Positions 1 through 64,000 of a stretch of 64,000 bases of DNA are shown piece after piece. The notes beneath the pieces are model-generated. The model was not told the origin of the DNA and searched no databases. It was given only the letters and a program-made list of their open reading frames with translations. Numbering within the stretch: the first letter of the stretch is position 1; every line of letters starts with the position of its first letter. Source of the stretch: Cystobasidium ongulense (Eukaryota > Basidiomycota > Cystobasidiomycetes > Cystobasidiales > Cystobasidiaceae); assembly GCA_022835595.1 (NCBI GenBank), contig BQUP01000009.1, positions 62,001-126,000 of the forward strand. The letters are read 5' to 3'. The position numbers and the translations under genes were made by a program.

Positions 1-332
1 GGGAGTAGTCTCAGTTAATAATATTATTGAATACTGTTGGAAATGGTGAAGATGTCAATCACTCTGCCGGCCAAGGCCCTCGAAGAAGAACACCCTTCGC
101 TCGATCACCCGCAAGGAAGAACGCGGAACGGCAATGCTGGATGACGCGGGAGAGGCCGGATGATCATGACCCCGGCTAATCAATATACGAAGTCACTAGT
201 ATTACTGATACTTTATACATGCAGTGCTTTCTTGACTACGTGCATACAACAGTCGCACTACTACCTTGTTCTTATATGATACACTCCGTCTTGACGTGGC
301 ATGCATTGTGCAAACATTCAAGCGCAGCATCC
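1..332. other. Left-edge stretch without a supportable gene
   Basis: This is downstream of the RAD3 stop codon and should hold its 3' UTR. On the + strand a short open stretch runs from the window edge to about position 177 and could be the tail of a gene lying to the left, but it has no recognisable motif and too little length to call. Confidence 0.3.
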
Positions 333-3300
333 CTACTCGTCCACGTCCATGGTTATAGCAGCGCCGCCCCCGTTTCTCTGCTTCTTCGCTTGAATACTGC
401 TGGCCTCCATCTCTGCCTCTTCTATAGCCATAATATCAGCATCCTCGAACCCTTCATACCATCCCTCTGCTTCTGCTTCTGCCACGGGATCTCGGCTCTC
501 GTCTGCTCCGGTCAAGGTTCTGCCTCCTTCTGCAGCTTCCCGGACTGCCTGTTGTCGCGCTTCAATGTGCTCGACTGTCCACAATGAGACCCCAGTTTGG
601 TCGTGCTCGAAGGGCTGCGCCATTGACCGCAGGAAACGCTTGCTCATGACTGCGGGAGCGGTAGAAATAGTTCGTAACCAAAGGATGGTCACAAAAGTGA
701 AGGAATGAATAGCAAGTGCGCAGAAACAGTGATCAGCTGACAGAGTCTCCCTTCACTCATACTCGTTCAAATAAGATCGGCAACTCACCAATGGCCATAT
801 CCGTAGAAAGGTTCGTAGCAGTTTCGGCAATGTATTGATTGATCCACTTAGGTAACTTGGCGCGTTTATCAGCACGAGCAAAGCGCTGCAATACGTGATG
901 GTCGGGAGTGAGCAAGGCCGGGTCAGCCTAATGCACGGAATCCGCGACAAGACAGCTGGATAATGACTTACACGATCCGCGAACACCATCAACCCATAAT
1001 CGGTTTTACTGCGAGTGAGGCAAACAAGTCAGCATATTCGGATACCGCGTATGGAAGGGAAGACTTCACATACCCGCGCAATACTCTTCCTACACATTGA
1101 GCAGCGTGTCGCATAGCGTCGAAGGTAAGATAATCATTCTCGCGTATTCGATAATTGTCACGCATGAATTCGAGACGGGCCTGAACAAGACGTTGGACCA
1201 ATGTCAGCATTCGGAATGAGGTATTGTTCACTTAGTCACTGTGTCGACCGCTCACTTTCAAGATACGAGACTCTGTGTATTGATATGGAATACCAAACAT
1301 GATGACAGCTCGTCCATAATTATGGTCGAAATCAATGCCTTCAGACACTTTGCCTCGAGCGACTGAGAGCAGTACAGCGCCTCGTCCGTTATTGCATGCC
1401 TGAAATAGAACGTCATGTCTCGAATAGTCAGCTGACAGAACATCCAGCAAGGCAAGCAGAGTCCCCCAGGCTCACCCTCCGGTAATTCTCCAAAGCAACG
1501 GACGTTTCTCCAGCATCGGGCGTTTCGACGAAAATGAGTTTGTGTTTCCACACATCGTTGAGAATGCCCTGAAGGAAAAAATGATACACATCAAGACCTT
1601 CGTCCATAGCTGGTGTTGAACACGCCTTACCATCTCATTCCAAGCTGCCACGATACTCTCCATATAAAGATAACTAGGGAAGAATCCCACAATACCATCC
1701 GGGACAGCTTTGCAGTATTCAATGAGAATAGTACCGAAATTCCTAACGACAGCAGGTTCATTTCTGACCTCGAATCTAGAAGAAATAGGAACTTGATCTG
1801 ATCCTCTTGTAATTACTAGTGGTAAGAAACAATTTCTTGTCAATGTCATCGCGTAGGATTCCATCATTGTCGCTTCGAATCCTAGCATCTTGGGGTACAT
1901 GTCCAAAGGTGAGATGGTTCCCGATGTAATGACCACGCTGCTAAAACGTTCAAACACGGGTGCAATAGCTAATGAGGCATCGAGGCAGCTATAAAATGTA
2001 AGCGCTCAGTCAGTATGTACCTTGCAAATTTGTGAACATTGGTGAATGTGCTCACGTCAGGTGGAAGATAGGATTAGGTACGGTAGCCATGTCGGACTCG
2101 AAAGGCTCGAGGATGAGAAGGAAGCCTTTGAAAGTTGAATATATATCAGCAAGGCCTAAAAGGGAGGTACGCGTATTCCTGACTCACCCTTCTCGTATGT
2201 GGCCACTAGCGTAGCGAACGAAGCTACTTTCTGTAAAGACGAGAGTTCGTCTAACCTTTTCATCTCCAACGTTCTCACAAGCGAAGAGAGTCTTTCCGCA
2301 CAGAACCTGAAAGGATTGAATGTATTAGCATGTGTTGAATTGACATGTATAGTTGTTGATCAGTGACAGTACTTTAGAGGCTTCTTTTCTATAAATGTCA
2401 ACTCTTTCAGATGTTGTAAGAAAGATGCTGGCGTTTCAGCAACAACGTGCAGTACTCGCATTCGGGTCTATAAAGCAAATCTTAGTCAGCGAAAGCGAAT
2501 CAATCAGGCTTGTTGCGGCTGCAGTCTCACCTTGAGATATTCTACAAACCTTGCCAGGAAGGCAGTGAAATGCTCCGCTCTTCTGATGTTACCGGGTATA
2601 GCTTCTTTCAATATATCTTCTGGCAGGATTGGATTCGATAACCACTGATCTTCGTCTCGTGCTACGTCCGTTTCTTGCAGACCTTGCACAAGCTTTTGAT
2701 ACTCGTCTTGCAATTTACTGGCATCTGTTCTCTTGATTCTGATAAGAGTTAAACGGACACCTGTTAGATTCCTCCAAGGTCAGAACCAATCTGCATACTA
2801 GCTTACTCTTCGATCTTTTCCGTCAATGTCTGCACGCTTCTCGCTGCAGCATCGAGCATAGGTCTGGTCAAATCAACACTGAGCGACTCGATACAGACGT
2901 TATCAATGTTATGTGCTTCATCGAAAACTACAATCGAGTTCTTGTCCATTTCCTTTGAGACTTGCTCCGCAACTTTCGGATCGAGAAGATAGTGGAAAGA
3001 GTAGACGATGATTTGGACGTATGGCATCATGCGACGCACGGCGAAATACGGGCAAATGCCTTCGCGAATACCATATGCTTTGATATCGTCAAGCGTCCAC
3101 ACTCCATTCGGTATGAGCTGTCCAGGTTCGCGCTCGCCTAGGCGCTGAATACATGTAATGTTAGTTCTTGCAGCAGCAGTAACACTATTAAACCCAGAAC
3201 CCGACGCACCTCATGCCAATCACAGACTTCGACGCTGCCTGGATCTGCCCTATTCTTCTCGCACACTGCTGCATTTGTTATGTCTCTGCACCGAGCATCT

Positions 3301-3936
3301 ACAGCTTTGCCCTTCTTCTCCTTGCTAACGGAAGGATGTATGCACAGGTTCTTTCGACTTGTAAGCCCGAAACCGAGGAAATCGTCCTCTTGCATACCAC
3401 CTTCATTCTTCCTAAATTCCATTAGTCTTTTCAATTCGGCCAGTACCTTCTCAATCTCCGGCACAGTTCGCGAGCAGTATATGAGTTTCCGCTTTTCTGC
3501 ATGGAACTTGTTATCTAGGTATTAGCTATTGATCTCGGCTTTGAGATTCAAATACATGAGCTCACCTGTTGATAAGACACAATGAGCGACAGCAAACTGA
3601 CAGTCTTGCCTGTCCCTGAAGGCATTTCCAGCACACAGTGGCCCTGCGCCAATGAAGCGAAATGCATTCAGCTGTCTTCGCCACCATCAGTGAGTTGCAA
3701 GTCGACGCAGCTCACGCCGACATCGAGTGTACGCTTCAGGTCACCTGTGGGCAATTGAATGAGGATGATTTAATCCTAGTGCACTGTCCACCTGTAGCGA
3801 CACAACTCACACATATACTGGTACTGCTCAGGATAGATGTTCGGGTATGGGAAGAGCACTGTAACAACGGTCAGACTACGACAGCAAGCAGATGCGCAGC
3901 TATCTTACCAGGCAGCTCATCTATCATGAACTTCAT
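333..3936 (-). CDS. RAD3: TFIIH 5'-3' DNA helicase subunit RAD3/XPD
   Basis: This is the ATP-dependent 5'-3' helicase of TFIIH, which opens DNA in nucleotide excision repair and supports transcription initiation in the nucleus. The start at 3936 gives MKFMIDELP, matching the family's conserved N-terminus. The next exon carries Walker A ([11 protein letters not shown], about 3600-3640). Further downstream are the Fe-S cluster region ([10 protein letters not shown]-like block near 3340), the DEAH box ([13 protein letters not shown] near 2920), the TSGTLSPLD-like block as [12 protein letters not shown] near 1900, the helicase motif V/VI segments [15 protein letters not shown] (about 1350) and [17 protein letters not shown] (about 1100), and the [11 protein letters not shown] tail near 620. 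The gene is cut by about a dozen short GT-AG introns, so the reading frame changes often. The tail beyond the conserved region is acidic and ends at a TAG at 333. It is followed upstream by a tandem SNF2 gene on the same strand. Identity is very secure; exact exon edges were not all worked out. Confidence 0.96.
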
Positions 3937-4519
3937 CTTGAGCGATGTGCTATAGGTTCTGACGCAGCTGTTGCTGCTTTCTGGATCAAGTCCTGTCGAT
4001 CACCGACGACCACCTCGAGAGGTGTCGCGGAGAGTGCTTCTCTTCTTGAAGCTCAAGGCGGGCTTAGGTATCTACCGAGCGATTTCAATGACTCGATGTG
4101 GTGCACATAGATGCCCACGCCGGGCTATGACTTGATGGGCTGAGTCGTTGGAAGGCAGAGCGTGGTTGCTGTCGCTCGCCGCCGAAAAAGCGAAGCTCTC
4201 GACAAGGCTGGTTACATGGATACCTGAGGATGGTGACTCGTATCCCGGACTCTATACCGTTTGAGTTGCAGCATTGCGTTTTGGATTGCAGCAGAGCATT
4301 TAGCGTTGTACTTCGGCTATCGGTGGAGGATTGCTATTCTACAGGTGGTTTGAAATTCGGAATCTAATCTATGATATAGTTGCAAAAGCATTGCACTTTT
4401 ATTGAATCATACGGATCCTTGTTTGCACTGATCCAACTCCTTCACATATCATTTACTGCTACTTATTCGCGCTTCTGAAGTAGATGTCCCCATAGGTAAC
4501 ATGTCCATACACAATGACT
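3937..4519. promoter_or_regulatory. RAD3 upstream region and 3' UTR of the first Uls1-like gene
   Basis: The stretch holds the 5' flank of RAD3 and the 3' flank of the SNF2 gene that ends at 4520, both on the minus strand. On that strand an AATAAA-type polyadenylation signal (TTTATT on +, 4398-4403) lies about 120 nt after the SNF2 stop codon. No other gene is visible. Confidence 0.5.
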
Positions 4520-7500
4520 TTACATGACAGCAGCTGCGCTGGTGCCCGCAGCATTTGAGGGTCCAGCGGCGGGCGGGACTCCGTTCTGGCCTGCATGATG
4601 CGCATTTTGTATTTGTTGACGAGCAAAGTGACCTTGCTCTTCGCCGAACCCGAATAACATCTTCAGTTCCTCGATGCCAAACTTCTTGGGCTTTTCACCA
4701 GTTCCCTCTCCGAGAGAGTGGTCAGCTAGCTTCTGTTTATGAGCTTGGAGAGTAAGCATTCGATCTTCGACCGTTCCAGCAACGACGCATCTCTCCACAA
4801 ACACCTCCTTCTGTTGTCCTAGCCGATGCATGCGACAGAAGGCTTGAGCTTCGACAGCGGGTGACCTGCGCAATTTGAAACATGTTTAGTCTCTGACGCT
4901 GACGACATAGCAATCTTCACTCACCAGGCCAGATCAAGGAGAATGGCTCGGTTACCGCCCGTCAGGTTCAGGCCAACGCCACCCGCTTTTAAACTCATGA
5001 GCATGCATTTTACTTTTTTCGATTCGTTGAACCTTTTGACGGCAAGGTTTCGGTCTTTCGCATTTAGACTCCCTGTAAACGCTATCCAAGGGATTGATTG
5101 TTCATTGAAATAAGCTGCAACCAGATCTAGCATTGAAGTCCACTGCGAGATTATCCTAAGAAGAAAAGTCAGACAGAAGGGGTGAAAGCGCGAGAGACAG
5201 CACCTACATGATCTTGTCTTCTTTGGGCGATTCTTTGATGATGCGAAGCATTGCTTCCATCTTCGCCGATGGAATGAATTTCCGACCTGACTTCTCTTTG
5301 AATTTGTTTACTAAACCACTAGAAAGCTCGGGAGACTTGTTCTTCCGGCCCTTGATGAAGTCTTTGATGTCTCCTCCGTCTGAATCTTCTGAATCTTCCG
5401 TATCGCTACTACCGCTCTCGATCTCATCATCCGATTCACCTCCAGTCTTCTTAGTGTAGCCGGCAACAGGATTAGCCTCTTCACTGTCGTCGATAAACTC
5501 GTCATCATCATCGGAATCGGCGATTACCCGTCTTTTAGCAGCTCGTGATGTTCCCGCTGCAGGTCTGCTCCTTTTGACGCGGTTCGGTTTTTCGGCCTTG
5601 TCAGCCATAGCTTTCATGTTCTTCTTCTTGAGGTACTCGGTCATCTCCTTTTCAAATTCCTCTTGGTCATTCGACAATTGCCCGCCAGAAATCGCTGCGA
5701 GCTGATCTGTAGTCGGCTCGAAGTGCTGCATAGCGAAGATCATATCTTTGGTGATCTTTTGACGACAACTTGGGCAAGGGCGGTCTTCTTCTCCGAAGTT
5801 TTCGGGATTTTGGGCAGCAGTCTCTGGCTGCTCGATCCACTGCGCGATACAACTGCAGAAGGCGTGTCCGCAAGCAGTGAGTAGAGCGGATGCATCCAGG
5901 GGATCCTAAAGCCGAATGGAGTCAGCGTCCGCTATGCTCGGATTTGCGCTAGCAAAGACGTATTTACCATGCAGATAGGACACTCTTCCATCTGTATATC
6001 GCGCTGTGCTTGCTCGTCCTCATATCTCTGCTTGGCGAGGTCGAGGCGCCTCTTAAGCATAGTATCGAGGGCAGGTCGTCCACACTTGGCAAGAACCGAA
6101 TTATGTGCAGCAAGTCGCTCCGCTTCGACAATTTCAGGGCTGGTATAAGCGGAGTTGAGACAACTCTCGGTGACCAAGGCCGGATGACCAACGCTACATT
6201 CAGTTCAGGTGGTCAACAAAGATAACTACGCAAGTAGTGAGGAATCGAATGCTCACCATTGACGGAGACGCAACAAGAGTACGAGAATGTGTGCATAGTT
6301 TTTCATGACTGTTCCTGCTCGGATGTATTTGCTCAATTGCTGTTGAGATCTTCCTTCGATGTAAGAGTAAACGCTCATCTCGTCGGCACTTAGAGTAACG
6401 GCAGTTTCATGGAGATACATAGGCTTGAGATTGAGGAGTCGTTTTCCGTTCAGCTCGGAATCCTTGTTGCGTCGCAGGAGTACTAATTTGAGAATAGCCT
6501 GTACTTTCTTGCTGGCTCTCTCCGGATTTTTCGGAGCTACCCGATGAACCGCGTCTCTCCATGGGGCCCAGTCTTGCCACGGTTTGACTCTCAGGAAACG
6601 CAACAGAGAATAGATATCATCGAGGGTGTTTGTAATAGGAGTTCCAGTCAAGCACCATCGGTAGGTGGCATTGAGATAGCACGAAGCTCTGCTAACCCTC
6701 TGTAGACAGAATATATCAGCTATTTCTGGTCATGTGTATCGCCAACCTATGGTATTTGGACGTACTGTATTTCGATTGCGCAGATTCTGACTTTCATCTA
6801 CGATGACCCTTCGCCAGTTGATTGTGAAAAGATGGTCGTCTTGATCGCTAGCCCTATCGTACCATCTTTCTTCGTCCCTCTCGTTCCATTCTTTTCCTTT
6901 CTTTTTAGCTTTTCGTTTGGCAGATGCCTTTGCTGTATCGTCACACGGTGACCAGGCCAAGGCCATGGTATTAGTGGTGGTTAAGACGATGTCGTACTTC
7001 TTCAGATCCTGTGGGCAGTGAAGGTCTTTCAGCCTCTGACAAGGTAAAACATTGCTAGTCGGCGGAAGTCACCTTTTTGCTAATTTTTCTTCCAGGCCCG
7101 TGATAGATGTAGGCTTTCATTTGTGGTTGAAAGCGTTCGATCTCATTCTTCCATTGCTGAAGCAAGGCTAAAGTCGAAAGAATGTTTCGGATGATTCAGT
7201 GGTCGTCAGGCTTAAACATAACGTGATTGTCATTGAAGTGACGTGCAAAACGTACCGAGCGGAGCCAAAATCAGGGTCGCTTTCTCTTTATTCTCTTTCT
7301 TAGCTTGATGCAGATGAATGAGAGAAATGGTCTGAACTGTCTTTCCAAGTCCCATGTCATCGGCAAGGATTCCGCCTTTAATTTTGGGTCTAAGCTTCTC
7401 TTGATTGACCATCCAGGCTATACCAAGAATCTGTAAAGGCAGTATCTCAGCAAGAGAAGTGTGCTGCGCTTACTGAAGCATTGACATAGATTTACCTGAT

Positions 7501-9620
7501 GAGCAAAGGGTTGAATGGCAGTGCTGAAACAATTGTAACAGGCTATCAGAATCCGGCATCACAAGAGGATTAGCGAGAGAAGTAGAAGTCAATGCCTACC
7601 CTTCGATCACGTCTCCCTGCTTTTCAAGTCCAATAACAGCCATAGCCTCCTCTAGAGCAGCCTCGCCCTCCGCGTCGAAGTCGAATCCAGCAGCGGCATC
7701 ATTGAAAAATCCGAGCGTTTCATCTTGAGTATATGCCCGTTCACCCCCTGAGAAGGGCTCAATTCCATAACGGAAGTCCGGCATGCCCTCTTCGATGCCG
7801 TTATCATCGTCTTCTGACCCACTTTCGCCTTTCATATCTACGTCCTGCACTCTTGCTTCGCCTCCTGTAGCATTGGGAATGAAAGTGGGACCAAAGTTGG
7901 CGGCATGCTTAGCTGGAGCAGCAATGTTGGACGTGCTAGCTTTAGGAGCAATGAAATGGCTGTATGGTGCGCGTACTCGTTCGAAGTTGAAGGAATTAAG
8001 GAAGCCGGAATCGTTGCCAACACTCGTTCCCCCTTCGGTCTTCAAGGCGAATGGAAGTCTTGCAGATCCTTCATCCCGTAGGCCATGGATTGCACGTGGA
8101 TTCTCTTGGATCGCTGGTTTGATGTCACCATCGCCATTGTCATGGGAGGGTTGACCGTTTCCGGCGAGTGTAGAACCAGACATGGTGTTTCCATTGAAAG
8201 GCAAAATGCCGTCTTTGCTATCGTCACCGAGATTAGGTCGTTTGCGCATATGAGCAGTTTTTAGAACCTCATCCCTGTCATTTTGGCTGTTCTCGGCGCT
8301 CATGGCTTGACCTTTTTGCTTTGGCTGAGCAGAGGGTCCAAATTTGCTGGATAGATCTACCAAATCACTATCAGCGGAAGATCTATCGCTTCGAAGGTTG
8401 TCCTCGAAATCGGTGTCGAATGTTGAATGTCTTGGCTTGTATTCGGACTGCAGAGAAAGAGGTATGGCGGTGTTGGAAGTGTAGGCAATGGCGCCCTGGA
8501 AGTTGTTCGCATTTATGGAAGACCGAGAAGAGTGTTTTTGAAGTGGCGGACGTCCCTTCCCCTTGTCCTGCTTGCCGACTGAATTCTTGGTTGCAGGGTA
8601 TGATGAGGGCAGGCCGGCACCATTCTCTTCGGACTTGGAAGGGGTCGGTACATTGCTCTTCTTGGTCGGAACCAGAATGACGTCGTCTTCTTCTTCAGAT
8701 GAACTGTCAATGAGAATGAGCTTCCTGTCGTCATTGGAACCAGTAGAGCGGAAGGAAGATGATGATTTGATGGCTCGGTTTGAAGGAATAGTGGATGAAG
8801 TGAATTTGGGAGCTTCCAGACTTTGACTAGACTTAAAGCCAGGAATGGAGGTTGTTGATCCGCGTGCTTTGACAGCTCGTAGATGTGCAGGCGACTCTTT
8901 TTGGTGATGCTGTTACATCAAAGTACGTATCGTCAGAAAAGCAAGTATAGGGGCCAAACATTGCTCCAGTGGGATCGAGACGCGGAAAAGGACACGCACA
9001 ATGAGTAGACCTAGACTACCGATACCGAAGGCTTTTCCACCATCATGAACTGCAGGTAGATTGTCGACGAGCCAGTCAGTGCGGGCTGGTTTTCGTTCGT
9101 AGTTCCCAGGGAACGGCTACTTACTATCGTCAGAAGCGTTCAGAGTGATGATCTTCTTCTTCTTTACGCAGACGCCTTCCAGACATTCGGCCTTTCCGAC
9201 TGTAAATCGTGTGCGATAGTAATGAAAGGAGGAATGTTGTTATGATTCGGATGATTCGAAGCGACACCGAGCGAAGAAGGTGCAGCCATGCAAGACGAGG
9301 TATACATCTGATCAGGATGCGGATTAGAGATTGCGTCTGTGGTATTGGCACCTACAGCCACTTCCCGGCTCAAGAATGAGCTTGAACTGGGTGTCATAAG
9401 GTCGGGCGTCGAGGATATCCGAGATGTCGGCTAGAAGGTGTTCAGGGATGACCTGCGACAGCAATACGGGATGAGCATACAATTCAATCATCAGCTGTCA
9501 TTGGCTCTCGCTCTTTGCGTTCGCTCTCATGTTTAGCGAACTCACTTCTCGTCCGCCACTGCCCGCGAGCACCATCTTAGCCACATTGGACGCCTGGGGA
9601 TGAGGCTCCAAAGAGGCCAT
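4520..9620 (-). CDS. SNF2-family DNA translocase with embedded RING finger, Uls1/Rrp1-2-like (copy 1)
   Basis: This is a Swi2/Snf2 ATPase with a RING E3 finger between its helicase lobes, the layout of yeast Uls1 (a SUMO-targeted translocase/ubiquitin ligase) and S. pombe Rrp1/Rrp2. The ATG at 9620 (MASLEPHPQ) matches the start of its neighbour paralog. The N-terminal half is disordered with an acidic patch followed by DDVILVP (near 8680), a candidate SUMO-interacting motif. A conserved block ending in [19 protein letters not shown] lies near 7650. The first lobe has Walker A ([13 protein letters not shown], about 7370), a DESQN box (about 6790) and [19 protein letters not shown]. The RING follows as ECPICM, split by an intron, then CGHAFCSCI and CPSCRQ (about 5780-5990). 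The second lobe has [16 protein letters not shown] (about 4960) and CRMHRLGQ. Choice of Uls1 rather than Rad5/Rad16 rests on the [13 protein letters not shown] and [10 protein letters not shown] blocks, and is moderately sure. Confidence 0.9.
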
Positions 9621-10227
9621 GGCTGGTGTGGACTCTTGAAGTGGTATCCACTTGCTGTTCTAATCCTCTACATCCACATGAGTACAGTCATGGTAAGAGA
9701 AGAAGCACTGAGATAGACTGGTGCCCAACTCTGAAGACACGATCGGGCTTCAGATTTGCTCGGACTTCGACTATTCTACACCTCAAATACCGCCCAAATC
9801 AGCAATGTGGAATGATGGATATTGGCTGTGGGACCCTGGACGAATAGCAGTATTTCAGAACGCACAGTTGTATTGTAAGACTGCCGTCTAGTACCACGTG
9901 ACCTGCCGGTAGAAATTGGCCCACGTAGTGGAAGTGTGTGAAAGGACACCCTTTGTACTGCTGAGCAACTGCGTTGACTTCTGCATTACTGACCCAAAGT
10001 ACAAATTATGTGCTACTTGCGCCCCAAATGGACTCTAGCTGAAAGTACAACGCAAAGAAAGCACTGACAGTAATAGAAACGCGAAAACAAATATTGCTGG
10101 ACTATTGTGTATATAATGCCAATACTGAAGAACTGAAATTATACTGTCGACTGTATCAATGTTGGGGGCTCAGCAAATGACTTGCACCTCCATCTTTCCG
10201 AATTTGCTATGCGACGAATTCATACTT
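9621..10227. promoter_or_regulatory. Spacer between the two Uls1-like genes
   Basis: About 600 bases lie between the tandem paralogs, holding the 3' UTR of copy 2 and the promoter of copy 1. No gene, RNA gene or obvious repeat was seen. Confidence 0.4.
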
Positions 10228-13200
10228 TCAAACTACAGGTCGAACCGCTGAGGCCGCTGCAGCCGAGCCATCGGCGCTGGACGACCCAGATGGCCCAGCC
10301 AACGACGGCAATTTGATCTTTGGAGAGTCTTTATCGTGATCCGGATGGACCCAACTGCTTGCAAAGTGACCTTGTTCACCACCCATGCCAAAGAGCATTT
10401 TAATTTCATTGATACCAAACTTCTTGAGCTTTTCTCCAGATCCTTCTCCGAGAGAGAAATCTGCCAGTTTTTTCTTGTGCTCCTGCAGTGTGAGGATTCG
10501 ATCTTCGACTGTTCCTGCAACGATGCATCGTTCCACAAAGACCTCTTTCTTCTGACCTAGACGGTGCAATCGACAAAAGACTTGGGCCTCAACGGCTGGC
10601 GACCTGTGCACAAAATTGAAAGGCATCAGTCGGACAATCGCTTCTATGTGTAAAACCTTGCACTCACCAGGCTAGATCAAGTAGAATTGCTCGGTTGCCT
10701 CCTACCATGTTAAGACCGACGCCACCAGCTTTCAAACTCATCAGCATGCATTTCACCGGCCTGTCGGGACCATTGAAGCGTTTGACCGCCGCATCGCGTT
10801 CAGATCGAGACATGTCGCCTCTAAAGCTGATAAATCTGATCCGTTGCTCGTCCAAGTAGGCCGCGACTAGATCCAGCATAGATGTCCATTGGGATACAAT
10901 CCTGTCGAAACAAAACAAAGTCAATGTCTATACGTAGGGTTTCAGGTCATAGAACATACATAATCCTATCGTCTTTGGGTGATTCACGAATGATACGAAG
11001 CATAGCTTCCATTTTGGCAGAAGGAATGAACTCTCGACCTTCGACGTGCTTGAATTTGTCTTTGACATCTTTCGAAAGCTCCCAGACTTTGGTATCCTTT
11101 TCTTCCTTCTTACTGCGCAAGAAGTCTTTGACATCGCCATCGTCAGAGTCTACGTCCGTTCCATCGTCATCGAAGTCGCTCTCAGGAATATCAATCTCGG
11201 CTTCCGAGTCTGACTCTGCTCCAGTTTCTTTGGTATAGCCTGCAACTGGATTCGACTCTTCAGAATCATCAATGAAATTATCCTCATCGTCGGATTCTTT
11301 GATAATCCGCCTCTTGGCCGCTCGCTTGGCAGCACGAGCAGGTCTCGCATTCTCTTCTCTCGTCTTCTTCCCCTTCTTGCCAATAGTTTCAATGTTTTTC
11401 TTCTTCAAATATTCAGAGACCTCCTTTTCAAATTCCTCTTGATCATCTGTGACCTCGGTGCCAGTAATTTCAGCAAGCTGTTCCTTCGTTGGCTCGAAAT
11501 GCTGCAACGGGAAAAGAGTCTCTTTGGTGATCTTCTGACGACAGTTGGGGCATGGGCGGTCTTCTTCTCCGAAATTTTCAGGATTCTGAGCAGCAGTCTC
11601 TGGCTGCTCGATCCACTGCTTAATACAGCTGCAGAAGGCGTGTCCACAAGCTGTGATTAGAGCAGATGCATCCAAAGGATCCTAAAGATAACTGAATTAG
11701 CCTCCAGTATACTCGACTTCATGCTAACATCAAGGAAGAGGACCGACCATGCAGATAGGGCACTCTTCCATTTGTATATCGCGCTGAGCTTTCTCATCTT
11801 CGAACCTTTGCTTTGCAAGGTCGATACGCCTCTTCAGCATACCATCCAGGTTGGCTTGACCATACATGGTAGACACCCGAGCATGAGCAGCTGTTCGATC
11901 AGCAATAGCATCTTCAGCTTTGCTGTATGCAGAGTTCAGGAAACTTTCAGTGACCAGGGCGGGATGTCCAACACTGTGTCCAATGTAAGTAATCAGTGAA
12001 GGTTTACCACGGCAGCTTCCGAGACCGTGATGCTCACCATTGACGTAGACGCAATAAAAGCACAAGGACATGTGCATAGTTCTTCATGACCGTTCCTTCT
12101 CTGATGTATTTGCTGATTTGCTGTTGCGATTTTCCCTCCATGTACTCGTATACATTCTTCTCATCTTCGCTTAAGATGACAGCCTCATCATGGACATGCA
12201 TCGGTAACAGGTTCAACAATCTTACACCATTCAGTTTAGATTCTTTGTGGCGTCTAAGGAGCGTTAATGTAAGAATAGCTTGGACCTTCTTGCTTGCGCG
12301 CTCAGGGTGCTTCTTCTCGATACGGTGAACGTCATCTCTCCATTTGGCCCAGTCTTGCCAAGGGTCGACTTTGAGGAACCGCAGGAGCGAGTAGATATCG
12401 GTGAGGGTGTTTGTGACGGGCGTTCCAGTCAAGCACCATCGGTAGGTGGCGTTGAGGTAGCAAGCAGCTCTACTGACCCTGGAGTATGGCAGGAGAGCAT
12501 TAATTGTACGTTTCAAGCAAGGACAAGAGACTCGAAGCGACTCAATGCGATGGAATCCCATGAGATGAAGGAACTCACCTTGTAGCTCGGTTTCTTATAT
12601 TCTGCGCTTCGTCGATTACTACTCTCCTCCAGTTAATAGTAAATAGAGGTTTCATCTGATCACTAGCCTTTTCATACCAATCATCTTCGTCTTCCTTTGT
12701 CCATTCGTGACCTTTCTTCTTAGCATTACTTTTCGCAGTACGTCGAGCGGCATCGTCGCACATTTCCCATTCTAATGCCATAGTTTGCGTAGTTGAAATC
12801 ACTATATCGTACTTTTGTAAATCCTAAAAGAATCCGCCACATTCAGCTACCATATTCAGCATCGTATTGAAGGCATGTGCACACTTACATCTTTGCTGAT
12901 TTTCTTGCCCGAGCCATGATAGATGTACGCTTTCATACGTCCACCAGTATGCACGTTTATTTCGTTTTTCCATTGTTCCAAAAGAGCTGGGCATCACGAA
13001 ACATCAGCCAAGGTTGTATACGCAGCCACCGAGTCCCGCTGTGATAGGCAACTCACCATTAGGCGCCAGAATCAATGTTGCTTTCTCATCATCACCTTCC
13101 TTCGCTTGGTTGAGGTGAATGAGGGAGATGGTCTGTACAGTCTTGCCAAGACCCATATCGTCGGCAAGAATTCCACCTTTGATTTTAGTTCTGACTTTTT

Positions 13201-16200
13201 CTTGGTTGATCATCCAAGCGATTCCAAGAATCTAGACAATTTTCATATCAGCTTTCAACTTCCTAACAAGAGTAAATTCGGTTGCAACATACCTGATGCG
13301 CATATGGCTGAATCGTAGTACTGTTGAAATAAGTGATCAGGTATAGAACAACAATGATAGAATTGTATCTCGACATACTCAGGGAAGATATCGCCCTGCT
13401 TCGTGATACCAATAGTGACCATAGCATCATCCAAAGCTGCTTCACCTTCTTCGTTGAAATCGTATCCAGCAGCAGCATCTTTGAAGAAACTTAGCGTTTC
13501 CGCCTCTGTATAGACTCGACCTGCTCCCGTGAAATCATCTAAATCACGTCGCCGGTCATACGACTCAAGCATGGGGTCGTATGCTGCTTTGACTGGTGCA
13601 ACGGGTGCGTGAGGAAGATGTGTTGGCCCGAGATTGGCGCTATGTCCAGCGTAGGCAGCAGAGCCAGCAGGACCAGCAGCTGCACCAGCGTAGGCAGCAG
13701 AGCCAGCAGGACCAGCAGCTGCACCAACGTAGGCAGCAGAGCCAGCAGGACCAGCAGCTGCACCAGCGTAGGCAGCAGCATTAGGGAATGGATTTGACGG
13801 GCCGGGCACAGGTGGAGCACTCCAATTGTGATTGTACGGGTTGGGACCACGACCAACGAGGTAACCGAGACTCGCATCGCTGTCGCCATAGGAGTTCATA
13901 TCGTTTCCAGCGAGGGTATCAATAAACTGCCCAGGGTAATTGCGCAGCAATCTATTGCGAAGGTCGTCAATGTCCCATTGTGACATTGTAGCCAGCGCTG
14001 CATTGGTGGCTGATCCAGCTGCTTGAGTGTACTTGGGCGCCGGTGCTGGGGGAGGCACGGAGGGTGCTGGTTTACCTTTCTTCGGCATGACTGGTGTCTT
14101 TCTCATATGTTCGCGCCTAGAATTGTGTAATCACTCAGTCTCGGTCCTCGCTTTTATCAGTAACCCTAAGGGAAAGAAGGAACTCACAATTTCTTTTGAG
14201 CATTGACAAGCTTTGCGGCAATGCTTTCCAAAGTAGCATTGTACAGCTTTTTAACAGCGGGATCGGGGATTCTATCAACCACATTTTGCATACTGTCTCT
14301 AGATTTAGCCAAAGCATTGCACTCTTTTGTCATTGCTTCCATTTTCTGACTGAAGACCTTGTATTGAGCTTCATAATTCGCTAGATCGCGTGCGTACGTT
14401 ATGTCCATAGCACTGAGAGGAGCTTTTGGCGCCGGCGCCGGCGCTGTCGCTGGTAGTGGCTGGCTTGCTACCGCAGGACGCGCTGATGGTTTAGATGCAC
14501 TAGTTGATGCAGTTGCATTTGGCTTGACAGCCGATGACAGACCAGTCGCCTCGAGCTTCAGCTTTCTCCTATCAAGATGGAAAATCGCAGGGGATCAGAT
14601 AAACAGGCTCAAGATGTAGCTTACGTCCATCGCGGGCAAAACACTTGACACGACTCACACTTTATCTTGGTACAGTTGAACTCGACGTTCGCAAGCTGCA
14701 TGTTGTGCCTTCGCATTGACGTGCAGAGTAGTACGTTCTTGACGAGGGGTAAAGGAAGCCGATGCAGAGATAATCAACATCGTTAGCCTTATTCGCCGGT
14801 ATTTTGAGAGCTTTCATACCCAGATAGGAAAAGAACCTACTTCCACATGATTTCATTTTCTTGTGTAGTATTCCCATCTGCCTCCTGTTAGCTAGAATTG
14901 AATTCTCTAAACCGTTAATTCTCGCAAGGTAATCTGCATTCGCGTCTTTGCTGATAGGAGCGACTGAGCTGGTTACGGATGAAACATCTGGCACAGAGGT
15001 AGACTGAGAAGAAGGCGTTTGAGGGTTCGTTCTCATTACTTCAGGCTTGATGTTCGAACCAGGCCATCTACCCGCAGCGGGGCTACTTGAAGTATTGATA
15101 GAAGAAAGGTATCCCGAATCCATTCCTGCTCTGTTCGCTTTTTCTCCATCAGGCGATGAAGATGATGGGACAGCAGGTTTTACCTCTCTCATAGCCGTTT
15201 TGTAGTAGCTTACTGGATCAAACGTAGCTGGTACCATATCTACATCTTCTTGTCTAGCTGGTTTCTTACCGGCAGTGGCGCTGGTATCTTGCAATGCTTT
15301 GAATCTACCATAAGCAGTAGTAGAATCATATTTCGCAGACGTTATGACAGGTTTGATGTTTTCGTCTGAGATCTTTCGAGTTCGTGGAACGACTGGAGCT
15401 AATGCCTGATTTTGCTGTTTAGCGGCGGTCTTGGATGTGAATTTATCCGCTAAATCAACTAGATCGCTATCAGCGGAAGATCTGTCACTTCTAGCTGCCA
15501 TTTCTGTATCGGAGTCTGCGTCGTCATCGCTGAGACGACGGGGCTTTTGCATGTCCGCTTGTAGAGTATGTGGAATGGCAGTATTTGATGTAAAGTTGAT
15601 AGGGCTTCCAGCCTTGTTTGCAATTCCAACGGGGAATGCAGAGGCATTCTCTGGTACGGCACGCCCTTTCCCCTTATCTAGACGAGTAAGCGGAAATGTA
15701 TTTATCGGTAGAGTGGTTGATAATGTCGACGAGGCGGCTGCAGTAGGGATAGCGTGGGAAGCAGGAGGAGCGATCTTCTTCTTTGCGGGTAGAATGATAA
15801 CATCATCTTCACCATCTGAAACTTCGATAAGAGTTCTTTTCTTTGTTTCATTCGATTTGCTTGCGATGATGGCTCTATTCGCGCTACGACGCGCTTTATA
15901 GGCACGTTGATGTGCGGGTGATTCTTTTTGATGGTGCTGTTGGAACGTTTACGAGAGTGTTCAATGTGGAGTTTGTTTGCAGAGTAGGGAGACAATGAAT
16001 GAAGATGGAGTAGCATAATGTTGCGACGGTCAGCCTGAAGAATCCACGAAACCGCTAAGGACCGACTGCCTACGATGAAATGGTCAAGACTGCCAATGCC
16101 GATAAATTTTCCACCGTCTGGTACTGCATTACGAGAATGAGGAAGAGGGAGATAGAGGACATGTCAGATGGTGTATATTCTGCATCGATGGAGGGGTGAG

Positions 16201-16614
16201 CATACAGCCAGATTGGTCGTTCAAAGTGATGATCTTGTTCTTTTCATGGCATTCTTTTTCGTGACATTCGACTCTGCCGACTGCAGGTAGTAAAGGCATG
16301 ATAGAGAGATACACTCGTCAGTTGGGATACCTCTTGCGACTGGAGTCTACCACTCACACCCGGTGCCAGGCTGAGGGATGATCTTGAATAGGGTATCGTG
16401 GGGCCGAATGTCGAGGATATCCGAGATTGCAGCTAGGACGTGCTCGGGGGGAGTCTAATGGAGCCGGCGAGCGAGCAGGCAAGTGGGAGAACGCAGGATG
16501 AATGTGTTTAGCGTCGTCCACTCTGCACTGCATGAAAAGTGAACCACTCACCTGCCCGGCGAGGACCTGTCCTGCGACCTCTGCGGCTCGCGGGTGGTGA
16601 GCGAGGAGCGACAT
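10228..16614 (-). CDS. SNF2-family DNA translocase with embedded RING finger, Uls1/Rrp1-2-like (copy 2)
   Basis: This is a paralog of the preceding gene in the same orientation, with the same order of parts. The start at 16614 (MSLLAHHPRAAEVAGQVLAG) aligns with that of copy 1. Shared N-terminal landmarks are a DILDIRPHDTLFKII block, a Cys pair (VECHEKEC, about 16250), HHQKESPAH (about 15930), an acidic stretch plus DDVIILP (about 15800, candidate SUMO-interacting motif) and [13 protein letters not shown]. Unlike copy 1 it has a coiled-coil-like segment (about 14180-14410) and an Ala/Gly tandem repeat (13651-13767). The ATPase has [13 protein letters not shown] (about 13160), DEAQNIRNR (about 12610) and [19 protein letters not shown] (about 12440). 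The RING (ECPICM, then CGHAFCSCI and CPNCRQK, 11540-11770) and second lobe ([24 protein letters not shown]) are complete. All catalytic motifs are retained, so it looks functional. Confidence 0.9.
13651..13767 (-). repeat. Three 39-bp tandem repeats coding for an Ala/Gly-rich 13-mer
   Basis: Three near-identical 39-bp units (13651-13689, 13690-13728, 13729-13767) and the start of a fourth lie inside Uls1-like copy 2. Each codes for AYAGAAAGPAGSA or a one-residue variant (V for A). The unit is a multiple of three, so copy number can change without breaking the frame. It lies in the disordered region between the coiled-coil-like segment and the conserved block before the ATPase, and is absent from copy 1. 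Confidence 0.95.
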
Positions 16615-17263
16615 CTTGCTTGCCTCTCTCTTGACCTATCCCACACTGGCCTGACCTGTGGTGGTGGGCAGAGCAGAGACAGAAGGTGCGTTGGATCCAC
16701 TATGAGCGGGTCTATGCTCTTTGTTTTGCTTTCCTTGCGTCTATCGGTGCACGAGCAATGGCAAGGCTACACGCGATGAGGTGGGCTTGGGAAAGGATAC
16801 TGATGGTGTCGATGCGATAGCCTATCCTATGATGACATGTCCACCACCTGCTGCTCGCTGTTTACTCGTTCAAACAAGGCAAGCATGCTGCTATCGAGCA
16901 AGTCATGCTGGATGGACTCGCATAGCTGTATCCAGCGCGTAAACACAAGATCACGTGACTGGGACACCGTGTAGAAGAAGATAGATGCAAGCAGTGTGCA
17001 GTCTGCGTCTGTGTGTGTCTTGCATGGGAGATGCATCTCTACCCTCTTGACCATCTCGCTCCTCCACCCAGCATACATCGCTTGCACTGACTAGCTTGCA
17101 TCCAGCAGCCCGTCTTGACCACCCCCGACGCGCGCCTCGATTCTTGATTCCATTCCATCGCAAATTGGATTAATTCAAGCGAGGACACTCGGTCGTCCAT
17201 CTCTCGATAGTCCAACCACAGCAAGTGCTACCACTACTCCTCCATTTGGTTAGGTTGTTCACC
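16615..17263. promoter_or_regulatory. Divergent promoter region
   Basis: This 649-base stretch separates Uls1-like copy 2 (-) from the disordered-protein gene (+) and should hold both promoters. No coding or RNA gene was recognised in it. Confidence 0.4.
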
Positions 17264-18297
17264 ATGCAGGCCACACCCACCAAGAAGCAGGCGACCGCGC
17301 ACAATGCCATCCTCACGCACACCCCAGAGAGAAGGGCAGGCGACCAGCGAGGACAGATGGCTTCATACACCCCAGAGGACCTCAAGGCGCAGCTCGCTAG
17401 CAGGCCTCGAAGCGTGAGGTCGTGTGAGTCTGCTCTTGCTCTATTGCGAGGTTCTGCCTGCTGAGAGCGCTCCCTCTTGCTGTCGTTGCAGCCGTCTCGC
17501 AGGGCTATGCAGTCTCTCCGCGAGCAGCTCTGTAGGTCCATCCCATCCATCAAGCAGGCTATACGCGCACATGCATGCAGTCCCTCCATCTCACATGCTC
17601 TCGTGTCATTCCCAGCACCTCCCACCGCTCTGAACCCAGCATCATGCCAGGGTATTCCCTCGCAGCCTCGCCCTCGCCCTCTCCCTCACGCCCCCTCATG
17701 GCAATGTGCGAGACGTTTACCTCTTCAAACCCTTCTTCCCCTCCGAGCATCACCTCTCTATCATATCACAACTCGACTCAAAGTATACTCGCAAGAGCAA
17801 ATCAATCATACCTCTTGAACTGGTCTCCTTCGACAGGTTCCTCCATCTCTTCAATCGGTCAAAGTCCTAGAAAACGAGGACAGATGGATGATGAAGAAGC
17901 AGAGAACAATGATAGTCTAGGACGAGTTGGAGCCAAAGCATACAATGATACTATGGATCACGATACCGAAGGCGATGAAACAATGATGGTAGAAGATGAT
18001 GATGATCTACCATTATCAAGATCAGCATCAACGCGTCAGATACCCCCTCTTTCATTTTCGAACAGCGGTAGCGCAACATCATCAGCATCATCGTCTGCTA
18101 CGTCCTCAGACATGTTCTTTGCTCCTTTCCCTTCGCCATCTACTCAGCAACAAGGGCAAGGGAGACAATTGAAAACTATACCCAGAAGGGCATTAGGTAA
18201 AACTCAGAGCTTGCCTGCTGATACGTTCATGGAAAATATGGCTACTCACACACAACCACTAGTCCGAGACGTATTCAATGCAACAGATGGATTTTGA
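17264..18297 (+). CDS. Hypothetical disordered Ser-rich protein
   Basis: I do not recognise this protein. The ATG at 17264 opens an exon coding for MQATPTKKQATAHN and a TPERR / YTPED segment. One or two short introns follow (roughly 17408-17635) before a long final exon ending TGA at 18297. The final exon codes for SPSPSPSRP, SPRKRGQMDDEE, a run of five acidic residues after MMVE, and Ser/Ala-rich low-complexity sequence with several S/T-P sites, as in cell-cycle-regulated nuclear proteins. No folded domain is visible. The splice pattern between exons 1 and 3 has more than one frame-compatible solution and is unsettled. The gene is divergent from Uls1-like copy 2 and convergent with the TFIP11-like gene. 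Confidence 0.6.
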
Positions 18298-19349
18298 CGC
18301 GTTTATGATGCGTTGCGTTGATATGGGTTTTCCGGTCTTTCCCATTGAAAATACCGATCATTTTGCGAGAAGATAGGCACAATGTGCAAAATATGCAAGA
18401 AACGCATACTCGACGATGCTATACAGCCTCTTCTTTATGGAAAGCACGTCGGAACACAGTACAATAGAGACCTTCTGTCCAAATGCAAAAGCAAAACGGT
18501 TTGCAGTATCCCGTTTATGGGGCTCGACTGTCTTTTAGAAATTATGTTTTATTCCCAATCAACTCGGATATATCAGCGCTTAGGAAGAGTTCTAAGACAA
18601 GTATACTCTCTGTGCTGCGAACTCGGGAAACGCTTTACTAGATAATGGAAGGGCAAGATATAGCACAACAGTCCTTCCAAGGAATTTTATCTAAATACCT
18701 GCAAGATTACCTCGATGCATCAGTTCAAGTATGAATAACAATCAGCTCTCACTTCAAAACACGCAATTCTCGCGTTGCGCACGCGCTTTGAGCTGCGACA
18801 ATCCTGATTTCAACCATATACCTCCGCAATCTTCGCATGAACTTGAAACACCGCTTCCACGCTTTTCAAAGTGGATTTCCAGTCTAGATCATTTCATCCT
18901 AAAATCAGCAAATAGCAAGCAGCATGCAAATTGGGTAGAAATCACGTCACATTAATGTCATCTTTGCCCCCTTTTGCTGGTGTTAGGGAAATGTTCTAGA
19001 AAAAAAGGTCAGAAATGGCCATTGTTCCATTTTCCTTTGCGGCTTGCAGTCAAAGCGGTCTATTCCGTGTTAAAATGCTTAGCGCACGAAGGAGGGACAA
19101 CTTAATGCGAGAATCAAAAGTCAAGACAGTGCTATTGTGTATTGACTGTCGTTACAATACCAGCAGGGAAGAAGCGGCTATTCTCCTGGCGAAACTCTGC
19201 AGAAACCAGGCACAAATACGTATGAAATTAGCGTGCAAAAGCAGGACACAATGCCATGTAGTGTAGATTTATGACGATGGTAACCTATGATGCATTTACT
19301 ATCATGAGTATAATGACGATATTCAACCGTATTTCAGAGGAGAAATCCA
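18298..19349. other. Convergent intergenic stretch, nothing recognised
   Basis: About 1 kb lies between two converging genes. Only short reading frames without family motifs are present, and no tRNA B-box or long repeat was seen. It probably holds two 3' UTRs and possibly an unrecognised noncoding RNA. Confidence 0.35.
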
Positions 19350-22300
19350 TCATGCTCTCTTCTTTGCTTGTTCCACCATCTCTGAAACAGACACTGGTTT
19401 TGAATTCCCACTCTTATCAACGGCATAAACGACATCTCCTCTTAGATAGATTGTAATACCATTTCTTCCATCTACTCCAGTTGAAATTTTGAACAAAGGT
19501 GATCCTGTAATTTCATGTGATCTACCAGTAGGCATGAATACTAGATTATTTTCTGCTGCGTATTCTTCTACTACTGCTCTAAAAGTAACTTCATTTGGAT
19601 CCATAGCTGGTATACGTGCTTGTTTCGTATTTTGCATCTTGCTTGATTGATTTCCGTTAGAAGATGATGTTGACGAATTGGCGGTAAATTGAGGCTTCTT
19701 CAAGCGGTATTTGGCATCTTCTCCTAATGAAATAGCTTGATTCATCAGATCTAAAGCAGTCTCGAAACCTCTCGTAACACCAGGTAAAGTCTGTAAAGAA
19801 CCAAAGACCTCCTTCTTCCACCATGTATACCATTCTGCGACTTGTTCGAAATTGACACCGGGACTTGAAAGCCAAGTATGTAAAGTATCCAAATATTTAG
19901 GGAAGAATTCCGTTTCTAATATTTGAGAAAGTACAGAATCGCGCAATAACTTCCTCCATGCTAGAACAGCAGTAAGAGGGTTTAGATCTTGCTCTCTTGG
20001 ATTGATGGTGAAATCTTCCCGAAGTTGAGCTGCTAATTGTGGTACTATATATTGAAGAATGAGATTATCCCACTCGGAAGCTTGAATGACTTCTCGCCAT
20101 ACTTCCAATCCTTCCGGTGGTCCATCACGAATTTTGCATGTTTTAAGCCATCCTCTGATTTTACGCTTTGCATCATCCATGACTTCATCCATTCGCGTAC
20201 CCGCGGATTCAAGCCATGGAAAGAGAACGTGATGGAGTGTAATCGTGCTTGACTTGCTCTTTCCTTTGCGTGGTGGGATCCATTCGCTGACTGCCCTCTT
20301 GAGCTTGGGCAGGATGAGCTGGTCCAGCACGTTATCACTAACAAAGTCTGGGAGAAGACCGGAGGATTGCCAGCTTGAGTATAAAGCAAGTACAGGCGTT
20401 GGATCGCTCGGTTGCCAGGCGTTATTGATCGCCGAACGCACGCGGGGCATCCACTTGGTCCAGAGGAGCATCTCGAAAGCAGTCATCTTTGGTTCGTTTA
20501 GAGGCGTCATTAACGGGCTCGTTGGCTTCGCTGAAGAGTATGACCCAAAGATTCCAACAGCCTTCGATGTATCGCTTCGACGCTGTCTGCATCTGAAAGC
20601 CTTCTTCCACTTCTTGAGTTCAGCCAGATAAAGCGTAGGTTCTGCTAAAACGTCCCATTCTTGCCATGCTCGTTTTAAAAGCGGGGCCAAAGCAGCGACG
20701 ATAACCTCGTCTAGTTTGTACTGCTTGTATTCGTCTTCTGTGGCTACGTTCAAGAGCTGTGAGAATAGATCGGTGAACGTTCCCATTTGCTCCTGTAGAG
20801 GACGGTCATCATATGCAAGAGATGTCGAATGCTGCTGGATGGCAGTGGCGACTTTTGTGAGCTGCTGAAGTCGTGCGATGCCTGTCGATAGACACACAAA
20901 ATTAGCACCCCTGTGGGACAGGTTCATGAAGCTGATAGATTAACTTACGTTCGAGATTAGCTTTCGCAGACTGTCTCACGCGAGCAGCTTCATTAGCTAA
21001 GTATTTTCTTCTTTCCGCCGATATTCTTGCTTCGCGAACGAGGTTGTCGACTTCCGCTTTTGTGAAATCCGATACCATAGTAAGATTATGTAACAATTCT
21101 GGCAGATTTCTGTTGTCCGTGGAGGGCACATCATGTGAAGTTGCTGCGTGACTTAGATCGGCAGTTGTGAGTTGACGCCCAGACAAGTCGTAGATAGCAC
21201 CAACGCCAGCAGGTGAAGCGGTTGCATCTCCTCCAGAAACCATCTCTTCGTATGTCATGTGCTGTACTTTCGGCTTTCTCGGCTTCTTTTCTTTCCAAGC
21301 TGGGGGACCTTCTGCTTCTCCTCCCTTTCCAGTACTTGTTTTCTGCTTGTCCTTTCCTTTACGTTTAGGTTTACTCTTTGCATCTTCGTCGTCGGACGAT
21401 ACAACTTCTCCAGCTGCCTGCTTCTTCCGCTTCGCCTCTAGCTTAGCTTGCTTTGTTCGTTCTGAGAACCCTTCGAACGCCAATCCCATTGCTTTGGGAC
21501 GAAGTCGGCTTTCCAGTGGAGTGATCATTCCTTCTCCCCCAGACCCAAGACCTGCTCCAGCCGACCACCCCATCTTCTTGAGAAGGTTGAAACCAAAACC
21601 GCCTGTTGAAGCTAGCTTGCTGAAGTGCTTTTGCTCTTCTTTTGACAGAGTAGCCGGCTTTCGTGGTGCAGCTTGCCCAGCAGGAGTCGAAGTGCCTAGG
21701 AATGCTCGACGTTGCTGAGCAGCTGCCATTCCCATTCCTGACTTTGGCACTTCGTTTGCTTGCTGCTCAGCTGCAGGTGAAGCAGGCGCAGGTGAGGTCG
21801 ATGTGCTGGCAACCGGAGGATGGTCTAATGTCTGGCTCATCGCTTCAGATCTTGCTTTGCTCCCAATACCACCCATAGTACGTGCGCCAATTCCACCTTT
21901 TTGTGCTGAACCTGAAGCTTGTATGCCTGCCATTGCGGCTTTCAATCCTTCACTGACAGGTTTATCCACATCGGCCTCGTCGACCTCTTCGCTCCGGTGT
22001 CGAGGTACCCGAACCTTGGGAGCATCCTCCTCTGAATCGCTCTCCTCTTCGCCTGATGTCGATGCTCCTTCTTCTCCTGAGGTATCGGCCATATTTTCTT
22101 GGTCTTCATTTTGGGCGCCACTGCCGCTGGTTGCAGCTGGCTGGAAATCAGGTATATCCATGCTTTCGTCGGCATTTGTATCGTTAAAGGAGGTAGTCGG
22201 CGTTGCTCCAGATGATGCAGAAGGTACGAATGTTTGTGCCCTGTGGTGCGTTCATGCCGTAGGTCAGTCAAGATTCGTCCAGGTCATGTGCATCATCCAG

Positions 22301-22568
22301 AAACATACCTTCGAAGTGATTTGGTGCCCCTGGGAGGTCCAGCAGCATTCTCATCCTCGTCTTCAGCAAACACTCCATACAAAGCATCGTCTTTACCGTT
22401 CCTCTTCCTCTTAGTTCTTTTGCCATAAGGATCTGTAAATCTTAGGCGCTCTGCTCGCTCGTCTGGATCCTCATCCCAGTCCGGAGCAGTCGCTTCTTCG
22501 CCTTGAGAAGAGTTGTCGCTGCTGTCTGGGTCGTCGTCGTCCATGAACTGCTTCTTGCGACGAGCCAT
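19350..22568 (-). CDS. TFIP11/Ntr1-type G-patch spliceosome disassembly factor
   Basis: This is an ortholog of human TFIP11 and yeast Ntr1 (Spp382), which activates the DEAH helicase Prp43 to take apart post-catalytic spliceosomes. The ATG at 22568 gives MARRKKQFMDDDD; translating further upstream would need a non-ATG start. Exons are about 22568-22311, 22241-20946 and 20886-19350, coding for about 1,030 residues. An acidic N-terminus (DPYGKRTKRKRNGKDDALYG) resembles the TIP N-domain. The G-patch follows as GGFGFNLLKKMGW then AGAGLGSGGEG (about 21530-21610), with the basic tail SERTKQAKLEAKRKK. The long C-terminal part has the GCFC domain, for example VLFPWLESAG and LNPLTAVLAWRKLLRD. The identification is firm; the family is essential in yeast. 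Confidence 0.94.
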
Positions 22569-22892
22569 GCTGGGCAATGCAGCTCACGCGCAATTGGCAT
22601 GAGCAGACCGAGGTGTGTTGACTCGCTCAAGTTTTGGGGGCAACAGGCGATCACCCTTTTCGTAGTCACCACCTACAGCAAGCGAAGCAATCAAAGCATG
22701 ATCTAATAAAGCAGTTACTAAGCATACGCCTCTCAATATTTCATAAGAGCTGTGCTAGGTATATTGCAAACGACAACGACTGTTGCCACCACCTTGTCAC
22801 TGGGTGTTATGACGGTCGGAACATTCGCTTGAATGTATGAGCAACACAGAGAGACACTAGAGCAGCCTCTCTACGCAAGCTTCTTCCAACCT
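22569..22892. promoter_or_regulatory. Spacer upstream of the TFIP11-like gene
   Basis: This 324-base stretch holds the TFIP11-like promoter and the 3' UTR of the glutathione transferase gene, both on the minus strand. Nothing else was seen. Confidence 0.35.
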
Positions 22893-23806
22893 CTAATGCT
22901 CTCCTCCTCTCCAGGAGTCGCGCTTCTGAACGGCTTCGTACCAAGCCGCAAGCTTCTCACCTTTGCCCGAGCGCCAGTCAATTTCCGGATATCTAAAGTC
23001 GAGGTCTGCACATCAAGAGCGCACTTGCTTAATCTTGACAATTCAAACACGGGCTGTAGCACGGAAGACTTACACCACAGAGCTGAAGCGACTGCAATGC
23101 CGCCCAAGTTTAGCACATCAGCTTTTGGGTCTCGTAGCTGATACAGGCCGCTTGAGGCGTCTGTTCGAGCATGGAGCAAAGCTACTGCTCTCGTCATCTT
23201 GCTAGTCTGGCCATCGATCCATTCTTGCCATCGGTATTGTTCAGGCTGGATAAGGAATTCGTTAAGTACGAGGTCTCGACATACTGAGGAGGTAGGGCGA
23301 TGAGCTACTTACTCTCACCGCAACTTCGTATCGAACTAGTAATGCAGCATCAAGAATGGAGTCCGCTAGACTCTCTAGGACCAGCTCGTCGAAACGGGTT
23401 GTGTCAGAAGGAGGCGGCAAGATCTGCTTGCCGGTGGGGGCGATAGAATCGATGTATTGAAGAATAACCTGGCTGCCGAATAAGGACCTTTTTCCATTGT
23501 CGAGTACGAGGGTTGGGACCTTTGGCGGACGAGGTTTGAGTACCAGTGAATCTCCTCTGTCGCGCTAATGCACTTACCTTTCCACTAGGATTCCATTGAT
23601 CTTGCTCAGTCTGCTTGTGGGTCGGATGAGCAACTAGCAGAAGTTCAGTTCGGGTCGATGAATCTCATCTATACAATTCAGTGGGGATTTTTCGAAAGCT
23701 TACCGGCTTTCTTGTTTGTTACGATGGTCTGCAGTCCAGTCTCGCGCAAAGCAAGGATAACCTTCTTGACATATGGAGAACTTGGCGACCAGTAAAGTAC
23801 AGACAT
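22893..23806 (-). CDS. Glutathione S-transferase-like protein
   Basis: This is a soluble glutathione transferase-fold protein, probably detoxifying electrophiles or peroxides. The ATG at 23806 gives MSVLYWSPSSPYVKKVILAL, the usual first strand and helix of the thioredoxin-like domain. Later exons code for HKQTEQDQWNPSGKVPTLV and LFGSQVILQYID, which correspond to the glutathione-binding cis-Pro (VPTL) and the E/S-S helix start. The C-terminal helical domain has YRWQEWIDGQTSKMTRAV and a last exon DLDFRYPEIDWRSGKGEK ending KRDSWRGGEH and a TAG at 22893. Four or five short introns are needed, and I placed them by GT-AG sites and frame. The length, about 225 residues, is normal. The substrate and subclass cannot be told. 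Confidence 0.85.
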
Positions 23807-24442
23807 TTTTTCCGACAGCTATCGCTCACGTCAAGTACAATAGGGAACGGATGCGCCGTTCTTTATTGGGAGGGTTGGCTACAGTGGTCAACACGTGGTG
23901 TAGCCTGGAGCCCCGCCTCGCGCGATCAGCATCTCGTCAAACACCGGCTAATGCCGGGGCAAATACTGCTGCAGAGGCTGACCATCCTCGACACAGTTCT
24001 AGTCTTCACAATTTTATGTGACTAGGGTGCCGACAACGAGCCGCGGGCAACTGTCGCATCCTGGCTTGCTTAGAAAGATGTTCTTCGAAAAAGTGGGGGT
24101 AGAGCCGGCGTTTTAGATGCATGGCTCGAAACAAAAGTGCAGCTCGAAAACGTTTCGCTTGCATGCTAGTCTCTGTTCGAGGATCTGACCAACGTTTCAG
24201 CCAACTCGAGAATGAATGGACCTCATTAGACCAGCTTTTCGAAGTTCTTTGCGTAAAGTTGTATGTTAAACGAATGTAAATGACTAAGGCTAAAACAACA
24301 GCAACTGCCTACCTGGTGACACAACCTCACTACCGAAAACGAATGACAAGCACTTGCATGAATGCTGTAATACAGAGTCACGATTGCCGTGACGATATAA
24401 ACAAAGAGGAAAGATCTAGAACCCAAAATACCGGCTTCCAAA
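23807..24442. promoter_or_regulatory. Spacer between GST-like and PAC1 genes
   Basis: This holds the 5' flank of the GST-like gene and the 3' flank of PAC1, both minus-strand. No further gene was recognised. Confidence 0.35.
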
Positions 24443-26189
24443 TCACGGCAACCATATTTTCAGCGTCTATATTATCACGAGTCAGCGGGATACTAAGCTG
24501 CTTGGGCGAAAGTAACAGCTTACCTGATCAACGCTTCCAGTAGCTAAAACATTGACTAGCCTCCTGTTTTCCGGTCCATCTGCCTTTCCTTCTGAGCCAT
24601 TCTGTTGAGGTCCAGGAATTGTCGTTCTACCCCACGACATGCAAGTGACGAAGTGACTATGCGCTTCGATAGTCTTTGTACACCGTCCAGTCGACATGTC
24701 CCATATTCTGATGGTCTTGTCATCGCTTGCTGAAAGGAGGAATTTGCCAGTTGGATGAAATACCAATGCTCGGATCCAATTACCATGCCCTGTAAGCGTT
24801 TTCAGACACTGGCCAGTCTGAGAATCCCATATACGGATAGTCTTGTCTCTCGAGCCTGTGACAACAAAGCTTGACGTGCTTGGACTCCGATTTTCGCGGC
24901 TTGGAGGACCCTGTGGTAAAGTGTGAGCCCTGCACTCGCAAAACTTTAGCTGTGTCAACTCACCAGGCCTGCCAATTCACGTATCGAAGCTGAAGCGTTT
25001 GCGGGAGCGAATATAGCTGCTTCAATAACGTGATCATGACCACGGAAATCCATTCGTGTCTCGCCAGTTGTGGTATCCCACAAGCGAGCAGTCTGAAAAT
25101 CTCTTCATTAGCGGCAATCCAACAAGCATGGTTTCTCGAATGAGACAGCTTACCTGGTCGTTGGAGCAACTGAGTATTAAGCGAGAATCTGGAGCTGGTA
25201 CTACGCTCCTGACCCATTCAGCATGACCGAGCATTGTCTTCACGCAGTGCCTGCAAACGAGAGAGTCTCAGACATGGTCTCAGCTGGCATAGTTTTGGCA
25301 CCCACCCTGATGCAATTTCCCAAATCTTAATTGATTGATCTCTACTCGCCGATACGATTTGAGCATCTCCTGGGAGAAAACGTACGGAAGAGATGGAATG
25401 GTCGTGACCATGGAAGGTCTTGCTACTGCTGTAGTCATTTTCCACGTCCCATAGCTTGATTGTAAGGTCTGAAGAACACGACACAAGGTATTGGCCTTTT
25501 GAATCGTAATCGCAATCTTGTACTGCCTTTGTATGTGCTTTCAGCGTTCTCTCGAATTCACCGGTCTCCCAGTCCCAGACCTTGATAGTGGAATCTTCAC
25601 TCGCAGTCGCTACGACATTCCAGGTTGGATGAAAAGCGACACGAGTCACAGGTGCACGATGTCCAGATAGTGTATGTTTTGCTGAGTTGCGCGGCAGCCA
25701 GTCTATTGAGTTGCGAGTAGAGGCGGGATTGAGTCGTGAAGTGGATAGTTCTTCGAGTAGTTGCGCGTTCCGTTGTTCGAGCTCCATAATCTAAATCACC
25801 AACAAGGCGTAAGCAAAGTGAATAATCAAAGTTTTGTAAGAAAAGCCGTACCTTTTTCTGCAATCTTATCACACTAGTCCACTTCTTCTCCAGCAGCCCT
25901 GCCCATTTCGCCTTTGGGTCCGGTGCAAAGTCCGTCTGTAGGGACCAGGGATCGTCAAAACAGATATATATTCGAAGCACACTCAGGAATAGGTACCTGA
26001 TCCGCTTCCACTCTCAAAGCTTCGAATGATTCTGTCAATCCATTTGTGCGTAGATAATCGAGAATCGATTTGTGGCTATAGGAGCAGTTATGCAGGACAC
26101 AGCAGGGACAGTCAGTTCGGGTGTGGAACATCAGAACTTGAGACAGCTTACAGCTCATCTTTTTGTCGCTCAGAGAGGCTGCTAGACAT
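24443..26189 (-). CDS. PAC1: Dynein regulator PAC1/LIS1
   Basis: This is a LisH/WD40 protein that binds cytoplasmic dynein and supports nuclear migration and spindle positioning, together with NudE/Ndl1. Exon 1 starts at 26189 ([13 protein letters not shown]). The next exon completes the LisH motif ([20 protein letters not shown], about 26010-26070). A coiled-coil stretch ([21 protein letters not shown], split by an intron) precedes the seven-blade WD40 propeller, with repeats such as [15 protein letters not shown] (about 25650), [16 protein letters not shown] (about 25400), [11 protein letters not shown] (about 25220) and [15 protein letters not shown] (about 24780). A small last exon gives TLKIWLP and a TGA at 24443. 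About seven introns are used. It is divergent from the alpha/beta hydrolase gene. Parts and order match the family throughout. Confidence 0.95.
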
Positions 26190-26654
26190 TGTGGGTCTTG
26201 CGCGAAGGCCTTAGTAGGCCAGTCCAGCTCTTGCGCGAGCTGGCGACTAGGCACAGATGGGATAACAGCTTCAAGCTGACTGACACCCAGCGCACGGAGA
26301 AGAGCCAGCAAGGTGGTGCGCGAGGATCCGAAGTCTTCAGGTGCTTCTCTGTGTCATGCGGCCGTCTAATGAGCAGTAATGTTCGTGTTGCGCCGAAGTC
26401 AACATGTGCAAACAAGCAACGCGCTTCTCTCGTGGCGCAACCTCTGTCGCCTTGCGACCTTGGAACGGCACTGGATATCCAGCAGATGGGTTGAGTATGG
26501 ATAGACAGTCATTCTATTACCTCTCAGCTGTATCGTGTGCTTCTTGCTGCTGTATGGGACTGTCGAGCAGTTTTGCTGTTCTCGATCACCGATATGCTAC
26601 TCGCACGCTCACCGACGCTGGATTATTCTCTTTACCCACCATCTGGCGCCTCAA
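26190..26654. promoter_or_regulatory. Divergent promoter between PAC1 and the hydrolase gene
   Basis: This 465-base stretch lies between two divergently transcribed genes. No TATA-like element stood out and no other gene is supported. Confidence 0.4.
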
Positions 26655-28522
26655 ATGCTCGACATTTACTATGTCCTGTACTGGTATAGGCGCTTCGTCC
26701 TCAGTCCTCTGGGCCTGACGTCGCCCGTCGAGCTCATCCATTCGGCTGGTAACTGCATCGTCGGCGAAGGCAACGCTCGCAGATCGCTTTTGGAAGTATT
26801 GAAAGCTTCCTGTCCCAGCCTGATTGGCATACGCGCTTGGTACTCGGGCTCGCTATGGCTCTGTAACAGCAGTCACTTCCAGGTATAGCTGCTTCTCGTC
26901 ACGCTTGCCCGATGCGATAAGCTTACCCTTGTGGAATTCGCAGACTGGGTATGGCGCATTGGCAGACTTTACAAAGGTCTTCCGGATAGAATATGAACGG
27001 AAGGTTAGAAGATTGTGCTTTGAAAATCAACCAGTTAGTCGGAAGCTGAAGGTCCATCTCACAGTACCTCAAAGTGCCTGATGGCGGCACCATCTGCATC
27101 GATATTACGCCACCACTATCGCAAGTACCGTCAGACAATCGGCCTATCCTTGTATGCATGCATGGCTTGACCGGCGGTAGTCACGAATCTGTAAGTTTCG
27201 TTAATTTCTTCTCACAGGTGTTATTTTGCCCGAGCTGACTCAATTCGATTCAGTATATTCGTACCGTGCTCGACACGTTGTGCAAGCCGAAAGAAAAGGG
27301 TGGTGAAGGTTGGCGTGCGATTGTCGTCAATTCGCGCGGATGCGCACAAGGGCCTCTGACAACTCCTAAACTATATCAGTGCGTATCTGATATGCAAATG
27401 CAATTTACGACAACGCTTAGACTTATGTTTATTGTGCAGCGCTGGAGCCACCTACGACCTAAAGAACGCGATGCTGTACATCGGCAACATGTTCCCAGAT
27501 GCGCCTATCTACGGTATAGGTTTCTCCCTTGGCGCTGCTATGCTCACCAAATATCTTGGTGAGTGCTTATCATGGGTATTTGCCCAGATTCTGACACAGC
27601 AATTTTCGACCACTGCAGGTGTAGAAGCAGACCGAACAGCCATGAAGACTGGTATCGTTCTGGGATGCCCTTGGGATCTTATGTTGTGAGTAGGGTATGT
27701 ATCCTACGCCAGTCTTCCGGCGCTGATCGAGGCGACAAGCATGCAGAGGCCACATAGACCTGCAGGCGTCTCTACGAGGCTGTGAGTATTTCAGCACCTT
27801 AACGCACAACCTCGAGAACGTAGTCTGACGTTGTTCTCCTTGATAGTATTCTACAGCAGGGCGATGGGAGGCAACTTACGAACTGTCCTTCAACGGCATC
27901 TAAGTGTAATGGCGCAGAACCCAAACCTCGATGTCGATGCGATAGTCGCCAATCCAAATTTGACCCTGTACGAGTTCGACACGCTCATAACAAGCAAATG
28001 CGCTGGCTTCGTAAGGAGATTTTGACAAGCTTTTCTCCCGCAAGCTTCAGACTGATGTATTGCTGCTCATTTCCACAGCCATCTACCGAACAGTACTATA
28101 GATCGCAGTCACCGAAGAATTTCATCGGTGATATCAAAGTACCTTTCCTAGCCATCAATTCACTTGATGATCCTATAGCGACATCTAGAGGTATCCCTCT
28201 CGAAGTGACCGAGAAGAATTCGAATATTGTTTTTGCTTTAACCAGACACGGCGGTCATCTAGGTTGGTTTGCAGGTCCGTTCAGCTTTATCACGAAGAAG
28301 CGATGGGTCGTACGTCCTGTCATTGAATGGCTCAAGGCTATCCATGAAGCAGACCCCTTGCCGAAAAAGCACAAAGCCATCACCGAGCCGAAAGTGCCTA
28401 AAAAAGGTGATGAGATGGTTGTCGACCCAGAAGACCCGGAATGCGGCTTTGTTGAGATCGGAGATGAAGCTGTTACTGGAGGTGACGATCCGACGCAAGG
28501 TTCCTTGGTAGCTGGGTTATGA
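26655..28522 (+). CDS. Alpha/beta hydrolase of the Eht1/Ymr210w (ABHD1/3) family
   Basis: This is a predicted membrane-associated serine hydrolase or acyltransferase; yeast relatives make medium-chain ethyl esters or cleave acylglycerols. I chose the ATG at 26655 (MLDIYYVLYWYRRF) because it precedes the family block VELIHSAGNCIV and LEVLKASCPSL. Next come LALADF-type sequence (TGYGALADFTKV), the oxyanion-region block MHGLTGGSHES (about 27150-27190), VVNSRGCAQGPLT, and the nucleophile elbow GFSLGA (about 27525, Ser). The acid is in NSLDDP (about 28160) and the base in RHGGHLGW (about 28250). About six introns interrupt it. The C-terminus is extended and acidic (GDEMVVDPEDPECG). An earlier start cannot be excluded. 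The triad is complete, so it should be active. Confidence 0.87.
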
Positions 28523-28864
28523 AGATAAAGGACGAAGCCGTTCAGTAAAAGTGCACTTTCACGGGAGATAAAATGTACTCATATTAAATAGATGTGGTTA
28601 ACTTAGATTGCACTGCTACATAGCATATTCCAGCATGACCTGCTCAAATCTTCATCCTACCAAGATCTCTGATATATTTCTGACTGGTGTCACAGGAGCC
28701 CCGTTGCGCTTGCAACAGCTGTAACGGAACTGCCCGGAAGGCTCAGTGAAGCTTGACTAATCCGCCCAGGGAGACAGTGACTATACGGGAAACGGCTCTG
28801 AAATATCAGGTACAAATAAGCTGCGATAATTTAAAACAGCTGCATCAATGCTAGCGCTACATGA
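28523..28864. other. Convergent spacer
   Basis: This 342-base stretch lies between converging genes and presumably holds two 3' UTRs. Nothing else was recognised. Confidence 0.35.
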
Positions 28865-30790
28865 TCAGAAGCGGGGCCTAAAGCTCGATAATACACGGTG
28901 TGCAATGGGTGGACTCGTAATACCACCTTTCGCCTTGTCTGCTGCATCAGTCCTTTCAGGGATCTGTAATGACTCTTCGGCAGCGATGGAAGCGGGCGCT
29001 GATGGCGAGCTTGGAGTTGCTGTCGATGGCGTTTGCGTTTTGGCCACTGGACCCCACTCCGCTGGAAGTGCTTTGTCGGTCCGTTTCATTCGCTTGACGA
29101 TGATGCCAACGGTAAGCGGGCCTATAATGGTACAGAGTAGAGTGGCCCAGATGGCGATGTAGAACAAATTGTCCGGCATGAGCTCTGGAGAAGCTTCGCG
29201 AGCCAAGTTCAGGATGAGCAGAGATATTTCACCACGGGCGACCATCGCGGAGCCTAGTAGGGCGGATACTGGCAACAAGCTGGGTGTGCTGGGTTTCTCC
29301 AGATTTGTACTGGGGGGAAACGTTGTAGTGGCTTGACGTGGTGGGTCGTCTTTCGCTTGGGCTGAAGACAGGCCTTTCTTGCGGAGGAATGCCTGCGGCA
29401 TGCGGGCTTTCGAACGGCGCCATTGGGTGAAGGTGTGCGAGAGTATGACGAATACGCCGCAAATGAGCTTGCTGAAAACGCCGATGAGTGTATAGCATAT
29501 GCCTTGCCATACTATGGGACCGGAGAAGAGGGCTCTAATGGGTATTGCATAGCCGATGGAAGCGAAGAAAAGCGGCCGTAGAACGTAGAGCTGGACTTGC
29601 TCGATGCAGTGATTGTATGTTTGCGCAAAGCTCTTCGCATTGACGCAAGCACTTCGGGACACCTCTGACAGGACTGAGAGCACTAAGCCTGCGACAAAAG
29701 CACCCAGCAGAATTGAAGCTGGGCTGGAAATTTAACGCAGAGACATGATCCGTAGAAGAACTGTACTTACTTCCTGAAGCTGAAGCTACTGCACAGTAAG
29801 CATGTGCGACAAGTAGTGCGACGACCAGCTGTTTCAGCGAGACGCTGTACATCAGTGCTGTGCGGTGCTTTGAGTGAACTTCGACCCAATACTTACATTG
29901 TACGCATGCCAATGAGCGTGAATTTTGCTTTCCAGCAAGAGTGTGAGCCGTCGATATATGGGAACGACGACAAATCTCATGAGGATATAGGAGACTCCAA
30001 GCATGGCCAAAGAAGCTAGCAATGGTCTTGCAATGGCCCAGCCTAGGGCAGCGGACTGATCCGAAGTTGAAGCTGAAGATCCCCTTGCTTTTCCCAGCGA
30101 CACTATAACCTGTAGAAGGACAAGCCCAACTACATCATCTGTAATGGCAGCACTCGTCAAGACTGCTCCGAGTTTGGTGTCACCGAACCCCGCTTGCGAA
30201 ATTACGGTGAATGTTGTTCCCAGAGAAGTGGTGGACAAGGCGGCTCCAGCAGAGAAAGCTTGAAGGAGTGTGAATCCGAATGCAAGGTGAAGGAGAATGA
30301 GTGATAGCAGTATCGGTGCTAGTAAACCAGTCAGAGCCACTGCTAAGGAGAGCCACAAGTTCTTTTGTGCGAGCTCAAGGTCTGTACTCAGACCACCTGT
30401 GCATGTGTTTGATCCCCACTTTAGCAGATCTCTTGAGATATTAAGGGAAACACTAACCTTCTAGTACAAGTACGATAAGGCCGACGTAGCCAACTGCTGT
30501 AAAGGCAGATTGCCAGTCTTCTTCCAGTATTCCTGCCAACGGACTTCCATACACCATGCCAACGAAGAGCTCGCCTGAGAGCAGCAGAAGTATCAGCAAG
30601 GCTTTGCTTTATGTGGCTCGCTACCTGCAGCCGCTCTGCATGCAGCTTGCAGTGACTCACCCAGGATGCCGACATTGGCGAGCCGATCACCCAACGCTCG
30701 AGCAGCATTCAAGAAGACAAAGAAGCTCGAAAGGACCAGCGTCTGGACTAAAGACGGCTCATGGTAAGGGAAGAAGTGCTGTGCATCCAT
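28865..30790 (-). CDS. CPA2-family Na+/H+ (or K+/H+) antiporter
   Basis: This is a multi-pass cation/proton antiporter of plasma membrane or an internal membrane. The ATG at 30790 gives MDAQHFFPYHEPSLVQTL, followed by the first membrane helix. Further helices include NLWLSLAVALTGLLAPIL, GAALSTTSLGTTFTVIS and the ion-site helix AAITDDVVGLVLLQV (about 30120-30150). The Asp-Asp pair there is the mark of electrogenic CPA2 carriers such as NapA. The last exon has a PLFFASIGYAIPI helix, a Ser/Pro-rich cytoplasmic loop (about 29290-29400), the SAMVARGEISLLI helix with its conserved Arg and Glu, and a disordered tail ending at 28865. Four introns split it. Total length, about 560 residues, suits a 12-13 helix carrier. 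Which cation it moves cannot be told from sequence. Confidence 0.9.
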
Positions 30791-31156
30791 CTTGCGGACT
30801 TCTCAAATCATGTTACAAGCCAGAGAGCAGGCATGTCGGATACGAGACGACCCAGAGCCATGCGCTAATAATTTCAGTCTTGGCTGTTAGCCAAACATTT
30901 GTATCCAAAGAATTTGCACACAGATGTTCAGACAAATGCATCAAGGATGCTGCACCAGCTGGAGCGTGTGAGTCGAGCCTTTGGGCTTTGTACACTTGGA
31001 CCGCTGCACGATGATGGCAATACCAGAATGATGTATCTATATCAGAAGGATTGTATCTATATCAGGACGATGTACAAGACTACACACATAATAAAACCAT
31101 TCTACAGTCAAGTACAGCATCCAGGACGCGAAAAGATCACCCGCGATGTGATCACA
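30791..31156. promoter_or_regulatory. Spacer between antiporter and first NADPH oxidase
   Basis: This is the antiporter 5' flank and the 3' flank of the first oxidase gene. A 14-bp direct repeat (TGTATCTATATCAG at 31032-31045 and 31052-31065) is the only structure noticed. Confidence 0.35.
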
Positions 31157-33821
31157 CTATCCGAAAACTTCATTGTGAAACATGAAACGTATGCCTGTCT
31201 TTTCTGCCGACGCTCTTGCTGTTATTTGAGCGCATTGATCCGCCAGCATCTTACCGATAGCTGGTGGTCCGCAGTGGAACACCCCTACTCTGCCGTGCCA
31301 TCCTTGACTCGTCATGTCTTCATAGTACTCTGCAAGGATCCTTTCATAATCGGGTCGCCCAAATTCGGAATTAACCTTCAGGCCGGTGAGAGCGGAATAA
31401 GGAAAGTCTTTCGTTCGGTATCCATCGAAGAGGTACCTGAATACATAGGTAGACAGTTTCGTTCTCTTTGCGATGATGTGGGTCCGAATGTTCAAAGTGA
31501 AGTTCTTGCTGCATTCAGCTAGCTCGGCAGCACGATTCAAAAGATCTGAGAACCAAAGCAGATCATCCTTTTCCCTAACAGACCAATGAAAGTCACAGCG
31601 CCTTATTCCAAAATTCCCTGAATCCGATCCACCAGCTGTTTTCACATTCAATACTTCCGACTTGACAGCGCGGGTGATATCGCGTTTGTAGGCTGCAACA
31701 GCGTCGACTTCGCTGTCAGAGAGGGAGCGTTTGACGTTCTGCCGAGGTTGACTGCTTGTCATGGTACGGCTACGGACAGGAAGGAAAGACTTTATTCGAG
31801 TCTCTTTCCACGGGTCTTCCTTTGCTCTAACACTCTGTTCGAGATCAGCTAAGCATGCCGAGAAAGGTGTCATGCCGCTGCATGCAAAATCAAAAAAGGT
31901 GTCAGATGTGTCTTGTTCTTGCGGTGTACCTGCGCTCACATGCCAGAACCACTGGGAAATGGTTGAAATGTATCAGTCGCACGTATCGAGACATTCAAGC
32001 CCACATGGTACTCACATAACGATAGACTTATTGAAAGTGTAAAATCGCTGTGCCGGAGCGCCCCATGGGCCATCGATTCCAACTTTAACAGTCGTAAAGA
32101 AATCTCTGCCGGATGCTAGCGTACCGGCTATCTCGTAAAGTCTTGCAGTCCAGTTCCCATCCGCCTTGACATGAAGTTGTAGCCGACCGCCTATGCAGCT
32201 ACTAATCGTAAAAGGAGGCCACTGGAAACGCGAAACGTCTGGCACTTGCACAAGGACCTGTAATGAGGATGTAAGTCTAATCGCATTCATAGTATGAAAT
32301 AGCATATGCTGACATATTGACCAGCCCGCGCTGCCCAAGTCTGGCCTTCTGCTTTTTCAAGCGTGATGCAGGTGACGCCACCGTCTAGCGCTTCCAGCTT
32401 GGCAGAATATTGGCCAAAGAATGTCAAATAGAATCGATGGAGCCTCTCAGCCGACACAATTAGGCCCGGAGTTACAAGCCAATAGCCTAGCATCGGCTCT
32501 TGGACTGGGGAAACACGTATGAGCTGAGTCCGGCCATGTTACAGAAGAATGATGTCTCACTCAGTTTCTCAGTACCATGTAATGCCAGCATTGCGAATAT
32601 GACTGGCAGACAGATTCCAGTGCCATATTAGCTTGTAGTCTCAGAGTCAGTTAACAAGACTCACGGTACACGAGCATGTGCGCCATCTGGAAGACTTCAT
32701 AGTTCCGCTTTCGGACCCAAGGAGTGCTGGCCAATGCTATGACCAAGAAAGTGCATAGAGCGGTCAGACCGCTCCAGCCGGCTCGCGTCGCTCTGAAACT
32801 TTCAGGTTTCAGTGAATGTACCAACAAGTCAAGGTGTTCGCCGCTGCTGTGGGGATTTCACATGCACTTGCAGATATCCTTGCTACCAGTGTGAAGTAAG
32901 TGGTACTCACAAGAAATCACTGTACGAGCGGCGGACGTATCGTTTGCCCAGGTATTGCTTCACTTGCTTTTGACGGTTGCGAGCTGTTCCGTAGTGAAAT
33001 GTTCCGGACAGGTGACCGATCATATGCGCAAGAGAGAGCAAGAGGGCCAAACAAGACATTTGAATGTGAAAAGATCGTGAGTGATCCCAGTCAATGAAGC
33101 GGGACAGGGCATACGATTTTCGAAAGATGGTCGCGAGCCAGCGGCTCATTGAGATAATCAGGAAGAAAAAGGTTGGGTACAAAGCTCCTGCAAAGAACTT
33201 AGCCACTGCCACACCAGCACTGAAAGCGCGGAGTGCCTTTCTGTCTAGAGCATATTTCAGTCCTTGCCAGAGGGAAAAGGAGAGAACGAGGACTAGCACA
33301 AATGCAAGAAAGGCCATTTCCGGTGCTCTCACTGACCACCAGGCAGACAGCCGTCTACGCCATGGTAGGTGTAGATAGTATCGCTCTGCGTCGTTCTCCT
33401 TGCTGTCTCTGGACTTTTGGTTCGCCGACGGGATGTTCCATGCTTCTACTTGCCTGACAAACTCTTGTTTCGTTATCCAGTCACCCGAGTCGGGAACGAG
33501 TCTGCATAGGAAGTCGTGCAGATCACTACGCTGCTGATGATGAGAGAAGGCTGTTGGTATTTCCCGTTCTGTGGGCTGTCTATTCGCCGTATTTCGTTCT
33601 TTGAGTATACTTTTGCGGATTTTAGCCTTGAGTGTACTGCGCTCGGGATGGGTCAGGTGATGACGTAGAGGGACAGGAGCTAGCTCATTGTAAACTTTTA
33701 TGAGTGTTGCTTCTAGATCTTGGAATGAAACCTTGCCGTCTCTGTCGTGGTCGAAATCGTTGTATAGCTCTTGGATTTCCTCTTCGCGTAAAGGCACAGT
33801 AGCCGCTGTATATAGCAACAT
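31157..33821 (-). CDS. EF-hand NADPH oxidase, paralog A
   Basis: This is a superoxide-forming flavocytochrome of the NOX family, passing electrons from NADPH via FAD and two hemes across a membrane. The start at 33821 is uncertain, since CAG just downstream could be a splice acceptor and the true first exon could lie upstream. Residues 24-35 form one EF-hand loop (DHDRDGKVSFQD), suggesting Ca2+ control. Heme ligands are kept: FHIQMSC with a second His 14 residues on (about 33030-33080), and AHMLVY with a His 13 residues on in FAMLALHG across an intron (about 32590-32690). The FAD motif, normally HPFTI/S, reads PPFTIS (about 32200). NADPH-site blocks are GMTPFSACL (about 31860) and VGVFHCGPP (about 31270). 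It ends FHNEVFG. Paralogs B and C follow upstream in tandem. It is whole but more diverged than the others. Confidence 0.88.
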
Positions 33822-34348
33822 CAAGTAGCAATGAAGGGTGTAAGTCTACGGCTTGCATCGATATTAGGCGACTTGATGTGAAGATGAACTAAAGTGCATG
33901 TAATTGGCGCCCGTTCAAGCAAGGCGGCACAGGCTTGGGGGCCTCTCGTGTCCGCGCCGGGCCAAGTGCATGAAGCTGTGCACTTCTATCTCAGATATGT
34001 ATCATTACCAGGCAGGATTCAATGAGCGCATTCTGTGTAGCTTGCATCCGCATGAGCGGAAGGCGCGTTGATCTTCATAGGCTCGCCAACTCTTGCGGCT
34101 TGCGCGCGTGCAGGACCGGATCAATAGGCGTGAGTGGATGGCATCTGCGACGTCTATGCTGACTTGCAGGCTTCTCTGTTCGAGGTTGATACGCAGTGAT
34201 TAGTGGATCTGGAAAAGCTGCCTGCGAGCGCATTCTAGCGAGCAAAAAGGGCGATCGACAAGAGCAATTGTGCTTGTCCGATTCACCTTACTAGTTTAGG
34301 TAATTACATCTATCGCAAGTGATACAACGCTTCTAGCCAATATACGCT
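33822..34348. promoter_or_regulatory. Spacer between oxidase paralogs A and B
   Basis: This 527-base stretch holds the promoter of paralog A, perhaps an unplaced first exon of it, and the 3' UTR of paralog B. Confidence 0.35.
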
Positions 34349-36915
34349 TCAACCAAAGACCTCGTTATGAAACATGAATCGCATTCCCGTGCCTTCAGTG
34401 GAGGCTCTGGCTGTGATCTGGGCACATTGATCTGCAAGCATCTCTCCAATTATAGGTGGACCACAGTGGAAGACTCCAACTCTGCCATGCCATCCTTGCT
34501 CTTTCATATCCTCGTAGTACTCCGTCAAGATAGCTTCATAGTCGGGTCTGCCGAATTCCGAAGTTATCCTAAGACCCGTTAAAGCTGAATAAGGAAAGTC
34601 CGGCGTTCTGTAGCCATCTAGAAGGTATCTGAAAACGTGCGTAGAAAGCTTCTTTCGCTTGGCGGTGATATGAGCCCGAATGTTGAGAGTAAGGTTCTGA
34701 TTTGCGTCGGCAAGCTCGGCAGCACGATTCAGAAGGTCGGAGAACCAGAGCAGGTCGTTCTTCTCACGTACAGACCAGTGAAAGTCGCATCTTCTGACCC
34801 CGAAACTTCCTGGCTTTAGCTTCGGGCTGACTCTCAGTGAAGCTTGCTGCGGAGTAGCGTTTTTGTCAGTGGACGGGTGCCTCTCGGCGACCGTCTCATC
34901 GCTACCGGCGGCTGACTGAGTTCTACTGGGTGACGATGCTCGACTGGTTGCGATAGTACGCTTCCTGCCTGGTCCAAAAGACCGCGTCCGTGTAAGCTTC
35001 CAGGGGTCGCCTTTTGCTTTGTGGTTCTCCTCGAGGTCCGTGAGGCATGCCGAGAAAGGCGTCACACCGCTGTGAGAGCGAACATGAGTACCACCACAGT
35101 CGAAGTTCACTTAATAGCTATGCTTACATGCCAGAACCGCTGAAGAAGACAAAGACGAGGATGTCAGCGAAGTACACGTGCAAGAAGGTTGTTTGGCGTA
35201 CTCACACAATGATAGACTTGTCGAATGTGTAAAAGCGCTGAGCCGGTGCCCCGAATGGTCCATCAATTCCCACTTTGATCATGGTAAAATCGTCATCTTG
35301 TCCATTCTTGGCTGCACTAGCCAATTTGTGTAGCTTGTCTGTCCAGTTGCCGTCCGCTTTGATGTGGATTTGGAGGCGACTGCCGATGCACGTGCTGATG
35401 GTGAAGGGGTGCCATTGGAAACACGATACAGTGGGAACTTGGAGTAGTACCTGCGATGAGTCTTTCCATTCAGCGCATTCTCATTGTTTGTAATGTCGCA
35501 GCAGCTCACGTATTGACCCGCGCGGGCTCGCCACTTCTCCCCTTCTGGTTTCTCGGCAGTAATGACGACTGTGCCATCATCTAACGCCTCTAATCGAGCG
35601 GGGTGATGATTGAAGAAGGTGAGATAGAGTCGACGTGACCGCTCTAAGAATACGCATAGGACTGGAAAGACGAGCCAGTAACCCATCATAGGTGCTTGGA
35701 CTATAAAAAAGTCAGTCAAGTCGAATTACAATACTTGCATTGAAACGAGGCTTGCTTACGAAGCTTAGCCGTTCCGTGTATAGCCAGCATGGCAAACATA
35801 GCTATGAGTTTTGCATCAGATAGATGCTAGCCGTGTGATAAGTGTCGACTTGACTGTACTTACGATACATGAGCATGTGAGACAGTTGGAAAAGTTCATA
35901 ATACTTCTTGCGAAACCATGGGATGCTGGTAAGTCCAATAATAATGAAACTACTCAAAGCAGTAAGACCTGTCCAGCCTGGGCGGGAAGAACTGCACCGG
36001 CCGTTAGAAAAGGTCTTGATCCAGAGAGTGTGAAAACGGTTGCTGAACTCACATGTAATCAGAGTACGAACGCCTCACATAGCTTGCCCCCAAGTATCGT
36101 TGAAGGTTCTCCTGTCGATTCGCGGAAGAGCCATACACGAAAGTACCGGTCATGTGAGATATTGCGTGCGTGAGGGAAAGTATCAATGCTGCGCATGACA
36201 TTTTGATGTGAAAGGATTGCGATAGATCCCAGTTGATGAACCGAGAGACAACGTACGATTTCCGACACAAGGTTGCGAACCATCGACTCATTGAGAGAAT
36301 GAGGAAAAAGAAGGTAGGATAGAGAGCACCGGCGCTGAACTTGGCTGCTACGACGCCACCACCGAGGGCGGCACGTGCTTGTCCACTTGTAGCGTATATT
36401 AGCCCTTGCCATAGCGAGAAGGCGAGAATGAGAGCCGATACGAAGGTGAGGAAGGCCACTTCGGGTCCTTTAACAGACCACCATGCCGCCCATCTTCGCC
36501 CAAGTGGTAGCTTGCGATCATAATCTCTCGCATCGTCTTTATCGTTATCGGAAGATGCCTGGTCTGCAGAGGGAACGTTCCAAGACCTCACTTGATTGAA
36601 GAACTGCTCTTTGCTCATCGAGTCTCCGCATCCTGGCATAAGCTGGCGGAGAAAGTCATGTAGGTCGCTGGTGTGGGGTTGTTCTACAGGTTGTGCCGCC
36701 TTCTCCCCTTGAGAACTCGCTTTGCCGCCAGCCTTGCTGCGTTCAGGATGATTCAGGTTGTGTCGCTTGGGATTCGGAGCCAGCTCGTCGTGTACGCTCT
36801 TCAAAGCCTCCTCCAGTTCTTTGAATGATACCCTTCCATCATTGTCGTGATCAAAGTCGTTGTATAGTTCTTCGATTTCCGCCTCGCGCAGAGCTACAAA
36901 AGTTCTTGGCGCCAT
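34349..36915 (-). CDS. EF-hand NADPH oxidase, paralog B
   Basis: This is the second of three tandem NOX genes. The ATG at 36915 gives MAPRTFVALREAEIEELY and then a canonical EF-hand loop DHDNDGRVSFKE (residues 22-33); a second, degenerate helix-loop-helix (MSKEQFFNQVRSWNVPS) follows around residue 120. Membrane helices include YPTFFFLILSMSRWFATL. Heme His residues lie in SFHIKMSC and, 14 on, in LTHAISH. The FAD block is intact (WHPFTIST, about 35410), as are GPFGAPAQRFYTFD (about 35240), the NADPH-site GVTPFSACL (about 35060) and VGVFHCGPP (about 34470). It ends FHNEVFG at 34349. Introns fall at the same points as in A and C. A variable Ser/Thr-rich insert lies after RSFGPGRKR in the NADPH lobe. 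The EF-hand suggests activation by Ca2+ instead of the NoxR/p67phox route used by fungal NoxA and NoxB; that is inference. Confidence 0.92.
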
Positions 36916-37388
36916 TTCGCAGAATCCGCGTGTTGTAGGATGCAGACGCCCTCGAGCTGCACTGACACTGCTGTAAGGAAGGAAAGAGAACTCAACGAAT
37001 TACACAAAACCGGACATTCTAGCCAAATGGACGCAATTGTGATTGCGTCCATGTTTTGCCAACATGTCTTGGAAGCCAGCACTCGATCAGCCTCGCTTGC
37101 TTAGGTGACATCGCCGTCCAAAGTCTACAAGTTGACCTTTGACGAAGTTTGCTCAATCCACGAACTAGCTTTCAGCTCGAGCTTGCTGACAGGACTCAAT
37201 ATTAATGATGTTTATGTGAATCCGCAAGTTGGAGCGGAAGAAATGTCAATGCAATTCAGATCAGATGTTCGAAAGACCAGAACGCGATCACCACAAATTC
37301 GAAAGCAAGTATGAGGAGGTTACATATGCAGGTTTACATTTCAAGGTGTCTCTCCTTTCCCTACAGGCTTGAGAGGCAGGTTTGCCAT
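36916..37388. promoter_or_regulatory. Spacer between oxidase paralogs B and C
   Basis: This 473-base stretch holds the promoter of paralog B and the 3' UTR of paralog C. Nothing else was recognised. Confidence 0.35.
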
Positions 37389-39984
37389 TCATCCGAACAC
37401 TTCATTGTGGAAGATGAATCGTATGTTATTTCCTTCAGCAGCGGCTCTAGCTGTAATCTTTGAGCACTGATCCGCCAGCATTTTACCCACGACAGTTGGT
37501 CCGCAATGGAAGACTCCAACTTTCCCACGCCATCCTTGTGCTTTCATATCCTCATAGTATTCTGTAACAATAGCTTCATAATCCGCTCTTCCAAACTCTG
37601 ATGTTATTCTGAGGCCAGTGAGGGCAGAGTAGGGAAAGGTTTTCGTTCTATATGCATCAAGAAGATACCAAAATGTATGAGTTGACAGTTTCTTTCGTTT
37701 GCCAGTGATATGTGCCCGAATGTTCAAAGTGAGATTCTGATATTGATCAGCGAGCTCAGATGCGCGATTCAGGAGATCAGAGAACCAGAGCAGGTCATTC
37801 TTTTCACGAACGGACCAGTGAAAGTCGCAGCGTCGAATGCCAGAGCTTCCTGGATTGTATTCGTGAGCCGTCTTCGTCTGTGCTATCCTAAGTGGACCTT
37901 CCAGCGACGACTGCGCTTCATCGACGACGGTCACTTCGCTTGGCAGGGATGGGTGCGCTGGTGGCATGTATACTTCAGTTCCAGAAGTGTCGATTTTGGA
38001 CACGCTAGGCTTCTCAGCTCCAAAGGATCGAGTCGGGGTAATTTTCCAAGGATCCCCTTGAGCTTTGAAGTTTTCTTCAAGATCTGTAAGACAGGCCGAG
38101 AAAGGTGTAACACCTCTAAAAGGGGTCGGTAATACTTAGTAGAGCTTGACTATCATAACAGCTGTATACTCACATGCCAGATCCGCTATGGGAAGTCACA
38201 AACATCAGCTACGAGCTGCGGTCGAGGCTTCGCTCATGCGGCTTACACTATGATAGTCTTGTCAAAGGAGTAGAATCGCTGGGCTGGAGCACCAAATGGC
38301 CCGTCGATCCCAACGCTTATTGCAGTGAAATCGTCATCGAGTGCTGTTTTGGAGGACCTTGCCAAGTTATGAAGCTTCTCTGTCCAGTCTCCATCTGCTT
38401 TGATATGTACTTGCAGACGATTACCGATGCAAGTACTAATTGTGAAAGGGTGCCATTGAAAACGTGAAATGGCAGGCACTTGTAGCAGGACCTATGGAAG
38501 CACCGAGTCAACAACGAGTCAGGATGATATTGTAAATATGTACGAATGAAGTAGACTCACGAATTGACCAGCTCGAGCGTTCCATCTAGTTCCTTCCGGT
38601 TTTGCCGCTGTGATCACCACTGTACCGTCGTCTAAAGCTTCTAACCTCGCAGGGTGATGGCTGAAGAACGTCAAGTAAAACCGATGAATGCGTTCCAGCA
38701 ACACACAGATGACTGGGAATGCGATCCAATAGCCCAGCATTGGAGCTTGAACTGCCATAATCCCGGTATCAATAACTGCAGCGGCCAAACTTGTCACCTC
38801 TAGAATCACTCACGAAGGTTGGCACTTCCATGAATAGCCAACATGGCGAACATGGCTATGGAAAGGAATGTTGTGTCATTATTTTGTCATATGGCAAGGG
38901 AAAGTGGTCATTCGAGTTGAACTTACGATACATAAGCAAATGTAATAGTTGGAAAATCTCATAATATCGCTTTCGAAAGATGGGGGCGCTACTTAGACCG
39001 ATGATAATGAAGCAGCCCAAAGCAACAAGACCGGTCCAACCACTACGCAAGCGACTGTTGATATTATCAGTGATGATTGGCATGAGTCGGCAATGCGGTG
39101 ACTTACATAAAGTCTGCATAGGAACGTCGAATATATTTCGATCCTAGATAGGTCTGAACGTGGCTTTGACGATTTGGGGAGGAGCCATAGACGAAGGTGC
39201 CTGTAAGATGTCCGATCGCATGGATAAGACAAAGAACTAATGCTATTGAAGACATTTTAATGTGAAAAGATTGCGATAGATCCCAATTAATGACTTGCGA
39301 TGCGAGATACGATTTTCTGCAAAACGTAGCGAACCAGCGGCTCATTGAAAGGATGAGAAAGAAGAAAGTTGGGTAGAGAGCGCCAGCGCTGAACTTGGCT
39401 ACGATAAGACCAGCGCCAAATGCGGAGCGTGCGCGTGCATTTGTTGCGTACTTCAACCCTTGCCATAGACCGAATCCCAGTATAAGCGCAGTGACGAAAG
39501 AGAGGAAGGCGACTTCGAGCCCTTTGACGGCTGCCCACGCCGAGAGACGGCGCTGGAGAGGGAGTCTGCCTTGGTATTCCTTTGCATCGTTTACTTCACT
39601 GTCGGAGGATGTCTGGTCTTGCGAGGGTACGTTCCAAGAACGAACCTGATGGAAGAAGTCCTCTTTTGAAATGGCTTCTCCACATCCTGGCATGAGACGT
39701 GCCAGAAAGTCATGCAGATCGCTGGGTAGAGGCTTCTCTATATCTCCGGTCGTTTGCTCGACCTTTTCGTTATTCTCCAAGCCCTGCTTTGTAGCGCCTC
39801 TGGTGCGCTCTGGGTGATTTAGCTGGTGGCGCTTGGGATTTGGGACTAAGAATTCAAGGACGCCCTTCAGAGTGTCCTCGAGCTCTTTGAACGATACTTT
39901 CCCATCCTTGTCATGATCAAAGTCATTGTAGAGCTCCTCAATTTCGGTCTCGTTGAGTGGAATGAGGGTTGTCGATAGAGCCAT
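37389..39984 (-). CDS. EF-hand NADPH oxidase, paralog C
   Basis: This is the third tandem NOX gene and the most upstream one. The first ATG is at 39984 (MALSTTLIPLNETEIEELY); starting earlier would need GTG. It has a canonical EF-hand loop DHDKDGKVSFKE (residues 23-34). All four heme ligands are present: FHIKMSS plus a His 14 residues on (about 39220-39260), and LLHLLMY plus a His 13 residues on in FAMLAIHG (about 38840-38950, across an intron). FAD block WHPFTIST (about 38450), GPFGAPAQRFYSFD (about 38280), NADPH-site GVTPFSACL (about 38090) and VGVFHCGPT (about 37510) are intact, and the end is FHNEVFG. The NADPH-lobe insert differs in length and sequence from those of A and B, while the rest is very similar. 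All three most likely arose by local duplication. Confidence 0.92.
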
Positions 39985-40650
39985 GGTTGATGAGTCGAGC
40001 ACCGGTGCAGGCAGGCCAGTCAGTCAGAAGGAGCAGGAGGACAGGGACATCTTCCCGCTCAGCAGCAGGCCATCGCATAATGCCTGCTAATTCACAATAC
40101 ATATAGCCACTACTAGGACCTGGTTCGGTATGTCGGGAGTGGGTCGACAAGTTGTCGATCAGGTTCTCCAGCAGGTGAATGGTCAGCGAGAGCGAAGGTG
40201 AGGCCATTAATATTTGTGCGTTCGACACATGCGGCCACTCTAGGCCATGCTCACTACTGCACGGTAGTCTGGCTGGCTGACAGCAGTATCAAGATACCGA
40301 CGGCATGTTGGCGTCAGCAGAAGCCGTAGCTCGAGTATCTCAAGTTCCAGTCATGGTCGGCCTGATTGGGTTCAGGACACGACGAGCACCATTCAACGAC
40401 AGCCTCGTCAACAGTCTATACAAGACAGACGGCACTCATGGCAGTAGTACTGGTATTCGCTTACACTGCAAGGCCACCCGCGTCCGACCTCCGATAGTCC
40501 GTCAAGTCTGGATGGACCTGCCCAACGTACAGACATACTCAACATGACAAGGTTGAGGTATATGAAAGAGGGAGCTCGTCTGACTTGCTTCTTGCCTCCT
40601 GACAATCTCAATACCAACTTCATCCTACACTCAGCGAAGTTTCCTGTACC
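39985..40650. promoter_or_regulatory. Divergent promoter region
   Basis: This 666-base stretch lies between oxidase paralog C (-) and the unknown conserved gene (+). Short reading frames here have no family motifs. It should hold both promoters. Confidence 0.4.
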
Positions 40651-42944
40651 ATGGTACCGCAAATTACCATCAAACGTCTGCGTATCATCAAACGTCTGCG
40701 TAAGCCGCAACCTTATCGCCGAGATGAGGAGGATGTCAGCGACGACATGAGCAACGAGATGCTTGAGCGAGATAGTAGGGCGAGAGAAGAGTTCACTTTC
40801 ACCTCCGACATTCCTCCTGCCTGGCTAGATTTGGAGCCCAACAATGTTGCTCACCGACTCGGTCAGCTTGTAAGTAACTTCAGTGACAGCCACGACATAC
40901 AAGTCCGACTGACCTTTCAAACACTCCTCTGCACATTAGGGCTATGAGAGCCCGACGGGACTGGAATTTGATTGTGGTCCTGCTACAGTCAAGGTGGTAG
41001 ACAAAGACAGTCAGTCCTGCTACGACGCCTCTGCGGAGGGCGGACTTTGTATTCGAGAGTATGTCAGACGAATCAACGCTTTGATTAACATGCTGAAGCA
41101 GCCGATGCACTCGTCGACAGGGACGAGTCATTTGCATCCTGGTGGACTGAGGTCAAAGGCGGTCACAAGCATTCTGCAGTGAAGAGTACATCCGATTCAG
41201 TATCTGTTTATGGCACTACCATCACTTTCGAAAGGACTCTCCGAGTTCCTGATGATGCCAACGCCAGTAGACTTCCACCCGTGAGCGATACAGCTGACAA
41301 CTTGTCGAACTACTCTGACTGAAGCTCCTTTGACAGAGCATGGGCAGGTTTCCAGTCGAATCAGTCAAAGAGCATGCTGAGAATCTGCCAGACAAGGTAA
41401 CCTCACAAGGTGGATACATGTTGGTGAGTCATGCCTGGCATGAAGGTATACCTTCAAGGAAAACTGACTGTCATTTGCAGCCAATGTACCAACGTGAAGC
41501 CTTGTGGCTGCGTTTCCAGCATGCTGAAAGCGCGTGTAACGCTTTGAAGGTCTCTGTCGGAGGCATCAACGCCTTGACTGGTGCTCTGAAGACCGAGAGT
41601 GGAAAGCCAGGAGTACAAGACTATCTTTGCAAAAGTCAAAGATGGCTTGATGGAATCGTCAAAGAAGAAGGCAAAGTCAAGCAATTCGTTGCCATGCCTG
41701 TTGGTCAGGGTTACACTATCGAAGAGCAACTGACTGGCGAGGTAGGGTTTGAAGAAAGATCTGATGAAATTTGAAGAGCTGACTTCAGTCGCTCTTTCAA
41801 AGAACAACGAGGCAACTCTGCAACTCGACATCTTCCCTGCTTTTCGACGAGATGTCGAAATCAAACTTGGGGGCGAAAGCATCAAGGATGTACTGTCAGC
41901 TCCTGGGAAATCGGGTGCAAAAGTAGGAGATCTGCTTTCAATCCGTTCTAGGTAAGTCATTAAGCATATCTCGAATGTTCTTGACTGAGGGTGTCGCTGT
42001 TTTATACAAAGAACTTCTACAGGAAGCTATACTTTGAGAAGCTTGCTCGCACTGTATAGTAACCTTAGTTTCAAGGCAATATATGAAAGAAGAGGTATGT
42101 CGAATCTTGCAGAGTTTGGATTGCCAAACGTCAGAACATCGAACACTGGACTGATGCTAGCCGCCATCGTAAAGCATCCGGCGACAGCCGCTGCCACTCC
42201 GCTCTCCGCTCCGCTCCTGTGCAACTGTTCAGCTGCTCGAGCTTTGGGTCTCCAGCTAAGAAGCATGAAGCTGTAATGGGCATTGGCGCCGGAGGCAGCA
42301 TTACGCAACAGATTGACAAGGACACTCAGAATCCTGAAATCTACGACTTTGATGCTGGCAAGCGTATTTATATTCATTTCATCAATGCTGGTGCTTGGAA
42401 GTATGTGTGCATCACCTGGTGATATGATGTACCATGACCTCTCTAAATCTTGTTTTCCTTCCTTCTTTGCCGATATGCAGAAGTATTACTGGCCGTAGAG
42501 CTCCCATCACACCAGTCGACAAGAACGCCTACAGGAACAATGTGAGCAGCAGTCTACTTACGGAAGCCCCGGGCATTAATTTTTCCGCTGTCTACGTGTT
42601 AGTCCCTTCCTTGGTACGATCTCTACAATGAGCCTGAGCCTGCGAAGAAGCTTGGTGCTGGTCTGAACAGCATTCAAGGCGTTCACATCATTGACAAAGA
42701 GCATGCGAAGAAGACGAGTGATTCTGGCGAAAATGTTAGTGAAGGGGAGCAAGCTGGCGAGGCCGAGGAGGCCCTGTTCGAGAAAAGATGGAAGCAGGGT
42801 GATGAAGGCGCGATCATTGATATTGACGCCTCCCAGGTTCCGAACATGGCAATTGATCATCGTCGTGTCCCTGTCACTCCTCGTCCTGAAATTCCAACCT
42901 TCAACAGTCGACCCTGGCTTAGAACGTCTAATATAGAAAAGTAA
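40651..42944 (+). CDS. Conserved fungal protein of unknown function (GIGAGG-motif family)
   Basis: I recognise the block pattern from unnamed fungal proteins but know no function. The start at 40651 gives MVPQITIKRLRI. Landmarks in order are WLDLEPNNVAHRLGQL (exon 1), TITFERTLRVPDD (about 41215-41255), MYQREALWLRF (about 41485), VSVGGINALTG (about 41550), QDYLCKSQRWLDGIV, RQFVAMPVG-like QFVAMPVGQGYTIEEQLTGE (about 41680-41740), LQLDIFPAFRRD, MGIGAGGSITQQI (about 42277), IYIHFINAGAWK, and after a last intron LPWYDLYNEPEP. It ends IEK and a TAA at 42944. At least six introns are implied; one between about 41050 and 41110 (GTATGT donor) could not be placed with certainty because the simplest choice does not keep frame. 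No membrane helix or catalytic motif is obvious. It is divergent from oxidase C. Confidence 0.72.
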
Positions 42945-43467
42945 AGTGCTGTGGAAAGTCCAATTTCGACATCTGGGGCAATACACGGGCCCCGAGTTGA
43001 TGCGGAGATGGCATGCTATGTGAAAGCACGATGAATTGCGATGAAATTTGATCTATGATATAACGGCGGTGATTGCGCGTAACTGACCCTCCTCCCAGTG
43101 GCAAACTTGTTCGAAACTCTGTCCTGTAGCAGAAGTTGAAATACAATCATGAAATATTCAAGACTCCAATCGATTTTTGCAGAGCCTGTCGAGAAAGTTT
43201 TACAGCCCGAAAGACTGTCAATGCCGGGCAAGTCAATGCCACCAAAGGAATACATGTCTGAATGCTCATGATTGCCTAATGATCACGAAGGTCCTCAACA
43301 ATGTAAACGAAAGTCTGGAACCGTGTAAACGTAGAGGTATGAAAGCAAGCGGAGCCAACTGGCTTCGATTAGAGAAAGGCGAAGTGTTATACAACCGTAC
43401 ACTGCGTTTGCTAGATGAGTATCCGCTTGTCTAGGCTTTTTAGTGCCGAACTTTCACTCTCACTACT
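42945..43467. other. Convergent spacer
   Basis: This 523-base stretch lies between converging genes. Small open frames here carry no recognisable motif. It probably holds two 3' UTRs. Confidence 0.35.
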
Positions 43468-46400
43468 CTAGTCTTCTTCGTCATCATCTCGATATATGAT
43501 CTTCGTAATGTCGACTTTAGATCGTGGCACAACGGGTGACAGAGACGCTTTGCAATCTGGGACATTGCCGAAGCCGTCTAACTCCAGCGCTTTGTTCTAG
43601 GCAAAGAAACAATGTCAGTGTTGTTTTGAACGATCGACATAGTGATCTAGGCAGCTTACTTTGACGACAGGGCGACTTGGAACTTTCGCACCACCGCTTT
43701 TGCCAGGCCCAGGAGGAGTATACATCTTCTGACTGGCTTTCAGCAGATCACGATCCCATTTGAGCCTCTTTGCAGCCTTCTCAGCATCTTGTTGATTCTC
43801 ACTTTCCGTGCGACGTGCTTTTTTGACTGGACTCTCGTAAATACCTTCGTCGCCTGCTGCAGTAAAATGCGGTCTTTTCTCGCCTTGCGAGCTGGACATT
43901 TGAGCGCTTTCCTGTCTTTCTTTCGTAGCTTGCGCGAGTGCACCTTTAGCAGTCTTCCCGTCTTTGGAGCTCTCGGCTTTGGCTAGTTTGGAAACCTCTT
44001 CGCCAGTCTTGCGGATCTTCGAGGTGGGAGAGGGTGGTCTGTCTTCATCTTTGTGAATCACGGTGACTTTATGCTTGTTGTATAGCTTTCGATTCGCCGA
44101 AGTGTTCTGATTGGTGAGACTTTGCAGCTGAGCTGCTGTTACGGCTGACTTTGCACGAGTCACCTGTGAAGGTCCAGGGACTAGGGCAGGAGGACCTTCT
44201 TTCTTAATTGCCTGCACCGCTCGCTGTGGTCTTGCACTTCGCTGACTTCTGCGGGGAGCTTCATCAGCTGCTGTGCTCTGGGCTATATCTTGCGCGGTAC
44301 TCGTGCTCGCAGAAACAGCGCTTTGTGTGGTTAATAATGCTGAAGGTCTCGCTAGTGGCGCGGAGAATACTCTGGAAGCAGTTCTGACTGGCGTACCCAT
44401 ATTTGCATGAGAACCAGAAGATGCGGCTCGTGAAAGCACCGGAACTCTTCTAGGCGAAGGCAGCTCATGTCTCGGCACAGCTCCAGTAGGCTGAGCACTG
44501 AGAGCTCTCCTCGGTGATTGCATGGGGGACGAATACTGTGGCGAGGCTTGATTTGGCGTAGAGAATCTCCTACTTTCTGGTGCTGACGAAGTGGATACTC
44601 GTAGCATTGATGAAGCAGCAGAGGCAGATGCGCGTGAATCGTCTTCTATCTTTGTAGGGCTCGGACTAGGAGGTGCTAAGACCAATAGTTCAGGCGCCAC
44701 GGAGATCCCTAGCAAGCTCGGAGAACCTGAAAGAGTAAGACGCAGCGCAAGACCTTTGAAGGGCGAAGTTTGTGATGTGAGACCGGTAGCCGAAGCAGCA
44801 GACGATGCAGGACCAGAAGAAGCTGACGATTGCGCGCCTGATGATTCACCAGCTGCTCCGAATATCTTGGATGCGGTCTGGATACAAGCGATTAGTACGT
44901 GAATTGACCCGACAAGCGAAAGTGAACCTACCGTCCTATACCTATCAGGTGACAATGTGCGTGGCAATCGGGTAGCCGTACTGGCTTGAGCATGGGAAGG
45001 CGCAGAGGACCAGTCAAATGTCGACCCCATAGCCTGACGAGGAGATCTGGGTAACTGATAAGGTGCACTTCGACCTGGACTGCGAAGTGGCTGGCTGTTC
45101 GATTTAGCAGGAGAAAGGAGAACTCTCCCCGGTGATCTGGGTGCTACCTTCGCAGACGTTGTTTGCGAGCCCGGTTCAGGGAGACTGCCATCCTTGCCTG
45201 TACTTTTGTTGCTGCGGCTTGCAGTGCTGGCGGTGTTCACTGCGCGTGCCGCTCGAAGAGGCTTTTTGACTGGCGACATCACGCGTCGAGGTGACGGCAG
45301 AGGCTTGGCATCTGGCAGCAAGTTGCGTGCAGGTCTAGCGGATCGCTGTGGCCGTCTCATAACTGGAGCAGCGGCTGGAGTCTGGACATCTTCAGCAGGC
45401 GTTGTAGCTTGTGGGCGAGCGGAAGAGCGTGAAGACACGGTAGGTACGTTCTCCTCGGCTTCGTCACTACTGGCTGAATCTTCAAGTCTTGAGTTAGTGT
45501 CTGCCCGCTGGCTTGTGGCTATAGAAACAACTGCTCTAGGGGTAGTCGCTTTGACGGCTATGCGACTCTTGGGTTGCGGCAGTCCAGACGTAGAGGCCAA
45601 TCGCGTGCTCTGTCTCCTCGTCCTAGGTATTACCTTGGAGCTAGCCTTGACTTCTTGCACAGCTGCTTCAGCTTCCTCCCGTTCCTCATCTTGCTGATTG
45701 ACTCGACCTTTGCCTTTGACCGAAATAACAGGAGCAGGGGTTTCTGCCGGAGTCGGAACCTCCAGCATGTCGCCCACTTCTTCAGGCTGCGCATCTCTTA
45801 ATGCCGTCAAAGACCTCTGGCGTGTGATTCTTCGGGCCGGCTGTATAGTCTCCTCACTACATAGACCATCATCGTCACGGGAGACGATACTTGAGGTGGA
45901 AGCCTTGCGCTTCAGGCTTCTAGAACTGGCAGCAGCTACCTTCGTATTGACTTTCGTACGAGCTTGTAGCATCGAGCTTTCTTCCTGCTCCTCCGAAGGC
46001 GTTTCTTGCGAGGCAGCGTCCATTTTCAAGATATCAGAACTCGAAGACTTTACAATTTCAGATGACAAGAGATCCTGTTGTGATATTTCACCTCTACTTC
46101 TCGTAAGTGTTCGTTTTTTGGTCGCAGGAGCGTGGGTCGTAGGTAATAATGCTGCCGATGGTGGAGCATGTAATGAAGGTGTCGCTTGACCAGACACTCT
46201 CTGAACAATTCGAGCAGGTGTAGCAGAGGTAGTCGGCGCGAAATGTTCAGGATCGGAAGTATCATCTTCATTTGCACGAGCCGCATTGAGGTCTTCAGCA
46301 TTGTCGCCGTGCTCAAACGCGTCTGGAACTAGTACTTCAGGCTCTGGGGCATCAGTATGGAGAGGAGATCCAGCTTCCGAGATAGTAATTCTCGATTCAT

Positions 46401-48145
46401 CCGCAGTCAACGCCACTACTTCGTCTTGTCCTTTTTCAGATTGACCGTCGACCTCATCTACTGATTCTATCGCCAGTGAATCAGGCTCAGGTGCATCAAT
46501 ATTCAGAGGTGACCCAGCTTCGGAAATAGTAATTCTCGAAGCATTGGCGGCGAACACCTCTTCGTCGTCTTGCTCGTCCTCGTCCATGGAGGTATTTTCA
46601 GCGTCCTTGATTTCCCTGGTCTGCACCTGTTCCTCCTCTCTGGTATTGTCGCCTTCCATCGATACGTCGTCCACCTGCCCGGACAATTGAAGTACGGGCA
46701 GTTGCGGCTTCGCAGGCGAGGGTATGCATTGTTCGTTTGCAAAGGCCATGCTCTCCAATGCATCACTCTCGTCTGGTTTCACTGCATGCCTGACGGGCGA
46801 ATCCACGCTATCAACTTGTGCGAAAGGTTGTGCGTTTTGCTCTTCCGGCGAGAGGTATTGAGCCTGTATAAGATGTTGCTGCTTCAGTGGTGAAGGGATC
46901 ACGCTAGAGCGTGCGAATGGTAGTTGATGCAATACAGACGATGTGGCTTTGACAGGGGAATCCAAAGTATCTTGATCCGCAAAAGGCATGATTTGTTCTG
47001 TTGATATGCTTGTGTCATCCTGAGCAAGTTCAGGGGACTCTTGGAAGATCAAAGCTCGTGCAACAGGCGCAGATGATTGTGGTAAAGCTATCATCGCTGC
47101 TTGTGCAGTTTTATCGAACAATGGAGTACTGGCAGTCTGCGAGACTAGCTTGGAGGTTGATGCACGTGGTTGAGTGAGATTAGCGGGAGACGGTGAATTT
47201 GGTAATGGTATGTTCGCTGCTAGCTTTGTGATTGTATGCATCAGGTTTGACTTTCTTGGACCAGTTCCTATCTTTGGAGAGTGTGTGGATGTGTGCTTTG
47301 AGGGCGAAGGTGGAAGGGGTATGTTTGCTGCGAATGCTGTTATGTCTGGTGCAGGCGGGAATGGAAGGGTCTCTTCTGGTGGAGACAGAGGTAATACAGA
47401 TGATACTTCGGCATGGTTCGTCTGTATACTGCGATTATGGGCCTCCTCATGTTCAAATAAGACTGAAGAAGTCGATGTTTGGCTCTGTTTTGATGGAGAA
47501 GCCGCAGGATGGGAAGTCACGTTTTCCGCGATATCTTCGGAGATGCACTCCACAGCGGAAGCAGGTGGGTGAAGATGTAAGAGAGACAAAATAGGTGTGT
47601 CTTGCAGTGTGCTGAATTCCTGCTGCTCCTCCTGCTGTCTGGGGCAAGCACCTTCTTGCGTTCGATCATCTTGTTCATGCTCGTCGTCTTGGAAGAGGTC
47701 GTCCAGCACAGAAGCAGTAGCGCTGGTCATGGTGGTATCTTGCTCGTCCCTCTCGGTGATTCGGCTCTTCATTGATGTATTGGGAGAGCACTGCCGTAGA
47801 GCTATAGCACGGCGTGAGGAGGTGTCAAACCTCATGGTAAACAAATGCAAGCAAGAGTAACTCACGGGATGCGAATGAAATACGACGTTTCTTGAAGGGA
47901 CTCATTACTGGATATGCCTTCATTGCTGACTTCAAGGGCGACATGAATGCATCGTAGGGCGTTCGAGCACTGTTGTTGTTTTTGTCGCTGTTATCCGGCG
48001 TGCTGGTGTTCTCCTTGTTGCTGCCGCTGAACAGCCTGGAGCCCAGCGAAGGCCGGGCTATCGAAGCTGGCACAAGCAGTACACTACTGCTGCTTGCTCT
48101 AGCAGGCGTGCTCCTGCGCCTTGACGGCGAACCTTGATGCTCCAT
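43468..48145 (-). CDS. Large disordered SP-rich, probably nuclear protein with RISF motif
   Basis: I do not recognise an ortholog. I place the start at 48145 (MEHQGSPSRRRSTPARAS); an in-frame ATG further upstream exists. Exon 1 codes for MSPLKSAMK and, shortly after, SPFKKRRISFAS. RISF fits the RVxF consensus for docking protein phosphatase 1, and SAMK resembles the companion SILK motif. Exon 2 is huge and almost wholly disordered, with dozens of S/T-P sites (SPVK, SPLK, SPGR), Ala/Ser-rich stretches and basic patches. A motif F-A-x6-S-P-x-K/R recurs (about 46730-47010). A 54-nt, stop-free intron lies at 44878-44931. A last exon (43468-43595) codes for NKALELDGFGNVPDCK and ends YRDDDEED. Total is about 1,450 residues. 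The pattern suggests a CDK-phosphorylated chromosome or kinetochore scaffold, but no Spc7, IN-box or other defining domain is seen, so this is only a guess. Confidence 0.78.
44878..44931 (-). other. 54-nt stop-free spliceosomal intron
   Basis: On the minus strand the segment starts GTAGGT, has TACTAAT 18 nt from its end and stops with CCAG. It is a multiple of three and has no in-frame stop, so unspliced RNA would add 18 residues (VGSLSLVG...) that are hydrophobic, unlike the surrounding Ser/Pro-rich protein. Confidence 0.8.
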
Positions 48146-48471
48146 CGTGTATGGCCGTGATAGAGAGTGTGGCAAGAAGAAGAGCAAGCACATCACAATT
48201 CAGAACGGACAACAAGCTTCCTCGGAGGGAGGCCAGATGGGCATGCAAAGCACACATCAAAGATATACAGCATTGTAATAGCATGCATACCGCCTCGCAC
48301 CCTTGCAACTGTCCATTCCAGCCATGCTCAAAGGTGGCAGCCCCGATTGGGCGCACCTTGGAGCTTTTTCAAGTTCAAGGTGCTGGCTTCATCGATGCTT
48401 GGACAGTGACCATCGCATTGCATTCGCACAATCGCCCACCTCCAACACTACCAGAGTAGAACACATACACA
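48146..48471. promoter_or_regulatory. Divergent promoter, disordered protein / QCR7
   Basis: This 326-base stretch separates two divergently transcribed genes. Nothing else was seen in it. Confidence 0.4.
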
Positions 48472-49125
48472 ATGGGCGGACCACTCTCTCCCCTCGGCAT
48501 CTCGTTCGCAAAGCAGGTTGCAGCATCGCGGTGGGTGGACTTGATTCAGCGGCTGGCATTCAACGTTGGCTGGACATTGGATGGATGGAGCAGAGTAGAC
48601 AGAGGCAACGCATACTGACAGTCGTGCTATCTCCAGCACCTTCTACCCCATGGTCAAGAAAATCGCAGACAAGTACGCCAACATCTGCGGATACAGACAG
48701 CACGGCTTGAAGTACGATGATCTGCTGTGCGAGGAGAACGACACAGTGCAGAAGGTACTTGAACAAGACTCGTACATTGCTTGATTGCAGTGTGCAAGAT
48801 GCTGATACTCGTACATGTGCTTGCAGGCTCTCCACCGTCTGACACCCAGAGAAGAATACGACCGAGCATACAGAATCAGACTTGCTTCTCAGCTTTCAGT
48901 CCTCCACCACGGCCTACCCAAGGAGCAGGTCCTCGGCGCCGAGCATGTGCGCATAGTCACTCGCAGACTGGCATACTGAAAGTTTCGTATACATGCTGAT
49001 GCTATTGCCTGTTGGACGATCTCCAGGATCAACGATACCTCACACCACTCATCAAGGAGGTCGAAGCCTCAGAGGCGGAGAGGAAGCTACTCGATACCGC
49101 TATTATCGACAAATCAGCTCATTGA
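48472..49125 (+). CDS. QCR7: Cytochrome bc1 complex subunit 7 (14 kDa protein)
   Basis: This is a matrix-side accessory subunit of mitochondrial complex III that binds cytochrome b and is needed for its assembly. The ATG at 48472 gives MGGPLSPLGISFAKQVAASR. After an intron comes FYPMVKKIADKYANICGYRQ, then HGLKYDDLLCEEND, the standard QCR7 core. The third exon has ALHRLTPREEYDRAYRIRLA and HHGLPKEQ. A last exon gives DQRYLTPLIKEVEASEAER and ends DKSAH with a TGA at 49125. Length, about 125 residues, fits the family. The exact donor after HHGLPKEQ (either directly after it or about 15 nt later at GTGCGC) is not certain. It is divergent from the large disordered gene. Confidence 0.93.
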
Positions 49126-49765
49126 GGGGTGTTCATCGCTTGAACATTCTCTTTCTTGACGTGGTTTAGTTATGATATGTCTGTGTCCTCAGCAAGCATA
49201 GCAAGAGCGGGATAGATTTGGCACCATATTTGGTGAAACGAAATTGCAAAGGCAGTCTGGAGAACTATTTTCAAATGCGAAGGACTCCTTACTCTCTCAC
49301 ATACAATCGACATCCAGGCTATCTCGTTCCTCCTTGTTGCGAAAGGACATCCCGAGTTTTTTGTACATGGCATTCAATGCAAGCTTTAATGTTTCTCTTC
49401 TTTCTCGGGCGGATCAGTCTCCCATGACCAGACAGTCTAAGACAGATGATGAGCGAAGCTGTCGCAGCTGATGCCCCCAATTGAGCTTGTTCTCGCACGC
49501 TGTCGCCTGTCCGCTGTCGCGATCGGGCACGTTTGAAGCTGTCAAGTGAAAGCAAGAGGTGGAAGCCTCAGGCATTGCATGCTGATGCTGTGTATGGCTT
49601 CCAGTACTGCCATGTACTGCTACTGGCATTTGGCCTGCTCATCACTGCCTCGTATAAACCGTATATCTGCCTCGCCTCGTTCTGACGCTGCCACCTTGAC
49701 TGTCCAGCCAGCCAGCGCTTCTATCACTCACCGACTGGCCACCCAGACCTGCACGCATCCACACC
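49126..49765. promoter_or_regulatory. Spacer upstream of the PX-domain gene
   Basis: This 640-base stretch lies between two plus-strand genes, holding the QCR7 3' UTR and the promoter of the PX-domain gene. No gene was recognised on either strand. Confidence 0.35.
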
Positions 49766-52700
49766 ATGAGCGACCCACTCGCAGATGTCCCAGAGGCGGG
49801 AGATCCGCCATCGTTGTCCGCGTCCGTCTGGTCCAGCAGCACTGTCCGTGATGTCCGTGCCACTGCTTCTGGTCCTTCGGGCTCGTCTGCGTCAGCGGCA
49901 GGGTATGCTGGACCACCACCACCACCACGTCGACAAGCTATCCCTAGACAGCTGTCCGTCAACTCGTCGAGTGCCAACCCATCTGACAAGCTTAATGCTC
50001 AGCAATATAAAACTCAACGTATCGTACCGCCTCGTCGATCGTCATCAGCTGTAGTGGTGCCGGTCGAAGGCACCATGACGCCCGATACTCTGTTCAGAAG
50101 TGCTTCGAAGGATCCATCAGAACATACAAGTCATCTGTTGTCGAAGATGCCTCATACCCCGAAGGAATACCTCCTTCCGCCAAGCCATACGGAGCTTACA
50201 CCGTTAAGAGCACACTATTTGAAACGTGAACTTGTTGGTGGTCAGCTGGCTAGGGAATTAGATGGACTAGGCAACCCAGATGCTTTGTCCGTTATCGGAT
50301 GGCCATTTACCAAGACGACCCATGCTCAAACGCAGCTAGATGCGTATTCCGCATTGACCAATACCGCAAGGACAACTGCAGGGGGAAACGGCGAGGAAGA
50401 GGAGGACCTCCCGTTACTAAGATTCTTCTTCCATCAATTCGTAATGACTTTTCCATTCTTGTCAGATGTAGATTGTGATATCTTCTACGGCAAGAAATTA
50501 CAACCTTTTATTGGAAGTTTCATGGCTAGGAATATATCAATGAATGAAGAAAGGGAGGAAGAAACTGGTGTACAGACGAAAAGACACAAGTTGGCTGGTA
50601 AAGCTGAGAAGCATTTAGGATTGTTGATCAGTTCTGCTGTTAAATTGAATGATAACGGTGGAAGAGAGGAAGTAGTACGTATTGTCGATGTTAAACCTAC
50701 TACTGCATCATCGGCATCTCCACCCCCTGTACCGCCTAAAGATGGTAAACACAAACGCACTACATCGACAAGCAGTGCTTCTAGCTTGAATGCGAGATAT
50801 TCCGCCCCACCATCAGCTTCGAATCCACGAACGCCAGTAACGCCGACAACTGCGAATTCCCAGTTCACAAATGTGACCAATACATCAGGAGCTACGGAGG
50901 GAAGCACAGTCGGGTTCTCAGTCAATGTTGTCGGTGTGAGAAGCATTACTACGAAGCATCGTCTGGGAAGAAAGAGTAAACATGAGGAATTCTTGGTGAA
51001 AACTTCTAGAGCTGGCTTTCAAGACGCATATGTTGCGAGGAGATACGGCGATTTCGTGGGCTTGTCTCAATTGGTGAGTTAGGAAATCATTGTCTCAAAT
51101 TTCGCATGGCCAGCTGACGGAAGTCTTTCCTGAATGATTAGCTCCGAACAGAGTTCCCAGACTATGACATTCGACCCCCTCCTGCTAAAGATCGTAGAGG
51201 AGTTGATGCCTCTTCAGCTACACAAGCTGCCAACCAGGTGCAAGCAGGTTCGGTCCTTTCGCCTGCTTCAGTAAGTTCTGCAGCCGCTCAAGATAGCGAC
51301 AACGTTTCCCTTTCGGACAATTCCGCGCCGGTTACGCTCTCGCGGGAACGCAATCGTCTTACTTTACGAGCATACCTTCGCGATCTCATGACAAATCAAG
51401 ATGTAGCCAATTCACAGGCTTTGCAAGCTTTCTTGCTTAATGGTACTACGACACTCACACCGGCTGAAGAAGCAGATGCAGCAAGAAGAGAAGAACTGGA
51501 TAGACACAGAGAAGCTGAATCTGCTAAATTCAAATCGGAAGTCTCCAACAGAGTAAGAGAATTAGAGCAGCATTTGCGAGGTTTTAAGGATGAACTAGTC
51601 AAGAAAGATGGTTTGACTAGAGTTTTCGCTACGATTAGAGAAACTAAGGATTTGAAGGATTTACCTGTTGAATATCAAAAAGTAATGGAGTGGGCTAGAA
51701 TATCTCTAGCTTCTACCATTTATCAGTTGTTCTTGGGTACAGATCAATCTTCTGCTATCTTCACACAGTTTAAACGCGTCAATGGCCTCATGCCCTACTT
51801 CATGATGAGACAGATCTTGAAAATCTCAAACCCAGTTTCGATGATCAGAGCGGCATTAGATCTATTCTTGGCTAGACCATTCGGTTCCCCATCTTTGTTA
51901 CAGAGGATGTTCAGCTCTGGGTTAGAAGCGGAAGTCAAAGAGTTGAAGGAGGATATGATTAGAGTACAAGAAAAGATCGAAGATCCCGTAATGTGTGAAC
52001 GTGTCAAACGATACATTTATGCTCCTAGGGCGATTCAGAATAGGTATAGAGAAGAAGCAAAGAATGAGAATATGGATATTATCACTATTATTCTGAGAAG
52101 TAGAGACGATAATATGCCTAATCTATCTCCTAGTTCGATCATGCGGGTGCACAGAGCTTCTATCGCTCATCGCCAATACTTGGACTGGGTAGCTACTCTA
52201 GAAGATCCAGAAGAGGAAGATGAAGGACCTGATAATGATGATGCTTGGCTTTATGAGGACTTGCATGTTTTCATGAGGATGTGCATGCGTATCCGAGACA
52301 AGGAGCAGATGTTAGAACTCATCTTCGAAGTGAGTAAACTTGGGTGGTTCTGCAAACGGTTCTGTAACGATCACTGACTATCTGATCTACTTAGGGCAAT
52401 ACCTCCGACTTGCTTAAAGACATAGTCACCATCTTCTACGAACCGCTCGCCAAAGTCTACAAGGCAGCGAACATCAGTGACTCGCTGTATGACTTGCAAA
52501 TGTTCATCACAGACCTGATCAAAACGGTCGAAGCAGCAGAAGCAAGCGTGACCTCCGCAGCTATAGATCCTCAGAAAACAGTCACGATCTTCATGGATCT
52601 TGTACAACGGCACGAGGGAGCATTCTATCATTTCGTCCACTCGGTACACAGCAAAGGCGAAGATCTATTTGATGGTCTCATGCGATGGATCGAACTATTT

Positions 52701-53462
52701 CTGAATTTTATTCGTGAAGGTCTGAACCCAGAAGGAATCACTCTGGATTTCTTACTACCACAAGGCGAAGGTGAACGTCAGGCTATCATGCAGGAAATTG
52801 ACGCTGTCATAGATTATCATCGAGCTCTGAAGATCGCGCATCATGAACGTTTACGCAGAAGACTTATAAAGGGTGAAGTCGCCGGTGCTGCTTCTTACAC
52901 TACTGGGTCAGGAGTCGTAGGCTCACCTGGCCAAGTTGGATTTGGATCGCAAAATGAAGGCGAACAGGCCGCATTCGTAGATGGCGTGCTGAATGGTCTG
53001 CACATGACTGGTGTGGCAGATGACATTGATGATCTCAATGCCGAAGAAGACGAAGACAGTGAAGATGAATATGATCATCGTTCAGATGACTTTGTCGATG
53101 CACAAACAGGCGATGATCCTGATTCTCATTTAGCGAGCCAAATGGCGGGGGCATCAATAGGCCAGGACAAGGCTCCTGCATGGATGAACCAAGCTCCTTC
53201 TGCTCCTATACAAATAGTTGAAGTAGTCTACCTACCACCAGAAGCACCCAACTCTGCTAAATCAAGTAAGAAAGGAGGAAAGAGACCTAAAGCTACAAAA
53301 ATTGTAGAACCTGAATTGGTGGAAATACCTAAATTAGTTCCTATTTTTACGGAAATGTTAAGACCATCTTTGCAGACCGCACAGAGAGTTCAGATACTTC
53401 GTAATAATCAGAAAAAGGGTAGTAAACATGTTAATCCTCTCGGTGCTGTTTTAAGAAGGTAG
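49766..53462 (+). CDS. PX-domain protein with fungal PX-associated regions (Ypr097w/Lec1-like)
   Basis: This is a large peripheral membrane protein that should bind phosphoinositides through its PX domain. Three exons (49766-51073, 51142-52329, 52395-53462) give 1,187 residues from the first ATG. A disordered Pro/Ser-rich N-terminus leads to the PX-associated helical region (TPLRAHYLKRELVGGQLARE, residues about 150-170, and FFFHQFVMTFPFLSDVD). The PX domain follows, with EEFLVKTSRAG, then YVARRYGDFVGLSQLLRTEF across the first intron, and DIRPPPAKD. The second half is alpha-helical (SLASTIYQLFLGTDQSSA, RVNGLMPYFMMRQILKISNP) and matches the long C-terminal part of yeast Ypr097w. A KLVPIFTEMLRPSLQTAQ segment is near the end. 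The Ypr097w link is from remembered domain order. Its role is lipid-related and poorly known. Confidence 0.88.
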
Positions 53463-53690
53463 ATTGGGCAAATGACGGACGACCGTACCCCTATGTAGCT
53501 GTTCCGGGAATCCACGATACTTGTATTACTTTCTTTCTCGACTGCACGTAAACAGAAATTCGAGCACCATGGACTTTATAGCTACTACGGATCATCACAA
53601 CAATGACTTTTCTGTATTACTATATCAAATTGATTTGACGCAGATATTGATATTTCAACCATTTAAACTACTTCCCAGCCTGACGCAAAT

Positions 53691-54939
53691 CTAGAATACA
53701 GGTTTATGACACATCTCTTTGTGCATGGTTTCAGGGTGTCTCCACGCTAGGCTCTGATGTTCTTCTGAGCACTGTTCACATGCAAAACAAGTTAGCATGC
53801 GTTTACTCGATGGTTGACGAAGCGGAGCATCTACTACTTACGTATCGAACCGTACCACACTGCGAGCATTGAAGCAACGACCCACCGTCTTTTGCAACTG
53901 AAGCATTACACCCGAGCATGCAGCATACATGTATACTTGCTCTCAGATGACGCGCTTGTCTGATCTGCTCCAGCTCTGCTTCATTTGTGCCATTTCGCAG
54001 TAGTATGTATAGCGTGCGGGGTGGCGACCTTTCGTTATTCGAGCTACCGTTCTCTATCTGCTTTACTGAGGTCTTGCTATGGTGTACTTGGGGAGTCTCT
54101 GCTTTCTTCTCGGGGTAGTATCGCTTGTCCCACCAGTCTAAAAAGTGCAAGACGCGCTGAACTTTGGCATCTGCCGAAAGAATGCGGATATTTTCTTCGG
54201 GTTCGAATAGGATTAGGCTGCCAAGTAGCTGACAGTAGTCGTAGATCATTGAGGAGATGCTTATTCCTCCTGCTAGATTGCCTTTCAAGGTTGCTCCTCT
54301 TTCTTCCCATCGATGTGCCCTCTCATGCAGCCTGTCCAACATTGCGATGATGACAATCTTCCGGATTCCTCGGTTCTGTGGCAGGCGAAAGAATTTGTCG
54401 AAATAAGGATTGCCATTTAGGTGCACTAGCATGTATCCGTAGACATTGGCAATCTGCATGTCTTCCAACGCCACAGACTTGTTCCATTCTTCTGCTGTTG
54501 ACGGGGCAGGTGGGTCTAGGTAATGGTTGACTAGCTGGGGTAAATAGAATGCGCAGAATCGGGAGAACACCACATCCTGCTGAAGAGTATGCTCTAGAAG
54601 AAGGCGTGGAATCTGAAATAAAGCGTCGAGCTCAGCATAAGGTGATCGGAGTATAGAGAAACCACAACTGCAACGACAGAGGCAGGACTCACATAGAGTA
54701 GATTCAGGATGTCGACCTTGTGTTGTTCTGTGCGTGCAGGAGCTGTACCTATGCGGCTATTACGGAAACCTGAGCAAGTGCCATGATCAGGTTGCTGGAA
54801 CCAAAAGCTTTCTGCTCCCAAAGTATACAATGTGAAGCTCACCCAGCAATACCGCAAAGTCGTCGCTTCTTGGGAAGATCTTCATCATTCTCACCTTCGC
54901 ATCGTCTACGGGCATGATGCTGGGCGATGGGCCCGACAT
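53691..54939 (-). CDS. MYND zinc-finger protein
   Basis: The role is unknown; the C-terminal MYND finger usually binds proline-rich partner peptides. The ATG at 54939 gives MSGPSPSIMPVDDAKVRMMK. Exons join in frame as VLL/ESFWFQQPDHG, then LNLLY/IPRLLLEHTLQQ, a long helical middle (residues about 100-330, for example MQIANVYGYMLVHLNGNPYF) and CGTVRY/CSEEHQSLAW. The zinc ligands are visible: CCMLGC, CSQCG, then YCSEEH and a C-terminal HPETMHKEMC, in MYND order. It ends HKPVF with a TAG at 53691. The helical middle has no family I can name. It is convergent with the PX-domain gene. The exon 1 choice rests on frame and GT-AG sites only. Confidence 0.82.
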
Positions 54940-55254
54940 TGCTTCCACTTTTGCGTATGTTTTGTGCTGCTGTCGTTGTGTGATGGAGACGCGTGCGAGC
55001 AGAGTGTGCCAAAGTCAGAAGCCCTACTGGCAGTGCAACACTGCGGCAGTAGGGCAGATCAGCAAAGTCTCTACTGTTCGGTCAACTTGGAGTGGAGGCA
55101 GGTTAGCCGCTTCGTTGAAGTCTGCTTCCATTTCGGCTTCTCCAGATCACGCAGAGTGTCGACTCGTGAAAAAAGAAAGATCTGCTCTGCTCAACCTAGA
55201 AGAATAGTAATTACTATGCTACAGCAACATAAACATAACTACGAAAATTTTAAT
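54940..55254. promoter_or_regulatory. Spacer upstream of the MYND gene
   Basis: This 315-base stretch holds the MYND gene promoter and the 3' UTR of the RPAP1 gene, both on the minus strand. Nothing else was recognised. Confidence 0.35.
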
Positions 55255-57663
55255 TTACTGAATCCAGCCTTCATCGTTGGCATCGGGGTCTGCCGTCCTG
55301 ACTTGTCCTTCTTCCGCTATCGGTTCTACTTCTATACGACTCAGGATACTGGCTTTCTCCCCTAAATCCAATCTCGCCAGTCCTACAAATGACTTGATAG
55401 CAAGTAAAGTTTTCGCTTTCTCGCCCGTGACTGGCTCTTCGGCTGCAGTCTCGACCAAACCTATCACTACTGCTTTACCGTGCTGTTCCAACTTGCCTAT
55501 CATCTCATCGTATGCTGGCCGGTCATGCTTCAGTGCACCTTCTAACCAAGCTGAAATAGCCGCGACTAGTCTTCTGGAGATCGATAGAGGCGCATCCTCT
55601 TTCCTTCCTGCAGCTTGAAGCAGGTTAAGCATATGGCTGCCCCATTCTTTCGTTTCTGCCCACAGAATATCATGCTCCGGAGTTGTAGAGTGGGGATCGA
55701 TAGCGCAGAAGCACCAGGCTTCTAACAGATCAAGCCAGCTTCTTGTGAACTCGATGTATTCGAAGGGGTTCTCGTTCACATAGTCCTCGATGTCTCTGAA
55801 CAGCGATGCTGAGGTGTTGCAAGTGGAACATCCGAAACCATATCTTGCATATGTAGTAAAGACATCCAGTGCGCTAGTAGCCAACTCGAAGCCGAGCTTT
55901 TGTAGTGGAGAGCTCTCGAGATGCCAAGGCTGTACTGCAATGTATCTGAGGACGCTCTGTTCAACGCGTCGTGTAATGAGAGCTTCGGCGTGCGCCCTTG
56001 ACATCGAGATAATGGTACTGAAAAGCTCAGATGCTCTTGGATCGGGGAGGACAGATTTTGCAGTCGGAGGCCATGGAACTTGGAGGAAAGTACGGCCAAC
56101 GTTTTCCAGCAGAAATGGTGCTTCTACAATTTCTGTAGAGACAAAGTCCTCACGGGTGTCGAGTAGGGAGAGAAGAATGTTGAGGATTGACATGGCAGAT
56201 AGGTGGGGAAGGTCGTATTTGTTTGAGAGTAGATAGCTAAAGCTCTCCAGAGGTGCCGGATGTACTGTCAACACAGCTGCTGCCGTGTTGAGCCGCGTCC
56301 TCTCCAGCACAGCATACTGTTCCATCAAAGCCAACGCAGCTGCCACCACGCCGATACTTTTGTCTGCCAGCCCACAAGCGCCAGCTTCAATAATGGCAGT
56401 AACGTTGTCGGACTTGACTAGCACTTCTGTTGCGTCGTCATCTGCGGTGCCATGCATCGAGAACGCTTTCAACAATATTTGGAAAGCAAGTACCCTCTGA
56501 CCCATTACTGCAGACTTTGACAGCTCCAAAAGCTCGGCAAGAGTCAACTTTTCGCCAGAGCCTGCATGTCGATGACCCTCGGTAGAATGATAATCCGAGC
56601 TTATGATGTGATACTGTCCCGATAAATCGAAGCGAACTTGTGAGGCTGGATTCGACTGAGCTTCTGGGCCAGCTTCGGAATCTGACGTGGTGTTCTCCTT
56701 CATCCAATCGAGTCTAGCGTTAAGCGGCTCATCAGGGAAGTACTTCCGCCGTATAGACTCGGGATCGTCGTTGAAGACGTTCGAAGGTGTGCCTTCTTTT
56801 GCACTATCCCAGTCCGAAGGGAGTGTGCCTTCTGGTGCAGGAAGAGGAATGGCCTGTCTAACCGGCTTGGGCGAAGGAGAGCGCGAAGGAGGATTGCTGT
56901 AAGACAACTCTTCGTTGAATCTGACTGCTCTGCGTCGAGCTTTGTCATTCTCTCGCTTCGTTTCCGTAGCATGCTCTGGTGACTTAGAGAAGCTAGCATC
57001 GGGCTCGCTTTCGGGAACCATGACGCTGCGGCTCTTAAGATATTCAACCATATCACCACCTAACATCGCCATTAGCTCTTTTTGCGCTTCGAGAATCTCC
57101 TCCTCTGACATCTGCTCCAGCTTCTGAGAGTTTTCGGCATCGATCTCTGAGTGCAGAGGATCAGAAGAAGTTGATACCTTTGTGGTAAACTGGGTGGGTT
57201 TCTCCGTTGTCGAGACCTTCCTCGCCGCGGCCTGCCCTTCTGCTTTCTGTCGCAAAGATGCCTTGAAGCGTGATTCTTTCGGCTTGGATGTTGATTCAGG
57301 CCTTCTTTGGGCGACAGGAAAGCCAGTACCTTGGAGCGGCTGCAGCGGAGCATTCACTTCGGAACGTTTGTTTTCCTTGATATCCCTCAGCAGACTGCTA
57401 GTAGTAGGGGTCGCCAAGGGCGCTCTGACCGCCGGCGCATCAAGGTCGAGTTCGAATCGATCACCTTCATTATGCAGGTTCCCGGAAGAGAGCTTGGCCT
57501 GAGGAAGCTGGCCGAAGGTTGGCTTTGAAGCTTTCCCAGTACCTATGGCTGGTGGAGGCTTGCGAAACACTTGCGCCGCCGGAGAAAAAGAATCATCTAC
57601 GCTTTCAAAGTCGGCCGGATCTTCTAGATCTGGAAGACCGGGTCGAGTGCCGCTGCTGGCCAT
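55255..57663 (-). CDS. RPAP1: RNA polymerase II-associated protein RPAP1/Rba50
   Basis: This protein helps assemble and import RNA polymerase II, acting with GPN GTPases and other RPAPs. It is one exon of 802 residues; the first ATG is at 57663 (MASSGTRPGLPDLED), and starting further upstream would need TTG. The RPAP1 N-domain signature is visible as MSEEEILEAQKELMAMLGGDMVEYL (about 57000-57120; in two parts, the first ending ELMAML). The C-domain signature follows as RFDLSGQYH and LTLAELLELSKSAVMGQRVLA (about 56480-56630). The rest is helical, consistent with armadillo-like repeats. The protein is shorter than animal RPAP1 (about 1,400 residues) but near yeast and other fungal sizes. The lack of any intron is unusual among its neighbours. 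Identification is firm. Confidence 0.92.
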   Translation of the reverse strand: MASSGTRPGLPDLEDPADFESVDDSFSPAAQVFRKPPPAIGTGKASKPTFGQLPQAKLSSGNLHNEGDRFELDLDAPAVRAPLATPTTSSLLRDIKENKRSEVNAPLQPLQGTGFPVAQRRPESTSKPKESRFKASLRQKAEGQAAARKVSTTEKPTQFTTKVSTSSDPLHSEIDAENSQKLEQMSEEEILEAQKELMAMLGGDMVEYLKSRSVMVPESEPDASFSKSPEHATETKRENDKARRRAVRFNEELSYSNPPSRSPSPKPVRQAIPLPAPEGTLPSDWDSAKEGTPSNVFNDDPESIRRKYFPDEPLNARLDWMKENTTSDSEAGPEAQSNPASQVRFDLSGQYHIISSDYHSTEGHRHAGSGEKLTLAELLELSKSAVMGQRVLAFQILLKAFSMHGTADDDATEVLVKSDNVTAIIEAGACGLADKSIGVVAAALALMEQYAVLERTRLNTAAAVLTVHPAPLESFSYLLSNKYDLPHLSAMSILNILLSLLDTREDFVSTEIVEAPFLLENVGRTFLQVPWPPTAKSVLPDPRASELFSTIISMSRAHAEALITRRVEQSVLRYIAVQPWHLESSPLQKLGFELATSALDVFTTYARYGFGCSTCNTSASLFRDIEDYVNENPFEYIEFTRSWLDLLEAWCFCAIDPHSTTPEHDILWAETKEWGSHMLNLLQAAGRKEDAPLSISRRLVAAISAWLEGALKHDRPAYDEMIGKLEQHGKAVVIGLVETAAEEPVTGEKAKTLLAIKSFVGLARLDLGEKASILSRIEVEPIAEEGQVRTADPDANDEGWIQ

Positions 57664-57861
57664 TTTGAGCTGCAGAGGCGCTAGTAAAAGGGTTGTAGAG
57701 GACAATGTATGTCCTACTCCATTGTTCGTCGTCTTTGAAGAGATTGGTAGTCAACCAAAGGGTTCCGGACAAAACTTTGCCACCGTCATGCACTGTGTGG
57801 GAAAAAAAGGACGGTTGCGAGAGGGCGTTCATATCATGAGGAAAACAGTTTCGTTGGGACC

Positions 57862-57867
57862 AAAAAA
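57862..57867 (-). terminator. RNA polymerase III terminator of the tRNA-Gln gene
   Basis: Six T on the minus strand begin at the discriminator base of the tRNA. Runs of at least four to five T end Pol III transcription, so this fits a live tRNA gene. Confidence 0.85.
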
Positions 57868-57901
57868 GGTTCTATCCGGGTTCGAACCGGAGACTCGAGG
57901 A

Positions 57902-57912
57902 GATTTTAGATC
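57902..57912 (-). other. Canonical 11-nt tRNA intron at position 37/38
   Basis: GATCTAAAATC lies directly after base 37 (A at 57913) and before base 38 (T at 57901), the standard site cut by the tRNA splicing endonuclease. Removing it restores a seven-base anticodon loop. Confidence 0.75.
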
Positions 57913-57923
57913 TCAAAACCTCA

Positions 57924-57987
57924 CTGGGGGAGAGAAGATACTGAATCAGAAATTGGTGCCGTGCTGATTGCGCTGACTAAGCCTCAC
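57924..57987 (-). other. 64-nt GT-AG intron-like insertion in tRNA-Gln
   Basis: The insertion starts GTGAGG and ends TCTCCCCCAG on the strand of the tRNA. A CTGAT branch-like site lies about 22 nt before the end and is followed by a pyrimidine tract. Its length matches the 50-90 nt spliceosomal introns of the neighbouring protein genes. It sits between positions 26 and 27, where no endonuclease-type nuclear tRNA intron is usual. Removal restores a normal tRNA exactly. Confidence 0.75.
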
Positions 57988-58013
57988 CGTGCTAACCACT
58001 ACACTATAGAACC

Positions 58014-59217
58014 CGAGGCTGTATGTGACATGCTGAGTCTTCCGTGATGTCACGTATGCCAACCTGTAAACGGTGGGTTTTTCATCTTGGGTTTGCAGGA
58101 TTTTCCGCACGTCTCATATTCCTACTCAGGTTTCTCATACAGGAAGACACGATAGAAGTGGTATATACTACACAAGTCCAGCCGTATCCTGTCACATCGA
58201 CTTACGTATGTCGGTGAAGCTCTTGCGGAAATGTTGGTTTACCGGTGCAGTATTGCCACCGGCGAAAGTAGGCGACGTTTGGTCACAATGCATGAAGAGC
58301 CTCAATGTTGCGTTGTTGCAAACAGAAGAACCATGCCAGGTTGCCATTGTAAAGACTGTAGACGTTTCTAACGAGCGTCCGGCCGTCTTCTCGAATAAGT
58401 CCGGCACTCCTTCGATGAACAGGAACTTTGGACTACTACGCACTTAAAAACCGATAAAGTGCAGAGCCTCGCACTTCGAAGGAGTCCGAGAGCAGGCTTA
58501 GACTCCTTCGAAGCGCGCGGCTCTGCACTTTATCGATCCCAGGTGCGTATTCCAAAGCTCGTCATTCTTACTTTTTTGCAGGCCATAATTTAGAGTTTGA
58601 AACGTTGATGACCTGAATAGATCTCATTCAGTAGAAGTTGCCTATCGTCACGAGCACAGCTGAAAGCAGTTACTGATTTGATTTGGCACGTGATATTATA
58701 GTAGAGCTGAGGTATAGGCAGGTGATCTACCGCAAGGCTTTAGTGTCAGTGAGTACGTCTCTATAGGAGGCTCTGTGGTTTGTGGATAAAACACCGTCCG
58801 CGTTCAGTTATAACGTCAGGCTCAGTGCCAACCAGCCCCAAACATTTCGAGGATTTTGGTGGTTCAGTCCGATTCGTTTAAATCAGGTTTCTTGTCCCAT
58901 ACTTCCAAGAATACCTCACAGGCAAGATCTACATGATCAGCTTGACGAGGTTCAATCAGTGGAGCATGTGTCTTCGTCCTCATTCGCGCATCGTTCTTGC
59001 AAAGGCTAGATGACTGTAAGAATTGCCCCTGAAGAATATTGTTACCGCAGGCAGATTGCCTGCTTTGCATGAGCCAAATTCTTGGGATTATTAAAGCGAT
59101 TGCATTCGGTATGACAGCCAGAGGGTCTGGGTATCGTTATGTGCGGTATCATGCTAACTATTACACATCTATTCTACGAAAACTAATCCTTCAACCCTAA
59201 CAGCATGAACTCCTCCT
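58014..59217. other. 1.2 kb gene-free stretch between tRNA-Gln and the SDR-exostosin gene
   Basis: Only short open frames without family motifs are present. The stretch holds the upstream flank of the tRNA gene, a long hairpin (58437-58549) and the 3' flank of the SDR-exostosin gene. Confidence 0.4.
58437..58549. repeat. Long imperfect inverted repeat (hairpin)
   Basis: The inner arms, about 35 nt each (58452-58486 and 58501-58535), begin CGATAAAGTGCAGAGCC and continue CTTCGAAGGAGTC, with only about three mismatches, around a loop of about 14 nt. An outer pair TACGCAC (58437-58443) and GTGCGTA (58543-58549) extends the helix past an internal loop. It is unlike a simple rho-type or Pol III terminator and lies far from any stop codon. 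A structured RNA, small-RNA precursor or short inverted-repeat element is possible. Confidence 0.85.
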
Positions 59218-62200
59218 TTATCTACAAGTGTTGCGCACTGGCAGTGTAGGCCATTGCAGTGCCAACTTCTGAGCCATTTCTACCAAAGTATAGTACAGAG
59301 GACCGCGCCTGGTCCATTCTTCAGTGGGATCCTTCGAGAAGATGAAAGCATCTCGTACTTTAAGAAGTGCAACTTGCATGGCTGTGACTTCGCGATCTGA
59401 TATGGCAGACAGAATGTCTGCGATTTCATGGATTCGGTTTTCTGCTACCGTGACGGAGAAGGCTGAGTACGAGAGGACCGAACTGAAGGGGAAGCTGGTA
59501 CGATCTGCCATAAAGACAGGAATGCAGCCTGCGTAAATAGCGTCGAAAGCTCGGTTCGACCTACAGAAATACAAGTCAGCGAGAACCGCTATTCCGAAAG
59601 TAAAGAATGGAACACACCAGCCAGCAATACCCCGTGGGAGCAAGCAGAATTTGGCATCGTTTAGCTTGCCAATGTAGTCTTCACCTTGAGTTGTAGTTTC
59701 GTAGAGTATGTAACCTTGACTGGTTGGCGTCGCAGCTGCACAACCTAGTCGTGTTCTTGCAAAGGCCCCGAAACCTTTCACGTCTCCAGCGAAAAAAGCG
59801 AGATTCTTTCGCTCGCTGAGCCTTCGAACATTATTGATATCGCCGTAAGCTTTGACAAGAGCATCAACATGCTTGGTGACAGCCGGTATAACAATATCAC
59901 GTTCCGCTTTGATGCATCGAGTGTTGTAGTCTCCATTGACCTGCCATGAAATCGCTTTCGACATAGGCGGAGGCGGGGTGCGCGAGAGGACGTCTTCGAG
60001 TAAAGGCCACCAGCCGGTACACTAGCAGCACAACACAATTTAGCTCAGTAGTCGGAGAAGCGAGGAAAATTACCCACCGATCCCCAATCGTGTGTAAATG
60101 GAACGACGATATTCGAAGCCTTCAGCTTGTCGGACAGAAGTATCTGGCTTTCGGCAACGGCTACAGAGTCTGCCAACTTTTTATACGTGTTTTCGTGGAG
60201 GTAGTTAAAGTAGCAACCTTGATAGTACGGGATGAACGCAAAGTCCGCATCCTCCACTTCTACCGAACGCTGCGCGAGGGCTGTTGCCAGGTAATGATCG
60301 CCAGTTGCTGGTACATCTGCTTGGTTAACATCGTAGCAGGATGCATTCTGCATATGCGTGTCCACGTCTTCTGGCAATTCAACGGCGTATCCTTGCGGGA
60401 GCGCTTCAAGCGGTAGGGAGAACACGTGTCGCGCACTTGGCTGGACTACAGCATCCCAAGGTAGATCTTCGACCTGCTCTCGCAATGTTTCGCTCTTTGT
60501 TGCATTGTCCACTTCACGAACCGATGCAGTGACGGCATCGCCAGGCAGTCTGGAGTAGTCAACCGATAGAGCCAAGCTGAAAGCAGCCCATGTTTGGGGC
60601 GAGACTTGGGGGGATCTTTCGTCGCCACATCGATCTCTTGTACAACGGCATTTGTCGTGAACAAGGCAAGAGATCGGGGCATCGCAATTGATACTGCAGA
60701 TTGGCAGATCGTGCACTAGCCAATCGCTGCCTTCGCCTAGTGACCTAGGGCATGTATTAGAAGTAGCAGACTTCTCGTTCCAAGTATTCAGTTTCTTGCT
60801 GTATTCGTGCGCTGAGCGTAGATCTCTGCATTTTTGAAGTTCGTATGTTGATTCTGCAACACTGTTTGATCCATCTGGGGAGGGATAAAGGACTTGTGAT
60901 GTGAGAAGAGCTATGAACATCGAACCTATCAGCATTGTTATACGTTAAAATCCAGTAGTGGACTTACGATCTTCTTGTAAGAAAGTGAAACCGTTGATTG
61001 GGCGTGGTTGTTTCTCACTGCAGCAGATTGGATTGACTCTCCATTCCATTGTCTGCCAATCTGGTTCTGTTTCAGCCAGAGTCTGCCAGCCAAGATCGAG
61101 AACGTCTTTCATCGTAGTATCGGGATGCTTTCTTGAACTATCGATAGCGAAGACCATTCTACGCTTTGGTGCTTCTTGACCAGCTTGCGGGTACTGTCTG
61201 ATAGACAAAGTGAAAGACCGCATATCACGCCTAACAAAGTTCACTTCGAAATTGTCGTAGGACCAGAAGGTAGTGCTTTCTTCCTGCAGCTGGCTCGCTT
61301 CAGTCCGAGTCGCCCATCGGCCTTCCAGCGTCTGCGTACTTTCGATCCATACAATCGTTTCGTCTGCCCCTTTCTCACCGAAAGGACAGACAAGACCGAC
61401 CTCAACTTTGCCTACTGGTCCCCATCTCGATCTTAGCTTGACTTGGCTGAGTGTTTCTGTGTAAGGCACGGCATTTGCCAGTACGATGGGCGATGTTGCG
61501 GGTGTATAGTCGTATGCAGGATTGCAAGCTAGTACCACATTCTCTCCCGATACCAAGCCTAGAAGCTGCACCGAGCAAGTATTTAGCTGTGCGAGTGCAT
61601 CGTTGAGTGTGCGCAGGTCATGTGGAGGAGCACAGGCTTCGGTGATATGCTGATCGAAGAAGGAAGCTTGTCGTCCAAGTAAGCTGCGGATGTATGCTTT
61701 GAGAGCGAGAGGAAGGGGTGTAGAAGGTGTAGTGCCCAAAATTGTTCTCGCCATGGACCGATCAAGAGGTCGGCCTTGCAAAGTTTCCCGGCTGCCTAGA
61801 GCACCGTTAGAATGGACGAATCCAACTGGTGAAGCGGACTTCGTGAGCTGGATGATCCAGTCCAGTGTCTCTTCTGCTACTGATTTGCCGCTCGTGGAGG
61901 CATAGACTGGTACAGCAGAGTGCGCGCGAGGAGGTGGAACAATATCTACTTCAGCAAGCATAGATAGCCGGCTGACATATTCGGCATTGTGGGCTCTTGA
62001 CAGCAATTCTCCAGCAGCGACGAAAGCCTCGACGACATCGTCAATATAGACTACTCCTGTGCCGTCCCAGACAGATTTCGTGACTGCTTTCTCCAGTGCA
62101 CGGTTGTCAAAGGTAGAGTTATCGAAGACCCGGACATTCATCGAAGGGAAGGTATCGTCATCTAACACGATGGGTAGATGTCCAATAGCTGAGTGTACTA

Positions 62201-63988
62201 GATGCGGTATTGGAAGCGATCGGGCCGCGAAGGAGTCGCCAAAGATATGACTATTGGGTGGGAGCCTCAGAGACAAAGCATGAATTCTAGTCGTCTTGGC
62301 AAGTTCTGCGATAGGCGAGATGAATGATGTAGAATCGTACAAGCTACGTGAATTCAATGAGCGTTTGATGGTTTTCTTGTCTTGCGTCTTGTGCTCATCT
62401 TCAACTAATTTCGTTGATGGTGCTGCTTGAAGCGGCTGAACATCAGGAACTTCGTCTCTTGGGCTGGCCTCTTTACGGATACCCTGCAGCCACTGAGCGA
62501 CTTCGGGATCTTCAAGATTCCCTCTGTCACCCGCAACTATCCAAGGTCTGGAATAATTATCGATTTTGCCAACCGCGTCCGCCAAGGCACGCAGACCGCC
62601 GCGTTCGAAATCAGCACAATCTCTAGGATTTTTGAGCTTGCAATCTGTGTTCTCATATCCTGCTAGATGGAAGATGCCGCTAACAGGTGGAAAGGCACTA
62701 GCAGGATCTTCTTCATAGTGAGGTCGTTTGGGTTTGCCGAATTTTGTCTTTTCTGGCACTTTCTCTGCTGCTTTGGCAGAAGCTAAATTCTGCGATTGGA
62801 GTAATCGTAGAATCTGTTCCGCATTTCTTGAATCGCCTTTCACGATACGAAGGCGTCCTTTCGCAATGAACGAGGCCAAGGATACTTCAGAACTTGAAAA
62901 GTCCGCTGATCTAGGATCTATGAACTCGAGAGGTGGTGTTCCATCGTAGTCCATCGCTGATTGATCTTGATCATCATCACTATCGCCTTTTCCTTTCCCG
63001 TTCCACAATTGACTGAATCCACTGGGCGAATCTGGGAGGTTGAAGCCTATCCGGGACCGATGGTATAAGGGGGAATGTCGAAGCATATCATCCAATTCCA
63101 TGCTGCGATTGGTAGTATCGAGTATAGTTACGATAATCCCCTTCTTTGCGTCGCTCTCTTGCGTCTTCTTGGGTTCAGCCAGGTCTGCTAGATCATCTGC
63201 GTACTCGTCTTCCTCCTCATCTGATCCCCATAAGCCAGACAGGCCAAATTTACCAGCCGCTCTGTTCTGACGATCCTCTTCTGCTCCAGATTCGCCTCCA
63301 AGGAGCAAGAGGTCACGGACAAGCGACCTGCCGAGAGATGAAAAGCCGCCTGTGACTAGGATGTGTTGTCGTTGTGGCGTATGGGCGAAAACGTGATACG
63401 GAGAAGGCGGCCTGGCGCCTACAAAGCGCGTTGAAGTCAACCTGAGTTTATCAAGTGAGGTGCGTGTATCGTACAAGCCATGTGGACTTTGGTTGGCGAG
63501 CTGCAGTAGCGGATGGGCAGAAGTGAAGAGGGCGTCAGGCGGCTAAGACATCGGCTGAAGAGTAAAAAGAGGTACGCGAGACTCACTTCATAGATGGATC
63601 CGCCGCTTCGCCGGGATGAGAACGAAGAGCTGGTTGCCCCAGAACTCAGAGAGCTTCCTGTTGCAGGCCTCCGACCCGCTGCTACTCCTGTGAGCCTGCC
63701 TATCCGCTGTCCGAAATCTGTCCATGAAGATCCTGACTTTGTGCTTCCCAAGCCTGGTATACTATCGCGATTCGGAGCGTTCGAGTCGCCTTTGTGCCAT
63801 CCTACACGTTCGTCCACTGATCCGCCAGAATGTGGCCTTAGAGCTTTGTTCAGGCCAGCTCTGTAGCTATCCGCCAGCGATATCTGGGAGGTCTGCAGCA
63901 GTACATGCAGCAGGATGAGACCTGGCAGAATCAGGATAACGACGTAGATCCGCCGCGTGATGAACATCGTAGGTAGACGCATCCACAT
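59218..63988 (-). CDS. Membrane-anchored fusion of SDR/epimerase-like domain and GT47 exostosin glycosyltransferase
   Basis: This is a predicted type II Golgi/ER membrane protein of about 1,520 residues. The ATG at 63988 (MWMRLPTMFITRR) precedes a membrane helix (IYVVILILPGLILLHVLL); the frame is open to the window edge, so the true start may lie further out. Exon 2 has a Rossmann start ILVTGGFSSLGRSLVRDLL (about 63330), IFHLAGYEN (about 62680) and GVVYIDDVVEAFVAAGELL (about 62030), typical of epimerase-type SDRs, though the usual YxxxK is not obvious. A C-terminal piece with NPICCSEKQPRPINGFTF leads across a 42-nt intron (60926-60967) into a Cys-rich stretch, then the exostosin fold with DADFAFIPYYQGCYFNYLHE (about 60220), CLLPRGIAGWCVPFF and RAFDAIYAGCIPVFM (about 59530). 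It ends RNTCR at 59218. The SDR half may bind or shape a nucleotide sugar; that is inference. Confidence 0.85.
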
Positions 63989-64000
63989 CTTGACGAGCGA

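Follow-up and report, generated by a model that had tools for sequence, protein, structure and literature searches.

Candidate spliceosomal introns in nuclear tRNA genes of Cystobasidium ongulense

How would a cell mature a tRNA whose gene is interrupted by what looks like an mRNA intron? The question is raised by a tRNA-Gln(UUG) gene of the basidiomycete Cystobasidium ongulense (assembly GCA_022835595.1), located in the 64,000-nucleotide stretch of contig BQUP01000009.1 that we analyzed (positions 62,001 to 126,000; hereafter the window, whose numbering is used unless a contig is given).

The interrupted tRNA-Gln(UUG) gene

A preliminary description of the locus had claimed a 64-nt insert between position 26 of the tRNA and the anticodon stem, in addition to an 11-nt intron at 37/38, and the sequence contains both segments as claimed. 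The GTGAGG donor, CTGAT motif, pyrimidine tract and CAG acceptor ascribed to the insert are likewise all present. The locus is organized as follows.

57988..58013, minus strand: exon 1, comprising the acceptor 5' strand, the D arm and position 26 (from the sequence and its likeness to a Gln(CUG) gene)
57924..57987, minus strand: insert of 64 nt with GT-AG ends, separating positions 26 and 27 and interpreted here as a spliceosomal intron; it belongs to a set of 24 from 19 tRNA genes
57982..57987, minus strand: 5' splice site GTGAGG of the insert (from the sequence)
57945..57949, minus strand: branch-like CTGAT, whose A (57946) is the presumed branch point and lies 22 nt ahead of the insert's 3' end (motif)
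57924..57940, minus strand: pyrimidine-rich tract leading to the CAG 3' splice site (from the sequence)
57867..57923, minus strand: exon 2, comprising the anticodon arm with its 37/38 intron, the variable loop, the T arm, the acceptor 3' strand and the discriminator T (from the sequence and ARAGORN)
57902..57912, minus strand: ordinary 11-nt tRNA intron at 37/38 (ARAGORN: ttg with an 11-nt intron)
57878..57888 (C9:119878-119888), minus strand: GGTTCGAACCC, intact and without interruption (pattern match)
57862..57867, minus strand: T6 run, a likely Pol III terminator, whose first T is also the discriminator (from the sequence)

Read along the minus strand from 58013 to 57867, the gene consists of GGTTCTATAGTGTAGTGGTTAGCACG, the 64-nt insert, TGAGGTTTTGA, the 11-nt intron GATCTAAAATC and TCCTCGAGTCTCCGGTTCGAACCCGGATAGAACC, followed by TTTTTT. 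The element GGTTCGAACCC is the B box, the internal Pol III promoter element. The insert itself runs GTGAGG...CTGAT...CTCTCCCCCAG, and its first six letters, GTGAGG, are repeated across its 3' junction (57924-57919). Removing both segments yields the 72-nt tRNA-Gln(UUG) that had been anticipated (discriminator counted), with the anticodon TTG. A default ARAGORN run on the window returned no tRNA, and an Rfam scan of the window at the gathering score returned no match; once the 64 nt were taken out, ARAGORN called Gln(ttg) with the 11-nt intron.

A DNA search of the genome with the Gln(UUG) gene hit one place only. Its 5' end, with up to three mismatches allowed, hit two, the second being a Gln(CUG) gene (L015). 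Apart from the window locus no Gln(UUG) gene turned up; the two further Gln genes detected, L015 and a copy with a decayed 5' end (L161 with L123), carry CTG.

To ask how much the splice signals of this gene say when it is taken alone, we scored 1223 parsed single-deletion products as cloverleaves. The GT-AG product was among three tied best scores, and GT-AG or GC-AG ends were possible in 2.0% of the products (p ~0.06); the chance argument from this gene by itself is moderate.

Interrupted tRNA genes across the genome

The genome comprises 19.77 Mb in 19 contigs, with a GC content of about 49% in the 338 kb examined. Low-scoring Rfam tRNA matches (63 of the 554 candidates of the genome scan were scored) and hits of T-arm patterns revealed tRNA 3' halves that follow a branch-like motif and AG, with the 5' half lying upstream and stopping at GT or GC. 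The resulting set, produced by a script with borders picked by eye, comprises 24 inserts of 57-67 nt in no fewer than 19 tRNA genes (17 isoacceptors): Gln(UUG), elongator Met, Arg(CCU), Ala(UGC), Asn, two copies of Ile(AAU), Cys, Thr(UGU), Arg(UCG), Phe, Tyr, Trp, Leu(UAG), Leu(AAG), two copies of Gly(GCC), Lys(UUU) and Ser(AGA). When parsed by hand, 23 of the 24 inserts have GT-AG ends and one has GC-AG ends. A CTNAY motif whose A is 15-23 nt away from the insert's 3' end occurs in 23 of 24, the exception being the second intron of Trp, and TTTT occurs in none.

By hand numbering, the inserts occupy 14 positions (7/8, 10/11, 13/14, 14/15, 18/19, 19/20, 20/21, 22/23, 24/25, 25/26, 26/27, 28/29, 32/33 and 46/47). 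None of the 24 lies at 37/38, and ordinary 37/38 introns are also present in several of the 19 genes. As detection required an intact T arm, the absence of T-arm introns carries no meaning. Both Ile(AAU) copies, Tyr, Trp and Leu(AAG) hold two inserts each, with internal exons of 18, 14, 11 and 7 nt, the last of these in the following gene.

C2:2841350-2841725: tRNA-Leu(AAG), L109, with the 7-nt internal exon TCTAAGG between its two inserts

The exons of all 19 genes still form a tRNA. A run of at least four T begins no more than 29 nt downstream in 17 of them; the two Gly loci have no such run in the 31 and 32 nt inspected. Counted by hand, 19 of 45 tRNA genes are interrupted and the 26 other full-length genes carry no such insert. 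The count excludes Arg(UCU), the odd L019, L030 (truncated), L029 (partly masked) and the Gln copy with the decayed 5' end. The Arg(UCU) gene would be the twentieth.

C2:2726705, minus strand: tRNA-Arg(UCU), L031, whose insert has CTAAC and a CAG end and lacks a GT donor

None of its 12 tied best products has GT-AG or GC-AG ends, one of them would begin with GAAAGT, and no second Arg(UCU) gene was found. This insert may mark either a dead copy or a GA-AG intron.

Since the borders had been chosen with splice signals in mind, we performed a scan blind to these signals. For each of the 14 single-insert genes, every deletion of 45-100 nt was made, and the products were scored as cloverleaves. The annotated, splice-consistent product was among the top-scoring ones in 12 of the 14 genes, or in 11 of 13 with the Gly pair counted once, against an expectation of 1.0 of 13 (P ~3e-14, pooled over the 13 independent single-insert genes); just 0.5-2.0% of the products allowed GT-AG or GC-AG. 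For Ala, Phe and Lys, the annotated GT-AG form was the unique best product. The misses were Asn, whose unique best product was not splice-consistent and whose annotated product came third, and Leu(UAG), whose best splice-consistent product ranked 15th. At D-loop junctions up to 28 products were tied, so that structure by itself is not decisive. ARAGORN assigned the expected anticodon to 15 of the 19 spliced genes and to 0 of the 19 unspliced ones, and, when deletions of the same length were placed at random in the 14 single-insert genes, to 95 of 840 products. The spliced forms of Arg(CCU), Thr, Trp and Leu(AAG) were called as tRNAs with another anticodon.

Could the interrupted genes be decaying or insertion-damaged copies, with intact genes elsewhere? 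Broken tRNA pieces do exist in this genome, namely L030, a truncated Ala tRNA, and the decayed Gln(CUG) copy L161 with L123. A run of N adjoins L029, and with 63 of the 554 Rfam candidates scored there is further room for such copies. Against this, for ten isoacceptors (Phe, Tyr, Trp, Cys, Asn, elongator Met, Ile(AAU), Thr(UGU), Arg(UCG) and Ala(UGC)) the T-arm pattern lists contain no gene that shares the T arm and is free of an insert. These lists were complete (40, 17, 40 and 39 rows) for the readable part of the genome, although copies with another T arm would escape them; the rows were checked at the locus, except for 2 in a 40-row list and 12 in the 17-row list that were judged from the matched letters. 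A cell without a tRNA for Phe, Trp, Tyr, Cys or Asn is not viable. A spliced Phe query matched a single genome locus, in two pieces. The exons of all 19 genes, as noted, still form a tRNA, and those of the Ile(AAU) pair are better conserved than the introns: the two copies differ at 0 of 74 exon sites and at 19 of 128 intron sites (p 2e-4), with 17 of the 19 differences in intron 1, where the donor and branch motif are spared. Moreover, decay would not be expected to leave GT-AG or GC-AG cutting possible in every one of 24 inserts. We consider damaged copies a highly improbable explanation of the set, and the possibility that the window gene is a dead copy, which the preliminary description had left as an escape, fails within the reach of our search: it is the sole Gln(UUG) gene found.

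T-arm-based detection did not find genes for His, Ile(UAU), Leu(UAA), Pro(AGG), Ser(GCU) or Val(AAC). We also inspected 34 B-box places, 46 nt each. L123 (Gln) and L148 (Gly) proved to be tRNAs, L134 and L149 have five T-stem pairs and no T run within the 46 nt, and the other 30 were rejected as tRNA by eye, on stem pairing or acceptor. Some isoacceptors occur as pairs in opposite orientation, 3-24 kb apart: Gln(CUG) at C9:330809/C9:333621, one decayed at its 5' end, Ser(UGA) at C4:1303576/C4:1306601, and Gly(GCC) at C4:103978/C4:127993.

U6 and mRNA introns of the same genome

Splicing of Pol III-made U6 snRNA had been put forward as a precedent for the Gln(UUG) gene, and U6 of this very genome provides one, with at least three introns of the same kind.

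C1:2352930-2353440, minus strand: U6 snRNA gene, L159 and L160, with at least three GT-AG introns of 64, 64 and 60 nt

The gene reads ...GGCACACATAAAAT, a 64-nt intron, TGGAACAATACAG, a 64-nt intron, AGAAG, a 60-nt intron and ATTAGCATGGCCCC... Joining the exons, the internal ones being 13 and 5 nt long, gives ACAATACAGAGAAGATTAGCATGG and restores ACAGAGAAGATTAGCATGG. The introns begin with GTTAGT, GTTAGC and GTTAGT, and none contains TTTT; CTAAT lies 19-20 nt before the end in two of the three, and intron 3 has no CTNAY. Because the 5' part is interrupted, the best U6 match reaches 37.3 bits, below the Rfam cut-off of 44. A TATATATATAT stretch lies upstream of the gene. Not all Pol III genes are affected: seven 119-nt matches to 5S rRNA cover the whole model, and an eighth match is 137 nt long.

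In several of the interrupted tRNA genes, the insert splits the A box near A14/G15. The GT of an intron at A14/G15 partly rebuilds the A-box letters, as in TGGCCGA/GTGAG of Ser, and judging from these letters, the promoter might remain legible. An upstream TATA box as a shared feature was considered and rejected, as only 5 of the 19 genes have one.

For comparison, we predicted mRNA introns from reading-frame continuity in 338 kb, with codon use trained on 17 window ORFs, 14 of which have Pfam matches. The set held 63 unique entries, or 62 after removal of a false one that was part of a tRNA-Ser gene. Two other attempts gave 16 mixed candidates (a strict scan) and noise (an unseeded EM). The 62 introns have a median length of 67 nt (range 53-99), and their donors are mostly GTGAGT, GTAAGT or GTAAGC; CTNAY was present in 48 of the 63 entries (false one included) at a median distance of 21.5. 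As the set was seeded with the fungal donor and branch consensus, these donor and branch figures are biased that way.

Against these 62 introns we set 21 nonredundant tRNA inserts. Both groups have the same ends, branch motif, branch distance and size range. The preliminary description had stated that the Gln(UUG) insert matches local mRNA introns in length; this stands for the size range, whereas on average the tRNA inserts are shorter (p 4e-4). They also differ in composition: TTTT is found in 0 of 21 tRNA inserts and 19 of 62 mRNA introns (p 0.002), G content is 13% versus 23% (p 6e-10), and folding energy per nucleotide is -0.069 versus -0.175 (p 6.5e-9), so that the inserts are nearly unstructured. 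These differences fit the host, since T runs are best avoided in Pol III transcripts and an intron should stay unpaired with the tRNA around it. TTTT does occur in the exons of Gln, Leu(UAG) and Lys after splicing and is thus not an absolute barrier.

The donors differ as well. T at +3 occurs in 11 of 21 tRNA inserts and 1 of 62 mRNA introns (p 2e-7), mostly as GTTAGT; the remaining insert donors are mainly GTGAGT, GTAAGC or GTAAGT. GTTAGT or GTTAGC opens 10 of the 21 tRNA inserts, all 3 U6 introns and none of 129 coding-consistent mRNA donor sites, a count that was made without the consensus seed and agrees that GTTAGY is unused in mRNA. Together, the GTTAGY donor, the absence of TTTT and the weak structure suggest an intron subclass fitted to Pol III transcripts. 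As a separate observation, GTTAGT is rare in the window (7 occurrences against 19.75 expected).

Origin and processing of the inserts

The same kind of insert in 18 other tRNA genes and in U6 favors the spliceosomal reading proposed for the Gln(UUG) gene. On the sequence evidence, we are confident that short U2-type spliceosomal introns have entered nuclear tRNA genes and that these genes work. Pol III would transcribe the entire unit up to the downstream T run, its role being suggested by the tRNA genes themselves. In the nucleus, the spliceosome would then excise the GT-AG introns, one or two per transcript; the tRNA would fold after their removal, and the tRNA endonuclease and a ligase would take out the separate 37/38 intron where present. 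Several features count against this reading: the donors with T at +3, the lack of CTNAY in Trp intron 2 and U6 intron 3, the blind-scan misses for Asn and Leu(UAG), the four spliced genes given another anticodon by ARAGORN, the TTTT in some spliced exons, and the Arg(UCU) insert. The internal exons are extreme, at 7, 11, 14 and 18 nt in tRNA genes and 5 and 13 nt in U6.

A different machine is invoked by the view that the inserts represent atypically placed tRNA introns, which the tRNA splicing endonuclease would excise at a bulge-helix-bulge, as in archaea or some algae. Several ectopic introns per tRNA are described in these organisms (PMC3978253, PMC8450103), and ordinary 37/38 introns do occur in several of the same interrupted genes. 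However, the 4-bp central helix that would separate the two 3-nt bulges is complete at 1 of 24 junction pairs, where 0.66 is expected from shuffles, and the model predicts no GT-AG ends, branch motif or mRNA-intron length, all three of which are seen. We regard it as very unlikely. For the window gene only, ARAGORN run on the unspliced locus with introns of up to 200 nt permitted reported Ile(tat) with a 74-nt intron, but such a single ordinary intron at 37/38, in which the GTGAGG repeat lets the first TGAGG copy act as the anticodon-stem 5' strand, is scarcely credible: it sets another anticodon on a Gln body (24 of the first 25 nt are identical to the Gln(CUG) gene, C9:330868-330892), leaves no Gln(UUG) among the genes found, and fails to account for the other genes, whose inserts fall in the D arm, anticodon stem or variable loop.

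Group I and group II introns have a large catalytic fold of hundreds of nucleotides; self-splicing of this type was rejected for inserts that are 57-67 nt long and nearly unstructured, with no Rfam match in the window at the gathering score. A family of recently copied introns (introners) was not supported either, as the best pairwise insert score of 20 equals the maximum of 40 shuffled sets (95th percentile 18). Two exact patterns sought in viral_contigs gave no match.

How do spliceosomal introns in tRNA genes relate to known systems? A 2017 survey names just two small structured RNAs, U3 and U6, as known frequent hosts of an intron (PMC5832005). The introns of fungal U6 snRNA and U3 snoRNA resemble the present ones in being spliceosomal, with GT-AG ends and a branch motif in a small structured RNA, and U6 here has at least three; in contrast, the hosts described here are 19 tRNA genes, with inserts at 14 cloverleaf positions, at most two per gene, and in some cases beside a 37/38 intron. 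Nuclear tRNA introns are described as placed exclusively at 37/38 (PMC3978253), and in a 2026 review as cut according to structure, with neither GT-AG signals nor the spliceosome involved (PMC13149111). Such endonuclease-type introns share nuclear tRNA hosts with our inserts and occur in several of the same genes, whereas the inserts lie elsewhere and have GT-AG ends. The ectopic introns of archaea and Cyanidioschyzon merolae are similar in occupying many positions, several per tRNA (PMC3978253); here, unlike there, the bulge-helix-bulge is at chance level, and spliceosomal signals are present instead.

Within the open-access literature, covered by titles and the openings of abstracts, we found no report of spliceosomal introns in tRNA genes, and the tRNA passages of Cryptococcus and Kwoniella papers gave no lead. 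In that literature, the intron type and the Pol III precedent are already known, and the tRNA host is the part not known before.

We consider it likely that these introns represent a third route of tRNA splicing, in which about 40% of the tRNA genes, among them the only ones for Phe, Tyr, Trp, Cys, Asn and elongator Met, would depend on the spliceosome through a Pol III-fitted intron subclass (GTTAGY, unstructured, free of T runs) common to U6. Since the sole gene found for several isoacceptors is interrupted, the reading of their codons would need the spliceosome and, if the third route is real, translation would be tied to splicing. As U6 would be needed for the splicing of its own transcript, splicing and tRNA supply would then be coupled. 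The introns of tRNA and mRNA have been treated as separate worlds with separate machines, and a spliceosome acting on many tRNA precursors would break this divide. It would also offer a natural setting in which to study Pol III transcripts, and exons of 7-18 nt, as substrates of the spliceosome.

A practical consequence is that essential tRNA genes can escape standard tRNA finders. A standard tRNAscan-SE search gave an incomplete tRNA set for C. merolae (PMC3978253), and the tRNAscan-SE 2.0 paper describes how introns placed elsewhere are sought in archaeal tRNAs (PMC8450103). If our reading is true, intron-rich relatives whose annotated tRNA sets seem incomplete may conceal the same introns. 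The genome paper of Phaffia rhodozyma lists 49 tRNAs with just 12 anticodon species, and reports for its order the highest intron density among the fungi compared (PMC5103461). Twelve anticodon species are too few to read the code, and we would guess that hidden spliceosomal introns could be responsible.

The window holds two further loci of note. At 19350-22251 on the minus strand, there are GCFC and G-patch ORFs, and the GCFC ORF resembles Tuftelin-interacting protein 11, a spliceosome disassembly factor. At 31157-40023, also on the minus strand, three tandem units each pair an EF-hand ORF with a nearby ferric reductase NAD-binding ORF, in what looks like a triplicated gene for an EF-hand oxidase or reductase.
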